Shown here: piece after piece, positions 1 through 64,000 of the stretch
Layout: each line of letters starts with the position of its first letter
Numbering within the stretch: the stretch's first letter is position 1
Source: Gammaproteobacteria bacterium
GTDB taxonomy: Bacteria; Pseudomonadota; Gammaproteobacteria; Steroidobacterales; UBA11654
Reading direction: 5' to 3'
Assembly: GCA_002717445.1 (NCBI GenBank)
Contig: PBDY01000019.1
Span: forward strand, 54,558-118,557
DNA: 64,000 nucleotides
Translations under genes and position numbers: made by a program
Notes under the pieces: model-generated
The model's input: the letters and a program-made list of their open reading frames with translations, nothing else
What the model was told of the DNA's origin: nothing
Databases searched by the model: none

Positions 1-186
1 TTAAGAGTTGTTTGGTTTATGTATTTCGAAAATGCCGACCAACCAATAGAGAACAAAGGGTTAAAAAACACTCAATCTATAACAACCCTATTATTATCTC
101 TCATGCTTTTTCTCATCGGGCTTTACCCCAATCCAATCATTGATTACACACGCATCATTATTTCTTCATTTCTATTGATAGATTAA
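1..186 (+). CDS. nuoN: NADH-quinone oxidoreductase subunit N, C-terminal end (partial)
   Basis: The window opens inside a gene whose last 61 codons are visible in frame 1 (LRVVWFMYFENADQ... to a TAA). The pattern matches the C-terminus of NuoN, the antiporter-like membrane subunit of respiratory complex I: an LRV..YF segment, a short polar loop, a hydrophobic helix (TTLLLSLMLFLIGLYPNP) with the usual G.YP.P motif, and a short tail. This ORF is not in the supplied track because it has no start inside the window. In several gammaproteobacteria the nuo operon ends just before rimP-nusA, which supports the call. The -35 box of the downstream tRNA promoter lies inside its last codons. The identity rests on a short fragment, so confidence is moderate. 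Confidence 0.75.
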   Translation, partial: LRVVWFMYFENADQPIENKGLKNTQSITTLLLSLMLFLIGLYPNPIIDYTRIIISSFLLID

Positions 187-203
187 TCAAAAAAGATTAG
201 TAT
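175..203 (+). promoter_or_regulatory. candidate sigma70 promoter for tRNA-fMet / rimP operon
   Basis: TTGATA (175-180) and TAGTAT (198-203) are separated by 17 bp and lie 12 bp before the mature tRNA 5' end. The -35 matches consensus at 5/6 positions and the -10 at 4/6. The -35 overlaps the last codons of nuoN. Predicted from sequence only. Confidence 0.55.
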
Positions 204-214
204 CTTCCCACAGA

Positions 215-291
215 TGCGGGGTGGAGCAGTCTGGCAGCTCGTCGGGCTCATAACCCGAAGGTCGCAGGTTCAAATCCTGCCCCCGCTACCA
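215..291 (+). tRNA. metY: initiator tRNA-fMet (CAT)
   Basis: A 77-nt cloverleaf with encoded CCA. The anticodon CAT is at 249-251, and the anticodon stem carries three consecutive G-C pairs (TCGGG/CCCGA), the hallmark of bacterial initiator tRNAs. The first base does not pair with base 72, another initiator hallmark, but here the mismatch reads T1/T72 and not the usual C1/A72. Its place just upstream of rimP-nusA-infB is the same as metY in Escherichia coli, so the name follows that synteny. Confidence 0.95.
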
Positions 292-302
292 ATTATTTGG
301 TT

Positions 303-328
303 AGGCCCCTTCTGGGGCTTTATTTTTG
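303..328 (+). terminator. Rho-independent terminator/attenuator after tRNA-fMet
   Basis: A short G+C stem (GCCCC/GGGGC, extended by weaker pairs) closes a TTCT loop and is followed by a T-rich run (TTTATTTTTG). It sits between the tRNA and rimP, so it would partly separate tRNA transcription from the nusA operon. Partial readthrough into rimP is expected because no other promoter is evident before rimP. Confidence 0.75.
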
Positions 329-337
329 TGTATGTGA

Positions 338-790
338 ATGAATGAAATAAGAAAAAACTTAGAAGAAACATTGCTTGATCTAATAAACGGAAAAGGATTC
401 GAGTTGATCGAAATTGAGCAGCGCAGCCTTAGGAAAGGCGTTAAGATTGTTATTTATATTGATCATGAGCTGGGCATTGTAATGGACGACTGTGTTTCAA
501 TATCAAAGATGTCTGAAGACATCATCGATGAATTCATAGATCCTGAAAGCTATGAATTAGAAGTTTCGTCTCCAGGGCTTGATAGGAAATTAATTAAGAA
601 AGAGGATTTTGACCGATACAAAGGAAAGACAATCAAAATTAAACTAAAAGAAAAAATGAATGATCGCAAAAATTTTAAAGGGGTGCTTGCTGACAGAAGA
701 GGGGACTTGGTCTTTCTAGAAGATGACGAAGTGTTTGAAATTCCAATGGATAGAATTGACATATGTCGAATTGTTCCACAATTTAATTAA
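338..790 (+). CDS. rimP: ribosome maturation factor RimP
   Basis: RimP helps late maturation of the 30S ribosomal subunit in the cytoplasm. The 150-aa protein has the family length and layout: an N-terminal alpha/beta domain with the conserved core ...YELEVSSPGLDR (about residues 70-82), then a C-terminal SH3-like barrel. It is the first gene of the conserved rimP-nusA-infB-rbfA-truB-rpsO-pnp cluster, 14 nt ahead of nusA. The ATG at 338 is used; there is no strong Shine-Dalgarno, and the GTG four bases upstream is in another frame and stops at once. It probably reads through from the tRNA-fMet promoter. Confidence 0.95.
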   Translation: MNEIRKNLEETLLDLINGKGFELIEIEQRSLRKGVKIVIYIDHELGIVMDDCVSISKMSEDIIDEFIDPESYELEVSSPGLDRKLIKKEDFDRYKGKTIKIKLKEKMNDRKNFKGVLADRRGDLVFLEDDEVFEIPMDRIDICRIVPQFN

Positions 791-804
791 AGAGGTGAAT
801 ATAA

Positions 805-2313
805 ATGATCACGGATATCATTAATGTAGTTGACACACTATCTGAGGCAAAAGATGTCGAAAGAGATGTAATTTTCGAAGCCATTGAAAATGCATTGGAA
901 TCAACTACTAAGAAAAAATACACAGAAAACATGGATGTTAAAGTCACCATTGATCGTGAGTCTGGTGATTATAAAACATATCAGAGATGGATGGTTTTTG
1001 CTGATGACTCCAGAGAGTTAGAAGATCCAGACTATGAGCTAAGAATGCTTGATGCCGTTGATATCGATAAAGATGCCAGAGAAGGTGAATATATCTATCA
1101 GGAGATTGAGTCTGTTGATTTAGATAGCAGAATAGGAGCTCAAATAGCAAAGCAAGTCATTGTTCAAAAAGTAAGAGAAGCAGAGAAAAAGAAAGTCATT
1201 GATCTTTATCATGATCGTTTAGGTGAAGTCTTAAGTGGTGTTGTAAAAAGGGTTGATCGGAATGGTTTTTACGTGGATGTTGGGAATAACGCTGAAGCAT
1301 TTTTACCCAGAAGAGAATCCATAGCAAAAGAGGCCATTCGGCCTCAAGACAGAATCAAGGCTCTATTAAAGGATATTAATGATGATATGAAAGGACCTCC
1401 GCTGATATTATCCAGGGTGAGTCCGGGGTTTTTAATCGAGTTATTCAAAATAGAAGTTCCCGAAATCAATCAAAACTTAATCGAAATCGTGGCGGCTTCA
1501 AGAGATCCTGGTTCAAGGGCTAAAATTGCAGTTAGGTCAGACGATAAGAGGATCGATGCTGTTGGTGCTTGTGTAGGCATGCGAGGGTCAAGAGTGCAAT
1601 CCGTCTCAAATGAATTAAATGGTGAGAGAATAGACATTATTTTATGGTCAGAAAATACCGCCCAGTTTGTTGTGAATGCAATGTCACCAGCAAACGTCGT
1701 ATCAATCGTAGTCGATGAAGAAAATCAAAGCATGGATATTGCTGTTGAAGAAGCTAAATTATCACAAGCAATTGGTAAGGGAGGTCAGAATATTAGACTC
1801 GCAAGCGAATTGACTCAATGGAAACTCAATGTTCTGAGTGAAACTGAAGCATTGGAAAAAGACGACGAAGAAATACAAAAAGTTACTGATTTATTTGTAG
1901 AATCACTATCAGTGGGTGAAGATGTAGCCATACTTCTCGCACAAGAAGGCTTTACCACAATTGAGCAAGTGGCATATGTCCCTGTAACTGAGCTTCAAAA
2001 AATACAAGGCTTTGATGAAACACTTGTTAACGAACTAAGGGAGAGAGCTCAAGATCAACTTCTGCTAGAGGCAATTTCAACAGAAGAGAGTCTTGAAGAG
2101 CATGGCCCGTCTGATGACTTATTAGCGCTTAATTCTGTCACAGAAGAATTGGCATATTCGCTTGCTCGTGCAGGAATTAATACTAAAAATCTTTTGGCAG
2201 AACAATCAGTCGATGAGTTGATTGAAATAGATGAAATCAATGAAGAAATGGCATCTTCCATGATATTAGAAGCCAGAGAAGATTGGTTTAAAGAAGGCAA
2301 AATAGAGAGTTAA
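805..2313 (+). CDS. nusA: transcription termination/antitermination factor NusA
   Basis: NusA binds RNA polymerase and nascent RNA and controls pausing, termination and antitermination. The 502-aa protein shows the standard order: an N-terminal RNAP-binding domain, an S1 domain (GVVKRVDRNGFYVDVGNNAEAF, about residues 140-160), two KH domains (the second marked by IGKGGQNIRLA, about residue 325), and two acidic C-terminal AR repeats typical of gammaproteobacteria. The Shine-Dalgarno AGAGGTG lies 8-14 nt before the ATG. Length is close to the E. coli protein (495 aa). It is followed 18 nt later by infB. Confidence 0.97.
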   Translation: MITDIINVVDTLSEAKDVERDVIFEAIENALESTTKKKYTENMDVKVTIDRESGDYKTYQRWMVFADDSRELEDPDYELRMLDAVDIDKDAREGEYIYQEIESVDLDSRIGAQIAKQVIVQKVREAEKKKVIDLYHDRLGEVLSGVVKRVDRNGFYVDVGNNAEAFLPRRESIAKEAIRPQDRIKALLKDINDDMKGPPLILSRVSPGFLIELFKIEVPEINQNLIEIVAASRDPGSRAKIAVRSDDKRIDAVGACVGMRGSRVQSVSNELNGERIDIILWSENTAQFVVNAMSPANVVSIVVDEENQSMDIAVEEAKLSQAIGKGGQNIRLASELTQWKLNVLSETEALEKDDEEIQKVTDLFVESLSVGEDVAILLAQEGFTTIEQVAYVPVTELQKIQGFDETLVNELRERAQDQLLLEAISTEESLEEHGPSDDLLALNSVTEELAYSLARAGINTKNLLAEQSVDELIEIDEINEEMASSMILEAREDWFKEGKIES

Positions 2314-2331
2314 AAAAATTAGGAATTAATT

Positions 2332-4752
2332 ATGTCTACCACAACAGTATCTAAATTAGCAACGGCACTTAAGATTGAGCCTGAAAAACTGATTGCTCAA
2401 CTCAATGATGCCGGAATCATTGTCTCAGTTGAAACAGATACCATCACCAATGATCAAAAATTAACTCTTTTGAATCATCTCCGAGGAAGTCATGGAACAA
2501 AGACAGAGATTAAATCGCCAAAAAAACTGACTGTTAACAGAAGGTCGCAAAGTGAATTAAAGCTTTCAGGTGGTTTTGGTACATCAAGAACAGTGAATGT
2601 TGAGGTCAGAAAAAAGGCGACCTATGTGAATAAGGATTCTTTATTAGAAGAGGCTAAAGAAGCAGAGGAAATAGAAAGGCTGGCCAAAGAAGCTGCAGAG
2701 AAAGAAGCGCAAGAAGATGCAAAAAGAAAAGTTGAGGAAGCTAAGTCCACAGAGTTAAATCCTCAAGCAGAACAAGTTGCTGATCCCATTCAAGCCCCTG
2801 AATCTCAAAATATCAATGATCCTATTAAAGATAAAGCAAAGAAGAAATGGAAAAAAACTAAACATGAAAAACCATCGGATCCATTTGAAATGAAGGAGCT
2901 TCATGTTAAAGGCAATGTTAAAAGAAGAAAAAAGAGACAAGTCAGGCGATCAGTAAATTTATCATCAATAGATCAATCACATTCATTTGAAAAACCCACA
3001 CAGCCGGTTGTTAAATCCATTGAAATTCCAACTTCAATTTCACCACAAGAGATTGCTCAGAAACTTGCCATGAAAGTCAGCGAGGTTATTTCTGTGATGA
3101 TTGGTCAAGGCATTATGGCAACTGGAAACGATCACATCGATCAAGATACTGCGATTTTAGTTATTGAGGAGCTTGGTCACAAAGCTATACCAATGGATGA
3201 AAGATCTGTCGAGGATTCTGTATTTGATGAACAGATCAATGAAAATGATGCACTCAAACGACCGCCCGTTGTTACGATAATGGGCCATGTCGACCATGGA
3301 AAAACTTCATTACTTGATTATATAAGAAAATCTAAAGTGACCGACGGCGAAGCTGGCGGAATAACTCAACACATTGGAGCCTATACCATCGATGTTAAAG
3401 AACAGCGAATAACTTTCCTAGATACTCCAGGGCATGCAGCATTCTCACAAATGAGATCGAGGGGAGCAAATATTACCGATATTGTGATTTTAGTTGTTTC
3501 TGCTGACGATGGTGTGAAACCTCAAACAGAAGAAGCTATTGAGCATGCGAGAAATGCTGACGTTCCCATCATTGTTGCGATCAATAAAATTGATAAACCT
3601 GAAGCCAATCCAGAGAAAGTTAAGAATGAATTAATGGGTCTTGAGATTATTCCTGAAGAATTAGGAGGCGATGTATTATTCGTAAATGTTTCTGCGCTCA
3701 ATGGGGATGGTGTTGACCATTTACTTGAATCCATTCTTTTGCAATCTGAAGTCCTTGAATTAACCGCACCGTTTGAAGGCAGACCAATTGGAAGCGTAAT
3801 TGAATCTGGAGTTGAGAGTGGCAAAGGTCCTGTTGCAACTGTCCTTGTCAGTGAAGGTAGATTAAACAAAGGGGATTTAGTTATTGTTGGTGAGGAGTAT
3901 GGAAAGGCGCGAATTCTACTGAATGAAATGGGCGAAGAACTGACTGAAGCAAACCCATCTATGCCTGTAAAGGTCTATGGGTTATCGGGAGCACCCAATA
4001 CAGGTGATGAGCTCAGACAAGCAGATTCAGAAAGGCAAGCTAAAGAGATCAGCGATTCCAGAAAAGAAAATAGAAAGAAAAATACTCTTAATGAAAAACA
4101 AGCACAGAAGATGAAATCTTTTATGGAATCTTCCGGTACAGACAAAAAAGTTATCTCCGTGATGATTAAGGCAGATGTAAGGGGAAGCGCTGAAGCCATC
4201 AAAGATTCATTATTGAATCTCTCAAATGAAGAAGTCGACGTTGATATCATCTCAAACTCAATTGGAGGAATTACAGAATCTGACCTAAACCTTGCAGATG
4301 CATCAAATGCTTTTGTCATTGGATTCAATGTACGCGCTGATAATACAGCGAGAAAGTTGCTCAAAGATTCATCTGTTGAAGTCAAGTACTACAGCATAAT
4401 TTATGAAACCATCGAAGACATCAGTAACATGATCTCTGGCTTATCTGCTCCTATTATTAGAGAAGAGATTTGTGGTTTAGCAGAAGTCAGGGATGTTTTC
4501 GATTCACCATCATTAGGTAAGATTGCCGGGTGTTTGGTGATTGATGGAACCGTCATTAGAGCAAATCCTATTCGAGTACTGAGAGACAACACTGTTATTT
4601 ACGAAGGTGAGCTTGAATCCTTAAGACGATTTAAAGATGATGTCAATGAGGTAAAATCGGGGACAGAATGTGGCATTGGTGTAAAAAACTACAACGATGT
4701 AAAAGTTGGTGATCAAATCGAATGTTACCGAACGATAGAAGTCAAAAAATAA
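2332..4752 (+). CDS. infB: translation initiation factor IF-2
   Basis: IF-2 is the GTPase that delivers fMet-tRNA to the 30S subunit and promotes subunit joining. The 806-aa protein has an IF2_N domain at residues 1-55, a charged Lys/Glu-rich linker (about 95-215), a second IF2_N-like module (about 225-280), then the GTPase domain with G1 [10 protein letters not shown]3 DTPGHAAF and G4 NKIDKP, followed by domains II-IV. It is somewhat shorter than the E. coli protein (890 aa), mainly in the linker. The stop is one base before the rbfA start. Confidence 0.97.
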
Positions 4753-4753
4753 G

Positions 4754-5119
4754 ATGGGAAATGATTTTTCCATCAATTCAAGAGTTGAGTCAAAAATTCA
4801 TAGAATCATTAGCGAAACAGTCATTCACGACATCAAAGATCCAAGGTTAAAAAATGTATCCATCAATGAAGTTAGGTTATCGAGTGATCTTAGCCATGCA
4901 AAAATTTATTGTTCACCAATAGGAATATCTGAATCCGATTCCAATAAAGTAATTGGCTTAATGACTAAGGCATCAGGGATTTTTAAAAGAAATATCGGGC
5001 AAAGAGTTTCACTAAAAAAAATACCTGAACTGAATTTTATCTTCGATGATCATGAGAAATACGCCAATCAGCTTTCAGATTTAATTGATAGCACTATAAA
5101 AAATGACTCAGAAAAATAA
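4754..5119 (+). CDS. rbfA: 30S ribosome-binding factor RbfA
   Basis: RbfA is a KH-fold assembly factor that binds the 30S subunit late in maturation and is needed for growth in the cold. The 121-aa protein matches in length and in the conserved start (VESKIHRIISETVIHDIKDPR) and in the middle segment leading to PELNFIFDDHEKYANQLSDLID. It begins one base after infB and overlaps truB by 17 nt, so translation is likely coupled. Confidence 0.95.
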   Translation: MGNDFSINSRVESKIHRIISETVIHDIKDPRLKNVSINEVRLSSDLSHAKIYCSPIGISESDSNKVIGLMTKASGIFKRNIGQRVSLKKIPELNFIFDDHEKYANQLSDLIDSTIKNDSEK

Positions 5120-6002
5120 TATTGACGGGATTCTTCTTTTGGATAAGCCAACGATGATGAGCTCCAATCAAGCAATCCAAAGGATTAAGAAAAAATTTAA
5201 TATCAATAAGCTCGGCCATACAGGTACTCTAGATCCTCTAGCAACAGGACTATTGCCAGTCTGCATGGGTAGAGCAACCAGGGTTTCTCAATTCTTGATC
5301 GATTCAGATAAAACATACCAAGCAACAATAAGACTGGGAATAAAAACCTCCACCGGGGATAAGGAAGGGGAAATCATTGAAAAAGCGCCGTACGATATAC
5401 CTAATGCTGGTTCTAAGATTGGTGAAATACTAGAATCGTTCATCGGAAAGCAAAACCAAATACCACCAATGTTTTCTGCTCTGAAACATAAAGGGCAAAG
5501 ATTATATAAATTAGCAGCAAAAGGAATAGACGTCCAAAGAAAACCCAGGTCGATACACATCCATTCAATTCATTTAATCTCCTTTGAGAGCGATTGCCTT
5601 GAGTTAATAATAGAGTGCAGTAAGGGCACTTATATAAGAACTCTTGCTGAGGATATAGCCGCCAAATTAAACACAGTAGGACACATTGATCAACTTCGTA
5701 GATCAAATATTAAATGCTTCAATGAACAAAGCATGTTCACTTTAGAGGAGATAATTAGCTCAGAGATTATTGAGCCTTTTCTATTGCCTATGGATACGCC
5801 ATTGAAACATTTCATAAAAACGAAAGTTAGCGAATCAGAATCGTCAATGTTTTCGAATGGTTTGTCTATTTCAAAAAACCTAAATTCTATCGATGGCGAT
5901 CATTACATAAGAGTTTATGATGCAAAAAGTATATTTCTTGGATTGGCACAATATTCCGATGGTTTTCTAAAACCTAAAATGGTTTTTAACAATACGAATT
6001 AG
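5103..6002 (+). CDS. truB: tRNA pseudouridine-55 synthase TruB
   Basis: TruB makes pseudouridine 55 in the T-loop of tRNAs. The catalytic motif GHTGTLDPLATGLLP is at about residues 38-52, with the nucleophile as Asp44. The substrate-binding KHKGQRLYKLAAKG and the GTYIRTLAEDI motif also match. The length of 299 aa is normal. The ATG at 5103 lies inside the end of rbfA (17-nt overlap). The gene is followed by a 71-nt gap with a probable rpsO promoter. Confidence 0.96.
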   Translation: MTQKNNIDGILLLDKPTMMSSNQAIQRIKKKFNINKLGHTGTLDPLATGLLPVCMGRATRVSQFLIDSDKTYQATIRLGIKTSTGDKEGEIIEKAPYDIPNAGSKIGEILESFIGKQNQIPPMFSALKHKGQRLYKLAAKGIDVQRKPRSIHIHSIHLISFESDCLELIIECSKGTYIRTLAEDIAAKLNTVGHIDQLRRSNIKCFNEQSMFTLEEIISSEIIEPFLLPMDTPLKHFIKTKVSESESSMFSNGLSISKNLNSIDGDHYIRVYDAKSIFLGLAQYSDGFLKPKMVFNNTN

Positions 6003-6014
6003 TTCATTAACTTG

Positions 6015-6042
6015 TTGTTGTAATGATTAAACTATGTAGAAT
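6015..6042 (+). promoter_or_regulatory. candidate rpsO promoter
   Basis: TTGTTG (6015-6020), a 16-bp spacer and TAGAAT (6037-6042) lie in the gap between truB and rpsO. The -10 matches consensus at 5/6; the -35 is weak. A separate rpsO promoter at this position is known in E. coli, which supports the guess. Confidence 0.4.
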
Positions 6043-6073
6043 AGCGACTTGAAATTATTAAAAAATACAAGAT

Positions 6074-6343
6074 ATGACAATAGATACAGATAAAAAAAGA
6101 GAAGTTATTGATAAATATAAAACTTCTGATCTGGATACTGGTTCTCCCAATGTCCAAATTGCGCTGTTGACTCAAAAAATTGAATCGCTAACGAATCATT
6201 TTAAAATTCATAAAAAAGACAATCATTCTCGTAGAGGACTATTAATGATGGTTAACAAGAGAAGAAAACTACTTGATTATCTCAAATCAAAAAACTTTTC
6301 AAATTATAAGCAATTAATATCTGATCTTGGATTGAGAAAGTAA
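6074..6343 (+). CDS. rpsO: 30S ribosomal protein S15
   Basis: S15 binds the central domain of 16S rRNA early in 30S assembly. The 89-aa protein has the exact family length and motifs ([39 protein letters not shown]). It stands between truB and pnp, the normal gammaproteobacterial order. The gap to pnp is only 43 nt. Confidence 0.98.
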
Positions 6344-6386
6344 GTCATATCAGCGGTCAACTGACCATACAAACAAAGGAAAATCA

Positions 6387-8468
6387 GTGAATCATATAAC
6401 AAAAGAGATCATAATCAATGATCAAAAAATTACCCTCGAAACAGGAAAAGTAGCGAGACAAGCAAATGGATCAGTCGTTGCATCATGTGACGGCACTACT
6501 GTTCTTGCAACCGTTGTAGCAAAAAGAGAAGCAGCTGAAAATCAAAGCTGGTTCCCGCTTTCTGTAAACTATCAAGAAAAAACGTATGCGGCTGGAAAAA
6601 TTCCGGGTGGATTTTTCAAGAGAGAAGGCAGGCCATCGGAAAAAGAAACGCTTATTTCAAGACTGATAGATCGGCCGTTAAGACCATCCTTTCCAGATCA
6701 TTTTCTCAATGAGGTACAAGTCGTTATAACCGTAATGAGCCTTAATCCTGAAGTTCAAACAGATGTTCTATCTATGATTGCGGCCTCAGCAGCATTATCA
6801 ATCTCAGACATACCGTTTAATGGACCCATTGCAGGTGTTCGCGTGGGCTATATTGATAACAAGCCTGTAATCAACCCAACAGTTTCTGAAATGACTGACT
6901 CTGCACTTGACCTAATGGTAGCAGGAACAACGGATGCAATTCTTATGGTTGAGTCAGAAGCAAAAGAGCTTTCAGAAGAAGTCATGCTGGATTCTGTTAT
7001 GAAAGGTCATGATGAAATAAAGAAAATCATTGATGGTATTAACGAATTAGTTAATGAAGCCGGCAAAGATAAATGGATTCTTGAGCAAGCAGAAGAAGAT
7101 GAGACTTTAAAAAATAAAGTTATTGAGATTGCAGGCTCTGATATTGAAAATGCATATGCGATTGTTGAAAAATCAGAAAGATCAAATCGTCTCGCAGAAA
7201 TCAAGCAAAGTACGATTGATCAAATCACTGAATCAGATGAGGAAATCTCAAAGGATGACATTGCGTCAGAAATTAAAAAAGTCGAGAAACAAACCGTTCG
7301 ATCAAAAATACTCAATGGTGAGCCTAGAATCGATGGTCGAGATACAACAACAGTTCGAGACATCAATGTTGAAATTAACGTCCTAGAAAGAACTCATGGA
7401 TCGGCCCTGTTTACTCGGGGGGAGACGCAATCTATCGTTGTCACAACTTTGGGGTCAGAACGATCATCACAAATCATTGATGCCCTAGAAGGTGAATACA
7501 AAGACAAATTTATGTTGCACTATAATTTCCCACCATACTCAGTAGGTGAAATTGGTTTCATGGGCTCTCCAAAAAGAAGGGAGATCGGGCATGGCAAGTT
7601 AGCTAGAAGAGCCTTAGAAGCCGTTCTACCCAAAATGGATGAATATCCTTATACCATTAGAATCGTATCAGAGATCACAGAATCTAATGGCTCAAGCTCT
7701 ATGGCTACTGTTTGCGGATCCAGTCTTTCATTAATGCATGCTGGAGTACCCATTAAGTCACACGTTGCAGGTATCGCCATGGGGTTGGTAATGGAAGGAG
7801 ATCAGTATAAAGTATTGACCGATATTTTAGGCGATGAAGATCACCTTGGAGATATGGACTTTAAAGTTGCAGGAACCGATAGCGGCATTACAGCTCTTCA
7901 GATGGATATCAAGATTGCCGGGATCACTGAGGAAATCATGAAAGATGCACTTAGCCAAGCAAAAGATGCAAAAAATCACATTTTAGAAATAATGAATCAA
8001 GCAATATCAGCGCCCTCAGAAGAGTATTCGCCTTATGCCCCATCTATCATCAGTATAACTGTCCCTAAAGACAAGATTAGAGATGTAATTGGTAAGGGTG
8101 GAGCCACGATTAGATCGATCACTGAGGTGACCGGTGCCCAAGTTGATATCAATGATGACGGCATTGTAACAATCGCATCTGTGGATCAAGAATCAGGTCA
8201 AAAAGCAAAAGAGAAAATAGAATTACTTACAGCTGACGTAGAAGTGGATAAGATCTACGAAGGAAGGGTTGCAAAAATAATGGATTTTGGTGCCTTTGTG
8301 ACAATACTACCAGGCAAAGACGGCTTGGTTCATATCTCAGAAATCTCTGAAGAACGTGTCGAATCGGTAGAAGATGTGCTCAGCGAAGGGCAGGTCATTC
8401 AAGTAAAAGTTATCGAAGTGGACCGACAGAACCGAGTTAGACTTTCTATGAAAGCAATAAAAGACTGA
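6387..8468 (+). CDS. pnp: polyribonucleotide nucleotidyltransferase (PNPase)
   Basis: PNPase degrades RNA phosphorolytically from the 3' end, as part of the degradosome or alone. The 693-aa protein shows two RNase PH domains (the second with the active-site segment [13 protein letters not shown]), an internal helical domain, a KH domain ([13 protein letters not shown], about residues 568-580) and a C-terminal S1 domain ([13 protein letters not shown]). The start is GTG at 6387, set by AAAGGA 7-12 nt upstream and by the conserved N-terminus. This is a normal full-length enzyme. Confidence 0.97.
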
Positions 8469-8474
8469 TAATTA

Positions 8475-8933
8475 TTATCTCGAATCTTTAAACTGCTTTT
8501 CTGTAATTTCTCTTCTCTCTTGTGCTTCAAGAGTGTAAGTTGCAACGGGTCTTGCCTCTAGACGTTTTAATCCAATTTCTTCACCCGTTTCCTCGCAATA
8601 ACCAAATGTCCCTTCGTCTATTTTTACTAGTGAGATTTGTATCTTTCTAAGCAGTTTTCTTTCTCTGTCACGTGTTCGAAGTTCTAATCCAAATTCTGAT
8701 TCTTGAGTAGCTCTATCATTAGGATCAGCAAGATTGTTACTATCCTTTTTCAAATGCTTCACGGTTTCTTCAGCTTCGATCTCTAACTGCTGTTTCCATG
8801 CCAAAAGAAGCTTTCTGAAATGTGTTTGCTGCGGTTTAGACATGTACTTTTCTCGAGCTTTCTTTTTATAGGGTTTTATCCCAAACTGTTCGAGTAATGA
8901 ACCGTATTCTTTTTTTGTTTTTTTTCGTGGCAT
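8475..8933 (-). CDS. dksA: DksA-family transcription factor with degenerate zinc site
   Basis: DksA binds the secondary channel of RNA polymerase and acts with ppGpp to repress rRNA and activate amino-acid promoters. The 152-aa protein aligns with E. coli DksA along its full length: the EKYM..QQTHFRKLLLAW helix, the coiled-coil tip with both acidic residues (DPNDRA, Asp70 and Asp73), and GEEIGLKRLEARP. The C4 zinc site is reduced to one cysteine: the canonical C-X2-C-X17-C-X2-C reads Cys113, Thr116, Thr134, Ala137. Zinc-independent DksA paralogs with lost cysteines are known in Pseudomonas and Rhodobacter, and this resembles them. Whether a second, C4-type dksA exists elsewhere cannot be seen. 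It is convergent with pnp. Confidence 0.93.
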   Translation of the reverse strand: MPRKKTKKEYGSLLEQFGIKPYKKKAREKYMSKPQQTHFRKLLLAWKQQLEIEAEETVKHLKKDSNNLADPNDRATQESEFGLELRTRDRERKLLRKIQISLVKIDEGTFGYCEETGEEIGLKRLEARPVATYTLEAQERREITEKQFKDSR

Positions 8934-8960
8934 TGGTCTAGTATTTATAAAAGAAGAAAA

Positions 8961-8988
8961 ATTATACCCTGATAATTTAATTTGTGAA
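8961..8988 (-). promoter_or_regulatory. strong sigma70-type promoter of dksA
   Basis: Read on the minus strand: TTCACA (5/6), a 16-bp spacer, TATAAT (6/6), with the expected transcription start about 20 nt before the dksA ATG. It is one of the best promoter matches in the window. Confidence 0.7.
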
Positions 8989-9003
8989 CAGTTATATACT
9001 GTT
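8987..9003. promoter_or_regulatory. inverted repeat abutting the dksA -35 box (possible operator)
   Basis: AACAGT-TATAT-ACTGTT is a 6-bp-arm inverted repeat that overlaps the outer edge of the dksA -35 element and lies between queF and dksA. The position fits a regulator site. It is not a LexA box (CTGT-N8-ACAG), because the arms are in the opposite order. It could instead be a weak hairpin behind queF. Confidence 0.3.
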
Positions 9004-9005
9004 GA

Positions 9006-9392
9006 TTACTTAATTTTATTCTTTGGTGTCCATTCAGTGTTTTGGTGTTTGAATTCAATATCGGTGTAGATTCCACCGCGAACATTAAACTTTGACTTAA
9101 AATGTAAGTACCTGGGCGTTAGCAATTCCATCAAATGTTCATATATACGACCTGTTACAGCTTCGTGGTAAGCACCTTCGTCACGATATGATGCCATGTA
9201 CAACTTTAGAGATTTTAGTTCAACACAGTGCCTATCAGGCACATACTCTAGAAACATTTTTGCAAAATCAGGCTGCCCCGTCATTGGACACAAACAAGTA
9301 AATTCAGATATTTTTGTCTTGATTAAGAAATCATGTTCGATATTTGGATTATCAAATCTTTCCAAAATGTTGTGTCTACTTTTTTGATTCAT
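9006..9392 (-). CDS. queF: NADPH-dependent 7-cyano-7-deazaguanine reductase QueF (unimodular type)
   Basis: QueF reduces the nitrile of preQ0 to preQ1 in queuosine tRNA modification. The 128-aa protein has the nucleophile motif FTCLCPMTGQPDF (Cys35), the ELKSLKLYMASYRDEG substrate segment and the RGGIYTDI C-terminal strand. The length and order are those of the short, unimodular YkvM type and not of the roughly 280-aa bimodular YqcD type found in E. coli. It is transcribed toward dksA and divergently from smc, sharing an AT-rich 84-nt spacer. Confidence 0.9.
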   Translation of the reverse strand: MNQKSRHNILERFDNPNIEHDFLIKTKISEFTCLCPMTGQPDFAKMFLEYVPDRHCVELKSLKLYMASYRDEGAYHEAVTGRIYEHLMELLTPRYLHFKSKFNVRGGIYTDIEFKHQNTEWTPKNKIK

Positions 9393-9476
9393 TCTTTTGC
9401 CTCATTTTTTCAATTTATTAATGTATATAAGAAACAATATATTTTAAAATGAACCATTATCATTTAACAGTCTTGT

Positions 9477-12196
9477 ATGCGTCTCAGTAAAATCAAACTT
9501 TCAGGCTTCAAAACGTTCGTTGAACCGACAACACTAACTTTGCCATCAAATCTAGTGGGAATAGTGGGTCCAAATGGTTGTGGTAAATCAAATGTTATAG
9601 ATGCGGTTAGATGGGTTCTTGGAGAATCATCGGCAAAATATCTTAGAGGCGAATCTATGTCCGATGTTATTTTTAATGGATCCGCATCTAGAAAACCTGT
9701 CAGCAATGCTTCGATTGAGCTTTTTTTTGATAATTCTGAAAAGAAGATTGTCGGAGAATTTGCAAAATACAATGAAATATCCACTCGAAGAGTCATTACC
9801 AGAGATGGTCAGTCAGAATATTACCTAAATGGTACGAAGTGCCGACGCAAAGACATTACCAGTCTTTTCTTAGGTACAGGCTTAGGCCCTAGAAGTTATG
9901 CCATCGTTCAACAAGCCATGATCTCAAGCTTGATTGAAGCCAAGCCAGATGAAATGAGGGTATTTTTAGAAGAAGCATCGGGCATTTCAAAATATAAACA
10001 AAAAAGAAAAGAAACAGAATCCAGAATTAAAAACACGAGGGAAAACCTAAATCGTCTAAATGATCTCAAAGAAGAAATTGACAAACAGATAAAACGACTC
10101 AAAAAACAAGCGAGAGATGCAGAAAGATATAAAGATCTTAAAAGCAGAGAAAAAGACATTGAGGGAGAAATCATTTACTGCAAAATCACGGACATCAATA
10201 AAAGTCTAGAACAGAATGAATCTGAGGCAAAATCTTACCGAGATACTTACGATGATCGACTGACAAATCTAAGAAAAGTCGAAGCAGATATAGAAGAACT
10301 CCGCATAAAAAATAATGAAATTAACGAGTCATTCAACTCAAAACAGAAGGATCATTTTGAAATTCAAGCCAATATCGCAAGAATCGAACAATCCATCGAG
10401 TACGAAAAAGAATTAGAATCTCAGAAATCGGTCAATGCAAAAGAAATCAAAAAAGAACTTGATCGCATAAAGACTGAATATTCTGCTGACAAAATTGAGC
10501 TTGATCGAATCAACGCGGACCTTGAATTAAAAAATAAATCGAATGATCAAAACCAAATTGCTTTATCGCAATTAGAAAACGATCTAGACACGACATCTCA
10601 GACGCTTATATCAGAAGAAAATCTGAATGAGGATCTAAAGACTGAACTCAATGAACTTAAGACCACATTTGAAAGTGAAACAATTAGGGTCACTCTCTTG
10701 GAGAAACAATCAAGTGAGCAGATCAAACAAAAAGAAATCATCATAACAGTGCATCAACTAAAAGATGGTTTTTTAGACTTAAAGTCTCTACTAGAGGAAT
10801 CTATATCGGCTTTCAGTACCGATACTAATACAAACATTAATAACCACATACAAGAACTTGAAGCGAAAATTAATCGATTATCTTCCGAATATTCAGACAC
10901 TGAAATAAAAATATCTGAGAATGAGAAACAACTTCTTAAGACCAAAGAAGTTATAACCAGTACAAAAAAAATAAAAGATGCTTTGGAAGTGAAAAAGAAT
11001 GCTTCGGATCAAAAAAAGACGGATCTTGCTAACCTAAGAAATACACAGAATCAAAAACTAATGAACCTTAGGGAAAGGGTTCAAGATTCAGAATTAAAGA
11101 CAGAGTCCTTAAAAACCTCACAACAGGGCCTTCAAACAGCCATAGCAAGATTAGAGGCTCAAATGAATCAGCTGAAATCTCGCTCTCTAGAACTATCAGC
11201 AAAAGAAAATCCTCAGAAATCAATCAATGAGGATCAGAAATTGGAATTGGAATCTCTATTGAACAAGAGTCTTGAAAGTGAAAAATCATTGGAAGCAGAA
11301 AGAAAACAACAAGAAGAAATGCAGTCGCTTTTAAGAAATCAAGAAGTAGACCGAACAAATATCAATGCATCAGTCAATCAAGCAAGGGAAGACTTGGAAA
11401 AATTTAAGTTGAAGCAAAAAGAATATGAAGTAAGAAAAGATTCTCTTAATGAACAGTTAAATGACATGGGACTAAGCTTTGATGCAGTGGACGAAAAATC
11501 AACCAAAAAAGCGATCACACTTGATTCACTATCTTCAGAACTTGAAAAGATATTGAGAGGAATCGATCGATTAGGCGCTATCAATCTAGCAGCCGAAGCA
11601 GAATTCAAAGAAGAAAGCACTCGAATGGAAAAACTTGACGAACAGTTTGATGACCTTAATAGAGCGCTTGAAACTCTTACGGGTGCAATAAAGAAAATCG
11701 ATGATGAGTCGAAATCACGATTCAGCGAAACATTTGAAAAAGTAAATAAAGGTCTATCAAAACATTTTCCTAGACTCTTTGATGGCGGAAAAGCTTACCT
11801 AGAACTCGAAGACAATGATGCGCTCAATGGTGGTGTATTTGTCATGGCAAGACCTCCTGGAAAAAGGAACAGCAATATACATCTTCTTTCTGGAGGCGAG
11901 AAAGCTCTCACAGCTGTAGCACTCTTATTTTCAATATTTGAATTAAACCCAGCACCATTCTGCCTCCTGGATGAGGTTGACGCACCCCTGGATGACGCAA
12001 ATGTCAGTAGATTTTGTGAGATTGTAAAAGAAATGAGCAGCAGCGTTCAATTTGTTGTCATTACACACAATAAAACAACAATGGAACTGACTAAACAATT
12101 GATCGGCGTGACAATGAGTGAACCCGGTGTATCTAGATTGGTCTCGGTTGACCTTGATGAAGCAATAGAATTATCAGACCAAAATGAAACGACCTG

Positions 12197-12197
<1 letters not shown>
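9477..12197 (+). CDS. smc: chromosome-partition ATPase Smc, short and apparently hingeless
   Basis: Smc proteins form the ATPase arms of the bacterial condensin that compacts and segregates chromosomes. Both ATPase half-heads are intact: Walker A GPNGCGKS at residues 31-38, the ABC signature LLSGGEK at about 803-809, and Walker B CLLDEVDAPLDD (Asp832, Glu833) followed by a switch histidine (ITHNK). The family is usually 1150-1200 aa; this is 906 aa. Residues 170-690 are almost pure Lys/Glu/Gln/Leu coiled coil, and only two glycines occur between residues 231 and 664 (Gly431, Gly551). The Gly-rich globular hinge normally found mid-protein is therefore not visible; the coil midpoint (about 421-460) is a short hydrophobic/polar break. 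There is also no CxxC zinc hook. It overlaps zipA by 1 nt and is clustered with scpA and scpB. Confidence 0.9.
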
Positions 12198-15488
<3,291 letters not shown>

Positions 15489-15502
<14 letters not shown>

Positions 15503-16082
15503 AAATATTGTCGAAGCCTTACTGTTATCTTCAGGTGAACCTCTGTCTGCAGACAGAATACATAAAATCATCAATTCAAAAAAATCATGCACTAAGGCTG
15601 ACATACTCGAAACAATCGATGAACTGAATATCGAATACAATGAAAAAGAGATAGAAGTAACTAGAGTTGCGAGTGGCTTTAGAATCCAAGCAAAATCATC
15701 AATTAATGATTTTCTCAATATTATTTACGCTGAGAAAACACCAAGATACTCAAGAGCCCTCATGGAAACGCTTTCCATCATAGCCTATAAACAGCCAGTC
15801 ACAAGGGGAGACATTGAATCCATCAGAGGGGTATCGGTAAGCAGTAGCATCATGAGAACACTAACTGACCGCAATTGGATTAAGATTGTTGGTTATAAGG
15901 ATGTCCCCGGTAAACCTGCCATGTTTTCAACCACGAATGAATTTCTTGATTATTTTGGTTTAGAAAAACTAACCGAGCTGCCTGACCTCCCAGATATTAA
16001 GGAACCTGAAAATCTTAATTTAGATCTAGAACCTGAAACGTTAAATGAAGTGACCGCAGTTTCATCTGATCAGTTGAATTAA
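15489..16082 (+). CDS. scpB: segregation and condensation protein ScpB
   Basis: ScpB is the dimeric winged-helix partner of ScpA. The 197-aa protein has the typical first domain (IVEALLLSSGEPLSADRI) and the second one with LMETLSIIAYKQPVTRGDIESIRGV (about residues 92-116), followed by an acidic tail. The start is an ATG inside the end of scpA, preceded by AAGGAGA. It is the last gene of the smc cluster and converges on the SDR gene with no obvious terminator. Confidence 0.95.
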
Positions 16083-16084
16083 AT

Positions 16085-16816
16085 TTACTGACAATCGATG
16101 CTTTGACCAGTGATGCCTTTACTCTCATCAGACATTAGCCAGACATATTTATCCATGAGCTCGACAGGTTCTTTCAATGCGGTTTCATCTTCATATGGAT
16201 AAGCCTGTTTCCGCATTTTTGTCTTTGTGGCCCCTGGATTGATGCAGTTGAAACGAATACTTGATTGGTCGTCATGTTCCAAACTCAAAATCTGTGACAA
16301 TGCCTCTACACCAAATTTTGAAACTGAATAAGCCCCCCAGAATGCTTTTCCAATTTTACCCACTCCGCTCGATGTAAATATTACGGAGGCATTATCTGAT
16401 CCATACAATGCTGGCAAAAGGGCTTTCGTTAATAAAAATTGTGCCGTTAAATTGACATGAATGGTCTGAACCCATGTTTCAGAATCATAGTGTGCAATCG
16501 GTGAACGGTCACCCAAAACACCTGCATTCAGGAGCAAGCCATCTAATTTCCCAAATTCATTCATCATATTTTCAAAAACCATCTGATAATCATTGCCATC
16601 AGCTTTTTCTAAATCCATAAGAGAAATCATTGGTTCATCACAATTGAGTTCAGAGATCTCATCATAAACGTGCTCGAGAGACTCTATATTTCTGCCGAGC
16701 AAAATGACCTTTGCACCTTGTTTTGCATATTCGACTGCTGCAGCTTTACCAATTCCGGCATTAGCGCCGGTAACAAGAATAATCTTGCTATCGAGTTTAT
16801 TTTTAGACAATTTCAT
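16085..16816 (-). CDS. short-chain dehydrogenase/reductase, YciK-like
   Basis: This 243-aa protein is a classical SDR: the cofactor motif TGANAGIGKAAA near residue 16, LLLNAG for the NNAG motif, the catalytic serine in TSSGVGK and the YSVSK pair. It resembles the YciK group of gammaproteobacteria, whose substrate is not firmly known. The start overlaps the end of the upstream gph gene by 14 nt. The arrangement ubiG-gph-yciK is common in gammaproteobacteria (for example Pseudomonas), which supports the subgroup. Confidence 0.85.
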   Translation of the reverse strand: MKLSKNKLDSKIILVTGANAGIGKAAAVEYAKQGAKVILLGRNIESLEHVYDEISELNCDEPMISLMDLEKADGNDYQMVFENMMNEFGKLDGLLLNAGVLGDRSPIAHYDSETWVQTIHVNLTAQFLLTKALLPALYGSDNASVIFTSSGVGKIGKAFWGAYSVSKFGVEALSQILSLEHDDQSSIRFNCINPGATKTKMRKQAYPYEDETALKEPVELMDKYVWLMSDESKGITGQSIDCQ

Positions 16817-17456
16817 TCACCTGGATTAAATCGTTTATTACATACTCCGCCTTCCATGAGGAAGGCTTATCATTCACATCTCTGTATCCATAAGAACATG
16901 CAATGGATTTGATATTTGCTGCTTTTGCTGCAGCAACATCTTTTTCCGCATCTCCAACATAGTAAACATTATGATACTCATATGAGCTTGGTATCTTCTC
17001 CAATGCTTTAATGAGAGGCTCAGGATCGGGTTTTCTTTTCTTAACATGATCGCCACAAACCAACGTCTTCAGCCTTTCTAAAAGTTCATGTTCTTCCAAT
17101 AATGGTGTGGTAAACCGGCTGGATTTATTAGTCACCACGCCATAATCAATACCTCTATCATCGAGGCTGTCCAATAGGCTGACTGTATTGTCGAAGAGTT
17201 TACTCTTCTGACCCAATACCGCTTCATAAATATCAAGATAACGGTCATATCTTTCGTTTTCAATTCCAGGATCATCAGTGAATGCAGTTGAAAATATTCC
17301 TAATACACCATTGGATACCTGAGATCTTACATCTTCATAATTAACATTGGGCATTGATTCTTCATTGAGGAGAATGCCAAGTGCCAAATACATATCTGGC
17401 GCTGTATCAATCAACGTCCCATCGAGATCAAAAAGAACGATTGTTTTGCCTCCCAT
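16803..17456 (-). CDS. gph: phosphoglycolate phosphatase-like HAD hydrolase
   Basis: A 217-aa HAD-superfamily phosphatase with motif I FDLDGTLIDT (residues 9-18), motif II VVTNKSS, the Lys of motif III in KKRKPDP and motif IV YVGDAEKDVAAA. In gammaproteobacteria the protein next to ubiG is usually named Gph (or MupP, which removes phosphate from a MurNAc-6-phosphate in cell-wall recycling in Pseudomonas). The sequence alone does not separate the two, and the ubiG/yciK neighbourhood favours the MupP/Gph group. It lies 2 nt after ubiG. Confidence 0.85.
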   Translation of the reverse strand: MGGKTIVLFDLDGTLIDTAPDMYLALGILLNEESMPNVNYEDVRSQVSNGVLGIFSTAFTDDPGIENERYDRYLDIYEAVLGQKSKLFDNTVSLLDSLDDRGIDYGVVTNKSSRFTTPLLEEHELLERLKTLVCGDHVKKRKPDPEPLIKALEKIPSSYEYHNVYYVGDAEKDVAAAKAANIKSIACSYGYRDVNDKPSSWKAEYVINDLIQVNEIV

Positions 17457-17458
17457 GA

Positions 17459-18166
17459 TTATATTTTTTTAAAATGCATCATGTAGTTGACATCGACATC
17501 ATCTGAAATCAAGAACTCTGTTGTAATTGGATTGTATGTCACTCCAATCAACTCAATAAGCTCGAGTCCAGCTAATCTTGACCACTCTTCCAATTCGGAT
17601 GGTTTGATAAAGCAGTCATATTCATGCGTTCCTTTTGGAAGGAGATTGAGTATGTACTCGGCTCCAACGATTGCCATAATATAAGATTTTATATTTCTAT
17701 TGATCGTTGCAAAAAAAAGATCGCCGCCTTGGCATATAATTTCTGAACATGCTTTTACAGTATCCTTTGGTGACGGGACATGTTCCAGCATTTCCATACA
17801 CGTCAGAACTTGAAAATTGCCTTCATGATTCAAAGCGAATTTTTCAACAGTGCTCTGAGAATATTTTAAATTATGTATGCCCGATTGATTTCTATGGATG
17901 TTTGCTACGGCTAAACTTTTCTCAGCCATGTCTATTCCATGCACAGCAGATGCTACCGATGCCATCGATTCAGAGAGTATTCCGCCTCCGCAACCAACAT
18001 CAATGGCACTTTTCCCATCTAAATCACTGTTGGATCTAATATATTCAAATCGAAGAGGATTGAGCTTATGAAGTGACGCAAAGCTGCCGTGTGGATTCCA
18101 CCATTCCTTGGCAAGTTCATCAAACTTCTTTACTTCCTCTGGGCTGACATTCTCTTTTTGATTCAT
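17459..18166 (-). CDS. ubiG: ubiquinone biosynthesis O-methyltransferase UbiG
   Basis: UbiG performs both SAM-dependent O-methylations of ubiquinone biosynthesis. The 235-aa protein starts with the family-specific EVKKFDELAKEWWNPHGSFASLHKLNPLR and has the SAM-binding IDVGCGGGILSE (about residues 56-67) followed by LEHVPSP. Length and motifs are typical. A short AAGGA lies upstream of the ATG. It is the first gene of a three-gene minus-strand unit and is divergent from gyrA. Confidence 0.95.
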   Translation of the reverse strand: MNQKENVSPEEVKKFDELAKEWWNPHGSFASLHKLNPLRFEYIRSNSDLDGKSAIDVGCGGGILSESMASVASAVHGIDMAEKSLAVANIHRNQSGIHNLKYSQSTVEKFALNHEGNFQVLTCMEMLEHVPSPKDTVKACSEIICQGGDLFFATINRNIKSYIMAIVGAEYILNLLPKGTHEYDCFIKPSELEEWSRLAGLELIELIGVTYNPITTEFLISDDVDVNYMMHFKKI

Positions 18167-18190
18167 GAACGATAAATCCTTATTTAATAG

Positions 18191-18210
18191 GGTTTTTAAC
18201 CATAAAAACC
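18191..18210. repeat. 8-bp-stem inverted repeat in the ubiG leader
   Basis: GGTTTTTA-ACCA-TAAAAACC forms a perfect 8-bp stem with a 4-nt loop, 24 bp upstream of the ubiG start. It would be a hairpin in the ubiG leader or a binding site; no function is known. Confidence 0.35.
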
Positions 18211-18220
18211 ATTAATGATG

Positions 18221-18229
18221 TGCTAAAAT
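18221..18229 (+). promoter_or_regulatory. candidate extended -10 for gyrA
   Basis: TGCTAAAAT is a TG-extended -10 element. It would give a gyrA leader of about 70 nt that contains the perfect palindrome TTGATGCGCATCAA (18262-18275). Prediction only. Confidence 0.3.
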
Positions 18230-18261
18230 TATACATTGATATCAACTCATATACCTGTGTA

Positions 18262-18275
18262 TTGATGCGCATCAA
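18262..18275. repeat. 14-bp perfect palindrome upstream of gyrA
   Basis: TTGATGC/GCATCAA is perfectly palindromic and lies 33 bp before the gyrA start. A few such palindromes are expected by chance in 64 kb, so only its position makes it interesting. Confidence 0.3.
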
Positions 18276-18308
18276 AATAATATTCGTAAATAACAAGATT
18301 TTAATGTC

Positions 18309-20837
18309 ATGACAGATAAAATTTCTCAGATTAATTTAGAAGATGAAATGAAAAAATCCTATCTGGATTATGCAATGAGTGTCATTATTGGACGGGCATT
18401 GCCGGATGTCAGAGATGGTTTAAAGCCAGTACATAGAAGAGTGCTTTACGCGATGAAAGTCCTTGGCAACGATCATACGAAAGCTTATAAGAAATCAGCA
18501 AGAATTGTCGGCGATGTAATCGGTAAATATCATCCCCATGGAGACAGTGCAGTTTATGAAACCATCGTCAGGATGGCCCAAGATTTTTCATTGCGATACA
18601 CGCTTGTTGACGGACAAGGAAATTTTGGTTCAATCGACGGCGATCGAGCAGCTGCAATGCGTTACACCGAGGTCAGAATGCAAAAGATCACGCAGGAACT
18701 TCTTGCTGACCTTGATAAAGATACTGTTGACTTCATCCCTAATTATGATGAATCTGAAGAAGAGCCTGCAGTTTTACCAACAAGACTACCCAATCTTTTG
18801 ATCAATGGTTCCGCTGGAATTGCCGTGGGAATGGCTACCAATATTCCTCCGCATAATTTAAAGGAAGTCATAGATGCGTGTTTGTTTATTTTGGACAACG
18901 ATGAGACGACCATTGATGAATTGATCAAACTGATACCGGCACCTGATTTTCCGACTGCAGCAACAATTCATGGAATCGATGGCATTAAACAAGCTTATGA
19001 AACCGGAAGAGGGAGGGTGCACGTAAGGGCAAGAACCTCCATTGAAGAAAATGGGGATCGAGAAACAATCGTTGTTTCTGAGCTCCCATATCAAGTGAAC
19101 AAAGCAAGATTGATTGAAAAGATCGCCGAGCTGGTTAGGGATAAGAAAATAGAAGGGATATCTGAGATTAGAGATGAATCTGATAAGGACGGACTAAGGA
19201 TTGCCATTGACCTTAAAAGGGGAGTTGTGTCGGATGTTCTCCTAAATAACTTATATAAGCAAACACTGCTTGAGAGTACATTCTCTATAAATATGGTTGC
19301 ACTATCGAATGGACAACCAAAACTGATGAATCTAAAGGGGATGTTAGATGCTTTCCTTGCCCACAGAAGAGACGTCGTTACCAAAAGGACCATTTATGAG
19401 CTCAATCGCTCCATTAATAGAGCACACATATTAGAAGGGCAGACTATTGCGTTAACGAACATTGATCAAATGATCGCCATCATCAAAAAATCTAAAACTC
19501 CAGCAGATGCTCAAAAAGCTTTAATATCTAAACTATGGAAAACTGGGAAAGTAAAAGAGATGCTAAAAAAAGCAGACAACGTTTCCACAGTTCCAAAACA
19601 CCTGATAAATATTGAAAAGTTTGGAATGGAAAAAAGAGGCTACAGACTATCAACCGAACAAGCTAAAGCGATCCTTGATTTAAAACTCAATCGGTTAACT
19701 GGACTTGAACAGGAAAGCATTTATAACGAGTACTCTGCTTTATTAGAAGACATCAAACGATTTACTGTAATCCTATCAAATCCAGATGAATTGACTTCTG
19801 TGATCAGATCTGAACTCATTGAAACACAGGAAACATATGGCGATGAACGACGAACAGAAATTGTTGAATTCTACTCTGACCTAACAGATGAAGATCTTAT
19901 ACCTGAAGAAGATCTGATTGTGACTCTTTCTAAGGAAGGCTATGCAAAAACACAACCGATCGATACCTATCAAGCACAGAATCGAGGGGGTACAGGAAAG
20001 AGGGCTGCAACATTGAAAGACGAAGATTTTGTTTCAAAATTATTCGTTGCCAATACACACGACACATTGCTGTGTTTTTCAAGTTATGGAAAAGTCTATT
20101 GGATTAAAGTTTATAGACTCCCAAGAGGAGGGCGAAATGCAAAAGGTCGACCGATAGTAAACTTCTTACCGCTTGAAAAAGATGAACGAATACAAGCCGT
20201 ATTGCCAGTAAAAGAATTCAATGATGGTCAGTTTGTCTTTATGGCAACTGAAACTGGGAGCATAAAGAAAACAAAGTTGTCTGCATATTCAAGACCCATG
20301 AAATCAGGCATCAAGGCAATAAAGCTCAGAGAAGGTGATAGGGTCGTCAATGCTGAAATCACGGATGGATCAAAGGAAATAATGCTTTTCTCTGATTCTG
20401 GAAAATCAATTCGTTTCAAAGAATCAGACGCAAGACCCATGGGAAGAGTCTCACAAGGCGTAAGAGGCATGCGAATCGAGAAAGGTCAAAAAATTATTTC
20501 ACTTGTTGTGTTAGAGGAAGGAAACATAATTGTTGCAACTGAGAACGGCTATGGCAAACAAACATTGAGAGATGAGTTCTCAACTCAGAAGAGAGGCGGA
20601 AAAGGCGTTATCGCAATACAGACTTCAAAAAGAAATGGAAGCTTGATTGGTGCAAATCAAGTCAGTGCAGGCGATGAAGTTATGTTCATCAGTACTTCTG
20701 GTAATTTGATTCGAACACGAACAGATGATATTTCTGTGATTGGCAGAAACACACAAGGCGTGAGATTAATCAGGCTTTCTGACGACGACAATTTATTGGG
20801 AATGGAAAAAGTCATCAACGTCGATGATGACGAGTAA
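18309..20837 (+). CDS. gyrA: DNA gyrase subunit A
   Basis: GyrA forms the DNA-breaking/rejoining half of DNA gyrase. The 842-aa protein has the catalytic tyrosine in AAAMRYTE (Tyr119), the quinolone-resistance segment [15 protein letters not shown] with wild-type Ser80, the coiled-coil region, and a C-terminal beta-pinwheel with the GyrA box QNRGGTGKR and repeats such as TQKRGGKGV. Length is near the E. coli value (875 aa). It starts the aromatic/serine cluster, with serC 2 nt downstream. Confidence 0.97.
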
Positions 20838-20839
20838 AC

Positions 20840-21919
20840 ATGTCAAAGAACATCTTCAATTTTTCTGCTGGTCCAGCCTTAATCCCTAATAGTGTAATTG
20901 AAAAAATACATCATGGGCTTGATGATTTCGATCGTGGAATGTCAGTCATCGAAGTTTCTCACAGAAGCCAAGCATTCAAAGAATATGCACACTCATCAGA
21001 GTCCTCACTCAGGCAGTTATTAAACATCAATGATGAATATTCAGTCCTATTTCTTCAAGGAGGAGCCACTCATCAGTTTGCATTAATTCCTATGAACTTT
21101 TCTCGTAACGATGGCGTTCTTGATTATCTTGTGACGGGTGCTTGGTCAAGAAAAGCCAGCGCTTATGCAAGTAAAATTGCAAATGTAAATATTGTGGCTG
21201 ACTCGACTTCAAATAATTTTACAAACGTGACAGACTCGAATTTATGGAATCTCACAGATGGTGCAGATTATTTTTTTTACTGTGCTAATGAGACGGTACA
21301 TGGGTTGGAAATTCATGAACCAATAGAATCAGATTCCCCTGTGATTTGCGATATGTCTTCAACCATTGCCTCAAGGCCGATTGATATCAATAAATATGAT
21401 CTAATTTTTGCTGGCGCACAAAAAAACCTGGGCATTGCTGGCGTGACGATCGTAATTGCTAAGAAGACGTTACTGTCTGAGGTCAATCATGAGTTACTAC
21501 CAATGCTGGATTATTCAGTGCATGCCGATGAGGCTTCAATGCTAAATACTTCTCCAGTGTTTGCTTGGTATGTTTCGGGTTTAATTTTTGATTGGATTAG
21601 AGAGCAGGGTGGAGTTGAGAGGATGTCTCAACTCAATCAGGAGAAATCCAGTCTTCTCTATAACTACATAGATCAATCAAATTTTTACTCTAATCCAATA
21701 GCGCATAGATATAGATCCTGGATGAATATTCCATTTATACTGAATAGAGAAGATCTTGATGATGAATTTCTTCGGTCAGCCGAAGATGAAGGTCTTTTAA
21801 ATCTTAAAGGCCATAGAACCGTTGGAGGAATGCGTGCGAGTGTGTACAATGCGATGCCAATTGAAGGCATTAAGAAATTAATCGCTTTTATGGATGAATT
21901 TTCAAAATTACACGAATGA
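20840..21919 (+). CDS. serC: phosphoserine aminotransferase SerC
   Basis: SerC converts 3-phosphohydroxypyruvate and glutamate to O-phosphoserine and 2-oxoglutarate, and also serves pyridoxal phosphate synthesis. The 359-aa class V aminotransferase begins with the signature IFNFSAGPALIPNSVIE, has FLQGGATHQFA and carries the PLP lysine in FAGAQKNLGIAG. It lies between gyrA and serA. The gyrA-serC-pheA order is shared with Pseudomonas; here serA is inserted between serC and pheA. Confidence 0.96.
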   Translation: MSKNIFNFSAGPALIPNSVIEKIHHGLDDFDRGMSVIEVSHRSQAFKEYAHSSESSLRQLLNINDEYSVLFLQGGATHQFALIPMNFSRNDGVLDYLVTGAWSRKASAYASKIANVNIVADSTSNNFTNVTDSNLWNLTDGADYFFYCANETVHGLEIHEPIESDSPVICDMSSTIASRPIDINKYDLIFAGAQKNLGIAGVTIVIAKKTLLSEVNHELLPMLDYSVHADEASMLNTSPVFAWYVSGLIFDWIREQGGVERMSQLNQEKSSLLYNYIDQSNFYSNPIAHRYRSWMNIPFILNREDLDDEFLRSAEDEGLLNLKGHRTVGGMRASVYNAMPIEGIKKLIAFMDEFSKLHE

Positions 21920-21920
21920 C

Positions 21921-23084
21921 ATGTACAAGGTTTTAAAACTCAACAATATCGCTGAAGAAGGCCTAAAAGTTTTTAACTCTGAACGATACCACTGTGGTGA
22001 CGATGTCACCAATCCAGATGCTATCATCTTACGATCCTATGATATGCATGAGATGGATATTCCAAAAGATCTAAGAGCAGTTGGTCGAGCAGGTTCTGGA
22101 GTGAACAATATTCCCATTGATAAATATACGGAAAAAGCAATTCCTGTTTTTAATGCCCCAGGAGCAAACTCAAATGCCGTAAAAGAACTTGTTTTGGCAT
22201 CAATTCTTATTGCTGCAAGAAATATCCATAGTGCAATAAAATATGTCGAATTAGTCAAGGATTCTGAGAATCTGAAGAGTGATATTGAGCATGGTAAGAA
22301 AGCATACGTTGGCTTTGAGTTACCAGCAAAGACCCTCGGTGTGATTGGTCTGGGTCAGATTGGAGTGAAAGTTGCAAATGCAGCTTATGATCTTGGCATG
22401 AATGTGATTGGCTATGATCCTCTGATTACCGTGGATAATGCGATCAACCTTCAACCAGGTATTCAAAACGTGAATGATTTAAAAGAATTGCTCAATGATT
22501 CTAATATCGTCACTATTCATATACCACATAAGAAAGAAACCGAGAACTTCATTGGGGATAATGAAATTAAAAAACTAAAAGAAGGATCCATAATTATAAA
22601 TCTTTCTAGAGAAGCAATTGTTGACACAAATGCTATATTAAAGAATCTCGAAACCAATAAAATTAAAACTTATGTTACTGATTTTCCTAGTGAAGAGATG
22701 ATTGATCATAAAGATGTTCTTGTGATGCCTCACTTGGGCGCCTCAACCAAAGAAGCCGAAATAAATTGTGCTGTCATGGTAGCAAACAGCCTAAAGTCTT
22801 ACCTGGAGAGTGGAAATATTTTGAACTCTGTAAATTTTCCAGACGTCAAGTTAACCATCAACTCGCCTCATCGACTCACAATAACAAATAAAAATATGCC
22901 AAATATCATCGGACAGTTCACGTCGGTTTTGGGTAACTCTCAAATCAATATTGACGACCTTTCACATAAGGTACTTAACGAAATAGGCTATACCATCTTG
23001 AATGTTGATAAGCCAATATCAGAAAATGTTTTGGATGAAATATCCAATATTGAAGGTGTGATGAAGGTTAATATACTCTTTTAG
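21921..23084 (+). CDS. serA: D-3-phosphoglycerate dehydrogenase SerA
   Basis: SerA catalyses the first step of serine synthesis, oxidising 3-phosphoglycerate. The protein is a D-isomer 2-hydroxyacid dehydrogenase: GRAGSGVNNIP in the substrate domain, the NAD-binding LGVIGLGQIGVKVA, the active-site Arg in INLSREAIVD and the histidine in MPHLGASTKEAE, which is typical of phosphoglycerate dehydrogenases. A C-terminal ACT domain (NIIGQFTSVLGNSQINIDDLSHK) suggests serine feedback. The tracked ORF begins at 21894, inside serC. I prefer the ATG at 21921 (MYKVLKLNNIA, 387 aa), one base after the serC stop, because family members begin at this point. Confidence 0.88.
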   Translation: MYKVLKLNNIAEEGLKVFNSERYHCGDDVTNPDAIILRSYDMHEMDIPKDLRAVGRAGSGVNNIPIDKYTEKAIPVFNAPGANSNAVKELVLASILIAARNIHSAIKYVELVKDSENLKSDIEHGKKAYVGFELPAKTLGVIGLGQIGVKVANAAYDLGMNVIGYDPLITVDNAINLQPGIQNVNDLKELLNDSNIVTIHIPHKKETENFIGDNEIKKLKEGSIIINLSREAIVDTNAILKNLETNKIKTYVTDFPSEEMIDHKDVLVMPHLGASTKEAEINCAVMVANSLKSYLESGNILNSVNFPDVKLTINSPHRLTITNKNMPNIIGQFTSVLGNSQINIDDLSHKVLNEIGYTILNVDKPISENVLDEISNIEGVMKVNILF

Positions 23085-23086
23085 TC

Positions 23087-23905
23087 ATGCGTGTTTCATA
23101 TTTAGGGCCCAAAGGATCATTCACTCAAATTGCTTTGACTAAGTACTTTGGTGACGATGCGGATGAAATCTCCCAAAGAAGCATTGGTGAGGTTTTTAAT
23201 ACTGTAGAAAAAAGAATGGTGGACTATGGTGTCGTTCCTATTGAGAATTCATTTGAAGGATCAATCAATAATACCCATGATTTATTGATTGACTCAACCG
23301 TTAAGATTTACGATGAAATCCAGATCAGGATTCATCAATGTCTCATATCAAAAACGACCGAAATCAACCAAATCAAAAAAATCTATTCACACCCACAATC
23401 ATTTGCTCAATGTCAGAGTTGGCTAAAAGCAAATTTACCAAACGCCGAGTTGATACCGGTTTTTAGTAACTCTGAAGCCGCTGAAACTGTTTCGACTGAT
23501 GATGAGGCCTGCATAGGATCATTGAGGCTCACAAAACTATATGATTTAGAGCTCATAAAAAAAGACATTGAAGATTCAAAAGAAAACACCACAAGATTTG
23601 TGATCTTGAGTCATGAACAACAAGAAAAAAAAGGGCATAACAAAACTTCACTGGTCATAACTCCTCCAGACAGTGATGCCTCAGGCTCTCTGTATAATCT
23701 CTTACAACCTTTTGCGTCAGAAGGCATTAATCTAATGAGAATTGAATCACGTCCATTCAGAGGTCAACTGTGGAGTTATGTTTTCTTCATCGACTGTGAA
23801 GGGTCCATCGAAGACAGCAGTATTCTAAATGCAATTAGAACGCTCAAGGAGCAAAATATCAGGGTTAAGATATTAGGATGCTACCCCAGTCAACAGCATC
23901 CATGA
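23087..23905 (+). CDS. pheA: prephenate dehydratase (monofunctional)
   Basis: This enzyme turns prephenate into phenylpyruvate for phenylalanine synthesis. The 272-aa protein opens directly with the dehydratase domain (MRVSYLGPKGSFTQIA), has the catalytic NTTRF motif (about residues 165-169) and a C-terminal ACT domain with ESRPFRGQLWSY, the phenylalanine-binding ESRP element. The N-terminal chorismate mutase domain of the usual gammaproteobacterial bifunctional PheA is absent, so that activity must come from another gene. The stop overlaps the preferred aroA start as ATGA. Confidence 0.93.
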   Translation: MRVSYLGPKGSFTQIALTKYFGDDADEISQRSIGEVFNTVEKRMVDYGVVPIENSFEGSINNTHDLLIDSTVKIYDEIQIRIHQCLISKTTEINQIKKIYSHPQSFAQCQSWLKANLPNAELIPVFSNSEAAETVSTDDEACIGSLRLTKLYDLELIKKDIEDSKENTTRFVILSHEQQEKKGHNKTSLVITPPDSDASGSLYNLLQPFASEGINLMRIESRPFRGQLWSYVFFIDCEGSIEDSSILNAIRTLKEQNIRVKILGCYPSQQHP

Positions 23906-25209
23906 AGACCGAAAGTATTAATTTATTGGCGTCTTCACAAAAACAAATGAATGGGTGCATCGAAGTCCCAGGTGATAAATCTATTTCTCATAGAGCAATC
24001 ATCATCTCTTCCATAGCTAAAGGAGAAACACAAATTGACCACTATCTGAATTCTACAGATGTGCATGCGAGCATACGTGCTTGTCGTGCAATTGGTGCCC
24101 GGATTGAACAAAATGATGATTCATTAGTAATTAATGGTAATGATCGATCCAGATCCTCTGGAAAAGATATCGAGTTAAACTTTGGAAACTCTGGTACATC
24201 AATGAGATTGATGATGGGCGTTTTATCGGCTCAAAACTTTTCCTCAGTTCTTGAGGGAGATTCATCACTCAATCAAAGACCCATGAATAGAGTCTCTCAG
24301 CCACTGATTAAAATGAACGCCGATATAATAACAACCGATGATACTCCACCGGTTCATATTGCTCCTGTCAAAAAGATAAAAAATGTTAATCACTCAGAGG
24401 ATGTTGCTAGCGCTCAGATCAAATCATCAATACTGCTCGCTGGACTCTATGGCGATGATACTTTTACGATTAAAACACCTCCATCTAGAGATCATACTGA
24501 AATAATGCTTGGTGAATTTGGATGCAAGATCTCAAAAGACTTAGAATCCATAACTATGACGCCGTCTGAGCTTCTGTCACCGGGACAAATTGATGTACCG
24601 GGCGATATCTCATCAGCTGCATTTTTTATTGTCGGAGCCATCCTTTCAAAGGACGGTCAGGTAACCATTAATAATGTTGGCTTAAACCCTTTGAGAACAG
24701 GCTTTATTAAAATTTTAATCATGATGGGCGCGAACATCGTGATCACTGAAAACAGAAAAATAAATGGTGAACTAGTAGGTAATCTGACAGCGAAGTCATC
24801 CAAGTTATACGGAGTGGACGTTCCAAAACACTTGATTGCAAGCTCTATTGATGAGTTGCCACTTATAGTACTGGCGGGTAGCCAGGCAGATGGAAAAACT
24901 TCCGTGAGGAACGCCGAAGAGCTTCGAGTAAAAGAATCAGATAGGATTTCATCAATGATAAAGATGATGCAAGCTTTTGGCATCTCTGTTGATGAATATG
25001 ATGATGGAATGAATATTTATGGCGGCACAATCACTGGCTCAACGATTAATAGCTTTGGAGACCATAGAATTGCAATGACTGCGCTTCTTGCTTCGCTGGT
25101 ATCTGATGGAGACGTTTTAGTACAGGACTGCAAGAATATTGACACATCGTTCCCATCTTTTATAAAAGTAGCGAATAATATTGGCATGGACATTAAAGAA
25201 CATGCCTAA
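23902..25209 (+). CDS. aroA: 5-enolpyruvylshikimate-3-phosphate synthase AroA
   Basis: AroA makes EPSP in the shikimate pathway. Motifs: PGDKSISHRAI near the N-terminus, FGNSGTSMRLMMG, QIKSSILLAGLYG, and LRVKESDRI toward the C-terminus. The LRVKESD and SISHR forms resemble class II enzymes of Bacillus and Pseudomonas more than the class I E. coli form. The tracked ORF begins at 23878, but the ATG at 23902 forms an ATGA overlap with the pheA stop and is a better start (435 aa). In Pseudomonas the gene is fused to tyrA; here it stands alone. Confidence 0.94.
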   Translation: MKTESINLLASSQKQMNGCIEVPGDKSISHRAIIISSIAKGETQIDHYLNSTDVHASIRACRAIGARIEQNDDSLVINGNDRSRSSGKDIELNFGNSGTSMRLMMGVLSAQNFSSVLEGDSSLNQRPMNRVSQPLIKMNADIITTDDTPPVHIAPVKKIKNVNHSEDVASAQIKSSILLAGLYGDDTFTIKTPPSRDHTEIMLGEFGCKISKDLESITMTPSELLSPGQIDVPGDISSAAFFIVGAILSKDGQVTINNVGLNPLRTGFIKILIMMGANIVITENRKINGELVGNLTAKSSKLYGVDVPKHLIASSIDELPLIVLAGSQADGKTSVRNAEELRVKESDRISSMIKMMQAFGISVDEYDDGMNIYGGTITGSTINSFGDHRIAMTALLASLVSDGDVLVQDCKNIDTSFPSFIKVANNIGMDIKEHA

Positions 25210-25873
25210 TGTTATTACAGTTGATGGACCAAGCGGAGTTGGCAAAGGGACCATCTCAGAATATCTGTCGGAAGAACTTAAGTGGAATTATTTGAATAGC
25301 GGAGCCTTATATCGTGCAATTGCTTGGGTAGTGAGAAATGATTCGATCGATCTTAAGGACACTGCCGGATTGGAAAGCGCCTCTAAAGATATTCACTTTT
25401 CACTAAAAAACAAAAAACTCCTAATCAAATTTGAAGGGATGGAAATTGGTTCATTAATATACAATGAAGAAATTGCCAAAATCGCGTCAAAAGTTTCTTC
25501 CAATCCTAAAGTACGTAGGTCAATCGTTAATATTCAGAGATTGTTTAAAAAAGAGCCTGGCTTAGTCGCTGAAGGCAGAGATATGGGGTCAGTAATCTTT
25601 CCTGAATCAGAACTTAAAATATTTCTGACTGCATCAATAGAAACGCGTGCCGGAAGACGCTATAAGCAGTTGAAGGATAGGGAATTTAATGTTAGCCTTC
25701 CGGCTCTAATTAAGGATTTGAGTGCTCGTGATGATAGAGACAAAGGTAGAGAAATTTCGCCGCTTGTCATTCCTGATGGGGCATTTGTAATAGAAACCGA
25801 TGATCTAACCATCATTGAAGTAAAAAAAATAGTTAAAGAAAAGGTAAATAAGACCTATGGAACAAACATTTGA
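25202..25873 (+). CDS. cmk: cytidylate kinase
   Basis: Cmk phosphorylates CMP and dCMP. The 223-aa protein has the P-loop DGPSGVGKGT right after the start, the YLNSGALYRAIAW substrate motif, and EGRDMGSVIFPES with DRDKGREISPL. The tracked ORF starts at 25181, but the ATG at 25202 (MPNVITVDGPSG) places the P-loop at the family-typical position and overlaps aroA by only 8 nt, so I use it. It is followed by rpsA with a 17-nt overlap, the usual cmk-rpsA pairing. Confidence 0.95.
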   Translation: MPNVITVDGPSGVGKGTISEYLSEELKWNYLNSGALYRAIAWVVRNDSIDLKDTAGLESASKDIHFSLKNKKLLIKFEGMEIGSLIYNEEIAKIASKVSSNPKVRRSIVNIQRLFKKEPGLVAEGRDMGSVIFPESELKIFLTASIETRAGRRYKQLKDREFNVSLPALIKDLSARDDRDKGREISPLVIPDGAFVIETDDLTIIEVKKIVKEKVNKTYGTNI

Positions 25874-27539
25874 AGAACTATTTGAAAGTTCTCAGTACAA
25901 CCAAAATATTAAACCAGGTCAGATTATAGAGGCCAATGTAATCAATATTACAACCGATCATGCCGTACTAAGTGCTGGTCTAAAATCTGAATCTTTTGTC
26001 AATATCAATCAATTCAAAGATTCTGATGGTGAAGTTGAAATTTCAATCGGTGACAAAGTTAAGGTTGTCATAGAAGAAATTGAGGATGGCGAAGGACAAA
26101 CAAGGTTATCTCGACAGAAAGCTAAAAACGAAGCAACCTGGGCTAAGTTAATTTCTGCAACAGAGAGCGGTGATATTGTCACTGGTCGCATACAAAACAG
26201 AATTAAAGGTGGTTTCATGGTATTGATTGACGAAATCACTGCCTTTCTTCCTGGGTCACTCGTTGACATAAGGCCAGTCCGAGAAACACAGTATCTTGAA
26301 GGAACCTCTTCAGAGTTTAAAGTTGTTAAAGCAGATAAAGCATCAAGCAATATAGTTGTTTCAAGAAAAGCGGCACTCTTAGGTGACTCAGAGGACAACA
26401 GAGTTGAAATGCTTTCTAAATTGAATGAAGGCGATGTTATAGAAGGAATCATTAAGAATCTCACAGATTATGGTGCTTTCATAGACCTAGGGGGGTTGGA
26501 TGGTCTCCTGCATATAACGGATATCTCTTGGAAGAAGATCAAACATCCGTCTGAGCGATTAAATATTGCTGAAAAGATTCAAGTTATGATTATCTCGATT
26601 GACAATGAAAAGGGTAGGGTTTCTCTTGGTTTAAAACAACTCGAAGACGACCCATGGGATGACTTAATTAAAAATTACGATATAGGGATGAAGGCCGCAT
26701 GCACCATATCCAATATCACGGACTATGGCTTATTCATGGAAATTGATGATGGCATAGAGGGATTGGTTCATGTTTCTGAAATAGATTGGACAAACAATAA
26801 TCCTAACCCACATAAAATAGCTAATGTGGGTGATCAAGTTGAAGTAATGATTCTCTCTATCGACAAAGATAAAAGAAGAGTTTCGCTCGGGATAAAACAA
26901 TGCCTAGCTAACCCATGGACTGAGTTCTCAGAGCAACACAATGAAAACGAAAACATCAAAGGAAAAATTAAATCCATTACTGACTTTGGAATTTTTGTAG
27001 AATTGGATGGCGGAATTGATGGCCTCGTTCATATTTCAGATGTCTCTTGGGAAAACGATGAAAATATAGATCTTTCTGCTTATAACAAATCTGATGAAAT
27101 AGAGACAACAATTCTATCAATCGATTCAAACAAACAACGAATTTCTTTGGGTATTAAGCAACTAGACAATGATCCCTTCCAGGAATACCTTTCAAAAAAT
27201 CCAAAAAATTCAATAGTGAAGGGCATAATTTCAGAAGTGGATGAAAGAAACGCACTTGTCAGTCTTGCCGAGAAAGTCAATGGATTGTTGAATATCTCAG
27301 AAGTTTCAAGAGATAAAATTGATGACATGAGATCATCCTTCAGACCAAAAGATGAAATAGAAGCAAAAATTGTAGGCTATGATAAGAAAAATAGGACCCT
27401 TAAGCTGTCGATCAAAGCAAAAGAGGAGACGGATGAAAAAGAAGCTCTTGCAACATATAAAAAAGACGAAAAAGAGAACATTTCTAAAACAAGCCTTGGT
27501 GATCTCTTGAAATCTAAATTTATCAAAGATAAAGATTAG
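25857..27539 (+). CDS. rpsA: 30S ribosomal protein S1
   Basis: S1 binds mRNA on the 30S subunit and is required to start translation of most messages. The 560-aa protein contains the full set of six S1 repeats, seen as recurring G.I..I.DFG.FV..DGG.DGLVHIS units (for example YGAFIDLGGLDGLLHITDISW and FGIFVELDGGIDGLVHISDVSW). Length equals that of E. coli S1 (557 aa). Start and end fit the cmk-rpsA-ihfB cluster. Confidence 0.97.
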   Translation: MEQTFEELFESSQYNQNIKPGQIIEANVINITTDHAVLSAGLKSESFVNINQFKDSDGEVEISIGDKVKVVIEEIEDGEGQTRLSRQKAKNEATWAKLISATESGDIVTGRIQNRIKGGFMVLIDEITAFLPGSLVDIRPVRETQYLEGTSSEFKVVKADKASSNIVVSRKAALLGDSEDNRVEMLSKLNEGDVIEGIIKNLTDYGAFIDLGGLDGLLHITDISWKKIKHPSERLNIAEKIQVMIISIDNEKGRVSLGLKQLEDDPWDDLIKNYDIGMKAACTISNITDYGLFMEIDDGIEGLVHVSEIDWTNNNPNPHKIANVGDQVEVMILSIDKDKRRVSLGIKQCLANPWTEFSEQHNENENIKGKIKSITDFGIFVELDGGIDGLVHISDVSWENDENIDLSAYNKSDEIETTILSIDSNKQRISLGIKQLDNDPFQEYLSKNPKNSIVKGIISEVDERNALVSLAEKVNGLLNISEVSRDKIDDMRSSFRPKDEIEAKIVGYDKKNRTLKLSIKAKEETDEKEALATYKKDEKENISKTSLGDLLKSKFIKDKD

Positions 27540-27576
27540 TATTCCGAAATAGTATTTTTTCTGATTTAATTAAGAC

Positions 27577-27882
27577 GTGGCCATCAATAAAAAACAACTT
27601 GTAGATCTCATCTCCTCAAAACAGGATCAACTCTCACACAAAGACATTGAACTGTCTGTAAAGACTATGTTTAATTCGATGTCAGATGCACTTAAAAATG
27701 GAGACAGAATTGAAATCAGAGGTTTCGGAAGCTTTGGATTGAGATTTAGGAAATCCAGAACCGGTCGAAATCCAAAGTCTGGCGAGACTGTCAATATCCA
27801 AAATAGATACGTACCTCACTTTAAACCGGGTAAGGAGTTTAGAGAGTCAGTTAAGGACGCCGGCACCAAAACAAGTCAATAG
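27577..27882 (+). CDS. ihfB: integration host factor subunit beta
   Basis: IhfB pairs with IhfA to bend DNA at specific sites. The 101-aa HU-family protein contains RIEIRGFGSFGLRFRKSRTGRNPKSGE and the VPHFKPGKEFR end, which separates the IHF-beta subunit from HU and IHF-alpha. The start codon is GTG at 27577. It stands directly downstream of rpsA as in most gammaproteobacteria. The partner gene ihfA is in this window at 55.9 kb. Confidence 0.94.
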   Translation: MAINKKQLVDLISSKQDQLSHKDIELSVKTMFNSMSDALKNGDRIEIRGFGSFGLRFRKSRTGRNPKSGETVNIQNRYVPHFKPGKEFRESVKDAGTKTSQ

Positions 27883-27883
27883 T

Positions 27884-29044
27884 ATGCTTTCTGAAAGCGC
27901 CTTATATTTAACTGGGATCTTTCTCTTATTTGGGGGTCTTGTTTATGTTTATTTCAACTTCTTTGAGGTGGATAAAAAAGAAGATATTAATGCTGACTAC
28001 TTAACAGGACTTAAGTATCTCCTTAATGAGGAATCCGATAAAGCCATCAATCTATTTTCTGACCTTATTGAAATTGACGATGAAACCATACAAACTCACC
28101 TCGCTTTGGGTGTGTTGTTCAGGAAGCAAGGCCGAGTAGATAAAGCCATCCAGCTTCATGAATATATTCTTTCGAAAGACGAGTTACCTGAAAAACATTA
28201 TTTTCAAACATTATTTGAGTTGGGTGAAAACTATTTCTCTGCCGGGATTTATAATAAAGCAGAAGATATATTTCTAAAACTTAAAGACTATGAAGAGCAC
28301 AATGAGGATGCTCTCAATAAACTGATCATTATCAATGAGTACTTTGGAGAATGGGAAAAGGCCCTTTCATTCTTAGAAGAACTAGATGCTCAAAGTGAGC
28401 AGAATTATTCAATCAGCAGAAATCATTATTACTGCGAAATAGCTGAAATGCATATTAATAATGGAGAAACTAAATCAGCAAATCAATTCCTTCTGAAAGC
28501 CCAAGGACTTCATACCGACTCCATTAGAAGCGAATACATAAAAATGCTCATTGACTTAAAAAGCTCACAAAATGATTCAGCAATTTCCTCATTCGTTTCC
28601 ATGGTTAATAAAAATAGAATTGCCTACATTCTAGCTCTTCCGAAAATCATTCAATCATTGAATCAAACAGACATTGAATCAATAGATGCAAAATTAACAG
28701 GCCTCTTAAATAACGACCCTGAAGCACATAATTATCTTGCCATTGTGGCCGTCATGTTTCCTGAAATTAAAAATGCTGTGATTGAAGAAGTGATTCAGTC
28801 TTTTATTGAAAATCAAGACATCGTCAAAGAGATTGATAAACTTGACGAGGATTACTCAATTGTTTCAACAATTTCAAACCGTCTCAGTCAAAGCATGCGT
28901 CTTATTCTGAATAAGAAAATGAAATCAGAATATAAGTTTAGTTGCAAAAAATGCGGCTATCAAACAATTGCATTCTCTTGGCAATGTCCAACATGTAAAA
29001 GCTGGGAATCATCATTACCAATCAACTTTTTAAAGGCTATCTGA
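27884..29044 (+). CDS. lapB: lipopolysaccharide assembly protein LapB (YciM)
   Basis: LapB is an inner-membrane TPR protein that controls LpxC turnover and so the LPS supply. The 386-aa protein has an N-terminal membrane anchor (ALYLTGIFLLFGGLVYVYF), a long series of TPR helices (AINLFSDLIEIDDE..., KAIQLHEYIL...), and a C-terminal rubredoxin-like metal site (CKKCGYQ...WQCPTCKSW). Length and layout match E. coli LapB (389 aa). The usual partner lapA, normally between ihfB and lapB, is absent here; lapB begins one base after ihfB. Confidence 0.93.
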   Translation: MLSESALYLTGIFLLFGGLVYVYFNFFEVDKKEDINADYLTGLKYLLNEESDKAINLFSDLIEIDDETIQTHLALGVLFRKQGRVDKAIQLHEYILSKDELPEKHYFQTLFELGENYFSAGIYNKAEDIFLKLKDYEEHNEDALNKLIIINEYFGEWEKALSFLEELDAQSEQNYSISRNHYYCEIAEMHINNGETKSANQFLLKAQGLHTDSIRSEYIKMLIDLKSSQNDSAISSFVSMVNKNRIAYILALPKIIQSLNQTDIESIDAKLTGLLNNDPEAHNYLAIVAVMFPEIKNAVIEEVIQSFIENQDIVKEIDKLDEDYSIVSTISNRLSQSMRLILNKKMKSEYKFSCKKCGYQTIAFSWQCPTCKSWESSLPINFLKAI

Positions 29045-29045
29045 G

Positions 29046-29447
29046 GTGTCAAAAGTTGGTGTAATTGCAGGTAACTTTGATGTAATTCACCCGGGTTATA
29101 TTTACATGTTTGATGAATGCAAGAATCATTGTGATACTTTGTTGCTTTTGCTCCACGAGGATCCTTCTATTGAAAGGCCAGAAAAGATTCAACCAATTCT
29201 AAGCTTAGAGGAAAGAAATCTAATCTTATCATCATTAAAACAAATCGATCGAATCATCTCCTATCAAACCGAATCAGATCTATATGAGATCCTAAATGAA
29301 ACCAAAATTGATATTAGGTTTCTTGGAGACGATTACAAAGATAAATCATATACAGGGGATGATTTAAGATTGCCCATCCATTATTTAGATCGGTCTCACG
29401 GTTGGAGCACTACAAAGTTTAAAAAGTTGATTGCTGAGAGTCTCTGA
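29046..29447 (+). CDS. cytidylyltransferase-family protein (TagD / HldE C-domain-like)
   Basis: A 133-aa nucleotidyltransferase of the HIGH superfamily: GNFDVIHPGYIYMF at residues 9-22 and the STTKFKKLI motif at the C-terminus. FLGDDYKDKS and LDRSHGWSTTK resemble glycerol-3-phosphate cytidylyltransferase (TagD); the fold is shared with the heptose-1-phosphate adenylyltransferase domain of HldE. It starts at GTG one base after lapB, so a role in making a nucleotide-activated sugar or polyol for the envelope is plausible. The substrate cannot be read from the sequence. It converges on tRNA-Asn. Confidence 0.75.
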   Translation: MSKVGVIAGNFDVIHPGYIYMFDECKNHCDTLLLLLHEDPSIERPEKIQPILSLEERNLILSSLKQIDRIISYQTESDLYEILNETKIDIRFLGDDYKDKSYTGDDLRLPIHYLDRSHGWSTTKFKKLIAESL

Positions 29448-29450
29448 GGG

Positions 29451-29547
29451 TTTTAAATCTGGCTCCCCGGGCCGGACTCGAACCAGCGACCCATTGATTA
29501 ACAGTCAATCGCTCTACCAACTGAGCTACCGGGGATTAGATTTAAAA
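29451..29547. repeat. 10-bp inverted repeat flanking tRNA-Asn
   Basis: TTTTAAATCT (29451-29460) and AGATTTAAAA (29538-29547) are perfect reverse complements on either side of tRNA-Asn. In the precursor they would extend the acceptor stem beyond a small internal loop. Confidence 0.6.
29460..29535 (-). tRNA. tRNA-Asn (GTT)
   Basis: A 76-nt cloverleaf on the minus strand with encoded CCA: acceptor TCCCCGG/CCGGGGA, anticodon loop CTGTTAA giving GTT, T-arm GCTGG-TTCGAGT-CCGGC, discriminator G. A perfect 10-bp inverted repeat (TTTTAAATCT / AGATTTAAAA) flanks the gene, so the leader and trailer of the precursor can pair. Confidence 0.96.
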
Positions 29548-29584
29548 GAAGTCTGCTTGAAGCAAATCAAATAGTCAAGTTGGA

Positions 29585-30766
29585 TTAATCGAGTGATTTA
29601 GAGATCCTATCGACAGCATCCTTTATCTGTTCAAGACTGGTTGCATAAGACAATCTGACATATCCATTTGAGCCAAATGCACTTCCGGGAACAACAGCAA
29701 CATGGGCTTTTTCAATGAGATATTCTGATAATTCAACATCGTCAGAAAAGCCCTTTTTTTCAATAACATTCTTAACATCTGGAAATAAATAAAAAGCACC
29801 TGTGCCCGGTGATGTTTTGAACCCATTTATATTATTCAGTGCCGAGCATAAATAATCATGGCGCAATCGATACTGTTCAACCATTTCATAAACCTCGTCC
29901 ATTGGGCCATTTAGGGCTGCAATGGCTGCTGCTTGGGAGATTGAGGATGGATTAGAGGTGCTTTGGCTTTGAATCTTCTTCATGGCAGCAATAACATCTG
30001 CAGGTCCTCCGCAATAGCCAATTCTCCACCCGGTCATTGCATACGATTTAGAGACGCCATTAATTGTGATGGTTCTATCAAATAATTCTGGGCATGCTTG
30101 TGCAAATGAGACAAAAGGTTTTTCACCCCAATAGATATATTCATACATATCATCGGTTGCAACAAGAACATTGGGATAGTTTTCCAATACTGCACCAATG
30201 GCCTGGTAATCAGATTCACTGTAAGTAATACCAGTAGGGTTTGAAGGTGAATTAATAATCACCAATTTTGTTTTTTCACTCACTGCTCGAGTAAATGCAT
30301 CAAAATCTATCGAGAAATCATTCTCTTGAAATGTATCAACAATCACCGGTTCCGCATCGGCTAAAAGAACCATGTCTGGATATGAAACCCAATAGGGGCT
30401 GATTATAATAACCTCGTCACCTGGGCCTAAAATGGCTTGAAACAAATTATAAAGTGTTTGTTTGGCGCCAGTGGATACAAGAATATTATCCTGCTGATAA
30501 ATTAATTCATTGTCATTAATGAATTTATTCATAATAGCCTGTTTTAAATCCGGCAGACCATCTACCTGAGTGTATTTTGTCATCCCCTTGTCCATTGCTT
30601 TTTTTGCAGCTTCTTTGATGTATTCCGGTGTGTCAAAATCAGGTTCGCCTGCACTCATACTGATGACATTAATTCCTGCTGCCCTCATTTCCATCGCCTT
30701 AGACGAAACAGCGATTGTTGCCGATGGCTTTACCTTTTTAACTCTTTCAGATATTGGATTATTCAT
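29585..30766 (-). CDS. aspartate/aromatic aminotransferase, class I (AatA type)
   Basis: A 393-aa PLP-dependent class I aminotransferase. It starts [42 protein letters not shown], has [18 protein letters not shown] and the PLP lysine in [16 protein letters not shown]. These features are those of the bacterial aspartate aminotransferase group found in Thermus and rhizobia (Igamma-like), not of E. coli AspC. Some members also use prephenate or aromatic amino acids; this could supply the transamination missing beside pheA, but that is inference. The gene is divergent from uvrB with a 43-nt spacer. Confidence 0.9.
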
Positions 30767-30770
30767 TCTA

Positions 30771-30800
30771 TGGAATGTTTATATTTTAGATCGATATAAT
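30771..30800 (+). promoter_or_regulatory. candidate uvrB promoter
   Basis: A perfect TATAAT at 30795-30800 lies in the 43-bp gap between the aminotransferase and uvrB; a weak TGGAAT stands 18 bp upstream. The predicted start point is only a few bases before the uvrB ATG at 30810, and no Shine-Dalgarno is seen. Confidence 0.45.
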
Positions 30801-30809
30801 AACAAAATT

Positions 30810-32846
30810 ATGAATGATGATTGTTTTAAATTGAGAGCTGATTACCAACCGAAAGGCGATCAACCCAATGCTATAAAATCATTATTGAATGGCCTAAATA
30901 ATGGCCTACATAAACAAACACTTCTTGGTGTTACTGGCTCTGGAAAAACATTCACCATCGCTAATTTAATTCAACAATCTCAGAGAACGACATTATTATT
31001 GGCACCGAACAAAACACTTGCAGCTCAATTGTATGGAGAAATGAGAGAGTATTTTCCTGAAAATAAAGTGGAGTACTTTGTGTCGTACTACGATTATTAT
31101 CAGCCGGAAGCTTATGTCCCTGTTACAGACATTTATATTGAAAAAGACGCATCGGTTAATGCACACATCGAACAAATGCGATTATCTGCAACAAAAGCCC
31201 TGATCGAAAGAAAAGATACGATCATTGTGGCATCCGTCTCAGCGATATATGGTCTTGGTGATCCGAAACAATATCTCAATATGGTATTGCATTTATCACT
31301 TAACGATCGAATATCAAGTAAATCAATCACTCAGAAGTTGGCTGAACTTCAATATCAAAGAAACAACATTGAGTTTAAGCAAGGCACGTTTAGAGTGATG
31401 GGAGATGTCATTGATGTATTCCCAGCAGATTCTGACAATCAAGCCATTAGGGTGGAAATGTTTGATGATGAAGTTGAAAACATTTCATTCTTCGACCCTT
31501 TAACGGGCGAAGTCAGGAGAAAGCTTAGGCAAGTTACAATTTTTCCCAAAACGCACTACGTCACTCCTCGTGAAGTAATGTTGAATGCAATTGATCATAT
31601 AAAAGATGAGTTATCGGATCGACTAATCGATTTAAATGATCAAAATAAGCTTGTCGAAGCACAACGGTTAGAACAACGAACAATGTATGATATTGAGATG
31701 ATCAGAGAGCTTGGCTTCTGTTCTGGAATTGAAAACTACAGCCGATATTTATCAGGCAGAGGGGAGGGCGAACCCCCGCCGTGCTTAATCGATTACCTGC
31801 CAAATGATTCGTTGATCATTATTGATGAAAGCCACGTCACTATCCCTCAGCTCAGGGGAATGTACAAAGGCGATCATTCCAGGAAAACCACACTCGTAGA
31901 ATATGGATTTAGATTGCCTTCTGCTCTGGATAATAGACCGCTTATGTATGAAGAATTTGATGGTATGTCGCCACAAACAGTCTATGTGTCTGCCACACCA
32001 AGAGACTATGAGCTTGAACAGTCAAACAATGTCGCTGAACAAATTGTCCGACCCACCGGTCTGATTGATCCTGAAGTCGAAGTCAGGCCTATAAATAATC
32101 AGGTCGATGATTTACTCTCAGAGATCAGAATCAGAGCAGACAACAGTGAACGAGTACTGGTCACAACACTCACAAAGAGAATGGCAGAAGATCTCGCTGA
32201 ATATTTTAACGACAATCGTGTTAGGGTTCGTTACCTTCATTCTGATATAGATACGGTTGAACGATCGGAAATACTGAGAGATCTGAGATTGGGTGAATTT
32301 GATGTATTGGTAGGAATCAACTTATTGCGAGAAGGTCTTGATTTACCAGAGGTATCTCTTGTTGCAATACTCGATGCAGATAAAGAAGGCTTCTTAAGGT
32401 CTGCAGGTTCCCTTATTCAAACAATCGGCAGAGCCGCTAGGAATGTCAATGGAAAAGCAATCATGTATGCCGATAAAGAAACCAATTCAATGAAAAATGC
32501 CCTTGAAGAGACAAATCGAAGAAGAGAAAAGCAGATACAGTTTAATATCGATAATGGGATAGAACCCAAAACAATCATCAAGAATATCCATGATGTCATG
32601 GAAGGGGCAAAACCATCTCAAACAAGAAAATTTATAAAAATTCCAAATAAGATCAAAAAGCAACTTCAATCCGATAATCCGTCTGACGTTTCAAAACTTC
32701 TCGAGGAGCTTGAAGTCAAAATGTTCAATGCTGCTAAAGACTTGGATTTTGAAGAAGCGGCGAAAATCAGAGATGAAATTAAACTCGTTAAAGAAATTAA
32801 TTTCGGTATAAATTATGTGGATTCATCTGAAAAAATACGAATCTAA
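30810..32846 (+). CDS. uvrB: excinuclease ABC subunit UvrB
   Basis: UvrB is the damage-verifying helicase-like subunit of nucleotide excision repair. Motifs: Walker [11 protein letters not shown], the beta-hairpin [12 protein letters not shown], the DESHVT box, helicase motif [12 protein letters not shown], and a C-terminal UVR domain ([27 protein letters not shown]). The tracked ORF begins at 30570, but its first 80 codons are antisense to the aminotransferase. The ATG at 30810 gives 678 aa, starting [14 protein letters not shown] as in the family (E. coli 673 aa). Confidence 0.96.
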
Positions 32847-32896
32847 ATTGATTCGATATTCTCAGTCTTATACGATGTTGAAATGGAGAATCTAAA

Positions 32897-33220
32897 TTGA
32901 AATTCAAAATTGTCATTCTAATCATATCTTTTATTACTTTGCCTTTGAGTGCAGAGATATTGGGCGATCTCGAGTACGGTAAAAAATTAGCCGATGAAGC
33001 TCCGAGCCCTTTAGTGCTTCAAATTCTTCTTTATAAGTATCTCGATTCACCAAAACAACTTCTAAAAAATGGATGCGAAGGATGTCATGATATAAAAACT
33101 TTTGAAGAAAACACAAAAGAAGAAATTCTAGACAGAATACTTAAATCTTGGCATGCTTCAGGTTATATTGAAGAAGACCTCAATGATCTGACCACATATC
33201 TCTTTGAACAGTCCAATTAA
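32897..33220 (+). CDS. small secreted c-type cytochrome-like protein
   Basis: A 107-aa protein with a signal peptide (FKIVILIISFITLPLSA, cut near residue 19) and a single haem c motif CEGCH (Cys60, Cys63, His64). The C-terminal part (RILKSWHASGYIEEDLNDLTTYLF) looks like the last helix of class I cytochromes, but no clear axial methionine is present after the haem motif. The start codon appears to be TTG with GGAG 8 nt upstream. Probable role: periplasmic electron carrier. The partner is unknown; it stands alone between uvrB and tRNA-Val. Confidence 0.7.
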   Translation: MKFKIVILIISFITLPLSAEILGDLEYGKKLADEAPSPLVLQILLYKYLDSPKQLLKNGCEGCHDIKTFEENTKEEILDRILKSWHASGYIEEDLNDLTTYLFEQSN

Positions 33221-33232
33221 GGGTTTAACTGG

Positions 33233-33309
33233 AGGCGCGTAGCTCAGCTGGTTAGAGTGCTTGCTTGACATGCAAGAGGTCGGCGGTTCGAGTCCGCCCG
33301 TGCCTACCA
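33233..33309 (+). tRNA. tRNA-Val (GAC)
   Basis: A 77-nt cloverleaf with encoded CCA: acceptor AGGCGCG/CGTGCCT with one G-T pair, anticodon loop TTGACAT giving GAC, T-arm GGCGG-TTCGAGT-CCGCC. The three bases before the tRNA (TGG, within TAACTGG) are complementary to the CCA end and trailer (CCAGTTA). Confidence 0.96.
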
Positions 33310-33373
33310 GTTATATACCCACCAAGTTTTTAATAAAAAATTTATCAAAATTAAATTTATTTATTTATTTTTC

Positions 33374-33382
33374 TGTTATGAT
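33374..33382 (+). promoter_or_regulatory. candidate extended -10 for the TonB-dependent receptor
   Basis: TGTTATGAT is a TG-extended -10 (TATGAT, 5/6) in the 146-nt AT-rich leader between tRNA-Val and the receptor start. No clear -35 is seen. Confidence 0.35.
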
Positions 33383-33455
33383 CCTGCAGTTAGAGATTCA
33401 TGCTCATCATTCGATGAAATGGGGAGTGACTAACAAAAACAATGGGGGAAAATTA

Positions 33456-35798
33456 ATGAATTGTTTAAAAAACTATATATTAGCTTCGCTTTACATCTCC
33501 TTTTTTTCTTTAGCTTCTTTTGCTCAGGAAATTGAGGAAATCATAGTTACGGCAAACAAAAGGGAGCAAACGGTTCAGGATATACCGATGAATATCTCAG
33601 TCTTAACATCCGATGTTATGACTGCAAGAGGCATATACAAGCCTGAAGATTATTTGAGGACACTTGCGGGTGTATCGACTCCTGGTGGAGACAGATACTA
33701 CACCATGAGGGGTCTAAATACCGGTACAGCTCAAGTTTCATCTGGAACGTCTAATACCTATATGGGTGAAATCTCCATGGGCATGACCAATCTGTATGAT
33801 ATTGAGAGGATTGAAGTGCTTAGGGGTCCTCAAGGTACCCTTTATGGATCAAATGCTGTGGGTGGAACGATAAGGTATATTACAAATATACCTCAGTTTG
33901 ACGAATTTGAAGGTGACGTCACCATAGAATACGTAGACAAAAAATTAGCCGATGACAGCGGTTATAACTACAATTTGATGCTCAATGTTCCTCTCTCTGA
34001 TAACTTTGCCATGAGAGCAGTCTACACATCTCAGAAAGATCCTGGAATCTACCAAAACGTTGCGAACGGTCGAAAAGATATCGGCACACAAGACGATGAT
34101 GAATACAGATTGATGTTCAGATATCAAAACGGTCCATTGGACGTCAATGCAATGGTTATGAAAAGAGAGCGTTTTGATTTTGGTCAAAAAGAAAAGGGAA
34201 ATGCAGATAAACCTGGAACAGCAGATATCGTTGATCCAAATTGTAACTACGATTCAGCTTGGTACTACGGCGATACTTGTTCAAGAGTCTACGCTACAGC
34301 TGGTGGTGATTTAAGTGGTTATGATGAAAGCCTTGCATTTTACTCTTTCACCGATGAAACATATGATGTTGAATCTACCGTTACTTCGTTAACAGTGGAA
34401 TACGATTTTGAAACATTCACTGGAATGCTAATTCTCGCTGATTATGATTTTGATGATTATTATGTCACTGACTGGTCGAGAATTGATACCGATGACCTTT
34501 TTGTCGATGACCTTTTTTACTATGGTGATGGCAGTCGTGACACTCAAGAAATCAGGTTCTCATCTGCCACAGATGGTCCAATACAATGGACAGTGGGATA
34601 CTTCAAGACTGATTATGAAGATGCACCTAATAGTGTTACAGAATGGGAAGTAACTGATACCGATGGACTCGATTATCTTGGTTATATGGGATTTACCTCA
34701 CATGATGGCACTTATGATCCCTCATTTTATGTTTCACCATATGGTGACACTCAGTTTAGAGGCAACAGTGGATTCATGGTTTATGGAAGTTATAACTACT
34801 ATAACTATGCTGAAGAAAAAGCTTTATACGGTTCTGTTGACTATTCGATCAATAACTGGACATTCACAGTAGGTATGAGAGATTTTGAGTTGTCAGACGG
34901 CTTTAAAGCATCCGAATATGGACTTTTCTATGAAGATCCTGATAACACAGGTTGTGACGGAACTGAAGCTGTTGGAGTAACATGCTCTGAAGAAAATGGT
35001 GAAGAATCAGATAATCGTTTGAAATACACGGTCTCATATGAAGTCAATGACGATTTGACTCTATTTGCTGTGTCATCAGTGGGTTATAGATCTGGTGGAA
35101 ACAATGCTGCACTTCCATTCTTTTGTGCAAACGATCCTGAAGCTGCTGGTTTTAAAAGAAGATATACATCCGATGAAGCGGAAAATTCCGAAATTGGTAT
35201 AAAAACGAGGGGTAATAATTACACTTTAAATGCAACGTATTTCTGGGTTGACTGGACTGGAATTCAAGTCACAGTCAGGCCTGCATGTGGATGGTCCTTC
35301 ACTTACAATGGTGGTGAAGCAGAAACGTCTGGGATAGAGCTTGATTTCTCTTATGATATTTCTGAGAACCTTGTGCTTGATGTTACAGGAAGCTTCATCA
35401 GTGCTGAGATTGCAAACGATATTTCATCACTGGGAGCATCTGCAGGAGACAGGCTTCCAAATATTGCAGAAGAGCAGATGTCTCTTGGTCTTTCATATGA
35501 CTTTGAAATGTTTGCATCACCTGCCTTTGCTAGAGCTGACTTTAACTACTACGGTGAAAGTTTTGCGACCTTTGCAATGGATCGCGAAGACATGTCACCG
35601 AGTTATACACAGGTAAATTTTAATCTTGGTGTAGAATTAGATGAAAACACTCGTGTTCAACTTTCGATCAGCAACCTCACTGATGAACGAACCGAGGCGT
35701 TTAGATTCTCTGCAGAATCTCCAAGTTATCGTGCCAGGAACTATCTACAATGGATACCACCTAGAACAATAGCTTTGTCTTACTCAAGAAGCTTCTAA
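33456..35798 (+). CDS. TonB-dependent outer-membrane receptor
   Basis: TonB-dependent receptors import large or scarce substrates across the outer membrane using energy from TonB-ExbBD. The 780-aa protein has a signal peptide (NCLKNYILASLYISFFSLASFA), a TonB-box-like EEIIVTANKREQ just after it, the plug domain (VLTSDVMTARG ... LRGPQGTLYGSNAVGGTIRYI) and a beta-barrel ending in an aromatic strand (RTIALSYSRSF). The tracked ORF starts at 33261 inside tRNA-Val; the ATG at 33456, preceded by GGGGGAA, is the real start because the signal peptide follows. The barrel is rich in Asp, Tyr and Gly. The substrate is not deducible. It resembles the large TBDR families of marine gammaproteobacteria. Confidence 0.92.
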   Translation: MNCLKNYILASLYISFFSLASFAQEIEEIIVTANKREQTVQDIPMNISVLTSDVMTARGIYKPEDYLRTLAGVSTPGGDRYYTMRGLNTGTAQVSSGTSNTYMGEISMGMTNLYDIERIEVLRGPQGTLYGSNAVGGTIRYITNIPQFDEFEGDVTIEYVDKKLADDSGYNYNLMLNVPLSDNFAMRAVYTSQKDPGIYQNVANGRKDIGTQDDDEYRLMFRYQNGPLDVNAMVMKRERFDFGQKEKGNADKPGTADIVDPNCNYDSAWYYGDTCSRVYATAGGDLSGYDESLAFYSFTDETYDVESTVTSLTVEYDFETFTGMLILADYDFDDYYVTDWSRIDTDDLFVDDLFYYGDGSRDTQEIRFSSATDGPIQWTVGYFKTDYEDAPNSVTEWEVTDTDGLDYLGYMGFTSHDGTYDPSFYVSPYGDTQFRGNSGFMVYGSYNYYNYAEEKALYGSVDYSINNWTFTVGMRDFELSDGFKASEYGLFYEDPDNTGCDGTEAVGVTCSEENGEESDNRLKYTVSYEVNDDLTLFAVSSVGYRSGGNNAALPFFCANDPEAAGFKRRYTSDEAENSEIGIKTRGNNYTLNATYFWVDWTGIQVTVRPACGWSFTYNGGEAETSGIELDFSYDISENLVLDVTGSFISAEIANDISSLGASAGDRLPNIAEEQMSLGLSYDFEMFASPAFARADFNYYGESFATFAMDREDMSPSYTQVNFNLGVELDENTRVQLSISNLTDERTEAFRFSAESPSYRARNYLQWIPPRTIALSYSRSF

Positions 35799-35814
35799 TG
35801 AGAGTAGCAAATTG

Positions 35815-35842
35815 AAAAAAGCCCGTGGAAGCGGGCTTTTTT
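35815..35842. terminator. bidirectional Rho-independent terminator
   Basis: AAAAAA-GCCCGT-GGAA-GCGGGC-TTTTTTT: a 6-bp stem with a GGAA tetraloop, flanked by A and T runs, so it can end transcription from both sides. It lies between the convergent receptor and amidohydrolase genes; the amidohydrolase stop lies in its T run. Confidence 0.9.
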
Positions 35843-37098
35843 TATTTAATGATCTGACCTTCCTTCATAATGAAATGGACCCTTTCCAATGATGTGATAT
35901 CTTTAATTGGATCTCCTTTGACTCCTATGATGTCAGCTTCATAAGACTCTTTTATCTCACCAACATTTGCAAGCCCAAAAAGCTCCGCTGTATTAATGGT
36001 TGCCGCCTGGATAGCCTGTATTGGAGTCATGCCCCATTGGACCATGTATTTAAATTGTCTGGCATTTTTTCCATGTGGGTATATCCCAGCATCCGTTCCA
36101 AAAACCATTTTGGCACGCGTTTCTACTGCCATTTTGAAATTCTCCCTTTGCTTTCGTCCAACTGTTCTTTCTTTTTTAAGAGCATATTCTGGAATACCGT
36201 TTTTAGCGCCTTCCCCAAGTATATAATCAGAAACATATATATCCATTGACAAAAAAACGCCTTTCGCAATCGCATGCCTGATGGTGTCCTGATCAATCAA
36301 ACTCGAATGCTCGACCGAGTCGACACCTGCATCAATTGCCATTCTGATGCCTTCTAACCCGTGTGCGTGTGCAGCAACTTTCATTCCATGAGTGTGAGCC
36401 TCATCAACGATCGCTCTCATTTCCTCAAGCGTGTATTGCCTATTATTGAGATTTGTATTTTTTGACATTACACCGCCAGTGGCACAATATTTAATCAGGT
36501 CAGCACCGTACTTCCTATTCTCTCTAACCTTTTTTCGAATTTCCCAAGGTCCATCAGCCACGCCTTGTGCTTTGTTTTCGTATTCCGCTGGGAGAATATT
36601 GCTGTCACAATGACCACCGGTGATTCCAAGGGGGGGGCCGGATACAAGGAGAGTAGGGCCTATGATTGCCTTTTGATCAATGGCATCCCTCAATGCCACA
36701 TCAGCATAATTCGCTGCGCCCACATTCCTGACTGTCGTGAATCCAGCCATTAGAGTCTGTTTGGCATTTTTGACGCCATAAATAGCTGCTAGATATGAGG
36801 ACTCTGAAATTCCTTCATATCCCTTGAGGTCAGTATTTCCTGTTAAATGGACATGAGAATCCATTAAACCAGGAAGGATCGTTGTCTCTGGTAGGCTGAT
36901 GACCTCATATCCGTCCAGAGCTGGAATATTCTTTGAGACTTTTGTGATGAACCCGTCTTCAACAAGGATGCCTGCACCAATAATGATCTCACCGGTTCTA
37001 ACATCAAGGACTTGTTTTGGCTTAATTAATATGCTTTGAGAATACCCCTCTGCATGAAGAAATATAAAGAGAGGGATTATAAATAGAATCTTTTTCAT
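35842..37098 (-). CDS. secreted amidohydrolase (imidazolonepropionase/prolidase-like)
   Basis: A 418-aa metal-dependent hydrolase with a signal peptide (KKILFIIPLFIFLHAEGYS). Motifs of the amidohydrolase superfamily: LPGLMDSHVHL (HxH metal ligands), the lysine in GADLIKYCATGG that is usually carboxylated, AAHAHG, VEHSS, and GTDAGIYPHG near residue 330. It matches the group often annotated as imidazolonepropionase-like or Xaa-Pro dipeptidase (Sgx9260-type) enzymes that hydrolyse dipeptides or amides. A periplasmic location is predicted. It is the last gene of a seven-gene minus-strand run and faces the TonB receptor. Confidence 0.85.
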   Translation of the reverse strand: MKKILFIIPLFIFLHAEGYSQSILIKPKQVLDVRTGEIIIGAGILVEDGFITKVSKNIPALDGYEVISLPETTILPGLMDSHVHLTGNTDLKGYEGISESSYLAAIYGVKNAKQTLMAGFTTVRNVGAANYADVALRDAIDQKAIIGPTLLVSGPPLGITGGHCDSNILPAEYENKAQGVADGPWEIRKKVRENRKYGADLIKYCATGGVMSKNTNLNNRQYTLEEMRAIVDEAHTHGMKVAAHAHGLEGIRMAIDAGVDSVEHSSLIDQDTIRHAIAKGVFLSMDIYVSDYILGEGAKNGIPEYALKKERTVGRKQRENFKMAVETRAKMVFGTDAGIYPHGKNARQFKYMVQWGMTPIQAIQAATINTAELFGLANVGEIKESYEADIIGVKGDPIKDITSLERVHFIMKEGQIIK

Positions 37099-37112
37099 AG
37101 TTAAAAACCGAA

Positions 37113-38042
37113 TTAATTGTTATCGCAATCAACCAACCTATCATCAATGTTTGTGTCGGGGAAATATTTTTCAAGCAAAGCCCAAAGTGCAGATACCATT
37201 TCAGTTGAAACTTTGTCGAACGACTGATCCGGTGTGAAGTGGTATTGAAATGCTCTGATCACATAAAAAGTTTGCTCGTCCATTTCTCCGGTTATCTCTA
37301 TCCCGTAACCATATTTTTTTAAAGCGCATTGAATTTGACCGATACTTGGCTTTTTTCGTCTGAATTTCTTTTTATATTTCATATATGTTTCATCGTCATA
37401 CCACGCTCCAATGCCATTTTCATAAAGCCTTTTCCATGGAAACTTTGGCCCAGGATCGTATTTTCTATTGGGAGCAATATCTGAGTGGCCGATGATATAC
37501 GTTGGCCTGATTTCGTCATGCCTTGAGAGAATGTCTTTTAAGAGCATAATCAATGCATCAATCTGGTCGTCATCAAACGGCGGGAAAAGGCAGATAAAGT
37601 TATTTGTGTAATCATATTTCGAGCCTTGTCTAATGGTGCATTCAGCCTGATTAACGAGTTCAATACCGATTGATTGATCATTGATATTTGTTCGCTTCTC
37701 CCAACGGCTTATTCCAGCATGAAATGCTCGATCCTCCTCATTAACCAACTGAAAAACTTTGATTTGATCCAAATAGGTGTCATCGCCAGTTTCAGGAATC
37801 AGATAATGTGAGCTAACTCCATATTGTTCCTGAGTCAGTACTTTTAGAGAGTTTTCCCAATCAATACTCGTATAGTGAATCACAATGAATCGAACACGGG
37901 TGCTGAAGTTTTCAGACTCAAGGGACTTTATTTTCTCGAATGCATTTGCACCGTTGTCACTAGAGACTACAACAGAAGTATTTATACAGAGAATTACTGT
38001 CGCTAATAATCCTAAAATATATTTGAAAGTGAGTCGGCACAT
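37113..38042 (-). CDS. N-acetylmuramoyl-L-alanine amidase, AmiD-like
   Basis: A 309-aa cell-wall amidase with an N-terminal hydrophobic signal (LLATVILCINTS). The Amidase_2 domain has the zinc ligands in VIHYTS, GHSDIAPNRKYDPGPKFPW, and the typical YLIPETGD and AFHAGISRW segments. The C-terminal part (SIGQIQCALKKYGYGIEITGEMDEQTFYVIRAFQYHF) is a peptidoglycan-binding domain. This layout is that of AmiD, an outer-membrane anchored amidase in E. coli; here the cysteine after VIL is a poor lipobox, so lipidation is uncertain. It likely cleaves anhydro-muropeptides in the periplasm. Confidence 0.88.
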   Translation of the reverse strand: MCRLTFKYILGLLATVILCINTSVVVSSDNGANAFEKIKSLESENFSTRVRFIVIHYTSIDWENSLKVLTQEQYGVSSHYLIPETGDDTYLDQIKVFQLVNEEDRAFHAGISRWEKRTNINDQSIGIELVNQAECTIRQGSKYDYTNNFICLFPPFDDDQIDALIMLLKDILSRHDEIRPTYIIGHSDIAPNRKYDPGPKFPWKRLYENGIGAWYDDETYMKYKKKFRRKKPSIGQIQCALKKYGYGIEITGEMDEQTFYVIRAFQYHFTPDQSFDKVSTEMVSALWALLEKYFPDTNIDDRLVDCDNN

Positions 38043-38049
38043 CTGACTA

Positions 38050-38685
38050 TTAAAGCATGAATCTAGTTAAGGACTGCACTAGTGAAAACAATGGATCTAA
38101 AATCCCAAAAAAGAGGAGGCCGATGACTAAAAATATTCCATAGGGCTCAAACTGGTCAATTAATACTCCGTTTTTACCTGAAAGAACTGATCTCAGAACC
38201 CTGCCTCCATCCAATGGAGGAATTGGAAGTAGGTTAAAGAACATTAAAAGGAGATTAATAAAAACTCCATACCAACACATCATTGCAAACAGTTCGGTGA
38301 GTCTTTCAGTGACAAGGCTTTGAATTGATAAAGATGAATAAAGCATGAATACGATGGACCATATTATTGCCATTATTAGATTTGAAACAGGTCCTGCCAG
38401 AGCAACAAAAAACATCGCTCTGTTTCGATTCTGAAAATTGTATGGGTTGACTGGTACGGGTTTGGCCCATCCAAATACCAACCCACCTAGATATACTAAA
38501 ACAGCAGGCAATATGACTGTCCCAACCAAATCAATATGAGCAATGGGGTTAAGCGTCAGACGGCCTTGTCTTGAAGCGGTTAAGTCACCAAACCCTTTTG
38601 CAATGAGACCATGTGCAACCTCATGGACCGTGATGGCATAAATAACCGGTATTGCAATTGCAATGACTTGAAAGAGTAAATCCAT
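38050..38685 (-). CDS. site-2 protease-like M50 zinc metalloprotease
   Basis: A 211-aa integral membrane protein with the zinc motif HEVAHG (residues 21-26), a conserved GRLTLNPIAHID segment, and the third ligand motif LLPIPPLDGGRVL. Four to five hydrophobic helices are visible. It has the compact architecture of the YwhC/Rv-type S2P group without PDZ domain. Substrates are unknown. It lies 8 nt after the fatty acid hydroxylase gene and 7 nt before the amidase. Confidence 0.88.
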   Translation of the reverse strand: MDLLFQVIAIAIPVIYAITVHEVAHGLIAKGFGDLTASRQGRLTLNPIAHIDLVGTVILPAVLVYLGGLVFGWAKPVPVNPYNFQNRNRAMFFVALAGPVSNLIMAIIWSIVFMLYSSLSIQSLVTERLTELFAMMCWYGVFINLLLMFFNLLPIPPLDGGRVLRSVLSGKNGVLIDQFEPYGIFLVIGLLFFGILDPLFSLVQSLTRFML

Positions 38686-38693
38686 GAATAAAT

Positions 38694-39932
38694 CTATTTG
38701 ATGATGGATAATCTATTGTTGATTGGGAGAAAAATGAGTAAATAAAAAATACTCATCAAAGCTTGATAGAAGAATAGATCTATTGTCAGCACTGATGGTT
38801 GAGTGTTAAAACTCAGATATGCCGTAACAACGAATAACGATCTTATGATTTCGAGATTAACAGCCCATTGTTTGTTTTCGAGAATTAGATTGACCAAGGT
38901 TGTTGAAAAGACAAGCATTGCAGCAACCATCCAAGTGATTGCATATGACTGATCTGAGACTGTAAAGATCAATGCTGTTGAAATAATGCTATTGTTGGTG
39001 AACTGTATTAAAGAGAATGTTTTGGTTGCAGAGTCACATTCGGGGTCATATTTAACAAAGCTATTCATGTCATTGGAGAAATGAGGAAACATCTCTAAAA
39101 CATCATCCGGTCTCCATCTCGTACTGGAAAACCAAACTCTCAATTTATTTTTAATTCCTTTGGTGTAAAAGCTATCTCTGATCATTTGATGATAGATCTC
39201 AAGGTTTGACCAAATGGGATTCCAGCTTCTCAAAGGTTTGACCGTTCCATACGTGGGTTTAAGTTCATCCATTTCTTCTATAAATGTTCCAAATATTCTG
39301 TCCCAGAGGATGAATACTCCGCCATAATTTGCATCAATATATTCAGGATTCTGCGCATGGTGCACACGGTGATTCGATGGCGTTATAAAAATGTACTCGA
39401 AAATGCCCAATCTGCCTATGTGCTCTGTGTGGACCCAAAATTGGTAGAGTAAATTTACAGCAGCCACTGTAAAGAAGACTTCTCCAGGAATGCCCACAAA
39501 GAACATTGGAGTATAAAAAATCCACTTCCAGAGCCATCCGGTGCTTGTTTGCCTGAGTGCTGTGCTTAAGTTGTACTCTTCTCCTTGATGATGCACGACG
39601 TGTGAAGCCCACAGTAACTTTATTTCATGGCTCATTCTATGCATCCAATAATAGCAGACATCGTAAAGCACAAAGGCCACTAACCAAGTCAACCAACTTT
39701 CTTTGGGAAGAAGTTGGAGGCTGTAATGGGTCGCGATACTCGTCCATACAACAGTTTGTAAACCTAAGTTAAGCATCGGGGGGATCCGGCTGATTAATCC
39801 TAATGATATTGCGGCTATTGAATCATTCAGCCGATAGTTATTTTTTCCGGCCGCATAACCATAAATCAGCTCTATAGCAATCATCAAGAAGAAGACGGGA
39901 ACGGCCAGTGATATTAGTATTGAAGTATCCAT
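38694..39932 (-). CDS. sterol desaturase / fatty acid hydroxylase family protein (AGMO-like)
   Basis: A 412-aa membrane protein with the eight-histidine di-iron pattern: HRMSHE, HVVHHQGEE and HRVHHAQNP, plus NYGGVFILWDRIFGTF. These features match the bacterial relatives of alkylglycerol monooxygenase (TMEM195) and sterol desaturases, which hydroxylate lipids. An additional C-terminal region with several hydrophobic helices follows the catalytic domain, as in the AGMO group. It probably modifies a membrane lipid, but the substrate cannot be named. It lies 7 nt downstream of the MBL-fold gene. Confidence 0.87.
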   Translation of the reverse strand: MDTSILISLAVPVFFLMIAIELIYGYAAGKNNYRLNDSIAAISLGLISRIPPMLNLGLQTVVWTSIATHYSLQLLPKESWLTWLVAFVLYDVCYYWMHRMSHEIKLLWASHVVHHQGEEYNLSTALRQTSTGWLWKWIFYTPMFFVGIPGEVFFTVAAVNLLYQFWVHTEHIGRLGIFEYIFITPSNHRVHHAQNPEYIDANYGGVFILWDRIFGTFIEEMDELKPTYGTVKPLRSWNPIWSNLEIYHQMIRDSFYTKGIKNKLRVWFSSTRWRPDDVLEMFPHFSNDMNSFVKYDPECDSATKTFSLIQFTNNSIISTALIFTVSDQSYAITWMVAAMLVFSTTLVNLILENKQWAVNLEIIRSLFVVTAYLSFNTQPSVLTIDLFFYQALMSIFYLLIFLPINNRLSIIK

Positions 39933-39939
39933 GGGTTAA

Positions 39940-40749
39940 TTATTCTATTAGAGAGTATCTTTGTCCATCAAATGTGGCCTGATTGTTTTCAATCAATCTA
40001 ATTAAATGTGCCTCCAATGAAAATCGTGCGAGCGGGAGCAACAACGAACTCACATCATCATAAACTTTAGGCAGTAGTGATTCGATATCAATAGAGGCAT
40101 TATCTTTTAAATGACCTAAGACCTTCTTTTCACGTTTTAGACGATGAGCAATCGTAGCATCAATTTCATCATATGGGTCATGTATGGGATCCCCGTGACC
40201 GGGAAGAATGGTATCAATTGTAAATTCTTTGATCATTTCCAGTGAATCCAAGTATTGTGTCATATTTCCATCAGGGGGAGCTATAACAACGGTCGAACCT
40301 TGCATGATGTGGTCACCTGTAAATAAGAAGCCATTATATAAATAACAGAAGTGATTGGATGCATGGCCAGGTGTATGGATAGCCATAATCTCATGGTCAG
40401 ATGATTTTATCATTGATCGATGTTGGACTGTTTCATGAATGCTGATTGGGAGATCTCTTAATCGAGAAGACTCGGTGATGCAACCATAGATTGGCAAACC
40501 CAATTCATTACTCAAAGACTCGGCTCCGGGCGAATGATCTGGGTGAGTATGCGTTATAAGGATTTTTGTAATCCGCCCATCACCGAGTTCCATTATATCC
40601 TCAATGTGATTACTCAGGTCTGGTCCAGGATCTATGATTGAGAGTTCTTCATTTCCAATGAGATAGGTATTTGTTCCAGGTCCTGTAAACACTCCACCAT
40701 TATCGGCAGTGAGTCTTTGTATCTCATCGGATATCCTAGTGATCCTCAT
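39940..40749 (-). CDS. metallo-beta-lactamase-fold hydrolase, LACTB2-like
   Basis: A 269-aa MBL-fold protein with the di-zinc motif THTHPDHSPG, HTPGHASNHFC, FTGDHIMQGS and LPGHGDPI, and a C-terminal winged-helix-like tail (LLPLARFSLEAHLIRLIE) as in LACTB2-type enzymes. The tracked ORF begins at 40839; I use the ATG at 40749 (MRITRISDEIQRL), because it gives the family N-terminus and overlaps the NUDIX gene by only 14 nt. Pairing of such an MBL protein with a NUDIX hydrolase recurs in proteobacteria. Possible roles are nuclease or thioester hydrolase. Confidence 0.85.
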   Translation of the reverse strand: MRITRISDEIQRLTADNGGVFTGPGTNTYLIGNEELSIIDPGPDLSNHIEDIMELGDGRITKILITHTHPDHSPGAESLSNELGLPIYGCITESSRLRDLPISIHETVQHRSMIKSSDHEIMAIHTPGHASNHFCYLYNGFLFTGDHIMQGSTVVIAPPDGNMTQYLDSLEMIKEFTIDTILPGHGDPIHDPYDEIDATIAHRLKREKKVLGHLKDNASIDIESLLPKVYDDVSSLLLPLARFSLEAHLIRLIENNQATFDGQRYSLIE

Positions 40750-41533
40750 ATCCTTGCTCTCCGGGCAAAAGGCCTTCCCATCTGCCATCTTTAATGAAGA
40801 ATTTTGGCTCAATTGCAGGTATATCTTCTGTTTTAACAATAGCCTTAGCGCGCATCAAGTCTTCTGTATTTTTGAAATCAGAAATGGATTCTAGATTTTT
40901 GATTGTTGGCATAATCAATGAGATTGTTCCTACCTCATGAGCACGGAGTGCTTCATCAATACCAAACCACTTACTGTCAGTTCCTTCGATACCGTCGTGA
41001 GTCAATATAAAACCTTCATTGAGTGGTGCCAGAAAAAAACGGGTTGTATATCTTTTTGTTTCAACTTTTGGAGTGATCCAGTGAGACACATATACAAGGC
41101 GATCAAGAGCTATTTTAAGTTTTAACTCATCTAAAATAAAAATGAATGAAATCTTTCCATGGAGTAAATCAGATCTCAGCTCTACCAGTCGTTGAGATTC
41201 AATCGTTGTGGGTATGAAAACATTATTATCATTTCGATTTGCAATGAGAGCACCAGTTTCCTCAAATGTTTCTCTCAAGGATGCGATCCAATAGGGCAGA
41301 GATTCGCTATCGTTGCTCAATACATCTTTGGCTTCTGTTTCACAAAGTCCGTTACAGTAATCTTCCGTTGCAATCTCCTGGTCCTGTTTTTCAAGAATGC
41401 CGCCAGGAAATACCCAAATTCCTCCAAAATTGCTTTTTTGTGCTCTTTTCATCAAAAACACTTGGACGCCTTGGTCTGAATCCCTCACAAGCATGAGAGA
41501 GCTCGATGGCATAAGATTATCTATGGATTGCAT
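40736..41533 (-). CDS. NUDIX hydrolase, NUDT19/NUDT7-like
   Basis: A 265-aa NUDIX protein. The box is present but split by a long insertion: WVFPGGILEKQDQEIA ... SLRETFEETGALI, which is the pattern of the NUDT19/RP2 group (CoA or acyl-CoA diphosphatases in animals). The start MQSIDNLMPSSSLMLVRD is also typical. It lies 16 nt after the FAD monooxygenase gene and overlaps the MBL gene, so both are probably translated together. Coenzyme A derivatives are plausible substrates by homology only. Confidence 0.83.
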   Translation of the reverse strand: MQSIDNLMPSSSLMLVRDSDQGVQVFLMKRAQKSNFGGIWVFPGGILEKQDQEIATEDYCNGLCETEAKDVLSNDSESLPYWIASLRETFEETGALIANRNDNNVFIPTTIESQRLVELRSDLLHGKISFIFILDELKLKIALDRLVYVSHWITPKVETKRYTTRFFLAPLNEGFILTHDGIEGTDSKWFGIDEALRAHEVGTISLIMPTIKNLESISDFKNTEDLMRAKAIVKTEDIPAIEPKFFIKDGRWEGLLPGEQGYEDH

Positions 41534-41549
41534 TGTCTAATGATTTATT

Positions 41550-42725
41550 TTATTTGGTCTCTGTAAGTTGATCCATGATCATTTTTTTAATCGGCCATAC
41601 ATTGTTACCAAATCGAAGTGCAAATCGTCTCATAAATTTCGCAGCTGACCGTTCAGAGTTAAATAAGTCTACGATCAAATTGGTTCCATAATAGAGGGTT
41701 CTTGTATTCATTTGATGTGTCTGATTGTATTTCTTTAGGATGTCATGCGTATAGAATGGCTCATTATTTGTCTTTGCTTCATTGAGTATTCTTGTCAGCG
41801 TATCAATGCCTCTTAAGCCGAGATTAAAGCCATGTGCTGTAACCGGATGCATTCCAACGGATGCATCACCGACTAGAACAAAACGTTCCGCATGAAAATG
41901 ATCTGCATGGCAGGCTAATAGTGGGTATGAAAATTTTTCTGAAGCCACGGACATTTTACCCAATCGATGATTAAACCTCTCTGAGATGTCTTCACTAAAT
42001 GCATTGTCATCCTGATCTAAGATCTCTTTAGCCTTATCGGTGTGTATCGTAATAACAACCGAACACTGTTTTCCAACCATTGGCAATACCGCCAATGTTC
42101 TCCCATAATGGAAACATTCATATGCGATATTTTCATGGTCCTTTTCATGATTCATTTTGCACACAATAACGATTTTTCCAAAATCCTTAACTTCTACAGG
42201 AATTCCCATTTGCCTTCTTGATCCAGAGAGTCGTCCGTCAGCAGCCACCAATAGCTCACCACGGATGATATCTCCCGACTCCAGTTCAACTTCGACTCCA
42301 TCACCATCAATGGAAAGTGACTTCGAGGTTGCTCTCTCGATAAATGAGATCATTGGATCATCTTTGATTGAGTTGAAGACCGCTGACTTGATTCTATGAT
42401 TCGGTATCAAATAACCTAGTGTTGTTTGATTCGTTTCCTCAAAATTAAAGTGTAGCGAATAGGGTGAATGGCCATTAAGAACCTTTGCTTCTTTGAGATG
42501 GGATATACAGTCCTGATCAATTAAGTCCCATGAGCCTATGTCTTTGAGTATTCGTCTTGAAAAATGCGTGATTGCGATTTCGCGCCCATCGTAAGCAGGG
42601 TCTGATAGATTATCTTTTGTCTGGCGATCGATTACGCAGACACTAAAACCTGAATTAGAAAGCGCTTTTGCGAGACTTAAGCCAACTGGGCCGGAGCCGA
42701 TGATGATGACGTCGTATTTTTTCAT
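41550..42725 (-). CDS. UbiH/UbiF/COQ6-family FAD monooxygenase (UbiM-like)
   Basis: A 391-aa flavoprotein hydroxylase: FAD-binding IIIGSGPVGLSLAKAL at the N-terminus, the second FAD motif VLVGDASVGMHPVTAHGFNLGLRG, and the middle ADGRLSGSRRQMGI motif. The family hydroxylates the ubiquinone ring. The early segment PAYDGREIAITHFSRRIL is like UbiM, the broad enzyme that can perform one or more of the UbiI/UbiH/UbiF steps. It heads the minus-strand run and is divergent from the rhodanese/formate dehydrogenase operon. ubiG in this window serves the same pathway. Confidence 0.8.
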   Translation of the reverse strand: MKKYDVIIIGSGPVGLSLAKALSNSGFSVCVIDRQTKDNLSDPAYDGREIAITHFSRRILKDIGSWDLIDQDCISHLKEAKVLNGHSPYSLHFNFEETNQTTLGYLIPNHRIKSAVFNSIKDDPMISFIERATSKSLSIDGDGVEVELESGDIIRGELLVAADGRLSGSRRQMGIPVEVKDFGKIVIVCKMNHEKDHENIAYECFHYGRTLAVLPMVGKQCSVVITIHTDKAKEILDQDDNAFSEDISERFNHRLGKMSVASEKFSYPLLACHADHFHAERFVLVGDASVGMHPVTAHGFNLGLRGIDTLTRILNEAKTNNEPFYTHDILKKYNQTHQMNTRTLYYGTNLIVDLFNSERSAAKFMRRFALRFGNNVWPIKKMIMDQLTETK

Positions 42726-42763
42726 TTGATCATGTAATTGATGTGTTATCTAAACATAATAAT

Positions 42764-42769
42764 TATAAT
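42764..42769 (+). promoter_or_regulatory. candidate -10 of the rhodanese/formate dehydrogenase operon
   Basis: A perfect TATAAT 26 bp before the rhodanese start, in the 70-bp divergent spacer. No good -35 is found at the usual distance (TTGATG is 20 bp away), so it may depend on an activator. Confidence 0.4.
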
Positions 42770-42795
42770 AGCAACCGAACAACAGGTTAATTTGT

Positions 42796-43104
42796 ATGGG
42801 TAGCTATAAAAATATTTCGATTGAGGAAGCAAAAAAGATACTTTCTTCTGATATTTATCTATTAGATATTCGTGATCATGAAAGCTTTGATACAAGCCAT
42901 ATTGATGGGGCTGTTCATCTTTCAAACGATAACATTGATGATTTTCTGACTAACGCTGATAAAACTAAGCCAACCATAATATATTGCTACAAAGGTGTTT
43001 CCAGTAAAGATGCTGCCCAACACTTCTGTGATATTGGATTTAATGATGTTTATAGCATGCAAGGTGGCTATGGGCTATGGGTAGATTCTGATGAAAAAGC
43101 TTAA
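42796..43104 (+). CDS. single-domain rhodanese (GlpE-like sulfurtransferase)
   Basis: A 102-aa rhodanese domain with LLDIRDHESFDTSHIDGAVHL and the active-site loop CYKGVSS (Cys64). The six-residue loop and size match GlpE-type thiosulfate:cyanide sulfurtransferases. It overlaps the fdsG-like gene by 14 nt, so it is translated with the formate dehydrogenase. Formate dehydrogenases need a sulfido ligand on molybdenum, so a sulfur-relay role is possible; that is inference. Confidence 0.88.
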   Translation: MGSYKNISIEEAKKILSSDIYLLDIRDHESFDTSHIDGAVHLSNDNIDDFLTNADKTKPTIIYCYKGVSSKDAAQHFCDIGFNDVYSMQGGYGLWVDSDEKA

Positions 43105-43537
43105 AGAAACCATAAAATCCTTTACTGAAATTGAAGGCGGGTTGATGCCCGCACTTCATGCGGTTCAGGAGCAAGAAGGTCACATCAGTAAAAATGCAAT
43201 ATCAGAACTTGCACATGCCTTTAACTATTCCAAAGCCGAGGTGCTTGATGTTTTAACATATTATGACGATTTTACACTTGAGCCTTCAGGTGAGCATGTG
43301 ATTAGAGTTTGCGGAGCAGAGGCTTGTCAAAGTCTTAAGTCTAAAGAACTGACAGATCTTTTGACTGATCACTTTGGTTTGAACTTAGGAGAGACAACAA
43401 GTGACTCCAAGATTACCCTTAAAGAAGTTTTTTGTTTGGGAAACTGTGCTCTTGGTCCTTCAGTGATGATCAATCAGACTGTTATTGGTGAAGCAGATAA
43501 AGATAAGGTGCTGAGCTTTCTTGATAATATTGAGTGA
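43091..43537 (+). CDS. fdsG: NAD-dependent formate dehydrogenase gamma subunit (NuoE-like)
   Basis: A 148-aa thioredoxin-fold [2Fe-2S] protein of the NuoE/FdsG family. Ligands are Cys74 and Cys79 (RVCGAEACQS) and Cys115 and Cys119 (EVFCLGNCALGP). Because it precedes NuoF-like and FdhA-like genes, it belongs to a soluble NAD-reducing formate dehydrogenase and not to complex I. The subunit passes electrons between the molybdenum subunit and the FMN site. It overlaps the rhodanese gene and lies 7 nt ahead of fdsB. Confidence 0.88.
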   Translation: MKKLKETIKSFTEIEGGLMPALHAVQEQEGHISKNAISELAHAFNYSKAEVLDVLTYYDDFTLEPSGEHVIRVCGAEACQSLKSKELTDLLTDHFGLNLGETTSDSKITLKEVFCLGNCALGPSVMINQTVIGEADKDKVLSFLDNIE

Positions 43538-43544
43538 ATAGCTG

Positions 43545-45077
43545 ATGAATACTCCGATAAAAATATATATCCCTAATGAAACAGCCTCAAACTCAGTTGG
43601 GGCAATTGAAGCACACAGAACAATTAGTCGATTAAAAGGCATTGAAGAAGCTCGGATCATCAGAAACGGTTCTTGGGGAGCATTCTGGCTTGAACCGTTC
43701 ATAGAAGTAGAAAAAGAAGGTCATAGGAAAGGGGTGTGCTATAAGAGTGTTGATCTTTCAACATTCAACACCATCGATGACTTCTTAAAAGATTTTGAAA
43801 GCAGGCAGCCATTTGATATCAGAGAAATAGATTTCATCAAAAAACAAAAGAGAATCGTCTTTTCACGAATTGGCATGGATGACCCCCTGGATATTTCTTT
43901 TTATCAAAACAGCGGTGGTTACAGCGCTTTAAAAAATGCTCTAAACCTAGATCAACAAACGATCATAGATAAAATAAAGAAATCAGGCCTTACAGGAAGA
44001 GGCGGTGCTGCTTTTCCAACCGGTATAAAAATGCAAACGGTTAGTGATCAAGATAACTCCTTAAAATATTTAGCCTGTAATGCAGATGAAGGAGACGGAG
44101 GGACTTTCTCTGATCGACTCATTATGGAATCAGATCCTTTTGCTTTAATTGAAGGGATGACAATTGCAGCCTTTGCTGTTGGAGCCTCAAAGGGATTTAT
44201 CTATCTTAGATCTGAATATCCACTTGCAAAAACATACCTGACAAGAGCCATCGAAATCGCAAGAAAAAATAATTTTTTAGGAAAGAATATTCAATCCAGT
44301 GATTTTGATTTTGATATTGACCTAAGGATTGGAGCAGGTTCTTATGTTTGCGGCGAAGAAACGGCCATGATGGAAAGCATTGAAGGTCGAAGAGGGCTCG
44401 TCCGATCAAAGCCGCCCCTGCCAGCGATTAACGGACTATTTGATAGACCTACTTTAATAAATAACGTCGTCACTCTTGCCACAATCCCGCCATTACTGAA
44501 TGGTTCACATTCTGATTTTTCTGACCTTGGTTCTGGAAAATCAACCGGAACAATGCCATTTCAGTTATGTGGAAATATCCAACAATCAGGATTAGTAGAG
44601 ACCGGTTTTGATATTACAATTGGTGAAATAATTGAGAACTATGGAAAAGGCACAAAAACAGGAATGCCGATTCATGCTATACAGATAGGTGGACCTCTTG
44701 GTATTTATTTGTCTTCAAAAATGATGTCAACAAAACTCACCATTGAATCATTACAAACCATCAAAGGATCTGTTGGACATGGAGGAATTGTAATCTTCGA
44801 TGATACTGTCGATATGTCTGAACAGGCAAAATTTGCAATGGAGTTTTGTGCAAAAGAATCATGTGGAAAATGCACGCCATGTCGAATTGGATCCATTAGG
44901 GGAGTCGAAATAATTGATCGTCTACAAAAAAATAGCTCCTCAAAAGAGGATTCAATCCTTCTTAATGAATTATGCAAAACAATGGAGGCGACTTCGCTCT
45001 GTGCAATGGGAGGAATGACGCCCAATCCGATCTATTCTATAATCAATAACTTTCCAAATGAATTAATTGACGAATGA
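43545..45077 (+). CDS. fdsB: NAD-dependent formate dehydrogenase beta subunit (NuoF-like)
   Basis: A 510-aa FMN/NAD-binding diaphorase subunit. The N-terminal 110 residues form a NuoE/thioredoxin-like domain, as in FdsB proteins. Then come GLTGRGGAAFPTG (NAD/FMN), CNADEGDGGTFSDR, GAGSYVCGEETAMMESIEGRRG, and the [4Fe-4S] ligands CGKCTPCRIG ... LCAMGG. The subunit reduces NAD+ with electrons from formate oxidation. It overlaps fdsA by 4 nt (ATGA). Confidence 0.92.
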   Translation: MNTPIKIYIPNETASNSVGAIEAHRTISRLKGIEEARIIRNGSWGAFWLEPFIEVEKEGHRKGVCYKSVDLSTFNTIDDFLKDFESRQPFDIREIDFIKKQKRIVFSRIGMDDPLDISFYQNSGGYSALKNALNLDQQTIIDKIKKSGLTGRGGAAFPTGIKMQTVSDQDNSLKYLACNADEGDGGTFSDRLIMESDPFALIEGMTIAAFAVGASKGFIYLRSEYPLAKTYLTRAIEIARKNNFLGKNIQSSDFDFDIDLRIGAGSYVCGEETAMMESIEGRRGLVRSKPPLPAINGLFDRPTLINNVVTLATIPPLLNGSHSDFSDLGSGKSTGTMPFQLCGNIQQSGLVETGFDITIGEIIENYGKGTKTGMPIHAIQIGGPLGIYLSSKMMSTKLTIESLQTIKGSVGHGGIVIFDDTVDMSEQAKFAMEFCAKESCGKCTPCRIGSIRGVEIIDRLQKNSSSKEDSILLNELCKTMEATSLCAMGGMTPNPIYSIINNFPNELIDE

Positions 45078-47932
45078 CGCTTTTAAAAGAAAAAGACTTT
45101 GGCACACCAATTGTAAAGTCTGAAAAGACTGTTACTGGATATATTGATGAAATAGAAATCACTGTTCCAGAAAGTACGTCAATTATGAGAGCTGCTGCAA
45201 TGGTTGGTGTTGATATTCCAAGCTTATGTGCATCTGACAATATTAAATCTTTTGGCTCATGCAGACTTTGTATTATTGATTTTGAAGGCAGGAGTGGGGA
45301 TGGCTACCCCTCTTCATGCACAACACCACTCACCGAAGGAATGAAAGTGATAACACAGAATTCTGGGCTTTCCACCTTTCGAAAAGATCTACTGGAAATG
45401 TATATATCGGATCACCCTTTAGACTGTAATACCTGTGCCAGCGATGGAGATTGTAGCCTACAGGATCAAGCCATAGACCACGATTTATTTAAAGACAATC
45501 AATTAGCATCATCAAAATACACTTCTGATAGCAGCAGCAATCATTTGGGCGTTGATGTCGATGAATCGAACCCATACTTCACCTTTGAGCCTGATAAATG
45601 CATTGTTTGTTCAAGGTGTGTAAGGGCTTGCAATGAGGTCCAAGGTACATTTGCACTGTCAATTGAATCAAGAGGCTTTGAATCAAAAGTTAAACCGGGT
45701 GTTTCTAAAAATTTCTTTGATTCAGAATGCGTGTCTTGTGGCGCTTGCGTTCAAGCATGCCCTACAGGAAGTCTTCTTGAAAAAACTGTTGTTGAAAAAG
45801 GCATGCCAGACAGTACTGTTCTCACTACTTGTGCATATTGCGGAGTAGGTTGTTCATTCAAGGCAGAAATTAATAATAATGAAGTTGTCAGAATGGTCCC
45901 TTATAAGGATGGTGGAGCCAATAAAGGACACAGTTGTATAAAAGGACGTTTTGCCTGGGGTTATGCGAACCATCAAGACAGGGTCACAAAGCCGATGATC
46001 AGGCACAGTATCGGTGATTCATGGAAGGAAGTTTCTTGGAATGAAGCAATTCAATTTGCTGCTGATAAATTTAAGAAGATTCAAAATCAATATGGAACCA
46101 ATTCCATCGGTGGAATCACCTCGTCGAGAACCACCAATGAAGAGGTATATATTGTTCAAAAAATGATCAGAACTGCATTTGGAAATAACAATGTTGATAC
46201 TTGTGCAAGGGTATGTCACTCACCAACAGGGTATGGTCTAAAACAAACTTTTGGAACTTCAGCGGGAACTCAGCACTTCGATAGCGTTCAGCACTCGGAT
46301 GTCATCTTAGTGATTGGAGCTAATCCAACCGTTGGCCATCCTGTATTTGCATCACAAATGAAGAAAAGAATCAGAGAAGGGGCAAAACTAATAGTCGTTG
46401 ATCCAAGAAAGACCGAAATCGTCAAATCCCCTCACATCAAAGCAGACTATCACTTGCCCATTCTCCCAGGGTCGAACGTCCCTTTAATTAATGCGTTTTC
46501 TCATGTTGTTGTCAAAGAAGGTTTAATTGACCTTGATTATGTTAAAACAAGATGCGAAGAATCTTCATTCAATGATTGGTTAGAATTCATCAAAGACGAT
46601 TCAAACTCTCCCGAAGCAGCTGAAAAACCTACTGGTGTGAGTGCTGAGCTAATTAAAAAAGCAGCCCGTTTGTATGCTCAAGGCAATAGAAGTGCCATTT
46701 ATTATGGTTTGGGTGTCACAGAACATTCTCAAGGTTCAACGACGGTTATGGGCATGGCAAATCTTGCAATGGCAACTGGAAATATAGGCTTTATCGGAGC
46801 AGGCGTAAACCCACTAAGGGGTCAGAATAATGTTCAGGGATCCTGTGATATGGGATCTTTTCCGCATGAACTGCCAGGGTATAGGCCAATTGAAGATGAA
46901 GAGACCAGATCATTATTTGAAGCAAAATGGAAGGCTAATATCCAAGACAAACCAGGCATGCGATCCGTGAATATGTTCGATGCAGCAGTCGGGGGTGGAT
47001 TCAAAGGCATTTACGTACACGGAGAGGATTTTGTTCAATCCGAACCCAACACGCAACACATTGAAGAAGCCTTCTCATCAATGGAATGTGTTGTTATTCA
47101 GGATCTCTTCTTAACGGAAACGGCAAAATATGCGCATGTTTTTTTACCGGCAACTTCATTTCTTGAGAAAGACGGAACATTTACAAATGCTGAACGAAGA
47201 ATCAATAGAGTCAGGCCTGTGATGAAACCAATCACTGGGAAGCATGAATGGGAAATCACCCAAGAATTAGCAAATGCGATGGGTTATAAAATGAATTTTA
47301 AATCATCCAATGAAATAATGGATGAAATTGCAGAGTTAACACCGACATTCAATGGTGTCTCATTTGAGAAATTAGACAAGCTTGGGAGTGTTCAGTGGCC
47401 TTGCAATGAACAAGCACCTGAGGGGACGCCAATCATGCACGTGGATGAGTTTGTTCGAGGAAAAGGGCAATTCATGATCACTGATTTTATCCCCACTACC
47501 GAGAAATCGAATAGGAAGTTCCCATTGCTATTAACCACTGGAAGAAATCTCGTTCAATACAATGTAGGAACACAAACAAGAAGAACTCACAACAATAAGT
47601 GGTCTAATGAAGATGTTCTTGAAATTCATCCTTCTGATGCAAATATGAGAGGAATCTCAGACAATTCTTTGGTCCTTCTCAGGAGCAGAAAAGGTGGAAC
47701 TACCCTCAAAGCCTACATAACCGAGAAGATACCACCCGGTGTGGTATATACCACTTTTCATAATCCAGAGACTGGAGCAAATGTTGTTACAACGGAAAAT
47801 AGTGATTGGGCAACAAATTGTCCTGAATATAAAGTAACTGCGGTTGAGGTGGAACCGGCTTCATACCGTTCAAAATGGCAAGAAAATAAAGCAAATGAAG
47901 TGAATCAAATGGAACAGATCATAACCCAATGA
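45074..47932 (+). CDS. fdsA: NAD-dependent formate dehydrogenase alpha (molybdenum) subunit
   Basis: A 952-aa catalytic subunit that oxidises formate to CO2. Domains in order: N-terminal [2Fe-2S] ferredoxin (CASDNIKSFGSCRLC), the His-Cys cluster segment (DHPLDCNTCASDGDC), two [4Fe-4S] clusters (CIVCSRCVRAC and CVSCGACVQACP), a further [4Fe-4S] motif (CAYCGVGC ... CIKGRF), and the molybdopterin domain with the catalytic cysteine in TCARVCHSPTGYGL. Length matches FdsA of Rhodobacter and Cupriavidus (about 960 aa). Cysteine and not selenocysteine is encoded. The small accessory genes fdsC and fdsD are not in the operon. Confidence 0.93.
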   Translation: MTLLKEKDFGTPIVKSEKTVTGYIDEIEITVPESTSIMRAAAMVGVDIPSLCASDNIKSFGSCRLCIIDFEGRSGDGYPSSCTTPLTEGMKVITQNSGLSTFRKDLLEMYISDHPLDCNTCASDGDCSLQDQAIDHDLFKDNQLASSKYTSDSSSNHLGVDVDESNPYFTFEPDKCIVCSRCVRACNEVQGTFALSIESRGFESKVKPGVSKNFFDSECVSCGACVQACPTGSLLEKTVVEKGMPDSTVLTTCAYCGVGCSFKAEINNNEVVRMVPYKDGGANKGHSCIKGRFAWGYANHQDRVTKPMIRHSIGDSWKEVSWNEAIQFAADKFKKIQNQYGTNSIGGITSSRTTNEEVYIVQKMIRTAFGNNNVDTCARVCHSPTGYGLKQTFGTSAGTQHFDSVQHSDVILVIGANPTVGHPVFASQMKKRIREGAKLIVVDPRKTEIVKSPHIKADYHLPILPGSNVPLINAFSHVVVKEGLIDLDYVKTRCEESSFNDWLEFIKDDSNSPEAAEKPTGVSAELIKKAARLYAQGNRSAIYYGLGVTEHSQGSTTVMGMANLAMATGNIGFIGAGVNPLRGQNNVQGSCDMGSFPHELPGYRPIEDEETRSLFEAKWKANIQDKPGMRSVNMFDAAVGGGFKGIYVHGEDFVQSEPNTQHIEEAFSSMECVVIQDLFLTETAKYAHVFLPATSFLEKDGTFTNAERRINRVRPVMKPITGKHEWEITQELANAMGYKMNFKSSNEIMDEIAELTPTFNGVSFEKLDKLGSVQWPCNEQAPEGTPIMHVDEFVRGKGQFMITDFIPTTEKSNRKFPLLLTTGRNLVQYNVGTQTRRTHNNKWSNEDVLEIHPSDANMRGISDNSLVLLRSRKGGTTLKAYITEKIPPGVVYTTFHNPETGANVVTTENSDWATNCPEYKVTAVEVEPASYRSKWQENKANEVNQMEQIITQ

Positions 47933-47942
47933 TCCACAGCCC

Positions 47943-49796
47943 ATGGATATGACATCAAAAAATAATCGAAAATACATTGCTCCTGATTTATTTGAAACAG
48001 TCAGATTGTCTGAACTAAAAAAAATGTCTGCTAAGGAGCTCTTTGAATTGGGTGAAATTCAATATCCGTTGTATAAATCCAGCACTGATGAAACGTATTC
48101 GGTAATTAATTACAAAAGAGCAATGGAAATCATTGCAAAAAAGATTCAAAGTGCCGACCCAACGAAAAGTTTCTTTTATGCATCGGGACGATCATCCAAT
48201 GAGGCTGCATTCATGCTGGATCTGTTTGCAAGAGCAATAGGATGCAATCATGTAAATACATGTTCCAATTATTGTCATGAAGCATCAGGTATCGCATTAA
48301 ACGCCTCACTGGGTCCTGATAATAAGCCCATCCCATATGATGCTTTGTTGAATTCAGATTTAATTTTTGTGATCGGAGCAAATCCAACATCAAATCACCC
48401 AAAGTTTGCTGAGATTCTCCAACATCACAAAAAGAATGGAAACAATATCATTGCGATCAACCCATCAATTGAACCTGAGTTGAACAAACTCACGTCTCAC
48501 TATTGTCAACCAAATATAGGTGGAGATGTTGCATTATTTTCCGGATTTTCAAAGTACCTTATTGAGAGCGATCAAGTCGACTTATATAAAGTCAAGAATA
48601 CAACTGGCTATAAAAAATATAAAGATTTCATAGGCAGCCTCTCGTGGGAACTCATAGAAATGAGATCCGGAGTTGATCGTAAAGAAATTAATGATATATG
48701 CGATCAATACCTATCATCGAAGAGAACGGTTTTTTCTTGGGGCATGGGGCTGACTCATCATGCAAACGGAACAGACAATGTTGAATCAATAATAAACTTA
48801 GCCATTTTAAGAAACATGACAAGAGGTAAAGGGAAAGGACTATTACCGCTTCGTTGGCATGATAATGCACCCCAATTGCCATTTATGGGTTTCGACACGA
48901 CTACAAAAAAAAGAATATTTGAATCTTTTGTAAATACTTACGATATCGAATTCTCAAACTACAAATCAAAAGGCACATTGTCATGCATGCAAGCGGCTCA
49001 TCAAGAAGCGATTGATTTTGCTTTTTTACTTGGAGGTAATTTATTCTCCGTAAATCCAGATAGAGATTTTTCTGAAAAAGCGCTTGATAGGATTCCATTT
49101 AAGGTGATGGTTAACTCAACAATAAATGAAACTAATTTATTTGGCATAGATAATGAGAACTTGATCCTCCCGTCTAGAGTTCATGATAAAGAAACATCTT
49201 TACAAGTCCTTAAAACTGAAGTTGAAATTATTGCCGATATCGCAACAAAAACAATTGATAGAAAGGATTTAACTTTTAACCACTTCAGTAAAGACATGGA
49301 CATAATGAGCTCGATAAAACAACTGCTTCCAAATTTTGGGACCAACGAGAATGCAAAACCAACAGTTAAAATTACTGATGAATCAAATCATTCAGAAGCT
49401 GGAGGTCAGCATTATAAGTTTACGATACCGAGTCAAACTAAATGGAGCACAAAATTTGAGACAAATTCATTCAATCTTTCATCAGTGAGAAGCAGGGGTC
49501 AGTTCAATACAATGATTTATGATGAAGCCGATGTCTTTAGAAATCAGACATCAAGAAACGTCTTGTACATCAGTGCTGAAGATATAGAAAAACTGGGTCT
49601 TTCAGATGGGTCCATAGTAGATGTTAAAAATGATACTGGGTCATTAGAAGCTCTGAGGCTAGCTGAGTATGACATCAAGCCTGGAAATGTAATGACATAT
49701 ATGCCTGAAGCAAATATTCTTATACCTCAGAGCAATGATCTGAGAAGTAAAACCCCATCTTTCAAATCTGTATCAGTTACAATCATTAATCACTAA
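47943..49796 (+). CDS. FdhF/YdeP-family molybdopterin oxidoreductase without Fe-S site
   Basis: A 617-aa second molybdenum protein encoded 10 nt after fdsA. It shows FYASGRSSNEAAFMLDLFARA and TCSNYCHEASGIAL, where the cysteine takes the place of the catalytic Cys/Sec of formate dehydrogenases, then LIFVIGANPTSNHP, and a C-terminal molybdopterin-binding domain (VRSRGQFNTMIYDEADVFRNQTSRNVLYIS). These match the YdeP group (about 760 aa), whose function is poorly known. No N-terminal [4Fe-4S] cysteine cluster is present and the protein is shorter than usual. It could be a second dehydrogenase using the same diaphorase, or an accessory protein. thrS follows 19 nt later. Confidence 0.82.
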   Translation: MDMTSKNNRKYIAPDLFETVRLSELKKMSAKELFELGEIQYPLYKSSTDETYSVINYKRAMEIIAKKIQSADPTKSFFYASGRSSNEAAFMLDLFARAIGCNHVNTCSNYCHEASGIALNASLGPDNKPIPYDALLNSDLIFVIGANPTSNHPKFAEILQHHKKNGNNIIAINPSIEPELNKLTSHYCQPNIGGDVALFSGFSKYLIESDQVDLYKVKNTTGYKKYKDFIGSLSWELIEMRSGVDRKEINDICDQYLSSKRTVFSWGMGLTHHANGTDNVESIINLAILRNMTRGKGKGLLPLRWHDNAPQLPFMGFDTTTKKRIFESFVNTYDIEFSNYKSKGTLSCMQAAHQEAIDFAFLLGGNLFSVNPDRDFSEKALDRIPFKVMVNSTINETNLFGIDNENLILPSRVHDKETSLQVLKTEVEIIADIATKTIDRKDLTFNHFSKDMDIMSSIKQLLPNFGTNENAKPTVKITDESNHSEAGGQHYKFTIPSQTKWSTKFETNSFNLSSVRSRGQFNTMIYDEADVFRNQTSRNVLYISAEDIEKLGLSDGSIVDVKNDTGSLEALRLAEYDIKPGNVMTYMPEANILIPQSNDLRSKTPSFKSVSVTIINH

Positions 49797-49815
49797 GTGC
49801 ATCAAGAACATATTT

Positions 49816-51729
49816 ATGAAAATAACATTGCCAGATGAATCCATTAAGGAATTACCAAAGGGCGCAACAGGCCTTGATGTTGCCTTGTCAATTGGCCCAG
49901 GCCTTACTAAAAGCGCAATTGCTGTAAACATTGATGGTGTACAGAGGGATTTGAGCGATCCGATTAATGGCGATTGCTCAGTATCAATCATCACTGTAGA
50001 TTCGGATGAAGGCCTTGAGGTAATGAGGCATACGATTGCCGCACAAGTGCTCGCTCTGGCAATCAAAAATATCTATCCCGATGCAAAGCTGGCAATTGGG
50101 CCAACCATTGAAAACGGCTTTTATTATGATTTTCTTACAAAGAGTGCCATCTCAACTGATGACCTTCCTGAGATTGAAGAAGAAATGAAGAGAATCATTA
50201 AAGAAGAATCTGAGATTAAGAAATCGTATCACAATGAAAAGAATGCCATTGCCCAGTTTGAAAGGAAGTCTGAAGACTACAAAATAAAAATCATCAGAGA
50301 ATCCGAGCAATCCGATGATTTTCAAATTTATTCAAATGAAGATGCAGACTTTATCGACCTCTGTAGAGGTCCACATCTTCCAAGTTTGTCTCACGCAGGA
50401 GCCTTTAAGCTAACCAAGGTTTCAGGTGCATATTGGAAGGGTGATTCGAACAATGAAATGCTGACAAGAATTTATGGCACAGCATGGAGAAATAAAAAAG
50501 AATTAGATCAATACATGACACAGCTTGAAGAAGCTGAAAAAAGAGATCACCGTAGAATCGGCAAGGATTTGGATTTATTTAGCATTCAAGAAGACGCGGG
50601 TGGTGGACTTGTGTTTTGGCATCCAAATGGAGCAAGGATCAGAAATGCGATTGAGAAATACTGGAAAGAAGAACACGATAAAGCTGGTTATGAGCTCTTA
50701 TACACGCCTCATATTGCATTGGACACACTCTGGCAAACCTCGGGGCACACCGATTTTTATGAAGAGTCAATGTACAAACCAATAGATGATGAAAATCAAT
50801 CCTATCGCTTAAAGCCAATGAATTGTCCATTTCATGTTCTTATTTACAAAGATAAGCTGAGATCCTATAGGGACTTGCCCATTAGATGGGCTGAGTTAGG
50901 CACTGTATATAGGCATGAAATGACTGGCGCACTGCATGGCCTCATGAGAGTAAGAGGCTTCACGCAAGATGATTCACATATATTTTGCTCAGAAGAACAA
51001 ATTGAACAAGAAATCAGTGAAATACTCGGGCTGGCAATAAATATGCTCAATAAATTTACCTTTAAAGAGTTTGAGATACATCTTGCAACCAGACCAGAAA
51101 AGTATGTTGGCAGTGAAGAGATTTGGGATAAAGCAACCGAAGCATTGATTAAGGCGTTGGATGAAAAAGGGCTTAATTACGAACTCGATGAGGGCGGCGG
51201 TGCATTTTATGGACCAAAAATTGACATAAAAATCAAAGATGCTATCGGGAGACTCTGGCAATGCTCTACCATACAACTGGATTTCAATCTGCCTGAGCGG
51301 TTTGACATGAGATACATCGGAAACGATGGGAAGAAATATTACCCCATTATGATTCATAGAGCACTGCTTGGTTCTGTGGAGAGATTTTTTGGAATTTTAG
51401 TTGAACATTTCGCTGGAAAATTTCCTTTGTGGCTTGCGCCCATTCAAGTTTCCGTCTTGCCAATCAATGAAAAACAACATGATTATGCACGTTCAGTTCA
51501 TGAAATTATGAAAAAAAATGGCCTAAGAGTAGAAATTGACTTGAGAAACGAAAAAATAGGCTCTAAAATTCGCGATCACACCTTAAATAAGGTACCTTAC
51601 ATGATTGTTTTGGGTGACCGAGAGGTTTGCGATCAAGAAATCACGATCAGGACACAAAAGGGTGATGATTTAGGCAATATGAAGATGAAAGATTTTTTGG
51701 AAACAGTTGCCGAAGAAATTAAAAATTAA
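49816..51729 (+). CDS. thrS: threonyl-tRNA synthetase
   Basis: ThrRS charges tRNA-Thr. The 637-aa protein has the N-terminal TGS domain (MKITLPDESIKELPKGATGLDVALSIGPGL), an editing domain, the class II catalytic core with the zinc-binding MNCPFHVLIY and motif 2 YRHEMTGALHGLMRVRGFTQDD, and a C-terminal anticodon-binding domain (APIQVSVLPINEKQ). Length is that of E. coli ThrS (642 aa). It opens the thrS-infC-rpmI-rplT-pheS-pheT-ihfA cluster, although only 19 nt separate it from the molybdoprotein gene upstream. Confidence 0.97.
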   Translation: MKITLPDESIKELPKGATGLDVALSIGPGLTKSAIAVNIDGVQRDLSDPINGDCSVSIITVDSDEGLEVMRHTIAAQVLALAIKNIYPDAKLAIGPTIENGFYYDFLTKSAISTDDLPEIEEEMKRIIKEESEIKKSYHNEKNAIAQFERKSEDYKIKIIRESEQSDDFQIYSNEDADFIDLCRGPHLPSLSHAGAFKLTKVSGAYWKGDSNNEMLTRIYGTAWRNKKELDQYMTQLEEAEKRDHRRIGKDLDLFSIQEDAGGGLVFWHPNGARIRNAIEKYWKEEHDKAGYELLYTPHIALDTLWQTSGHTDFYEESMYKPIDDENQSYRLKPMNCPFHVLIYKDKLRSYRDLPIRWAELGTVYRHEMTGALHGLMRVRGFTQDDSHIFCSEEQIEQEISEILGLAINMLNKFTFKEFEIHLATRPEKYVGSEEIWDKATEALIKALDEKGLNYELDEGGGAFYGPKIDIKIKDAIGRLWQCSTIQLDFNLPERFDMRYIGNDGKKYYPIMIHRALLGSVERFFGILVEHFAGKFPLWLAPIQVSVLPINEKQHDYARSVHEIMKKNGLRVEIDLRNEKIGSKIRDHTLNKVPYMIVLGDREVCDQEITIRTQKGDDLGNMKMKDFLETVAEEIKN

Positions 51730-51743
51730 GGAGAAAAAATATC
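51730..51743 (+). promoter_or_regulatory. infC Shine-Dalgarno and AUC start codon
   Basis: GGAG (51730-51733) is followed after 7 nt by ATC (51741-51743), which opens the infC frame just after the thrS stop. No ATG, GTG or TTG exists in frame at this site. Rare AUU/AUC starts of infC are a known device by which IF-3 limits its own synthesis. Confidence 0.85.
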
Positions 51744-52259
51744 GCTGCTAAAAAAAGGATTCGGAAGAATGGTCAAATAAGAGCTTCTGAAATTCGATTA
51801 ATAGATGAAGAGGGCAATCAATTAGGTATTTTGCCGATAAATGAAGCCATAGAGATGGCAGCGGCCAAAGGACTCGATGTAGTTGAAGTTTCACCCAATA
51901 CAGAACCGCCTGTGTGCAAAATTTTAGACCATGGAAAATATCTATTTGAGCAAAAGAAAAAATCGCAAGGGGCAAAAAAGAAACAAAAAACAATTCAGGT
52001 CAAAGAGATAAAATTTAGACCATTGATTGAAAAAGGAGACTATGAGGTCAAAGTAAATAAAATCAGAGACTTCATAGACCAAGGAAATAAAGTAAAAATA
52101 TCATTGAGGTACAGAGGAAGAGAAATGAGACATGTTGAGTTGGGGCACGATCTATTAAAAAGGGTTCTGACTGATATAGAGGAAGTGTCATCTGTTGAGC
52201 AGGAAGTCCAATTTGAGGGGAGACAGCTCATAACGGTGGTTGCCCCAAAAAACAATTGA
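51741..52259 (+). CDS. infC: translation initiation factor IF-3, AUC start
   Basis: IF-3 keeps ribosomal subunits apart and rejects wrong start codons. The ORF track shows it only from an internal TTG at 51831, but the homologous N-terminal linker and NTD lie upstream in the same frame ([30 protein letters not shown]). The start is ATC at 51741, 7 nt after GGAG, giving 172 aa (E. coli 180). Family motifs include [24 protein letters not shown] and [21 protein letters not shown] non-AUG start at infC is conserved in gammaproteobacteria and supports IF-3 autoregulation. Confidence 0.95.
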
Positions 52260-52269
52260 GATATTAATT

Positions 52270-52467
52270 ATGCCAAAGTTAAAAACAAATAAAGGAGCCG
52301 CCAAACGTTTCAAAAAAACGGGTAGCGGAAAATTCAAGCGAAGTTCATCTCACTTGAACCATATCCTCACAAAAAAAAGCACTAAGAGAAAAAGGCAACT
52401 TCGGAAGTCCTCTTTGATCGCGGATGGGGATATGAAGAGTGTAAAGAAACTTTTGCCTTACAGTTAA
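52270..52467 (+). CDS. rpmI: 50S ribosomal protein L35
   Basis: A 65-aa basic protein beginning [20 protein letters not shown], the L35 signature. The tracked ORF begins at 52240 inside infC; the ATG at 52270 gives the exact family length and start. It lies 10 nt after infC and is followed by rplT, the universal order. In E. coli the L35 message is under control by L20; whether the same RNA structure exists here was not tested. Confidence 0.97.
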
Positions 52468-52484
52468 TATAATAGGATAGACCA

Positions 52485-52847
52485 ATGGCTAGAGTAAAAA
52501 GAGGCGTAACATCGAAAGCTAGACACAAAAAGGTGCTCAAAAAGACCAAAGGTCAATACGGTGCCAGAAGTCGTCTAATCAAGGTAGCAAAACAAGCTGC
52601 AACCAAAGCAGGCCAGTATGCCTATAGAGACAGAAAAAAGAAGAAGAGTACATTCAGAGCACTCTGGATTGTTAGAATCAATGCAGCTGCTAGAGTAAAT
52701 AATCTCTCATATAGCAAGTTAATGCATGGACTTAGGTCAGCAGGCGTTGAAATTGATCGAAAAATGCTCGCGGATCTTGCCGTCCATGATGCAGAAGCAT
52801 TTAAAGTCATATCAGACAAGGCTAAAGTTGCATTAGAGAATGCCTGA
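52485..52847 (+). CDS. rplT: 50S ribosomal protein L20
   Basis: L20 is an early assembly protein of the 50S subunit. The 120-aa protein starts [29 protein letters not shown] and has the [23 protein letters not shown] core, both diagnostic. The stop codon overlaps the pheS start (TGATGA). Confidence 0.98.
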
Positions 52848-53830
52848 TGACTGACAATCTTTCAGATCTGTCAAAATCAGCAATCCAAGATATAAAAAAA
52901 TGTTCATCAACAAATGAGCTCGATTCACTCAGAGTCAAATATCTCGGAAAAAAGGGATCCATCACAGCTGCCCTTAAGTCGCTGTCTGGTAAAAATCCAA
53001 AAGAGCGACCTGCTTACGGAAAAAGGATCAATGAAATTAAATCTTTGATTCAAGCAGAACTGTCTGATAAAAAAGTCTTTCTGCAAAAAAAAGAAATCAA
53101 CCAAAGCATCGATGACAAAAAATTAGATGTAACACTCCCTGGTAGACGTAATTTTCAAGGGCATAGGCACCCAGTAACAAAGACACTTTTGGAAATTGAG
53201 GAAATCTTTTATGGGGCAGGGTTTGCAGTTGAAGATGGACCAGAAATTGAAGATGAATATCATAACTTCACTGCTCTAAACATTCCTCATAATCATCCTG
53301 CCAGAGCCATGCATGATACTTTTTATTTCAACTCTGAATTTCTTTTAAGAACCCATACCTCTCCAATTCAAATTCGAAGTATGGAGAAAGAGGGCGTTCC
53401 GATAAGGGTCATTGCTCCTGGTAAAGTTTATCGAAGGGATTCAGATATAACGCATACACCAATGTTCCATCAAATTGAGGGCCTCGTTATAGACAAAGGA
53501 ATAAATTTCAGTCATCTGAAAGGAATACTGCATCAGTTTATTAATACATTCTTTGAGGCAAATACTGAAGTTCGGTTTAGGCCCTCTTATTTCCCTTTCA
53601 CTGAGCCATCAGCAGAAGTAGACATATTATCCAAAGACAAAAAATGGTTGGAGATTCTTGGGTGCGGCATGGTTCACCCAAAAGTTCTTGAAAATCTGGG
53701 TATCAATACAGAAATCTATAGTGGATATGCATTTGGTATGGGTGTCGAACGATTAGCAATGTTGAAATTCGGCATCAAAGACATTCGATCATTTTATGAG
53801 AACGATCTTAACTTTTTAAATCAGTTTTAG
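52847..53830 (+). CDS. pheS: phenylalanyl-tRNA synthetase alpha subunit
   Basis: PheS carries the catalytic core of the (alpha-beta)2 PheRS. The 327-aa protein has an N-terminal coiled coil (KYLGKKGSITAALKSL), PGRRNFQGHRHPVTKT, the class II motif 2 (RVIAPGKVYRRDSDITHTPMFHQIEG) and motif 3 GMGVERLAMLKFGIKDIR. Length equals E. coli PheS (327 aa). It begins at the rplT stop and is followed 2 nt later by pheT. No pheM-like leader peptide is present between rplT and pheS. Confidence 0.97.
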   Translation: MTDNLSDLSKSAIQDIKKCSSTNELDSLRVKYLGKKGSITAALKSLSGKNPKERPAYGKRINEIKSLIQAELSDKKVFLQKKEINQSIDDKKLDVTLPGRRNFQGHRHPVTKTLLEIEEIFYGAGFAVEDGPEIEDEYHNFTALNIPHNHPARAMHDTFYFNSEFLLRTHTSPIQIRSMEKEGVPIRVIAPGKVYRRDSDITHTPMFHQIEGLVIDKGINFSHLKGILHQFINTFFEANTEVRFRPSYFPFTEPSAEVDILSKDKKWLEILGCGMVHPKVLENLGINTEIYSGYAFGMGVERLAMLKFGIKDIRSFYENDLNFLNQF

Positions 53831-53832
53831 AT

Positions 53833-55872
53833 ATGAAGCTACCTGTTACATGGCTGAATGAATCATTTAAGAAAGACTATAGCGCAAGTGAGCTATCTGA
53901 CCTTTTAACACTCTCTGGAATAGAATCGGAGATTGAAAAACAAAAAGGCGAATATATTCTTGATATAACGTTGACGCCCAATCGTGCTGACTGTTTTAGC
54001 TACAAAGGGATTGTTCAAGAGATCAGTGCCCTCGACAATTCAAAAATTATAAACAATAAACAGATCGATCCAGAAATTCATCACAATGAAACCATGAGTG
54101 TGGACGTAAAAGCCAAAAAAGATTCTCCTGTGTTTATGACCAGAGTCATAAAATCAATTAACAACGATGCAAAGACGCCTAAATGGCTCATAAAAAAACT
54201 AGAACAATCGGGCTATAAGTCAATCAATGCAATTGTTGATATTGCTAATTACGTAATGGTTGAGACCGGACAACCACTGCATACTTATGACCTAGATAAA
54301 ATCAATACAAAGATCATTGTTAGGCGAGCAAAAGACAATGAGGTCATAGATATACTTGATGGAAGTAGAAAAAACCTAGACTCGAACTTTCTTGTTATTG
54401 CTGATGAGAAAAAGTGCATTGGGATTGCTGGGATCATGGGGAGCTTGAACTCAGGTATTTCTGACAGCACACAAAACATCGTTATTGAATCGGCTTACTT
54501 CAATTTCGAAACCATTATGGGAAGAGCAAGATCTCTCAGTCTGCATAGTGAAGCGAGCATGCGATTTGAAAGAGGAGTGGATCCGGAAATACAAGAGTAT
54601 GCTATTCAAAGATTCACAAGCTTACTCAATGAGATTGCCAATGGGCAAAATGGTCCGCTTCATTCCTCCATCGATGACAAACAAAAACCTAAAAATAAGT
54701 TCATCATGCTTAGAAAAAATAAGATCAGGCAAATATTGGGAATCACAATTCCAAATCAGTCGATCAAAAGTATTCTCAATAGATTGAATATGGAAATCAA
54801 AGAAAAGGATTCAGGGTATTTGGGTTGGAGCGTAAGGGCACCAAGTTATCGATTTGACATCAATGAAGAATGTGATTTGATTGAGGAAATTTCAAGAGTT
54901 TATGGATTTGATCAAATTCCAGAGACAATAGAGCAACAAAATATGGCGCTTATGTCAAACTCGTCTCGTCAGTTAAAAAGAGAGAAACTTGATTCCATTT
55001 TCCATGGCCTAGGTTATAACGAAGTCGTTAATTATAGCTTTGTCAGCCCATCTATGAATTCATTATCTAGCTCGAATAAAGACATGATTGACTTACAAAA
55101 TCCAATTTCAATAGAGATGTCTGTTATGAGAAACTCGCTTTGGCCAGGCTTGCTTAGCAACCTTTCACATAACATTAAAAGACAGCATAGAAATATAAGG
55201 ATCTTTGAAGTGGGGAAACACTTTGCCAGCAAGAAAAAGGCTCCCATTGAATCAAATGTAATTGCAGGACTGATCTATGGGCATCGAAACCTGGAGAGTT
55301 GGGCTCATAATAAGGCAGTACTTGATTTCTTTGATCTAAAAGGTCATATGGAAGATATTCTTAGTGCATTTGGATTAAAAAATATACGATTTAATTCTAG
55401 CTCACACTCAATGCTTTGTCCGGGCGTTTCAGCAGAGATAAAGCTTAGAAATAAAAAAATTGGAGTCATCGGTATGCTCAGCCCAGAGCTGTCCTCTGAT
55501 ATGAAACTTGAACAAGATCCTTTTCTTTTTGAGATCGACTATGACGCTTTAAATCTGCCAGAAACGATGAACTATGCCAGTTCAACTTATTACCCATCAT
55601 CGAGGAGGGACTTATCTTTTTTGATTTCTAAAGAAATCAGAATAGACGAAGTGCTGCAAGAAATTAATCGTTTGATGATTAAAGAGCTTAGGGAAACTAT
55701 TGTATTCGATCTTTTTAACAAGAAAGATGTTGATAATACTCAAAAAAGTATCTCTATAGGGTTGATTTTTCAAGCAAAATCACGCACTCTAACAGATGTT
55801 GAAATTGATGAGTTTATGTCAAACGTGATTAAAATGCTCGAATTAGAATTTCAAATAAGAATTGGAAAATGA
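53833..55872 (+). CDS. pheT: phenylalanyl-tRNA synthetase beta subunit, lacking the N-terminal tRNA-binding OB domain
   Basis: PheT is the structural, editing and anticodon-binding subunit of PheRS. The 679-aa protein is about 115 residues shorter than E. coli PheT (795 aa). The missing block is at the N-terminus: the first 30 residues ([12 protein letters not shown]...[12 protein letters not shown]) run directly into [11 protein letters not shown], whereas other PheT proteins carry a complete EMAPII-like tRNA_bind domain in between. The B3/B4 editing region ([30 protein letters not shown]), B5, the core and the C-terminal FDX-ACB domain ([12 protein letters not shown]) are present. The frame is open throughout, so this looks like a genuine domain loss. 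Confidence 0.94.
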
Positions 55873-56159
55873 CACTTACAAAATCAGACATAGTAGAAGA
55901 TCTAAACAATGAAATTGGCCTCAATAAAAGAGAAGCCAAGGAACTTGTTGATAGCGTTTTTGAATCGATTAAAGACACCCTGATCAATGGTGAAGAAGTC
56001 AAGGTTTCTGGCTTCGGTAACTTTCAATTAAAAGACAAGCCTGCAAGACCAGGTAGAAATCCTAGAACGGGAGAGGACGTGGAAATCACAGCCAGACGAG
56101 TTGTCACCTTTAAATCGGGACAAAAGCTCAAGGAAAAAGTTAAATCTATAGATAAATAA
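55869..56159 (+). CDS. ihfA: integration host factor subunit alpha
   Basis: IhfA forms the IHF heterodimer with IhfB. The 96-aa protein has [53 protein letters not shown] and the [16 protein letters not shown] end typical of the alpha subunit. It overlaps pheT by 4 nt (ATGA), the normal pheT-ihfA linkage, and is followed directly by a MerR-type gene. Confidence 0.96.
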
Positions 56160-56501
56160 ATGAATCTCGAAGAATTACAACTTCCAACAATACCCTCAAA
56201 AAGATATTTCACAATCAGTGAAGCGAGCAATCTGTGCAATGTTGAGGCACATGTACTCAGATATTGGGAACAAGAGTTTTCTCAACTCAGTCCAATTAAG
56301 AGAAGAGGCAATAGAAGATACTACCAAAGGCATGACGTTATGCTAATAAGGCACATTAAAGAGCTGCTGTATAATAATGGCTATACAATCAAAGGAGCTA
56401 AGCAGAAGCTTTCTGACGAAGCATCTGAACAAGAAACAAAAAGCAGCTCACTCTCTGACCTTCGCTCAGAGTTGGAATCAATCATAGATTTACTGGATTA
56501 G
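56160..56501 (+). CDS. MerR-family transcriptional regulator
   Basis: A 113-aa protein with an N-terminal MerR-type winged helix: [45 protein letters not shown], followed by [22 protein letters not shown]. The short C-terminal part has no sensor domain or metal-binding cysteines. A small MerR-like gene between ihfA and tRNA-Pro is common in gammaproteobacteria, so this is a conserved resident and not a mobile gene. Its targets are unknown. Confidence 0.9.
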
Positions 56502-56513
56502 ATTTTTATAAAT

Positions 56514-56587
56514 CGGGGCGTGGCGCAGCCTGGTAGCGCACTTGACTGGGGGTCAAGTGGTCGCTGGTTCAAATCCAGCCGTCCCGA
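56514..56587 (+). tRNA. tRNA-Pro (GGG)
   Basis: A 74-nt cloverleaf: acceptor CGGGGCG/CGTCCCG with one G-T pair, anticodon loop CTGGGGG giving GGG, T-arm GCTGG-TTCAAAT-CCAGC, discriminator A at 56587. Unlike the other three tRNAs here, CCA is not encoded (the next bases are CAG). It follows ihfA-merR as in Pseudomonas and relatives. Confidence 0.95.
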
Positions 56588-56599
56588 CAGAGATTCCAG

Positions 56600-57058
56600 T
56601 CAATTCTTCGTATGCCCATTTATAACTCTTGAGATCTGTCGTCTTGAATACCCTGTATCTGCTGAAATTGCATCGATTGACCAATTCATTTTATTTAATT
56701 CAAGTACCCTGAGATGTCTATTCTTAACGGTTTTCATACTCTTGTTTGTTACTTTAAGTAATTTCTCAATCGATTCTGTTAGGATCTGATTGTAGCTCTC
56801 ATCATCAGCTATCGTGCAATGATCCCATAACATCATCAAGTTGTAACAAGCATCCTCAGCATCATCCCTCATGAGGGCCTCTCTTAGGAAATGAGATCTA
56901 AAAATAATATGACACGCATCTTTGAGTGTCCCCTCAATCGATTCATCGTTGAGATAATTTTGTACCGATTTTAGTTCGGCTTGGACCCCATATGACGAAA
57001 GGATCAAACCCGCATTAAACTCGAGTTCCCTGATTACATTATCGACAATATTATTCAA
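56600..57058 (-). CDS. uncharacterised protein with C-terminal helix-turn-helix
   Basis: I do not recognise this 152-aa protein. The first two thirds are helical and acidic, with no transmembrane segment or metal site. The last 35 residues (RHLRVLELNKMNWSIDAISADTGYSRRQISRVINGH) look like a resolvase- or response-regulator-type helix-turn-helix, so DNA binding is likely. The gene ends 12 nt from the 3' end of tRNA-Pro on the opposite strand and is divergent from the PerM-like gene. The position next to a tRNA 3' end is where acquired DNA often sits, but no integrase or direct repeat of the tRNA end is visible. Confidence 0.65.
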   Translation of the reverse strand: MNNIVDNVIRELEFNAGLILSSYGVQAELKSVQNYLNDESIEGTLKDACHIIFRSHFLREALMRDDAEDACYNLMMLWDHCTIADDESYNQILTESIEKLLKVTNKSMKTVKNRHLRVLELNKMNWSIDAISADTGYSRRQISRVINGHTKN

Positions 57059-57122
57059 AAGCTTGATCCAATCTTGTTATTTTTTAGCTATCATTATCAT
57101 AAATTAATTTTTTAAACTAAAA

Positions 57123-58139
57123 ATGGCAATGAAAAGTCAAAATGCTTACTACTTATTACTGGCTGTCATCACAATTTTATTTGTGAGTATAATCTTTAAC
57201 TTTGCAGCACCAATATTGTGGTCAGTCGTGGTCTCTATAATCTTTTATCCTGTATACGAGAAATTTCTTTTGATGACGAATAAAAAATCACTATCCAGCA
57301 TACTATCACTGATATTAATTTTACTACTAGTCATTATGCCGTCAATTGCAATACTTGGCTTAATAGGAAACGAACTCATCATTTTTATAAATTCTTCGGA
57401 AAATTATAGCTTTGAACGTTACGCAGAAATGATACCCGATGAATCGATTATAAATGAACTCATTGGTTGGTCTGGTTTAAACATTAGTCAATTGCTCGAT
57501 AAAGCCGATGATTTCTTAATAACAGCATCAAAAATATTTTATAAATCCATATCAACAATCTCTGCAAACGTAATCAGTTTTTTTGTATCTTTATTTATAT
57601 TTATTTATCTGACTTTCTTTTTCTTAAAAGATGGTGAAAAAATATTACAAAACTGCATGGATGCATTTCCAATGAAAAACGAAGATGAAAGTTATCTCCT
57701 GAATGTATTTCAGAAAACAACACGAGCAACAATTAAAGGCACAGTAATCGTCGCTCTTGCTCAAGGATTCCTAGGCTATCTAACGCTTCTTTTGATTGAA
57801 ATCGATGGGGCTCTGATCTGGGGTTTTGTGATGGCATTATTGAGCATCATACCCGCTGTAGGAACCATACTTGTGTGGCTGCCCATCGCATTGGTGTTGT
57901 TTTTGAATGGAGAGGTTATGGATGCTTCACTGCTTATCTTTTCCGGCATCTTCATTATAGGTATGATTGACAATCTCCTAAGACCTATTCTCATTGGTAA
58001 GGAAACCAAGATACCCGATTATCTTATTTTGTTAACAACCATCGGGGGAATTTCCATCTTTGGAATAACTGGATTTATTGTCGGCCCAATTATTGCCTCA
58101 CTGTTTATCTCAGTCTGGTCATTATCCTCCCGCGTCTAG
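57123..58139 (+). CDS. AI-2E / PerM family membrane transporter
   Basis: A 338-aa polytopic membrane protein of the AI-2 exporter (UPF0118, PerM/TqsA) superfamily. It shows the usual hydrophobic pairs at the N-terminus (LLLAVITILFVSIIFNFAAPILWSVVVSIIFYPVYEKF), a central soluble region, and the conserved C-terminal LALIPAVGT-like motif (LLSIIPAVGTILVWLPIAL) and DNLLRPILIGKETKIPDYLILLTTIGG. Transported substrates vary in this family (autoinducer-2, sodium/proton, others) and cannot be assigned. The following dehydrogenase gene starts 9 nt downstream. Confidence 0.9.
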   Translation: MAMKSQNAYYLLLAVITILFVSIIFNFAAPILWSVVVSIIFYPVYEKFLLMTNKKSLSSILSLILILLLVIMPSIAILGLIGNELIIFINSSENYSFERYAEMIPDESIINELIGWSGLNISQLLDKADDFLITASKIFYKSISTISANVISFFVSLFIFIYLTFFFLKDGEKILQNCMDAFPMKNEDESYLLNVFQKTTRATIKGTVIVALAQGFLGYLTLLLIEIDGALIWGFVMALLSIIPAVGTILVWLPIALVLFLNGEVMDASLLIFSGIFIIGMIDNLLRPILIGKETKIPDYLILLTTIGGISIFGITGFIVGPIIASLFISVWSLSSRV

Positions 58140-58148
58140 TCTTCCCAT

Positions 58149-59552
58149 ATGACTGATCATATAGATAATCTTAGGCGAATAGTGGGTGAATCAAATGCCC
58201 TTGATCGTGATGCTGATATTCATCCATTTCTAGAAGATTGGAGGGGTCAACTCAAGGGATCAACGCCCTTAATATTATTTCCGATCAACACCGATCACGT
58301 CCAAAGAATTGTCCGCTATTGTTACGAGAATAATGTAAAGATTGTTAGTCAAGGTGGCAATACCAGCCTTTGTGGCGCTAATGTTCCAAACTCATCCGAT
58401 CATCAGATTGAAATTGTTATCAATACTTCAAAAATGAATAAAGTGATAGACATCGACCCCTTCAATCGTTCGATAATCGTCGAAAGCGGCTGTATCTTAC
58501 AGAACATACAAAACATTGCTCAAGAACATGACCTTCTATTTCCACTGAGTCTGAGTGCTGAGGGCTCATGTCAAATCGGTGGAAATGTTTCAACAAATGC
58601 TGGGGGCGTGAATGTTCTGAAATATGGCATGGTGAGGGATCAGGTCATGGGCATTGAGGCTGTACTGCCCGATGGATCAATCTTTTCTGACTTAAAATCA
58701 TTGAGAAAAAACAACACTGGGTATGACTTAAAGCAACTTTTTATCGGTGCAGAAGGAACTTTGGGCGTAATCACCAAGGTCAGTCTGAAACTTTCATCCA
58801 GCCCAATCAATGAAATCACATCGATGGTTTCTGTGGAATCCGTTGAGGATGCGATCACTCTCCTGAAGGAATCAAAAACAAGATTTGGTGATAATGTGGC
58901 TGCCTTTGAATTCATTAGTCAGTCCTGCTTAGTTGCCATTGATGAATTTCTTGAGCACATATCACTGCCACTTGGGTGTGATGCATCCTGGCAAATCATA
59001 TTCGAGGTCATTAATCATGATGAAGGCTCGTTATCAGACTTTCTAGAGGATCAAGTTAAAAAGGGACTTATATGCGACGCTCTTATTGCTAAGAATAAAA
59101 AAGAAAGCAATGACATCTGGCTCGTTAGGCACAGTATTTCAGAGGCTGAAAAATCATCAGGCAGGGGAGTGCACCACGATATATCACTCCCGATCAGGAA
59201 AATTTCTGAGTTTTTAGACCAGACAATACCGGCGATGGAGAAAATTGTAGGACGATCCGTTGTTTATACTTTTGGCCATCTAGGTGATGGCAATCTGCAT
59301 CTCACAAAAAAACAACCTGACAACATGAATGGGGTTGATTTCATGAATTATTCTCAGGAAATAAATGCTGTTGTTCATGAAAATGCTGAGGCACTTGGCG
59401 GGTCTTTTAGTGCAGAACATGGCATTGGGTCAAAACTTAAAAATGATTTGGTTAGATTCTCCGACCCAATAAAAATAGAGTTAATGAAAAAAATCAAAAA
59501 ATCATTGGACCCTAAAAATATTATGAATCCGGATAAACTGATCGATCCCTAA
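58149..59552 (+). CDS. FAD-linked D-2-hydroxyacid dehydrogenase (D-2-hydroxyglutarate / D-lactate type)
   Basis: A 467-aa flavoprotein of the GlcD/D2HGDH family. FAD-binding PCMH domain: VSQGGNTSLCGANVPN, SAEGSCQIGGNVSTNAGGVNVLKYGMVRDQVMGIEAVLPDG. C-terminal cap domain: YTFGHLGDGNLHL, with metal/substrate histidines, and SAEHGIGSKLK. These features fit D-2-hydroxyglutarate dehydrogenases best. In bacteria such enzymes remove D-2-hydroxyglutarate made by SerA, which is also encoded in this window; that link is inference. It converges on, and overlaps by 4 nt, the dioxygenase gene. Confidence 0.87.
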   Translation: MTDHIDNLRRIVGESNALDRDADIHPFLEDWRGQLKGSTPLILFPINTDHVQRIVRYCYENNVKIVSQGGNTSLCGANVPNSSDHQIEIVINTSKMNKVIDIDPFNRSIIVESGCILQNIQNIAQEHDLLFPLSLSAEGSCQIGGNVSTNAGGVNVLKYGMVRDQVMGIEAVLPDGSIFSDLKSLRKNNTGYDLKQLFIGAEGTLGVITKVSLKLSSSPINEITSMVSVESVEDAITLLKESKTRFGDNVAAFEFISQSCLVAIDEFLEHISLPLGCDASWQIIFEVINHDEGSLSDFLEDQVKKGLICDALIAKNKKESNDIWLVRHSISEAEKSSGRGVHHDISLPIRKISEFLDQTIPAMEKIVGRSVVYTFGHLGDGNLHLTKKQPDNMNGVDFMNYSQEINAVVHENAEALGGSFSAEHGIGSKLKNDLVRFSDPIKIELMKKIKKSLDPKNIMNPDKLIDP

Positions 59553-60307
59553 ACTTTGAATGAGTAATCTTTATTTGGGTCTCTTTCATTGTTTGGTGGA
59601 AAGCTTAGCCTTTTCTCATTGAAATATTGTCGCCTATGATCGCCATCTGTTTCTTTGTTATATGTGATGTAGATGTTGCATCTTCTGTCCAATGACCCAT
59701 TACCATCAGAGGCATGAGGTACATAGCTGTTAAAAAGAACAACATCGCCACTCTTCGTTTCTATAGGCTGTAGATCGAGATTTTCTAAACTATCCGGATT
59801 CAAAGGCTCCCATAAGGGTCCAGCCAATGCATCTTTGTAATGACCCGAAACATCAAATTCGACACAAGCATTATCTACATTGCTCTCCTCGACTGCTATA
59901 AGAGCTGAAATAAACTCTGTACCGAATTTGTCCCATCCTGCCTGAGAATCTTGATGCAAATAATCTGGCGGAGAGCCGTACGGTTTGTAGTTTATTTTTT
60001 CTTTGAGAAGAATTGGGTCCTGTAAAAGAAGCGCGGCAATTATTTTTATCAAAGTCTCATCATAGACCACAGACTTCAATAGAGAGCTTTCTTCTAAGAA
60101 CTTTTCAATTCTGATCAGAATCATTTCATCATGATTGAGTTGAGAAGGTTCATAGTATTTCATTGGTCCATTATTTATAGGATCCAAAGCATCGAGACGA
60201 TTGACCTCATTGAGAATATTCATCATAAAACTTGCATCAAATAAATTTCTTATAACTAGAAATCCTTTATCTTTGAACGATTGAATTTGTGTGCTATCAA
60301 GTACCAT
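59549..60307 (-). CDS. phytanoyl-CoA dioxygenase (PhyH) family protein
   Basis: A 252-aa Fe(II)/2-oxoglutarate-dependent oxygenase candidate. It opens with FKDKGFLVIRNLFDASFM, has the metal ligands in LHQDSQAGW (His, Asp) and VPHASDGNGSLDRR (His, plus the arginine that binds 2-oxoglutarate), and the usual DVVLFNSY strand. The family hydroxylates very diverse small molecules. The ATG lies immediately after the hisE stop, so it is the last gene of the his operon transcript. A link to histidine metabolism is not established. Confidence 0.85.
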   Translation of the reverse strand: MVLDSTQIQSFKDKGFLVIRNLFDASFMMNILNEVNRLDALDPINNGPMKYYEPSQLNHDEMILIRIEKFLEESSLLKSVVYDETLIKIIAALLLQDPILLKEKINYKPYGSPPDYLHQDSQAGWDKFGTEFISALIAVEESNVDNACVEFDVSGHYKDALAGPLWEPLNPDSLENLDLQPIETKSGDVVLFNSYVPHASDGNGSLDRRCNIYITYNKETDGDHRRQYFNEKRLSFPPNNERDPNKDYSFKV

Positions 60308-60616
60308 CTAGTCAGGCTTGTGTCTTTTCTCTAACTCTTTTGAAACATCATCCATTGTTACATCGGCCGATTGAAGCAATACCATCATGTGGTAAAGGAG
60401 GTCAGCACTCTCCCATATGATCTCATCTTTGTTTGTAGCATCATTTAAGTATGCCACAGCCAGCTCTCCGCTTTCCTCAATTACTTTTTTTGCTATTCTG
60501 TCTTTTCCGGATGTCAAAAGTTCGTGCGTATAACTTTTCTCAATATCATTGGAATTTGATCTCTCTTGAATCACTCTTTCTAACTCTTTTATAAAACCGC
60601 TTCCTTTAGTTTTCAT
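60308..60616 (-). CDS. hisE: phosphoribosyl-ATP pyrophosphatase HisE
   Basis: HisE hydrolyses phosphoribosyl-ATP to phosphoribosyl-AMP, the second step of histidine synthesis. The 102-aa protein has the all-alpha MazG-like pattern [30 protein letters not shown] ... [13 protein letters not shown]. It is a free HisE, not the HisIE fusion of E. coli, so HisI must be encoded elsewhere. The start overlaps the hisF stop (ATGA). Confidence 0.93.
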
Positions 60617-61380
60617 AATCTAACCTCTATTTCATTCTTTCTTAAGTATTTTTTTAATTCATCAATATTTATAATCGACTTATGAAAAACTGTGGCAGCG
60701 AGTGCTCCACTCACATCTGAGGCTCGAAACACATCGACAAAGTGATCCAAATCACCGGCACCGCCCGAAGCAATCAATGGGATATTGATATTCGATCTCA
60801 TCAACTTTAATTGCTCAATATCATAGCCATTTCTCACGCCATCCTGGTTCATACAATTGAGAACAATTTCTCCGGCGCCTCTTTCTTGTACTTCGTTCAC
60901 CCAATCATTCACAATTTTACCGGTTTCTTTTGTTTTGCTCGGATCACCAGTATTGCTATAGACTTTGTAGTTATCATCATCCTCATAACTATCAATCCCG
61001 ATCACTATGCATTGAGTCCCAAACCGTTTGGCAAGTTCGTCAATAAGCACTGGGTTGTGTATTGCTGGCGTATTTATTGAAATCTTGTCTGCGCCATAAT
61101 TAAGAACTTCTTCAGCATCATTGATTGACCTGATGCCCCCGGCTACACAAAATGGAATATTGATTTTTTCTGCCACACGATTGATCCAAGATCTGTCTAC
61201 AGTTCTATCTTCTGGACTTGCAGTGATGTCATAAAAAACGAGCTCGTCAGCACCTTCATTGGAGTACCGTTCAGCCAGTTGCAGAATATCACCTACGACC
61301 TCATGGTTTCTGAATTGAACTCCCTTCACCACCTGGCCATCTTTGACATCAAGACATGGAATTATTCTTTTTGTAAGAAT
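60613..61380 (-). CDS. hisF: imidazole glycerol phosphate synthase cyclase subunit HisF, probable AUU start
   Basis: HisF is the cyclase half of IGP synthase, working with HisH. The track begins at a GTG (61332), but that would remove the conserved N-terminal strand with catalytic Asp11. Reading upstream in frame gives [22 protein letters not shown], exactly the family start, and the codon at the Met position is ATT (61380-61378), 7 nt after a perfect AGGAGG. A stop codon lies eight codons further up and no ATG, GTG or TTG lies between. The full protein is then 255 aa (E. coli 258). Other motifs: [44 protein letters not shown] and LIASGGAGD. Confidence 0.93.
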
Positions 61381-62105
61381 TGGATAACCTCCTGATCCGT
61401 AATTTTATTTTCAAGCAGTGATTTTCCAACCACTACTGATTGCATCGAAATATCGTCCAGCTTAATGAGGTCACTGAACTTACTTACGCCGCCAGACGCA
61501 ATGACATTGATTTCTTTGAATTTCTCATTTATTTGCCTATAAAGATCGATATTGGGTCCCTCAAGTGTTCCGTCTTTACTGATATCAGTGATTAGGAAAT
61601 CTTTAAACCCATTGTCTACAAAAGATTTTATGGTCGACAAGAGATTCATCTTTGAATCTTTTTGCCAGCCATGAATCCGAATGGTAGGCAGTCCATCAAG
61701 AATCATTATATCCAATGCGACGATTATCCTTGAGCGAACCTCAGAATCGAACGATGTGACAAATTGGTTATACTCTTCAATGGCATAACTTCCAATTACA
61801 AGTTTTGATAATCCTGAATTAAGCCAATACTTGATTGATAGCATCGATCGAATTCCTCCACCCATTTGAACTTTAAGATTGGTTTGGGTAATTATTGAAT
61901 CAACAATCTTTTCGTTCTCGCTGTATCCATCTCTTGTTCCATTGAGGTCAACAATATGCAAATATTCGCAGCCAAGTGATTCGTAGTGCTTAGCCAGTTG
62001 TAGTGGTTCTTTTTGATAAAATGTGACTTGATCAAAGTCGCCGCGTAAGAGCCTGACGCATTTTTGATCAAGCAGATCAATTGCTGGGATTAAATTCATA
62101 CTCAT
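61362..62105 (-). CDS. hisA: phosphoribosylformimino-5-aminoimidazole carboxamide ribotide isomerase HisA
   Basis: HisA isomerises ProFAR to PRFAR before the HisF/HisH step. The 247-aa TIM-barrel protein has the catalytic Asp in [51 protein letters not shown] (second Asp) and VIASGGVS. The start forms an ATGA overlap with hisH. The end overlaps the deduced hisF start by 19 nt. Confidence 0.95.
61378..61393 (-). promoter_or_regulatory. hisF Shine-Dalgarno and AUU start codon
   Basis: On the minus strand AGGAGG (61393-61388) is followed after 7 nt by ATT (61380-61378). The site lies inside the end of hisA. Its strength and spacing are ideal, which decides the start despite the rare codon. Confidence 0.75.
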
Positions 62106-62698
62106 AAACTGACAAAGCTCTTCAATATCTTTTCGCCCGCTAAGCCTGATTTCTCAGGATGAAACTGTGTGCCAAAAAAATTATCTTTTTCAATGATGGC
62201 GGAAAACTCGGTCTGATATTTTGAAACGCCAATTGTTTCATTGCAAAGAGGGGCATAGTAACTGTGGACAAAATAATAATAATCACTGTCTTTAATGTTC
62301 CTTGTTAGCATTGAATCAAAAGTAAAATGGACCCTGTTCCAGCCCATATGAGGCACTGGATAGTCTCTCTCTGGCTTGAATGGCTTGCATGTATTAGGGA
62401 TGATTCCTAGACAATCTGTATCATCCTCCATTGAGGCATCCATAAATATTTGCATGCCGAGACAAATGCCTAAAGTGGGCTTTTTTAAATTAGATATCTC
62501 ATTTATGAGTTCACATTGATTCAAGCGCATCATTGCATTCTTTGCAGCTCCAACGCCCGGAAGAATTATGTGACTGGCTTTATTTATTAAGTCAATGTCA
62601 TCTGTGATTTGATAGTCCGTATCGATTCGCCTCAAAGCAAACTCTAATGAAGCCATGTTTGAACCAATTGAGTCGATAATGGCGACTTTATTTTTCAC
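62102..62698 (-). CDS. hisH: imidazole glycerol phosphate synthase glutaminase subunit HisH
   Basis: HisH supplies ammonia from glutamine to HisF. The 198-aa class I amidotransferase has the catalytic cysteine in TLGICLGMQIF and the His/Glu pair in TQFHPEKSG; the oxyanion strand GVGAAKNAM and the VPHMGWNRV and YYFVHSYYA segments also fit. It lies 2 nt after hisB. Confidence 0.95.
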   Translation of the reverse strand: MKNKVAIIDSIGSNMASLEFALRRIDTDYQITDDIDLINKASHIILPGVGAAKNAMMRLNQCELINEISNLKKPTLGICLGMQIFMDASMEDDTDCLGIIPNTCKPFKPERDYPVPHMGWNRVHFTFDSMLTRNIKDSDYYYFVHSYYAPLCNETIGVSKYQTEFSAIIEKDNFFGTQFHPEKSGLAGEKILKSFVSL

Positions 62699-62700
62699 AA

Positions 62701-63780
62701 TTAGAGGGCACCCTTGGTTGATGGCACACCGGAGATTGATGACTTCTTAATGGCCTGAGAGAATGCTCTCCCGAAACATTTAAAACAAGATTCTGCTTTA
62801 TGATGATCATCCTCTCCAGTCACGCAAATGTGAATGTTGGCTTTTAGGCTCTGACTGAGTGTGTAAAAGAAATGCTCAATAAGCTCTGTGGGCATTCCAC
62901 CAATGTTTTCTCTTTTAAACTCTCCTTTAAATTTAAAAAATGGTCTACCCGACAGATCCAATGCAACCGTGCATTGCGCATCATCCATTGGCAATGTAAA
63001 TCCATATCTTTCGATGCCTGCCTTTGTGCTCAATGCCCGGTTAAGTGCATCACCCAAGGTGATCGCCACATCCTCAACCGTATGATGCTCATCGATATGA
63101 AGATCACCTTCACAGTCTATTTGAATTGAAATGCCTGAGTGTTTGGCAAGTTGCTCTAGCATGTGATCATAAAAGCCGATGCCTGTTTGGATATCAATCT
63201 TCTGATCCGATGATAGATCAACAGTTGATGTTATTTTTGTTTCATTGGTTGCTCTACTGACGGTAATTTTTTTATCCAAACTAAGGATTTCTTTTTTTAT
63301 TTCCAACCATGCATTCCTTTTGCTTGGATCAATCTTTATCCCAGAAAGACTTATCCTTTCTGCCAATTGCATATCTGTCTTTCGATCACCAATCACATAG
63401 GACCTCGATGTATCGATATTATTATGTGTTAAGAATTCTGATAATAAACCAGCTTTTGGTTTTCGACATTCACAATTGTCATCCTCAAGATGTGGGCATA
63501 TAAATATTTTTTTGAATGTAATGCCCTCTGAAGAGAGGGTATCAAGCATAAATCTTTGACAGACCTCGAATTGTTCTGTTGGAAATGACTTTGTACCTAA
63601 GCCGTCTTGATTACTGACCATTATCAATTCATAACCGACTTCACTTAATTCTTTAAGCACACTGATGACATTGGGTACAAATTTAACTTTACTCAAGTCG
63701 TCTACTTGAAAGTCATTGGGCTCAAAAATCATTGTTCCATCTCTATCAATAAAGAGAACTTTTAATGGAAGCTCATTCAC
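62701..63780 (-). CDS. hisB: bifunctional histidinol-phosphatase / imidazoleglycerol-phosphate dehydratase HisB
   Basis: HisB carries out two steps of histidine synthesis. The 359-aa protein has an N-terminal HAD phosphatase (FIDRDGTMIFEP, MVSNQDGLGT, zinc-type CPHLEDDNCECRKP, VIGDRKTD) and a C-terminal dehydratase (GIGFYDHMLEQLAKHSG, DEHHTVEDVAITLGDAL, EDDHHKAESCFKCFGRA). The fusion is typical of enterobacteria-like gammaproteobacteria. Start overlaps the hisC stop (ATGA). Confidence 0.96.
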   Translation of the reverse strand: MNELPLKVLFIDRDGTMIFEPNDFQVDDLSKVKFVPNVISVLKELSEVGYELIMVSNQDGLGTKSFPTEQFEVCQRFMLDTLSSEGITFKKIFICPHLEDDNCECRKPKAGLLSEFLTHNNIDTSRSYVIGDRKTDMQLAERISLSGIKIDPSKRNAWLEIKKEILSLDKKITVSRATNETKITSTVDLSSDQKIDIQTGIGFYDHMLEQLAKHSGISIQIDCEGDLHIDEHHTVEDVAITLGDALNRALSTKAGIERYGFTLPMDDAQCTVALDLSGRPFFKFKGEFKRENIGGMPTELIEHFFYTLSQSLKANIHICVTGEDDHHKAESCFKCFGRAFSQAIKKSSISGVPSTKGAL

Positions 63781-64000
63781 GAGCTCAATCCTCTGATTAG
63801 TTTTTGATTCTGCTCAGAATTACCGACTGTGATCCTTACGCAGTTATCTAGCATGGGTTGGTAGCTAACGTCCCTTAATAAAAAGCCCGAATCATTTGCT
63901 TTCTGGCAGAAATCTTTGGCCTCGTTGACTCTCACTAAAATGAAGTTGGTATGAGATGGAAAGACCTCTGTGACAGTGTCCAAAGATTCTAATGCTTGTG
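63777..64000 (-). CDS. hisC: histidinol-phosphate aminotransferase HisC, C-terminal part (partial)
   Basis: The last 73 complete codons of hisC are visible; the frame stays open to the window edge beyond the tracked start, which is an internal TTG. The segment EVFPSHTNFILVRV ... GFLLRDVSYQPMLDNCVRITVGNSEQNQKLI matches the C-terminal domain of HisC, including the arginine of RITVG that binds the substrate phosphate/carboxylate. It overlaps hisB by 4 nt, the normal hisC-hisB junction. Confidence 0.92.
   Translation of the reverse strand, partial: QALESLDTVTEVFPSHTNFILVRVNEAKDFCQKANDSGFLLRDVSYQPMLDNCVRITVGNSEQNQKLIRGLSS

Follow-up and report, generated by a model that had tools for sequence, protein, structure and literature searches.

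Genes and features of the smc locus

The window, which is the whole 64,000-nucleotide stretch of gammaproteobacterial DNA analyzed here, contains the gene order dksA, queF, smc, zipA-like, ligA, scpA and scpB. The smc open reading frame (9477..12197, forward strand) encodes a protein of 906 residues that scores 844.7 bits against the NCBIfam model SMC_prok_B (TIGR02168), for which the equivalog cut-off is 567.35, and that matches Pfam SMC_N with an E-value of 1.2e-64. By its NCBIfam score this protein is a bona fide bacterial Smc; no MukB model occurred among its Pfam and NCBIfam matches, and it is 42-47% identical to hinge-bearing gammaproteobacterial Smc proteins. The N-terminal half of the ATPase head spans residues 1-170 (9477..9986, forward strand; SMC_N match, motif check and structural model) and carries Walker A at residues 31-38. 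The C-terminal half spans residues 754-906 (11736..12194, forward strand), with the signature LSGGEK at 804-809 and Walker B, CLLDE, at 829-833. Across 32 aligned Smc proteins the signature and Walker B are invariant and Walker A is at least 90% conserved, and the motif check placed all three in the 906-residue reading frame, so that the intact head of the original prediction was borne out.

Downstream of smc, a zipA-like gene (12197..12682, forward strand; PF04354, E 2.6e-6) precedes ligA (12679..14685, forward strand), an open reading frame with tblastn matches to neighbors of long smc genes. These are followed by scpA, encoding the kleisin partner (14678..15502, forward strand; PF02616, E 4.7e-34), and scpB, encoding the KITE partner (15489..16082, forward strand; PF04079, E 1.7e-48). 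Both partners gave full-length Pfam matches only a few genes from smc, in agreement with the claim that the gene sits in an scpAB-containing cluster. The divergent upstream neighbor is queF (9006..9392, reverse strand; PF14489, E 4.9e-29, and synteny). The placement of queF beside smc, with dksA close by, recurs in most hinge-bearing relatives that have sufficient flanking sequence, which indicates that the window gene is the ancestral chromosomal smc rather than an acquired paralog; vertical descent is thus supported by synteny with hinge-bearing relatives. In the second genus of the window's family, referred to here as f1, scpA directly follows zipA (L056 of genome G010, 644-4769), unlike in the window, where ligA lies between them.

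Of the ten f1 genomes searched for ParB, six gave a match, including that of the window; this genome has one perfect parS-like site, which lies on its parB contig. Genomes of f1 and of a second family, f147, that have any parS-like site have one to three each. Low counts also occur in hinge-bearing relatives in the order (one exact parS-like site each), indicating that a low count is not specific to hinge loss.

Absence of the hinge and predicted shape of the arms

The hinge has been regarded as a required dimerization domain of Smc. Even at E<=10, a Pfam scan of the 906-residue protein did not find SMC_hinge (PF06470), and a search of the window's entire 1.5-Mb genome (84% complete) found no match, while 10 of 14 control genomes were positive. 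The hinge match that had been named beforehand as contrary evidence therefore did not appear. Within residues 231-664 the protein has just two glycines, G431 and G551, and a motif check of its full length found no CxxC of the kind that forms the Rad50/SbcC zinc hook, both as originally described. When 18 long Smc proteins were combined into a profile, matches to the window Smc ended at profile positions 419-469 and restarted at 680-723, and the hinge, at about 505-655 in the same numbering, falls inside this unmatched gap.

An AlphaFold model of the window Smc, computed from an alignment of 32 Smc sequences and with a mean pLDDT of 76.9, shows the head followed by a single helix (residues 171-445) that reverses in a turn at 446-447 into a return helix starting at 448, giving a bare hairpin at the position of the hinge. 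The predicted turn (10812..10817, forward strand; pLDDT about 72-78 around it) lies within what had been described as a short break in the coiled coil at 421-460. A control model of a hinge-bearing relative (L044, 1162 residues, 22 sequences) has a helix to residue 504, a mixed alpha/beta domain of 144 residues at about 505-648, which is the hinge, and a helix from 649. As the folded hinge emerged in this model, the same method would have revealed one in the window Smc. A Foldseek search of the window model against the PDB recovered SMC heads and arms, as expected, with TM-scores that are of little meaning for coils of this length.

The arms are also shortened. In the models the N-terminal strand (residues 171-445; 9987..10811, forward strand) is one predicted helix of 275 residues, compared with 334 in L044. 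The C-terminal strand (residues 448-753; 10818..11735, forward strand), the end of which was set by homology to the long forms, is predicted to be broken near 574-584 and in the joint region at 664-705; measured between the turn and the homologous end of the arm, it is 306 residues long versus 365 in L044, using an offset of 260 between the two proteins at the signature. Each arm strand is thus about 59 residues shorter, in addition to the loss of the 144-residue hinge. A rough conversion puts the arm length within a 270-320 residue range that was non-functional in B. subtilis Smc.

Around the turn, residues 391-480 (10647..10916, forward strand) form a tip-proximal zone of raised hydrophobicity, with a hydrophobic fraction of about 0.31-0.35, compared with 0.26 for the arms on average, and may be a site of tip-tip contact. 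When arm windows are ranked by hydrophobic content, the 56 residues around the turn fall within the highest 1-11% across f1. In f147, where the tip was placed at the arm midpoint rather than from a model, the corresponding windows fall within the highest 3-14%, apart from one at 29%; the sequences entering this comparison are related to one another. Residues 420-460 are the fastest-evolving part of the gene, with a dN/dS of about 0.14-0.28 where measurable, and no conserved motif was found in this stretch, a pattern unexpected for a specific interface. On this modest sequence evidence the tip-proximal zone is a possible substitute join.

Distribution of the hinge-free form

Family f1 comprises 11 genomes, ten in one genus and one in a second, and is probably a group of small-genome, marine bacteria. 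The names AG-447-O13, AG-365-L08, MED641 and MED656 of four of its members suggest the marine origin and, for the genomes with AG- names, a single-cell source. Nine of the 11 smc genes are full length, and every one encodes 905-906 residues at identities of 60-86%; the remaining two are truncated by contig ends. Over this range of identity the distance from start to signature is 804 or 805 residues, and PF06470 found no match in any of the 11 genomes. The sister genomes, in which an ortholog comparison had been proposed, are therefore equally short and none has a normal hinge. The dN/dS of the whole gene is 0.047-0.077 for pairs with unsaturated dS and is lowest in the head, indicating that f1 smc is under strong purifying selection, and in every f1 genome the window-type protein is the sole Smc match. 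These observations give good support to the proposal of a lineage in which a hinge-free Smc works with ScpA and ScpB, as the form is fixed in f1, under strong purifying selection, the only Smc detected in the genome and followed a few genes downstream by scpA and scpB.

The other 48 relatives divide into 40 with a Pfam hinge, four without any Smc match and four in family f13. Within the order, hinge loss is confined to f1 among the 396 genomes sampled and the matches listed. Two candidates for further losses were rejected. In f13, three proteins were examined, and PF06470 misses a hinge that a profile of relatives finds (E about 1e-41); the Smc of genome G015, also 1008 residues long, has a hinge found by both the profile and PF06470. 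In both cases it is the arms that are shorter. The f13 proteins of genus g14 (L047-L049; genomes G022, G035 and G057) are 1008 residues long, with much shorter arms and a diverged hinge, and since these genomes measure 2.2-3.1 Mb, arm shortening is not restricted to streamlined genomes. Several rather complete genomes of the order, among them G012, G013 (100% complete), G025 and G049, gave no Smc match.

A second hinge-free family emerged from a class-level sample of 370 genomes, in which three f147 genomes from another order matched residues 1-904 of the window Smc in one piece. We followed this up in 25 genomes of that order, covering six genera with assembled sizes of 0.7-1.2 Mb, small enough to invite no more than a guess that f147 is marine. 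An Smc match was present in 22 of the 25, 19 of these being near full length, and complete genes encode 926-944 residues; no hinge match was found in f147 in any of the 25 genomes searched, and ScpA is present in 24. At one f147 locus (L067, genome G526) smc adjoins ligA and queF, the 14-kb flank contains neither scpA nor scpB, and ScpA is encoded elsewhere. Part of f147 (L066, L067 and L070-L088) has a polar C-terminal Smc tail that extends several residues beyond the ends of the f1 proteins and of those in f147 genus g272. A phylum sample of 398 genomes added no further collinear match among the matches listed, a search that very diverged cases could escape, and a scan of IMG/VR with the short-form alignment returned 17 weak or partial SMC-like matches and no close full-length relative.

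The question of a common loss in f1 and f147 was addressed with trees of the head only, in which both families form long branches. FastTree joined the two families with a support of 0.909. IQ-TREE placed them apart, with a single clade not rejected in a fast search (p-AU 0.114) or in a fuller search whose runs were unfinished (p-AU 0.287). The trees thus conflict, and the hinge loss of f1 and f147 represents either one event or two. The shared queF-smc arrangement was discarded as proof of a single origin, as most hinge-bearing members have it as well.

Proposed joining of the protomers and relation to known systems

We consider it probable that the window encodes an ordinary, vertically inherited Smc that has lost its hinge and had its arms trimmed, and that still works as a Smc-ScpAB motor joined by ScpAB, the arms and the tip. 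Relative to the ancestral protein, the globular hinge would be gone and each arm strand trimmed by about 59 residues, leaving a helical hairpin. Smc-ScpAB would be loaded at the few parS sites near parB, and ATP-driven head engagement, with ScpA and ScpB bridging the heads, would lead to loop extrusion. The protomers would be held together by ScpAB, side-by-side arm contacts and the hydrophobic tip in place of the hinge and, lacking the hinge gate, the complex would be unable to step past large obstacles. We infer the dimerization mode, extrusion, chromosome folding and loss of obstacle bypass, and published work supports the feasibility of chromosome folding by such a protein. Against the motor reading stand the arm length within the range that was non-functional in B. 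subtilis Smc, the inactivation of that protein when hinge dimerization is lost (PMC5344682), the crosslink that the engineered Wadjet core required (PMC12647877) and the fast evolution of the tip. In a Smc dimer the arms touch along about 330 residues, which is thought to aid dimerization of hinge-less Smc (PMC5526789). The raised hydrophobicity near the tip and these published contacts fit dimerization through tip and arms, while the tip being the least conserved part does not; the earlier suggestion that the protein dimerizes through the coil tip or the heads only is reasonable to infer.

Two alternatives would remove the hinge loss itself. The short gene could be an assembly error, a frameshift or a pseudogene, given that fragmented assemblies from metagenomes or single cells make up most of the genomes, but nine full-length orthologs of 905-906 residues from separate assemblies, with a dN/dS of about 0.05, and 19 near full-length genes with the same loss in a second family make this chance negligible; the agreement of all independent f1 genomes rules out an assembly deletion. 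It is very improbable that the coil tip holds a strongly diverged mini-hinge below Pfam detection. The coil pattern is indeed broken at residues 421-460 and small domains can escape shallow alignments, yet the model is helical up to 445 and again from 448, and the relatives' profile that recovers even the diverged f13 hinge matches no hinge columns in the window Smc.

The remaining alternatives concern what the hinge-free protein does. The Smc protomers could be unjoined at their arm tips and form an open clamp held by the ATP-bound heads and ScpA/ScpB, similar to RecF-type ATPases. This agrees with a predicted tip that is a bare two-residue turn, and with the tip being the least constrained part of the gene, with neither a conserved motif nor a CxxC. 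Against it stand the raised tip-proximal hydrophobicity of both f1 and f147, a length that stays at 905-906 residues even at 60% identity and so suggests constraint along the arm, and the finding that the Wadjet core acts on plasmid DNA only with its ring closed by an engineered crosslink (PMC12647877). B. subtilis Smc becomes non-functional once hinge dimerization is lost, which also counts against function without a joint (PMC5344682). We regard an open clamp as rather unlikely on balance. A move from chromosome folding to another task, such as Rad50/SbcC-like repair, is improbable. Antiparallel arms without an SMC hinge do occur in Rad50/SbcC, and the resemblance has been raised for actinobacterial variants (PMC12153180), but the protein is the only Smc match of its genome, reaches 844.7 bits with the SMC equivalog model and shares invariant head motifs with normal Smc, and its genome retains full-length ScpA and ScpB, ParB and parS-like sites.

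Families f1 and f147, in which the only Smc detected is hinge-free, represent a natural experiment on the role of the hinge. A recent argument holds that the hinge is dispensable for loop extrusion and acts as a gate for obstacle bypass (PMC12647877); in Wadjet, the part from elbow to hinge is dispensable for extrusion, as long as the ring is closed, and needed for bypass (PMC12647877). Channel-less SMCs tend toward longer arms (PMC12647877), and as the arms of f1 and f147 are shorter, the compensation by longer arms proposed for those proteins is not applicable here. A wider generalization, which we find doubtful though worth stating, is that small genomes lost the hinge completely, at least twice among gammaproteobacteria and on a separate occasion in marine actinobacteria, leaving a two-armed, tip-closed condensin that extrudes loops and cannot bypass obstacles through a hinge gate. 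The hinge-free proteins are small, have known ScpA and ScpB partners and are amenable to expression and direct testing.

Hinge-less SMCs as a kind are already known, having been published once (Sussfeld et al. 2025; PMC12153180), from environmental sequences of a marine clade placed near the base of Actinobacteria. A full-text literature search, which covered few subscription papers and preprints, returned no report of a hinge-less Smc in gammaproteobacteria. Within the literature searched, the two gammaproteobacterial clades, the ScpAB/ParB context, the symmetric shortening of both arm strands and the near-frozen length appear to be new.

Among known systems, the engineered Wadjet core (PMC12647877) and a B. 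subtilis Smc whose hinge was exchanged for a zinc hook (PMC5344682) likewise work without the natural hinge. The latter supports normal growth on rich medium, and the fold of the dimerization domain is irrelevant in that protein (PMC5344682). Both were, however, given a replacement join, a disulfide and a hook, respectively, whereas none is visible in the window Smc. MukB and Wadjet-II/III, with their channel-less hinge, also depart from the toroidal, channel-containing hinge; they retain a hinge and tend toward longer arms (PMC12647877), while the window Smc is hinge-free with shorter arms. Rad50/SbcC has in common the ABC head, the long antiparallel coiled coil and the lack of an SMC hinge, and the window Smc differs in having no CxxC zinc hook, a far lower score for that family and ScpAB instead of Mre11/SbcD. 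The actinobacterial hinge-less SMCs (PMC12153180) resemble it in combining SMC head and arms with no hinge, no CxxC and a marine setting, the last being probable for f1. By their description they are set apart as environmental sequences, whereas the window's protein is gammaproteobacterial and occurs in genomes with ScpAB and ParB; its gammaproteobacterial relatives and synteny speak against a branching with Actinobacteria. The window Smc differs from bacterial Smc-ScpAB as represented by TIGR02168 and B. subtilis Smc in lacking the toroidal hinge and in arm strands that are each about 59 residues shorter than in the modelled L044, and it shares with that system the head and its motifs, the antiparallel arms, the ScpA and ScpB partners, the parB/parS context and the ancestral gene neighborhood.
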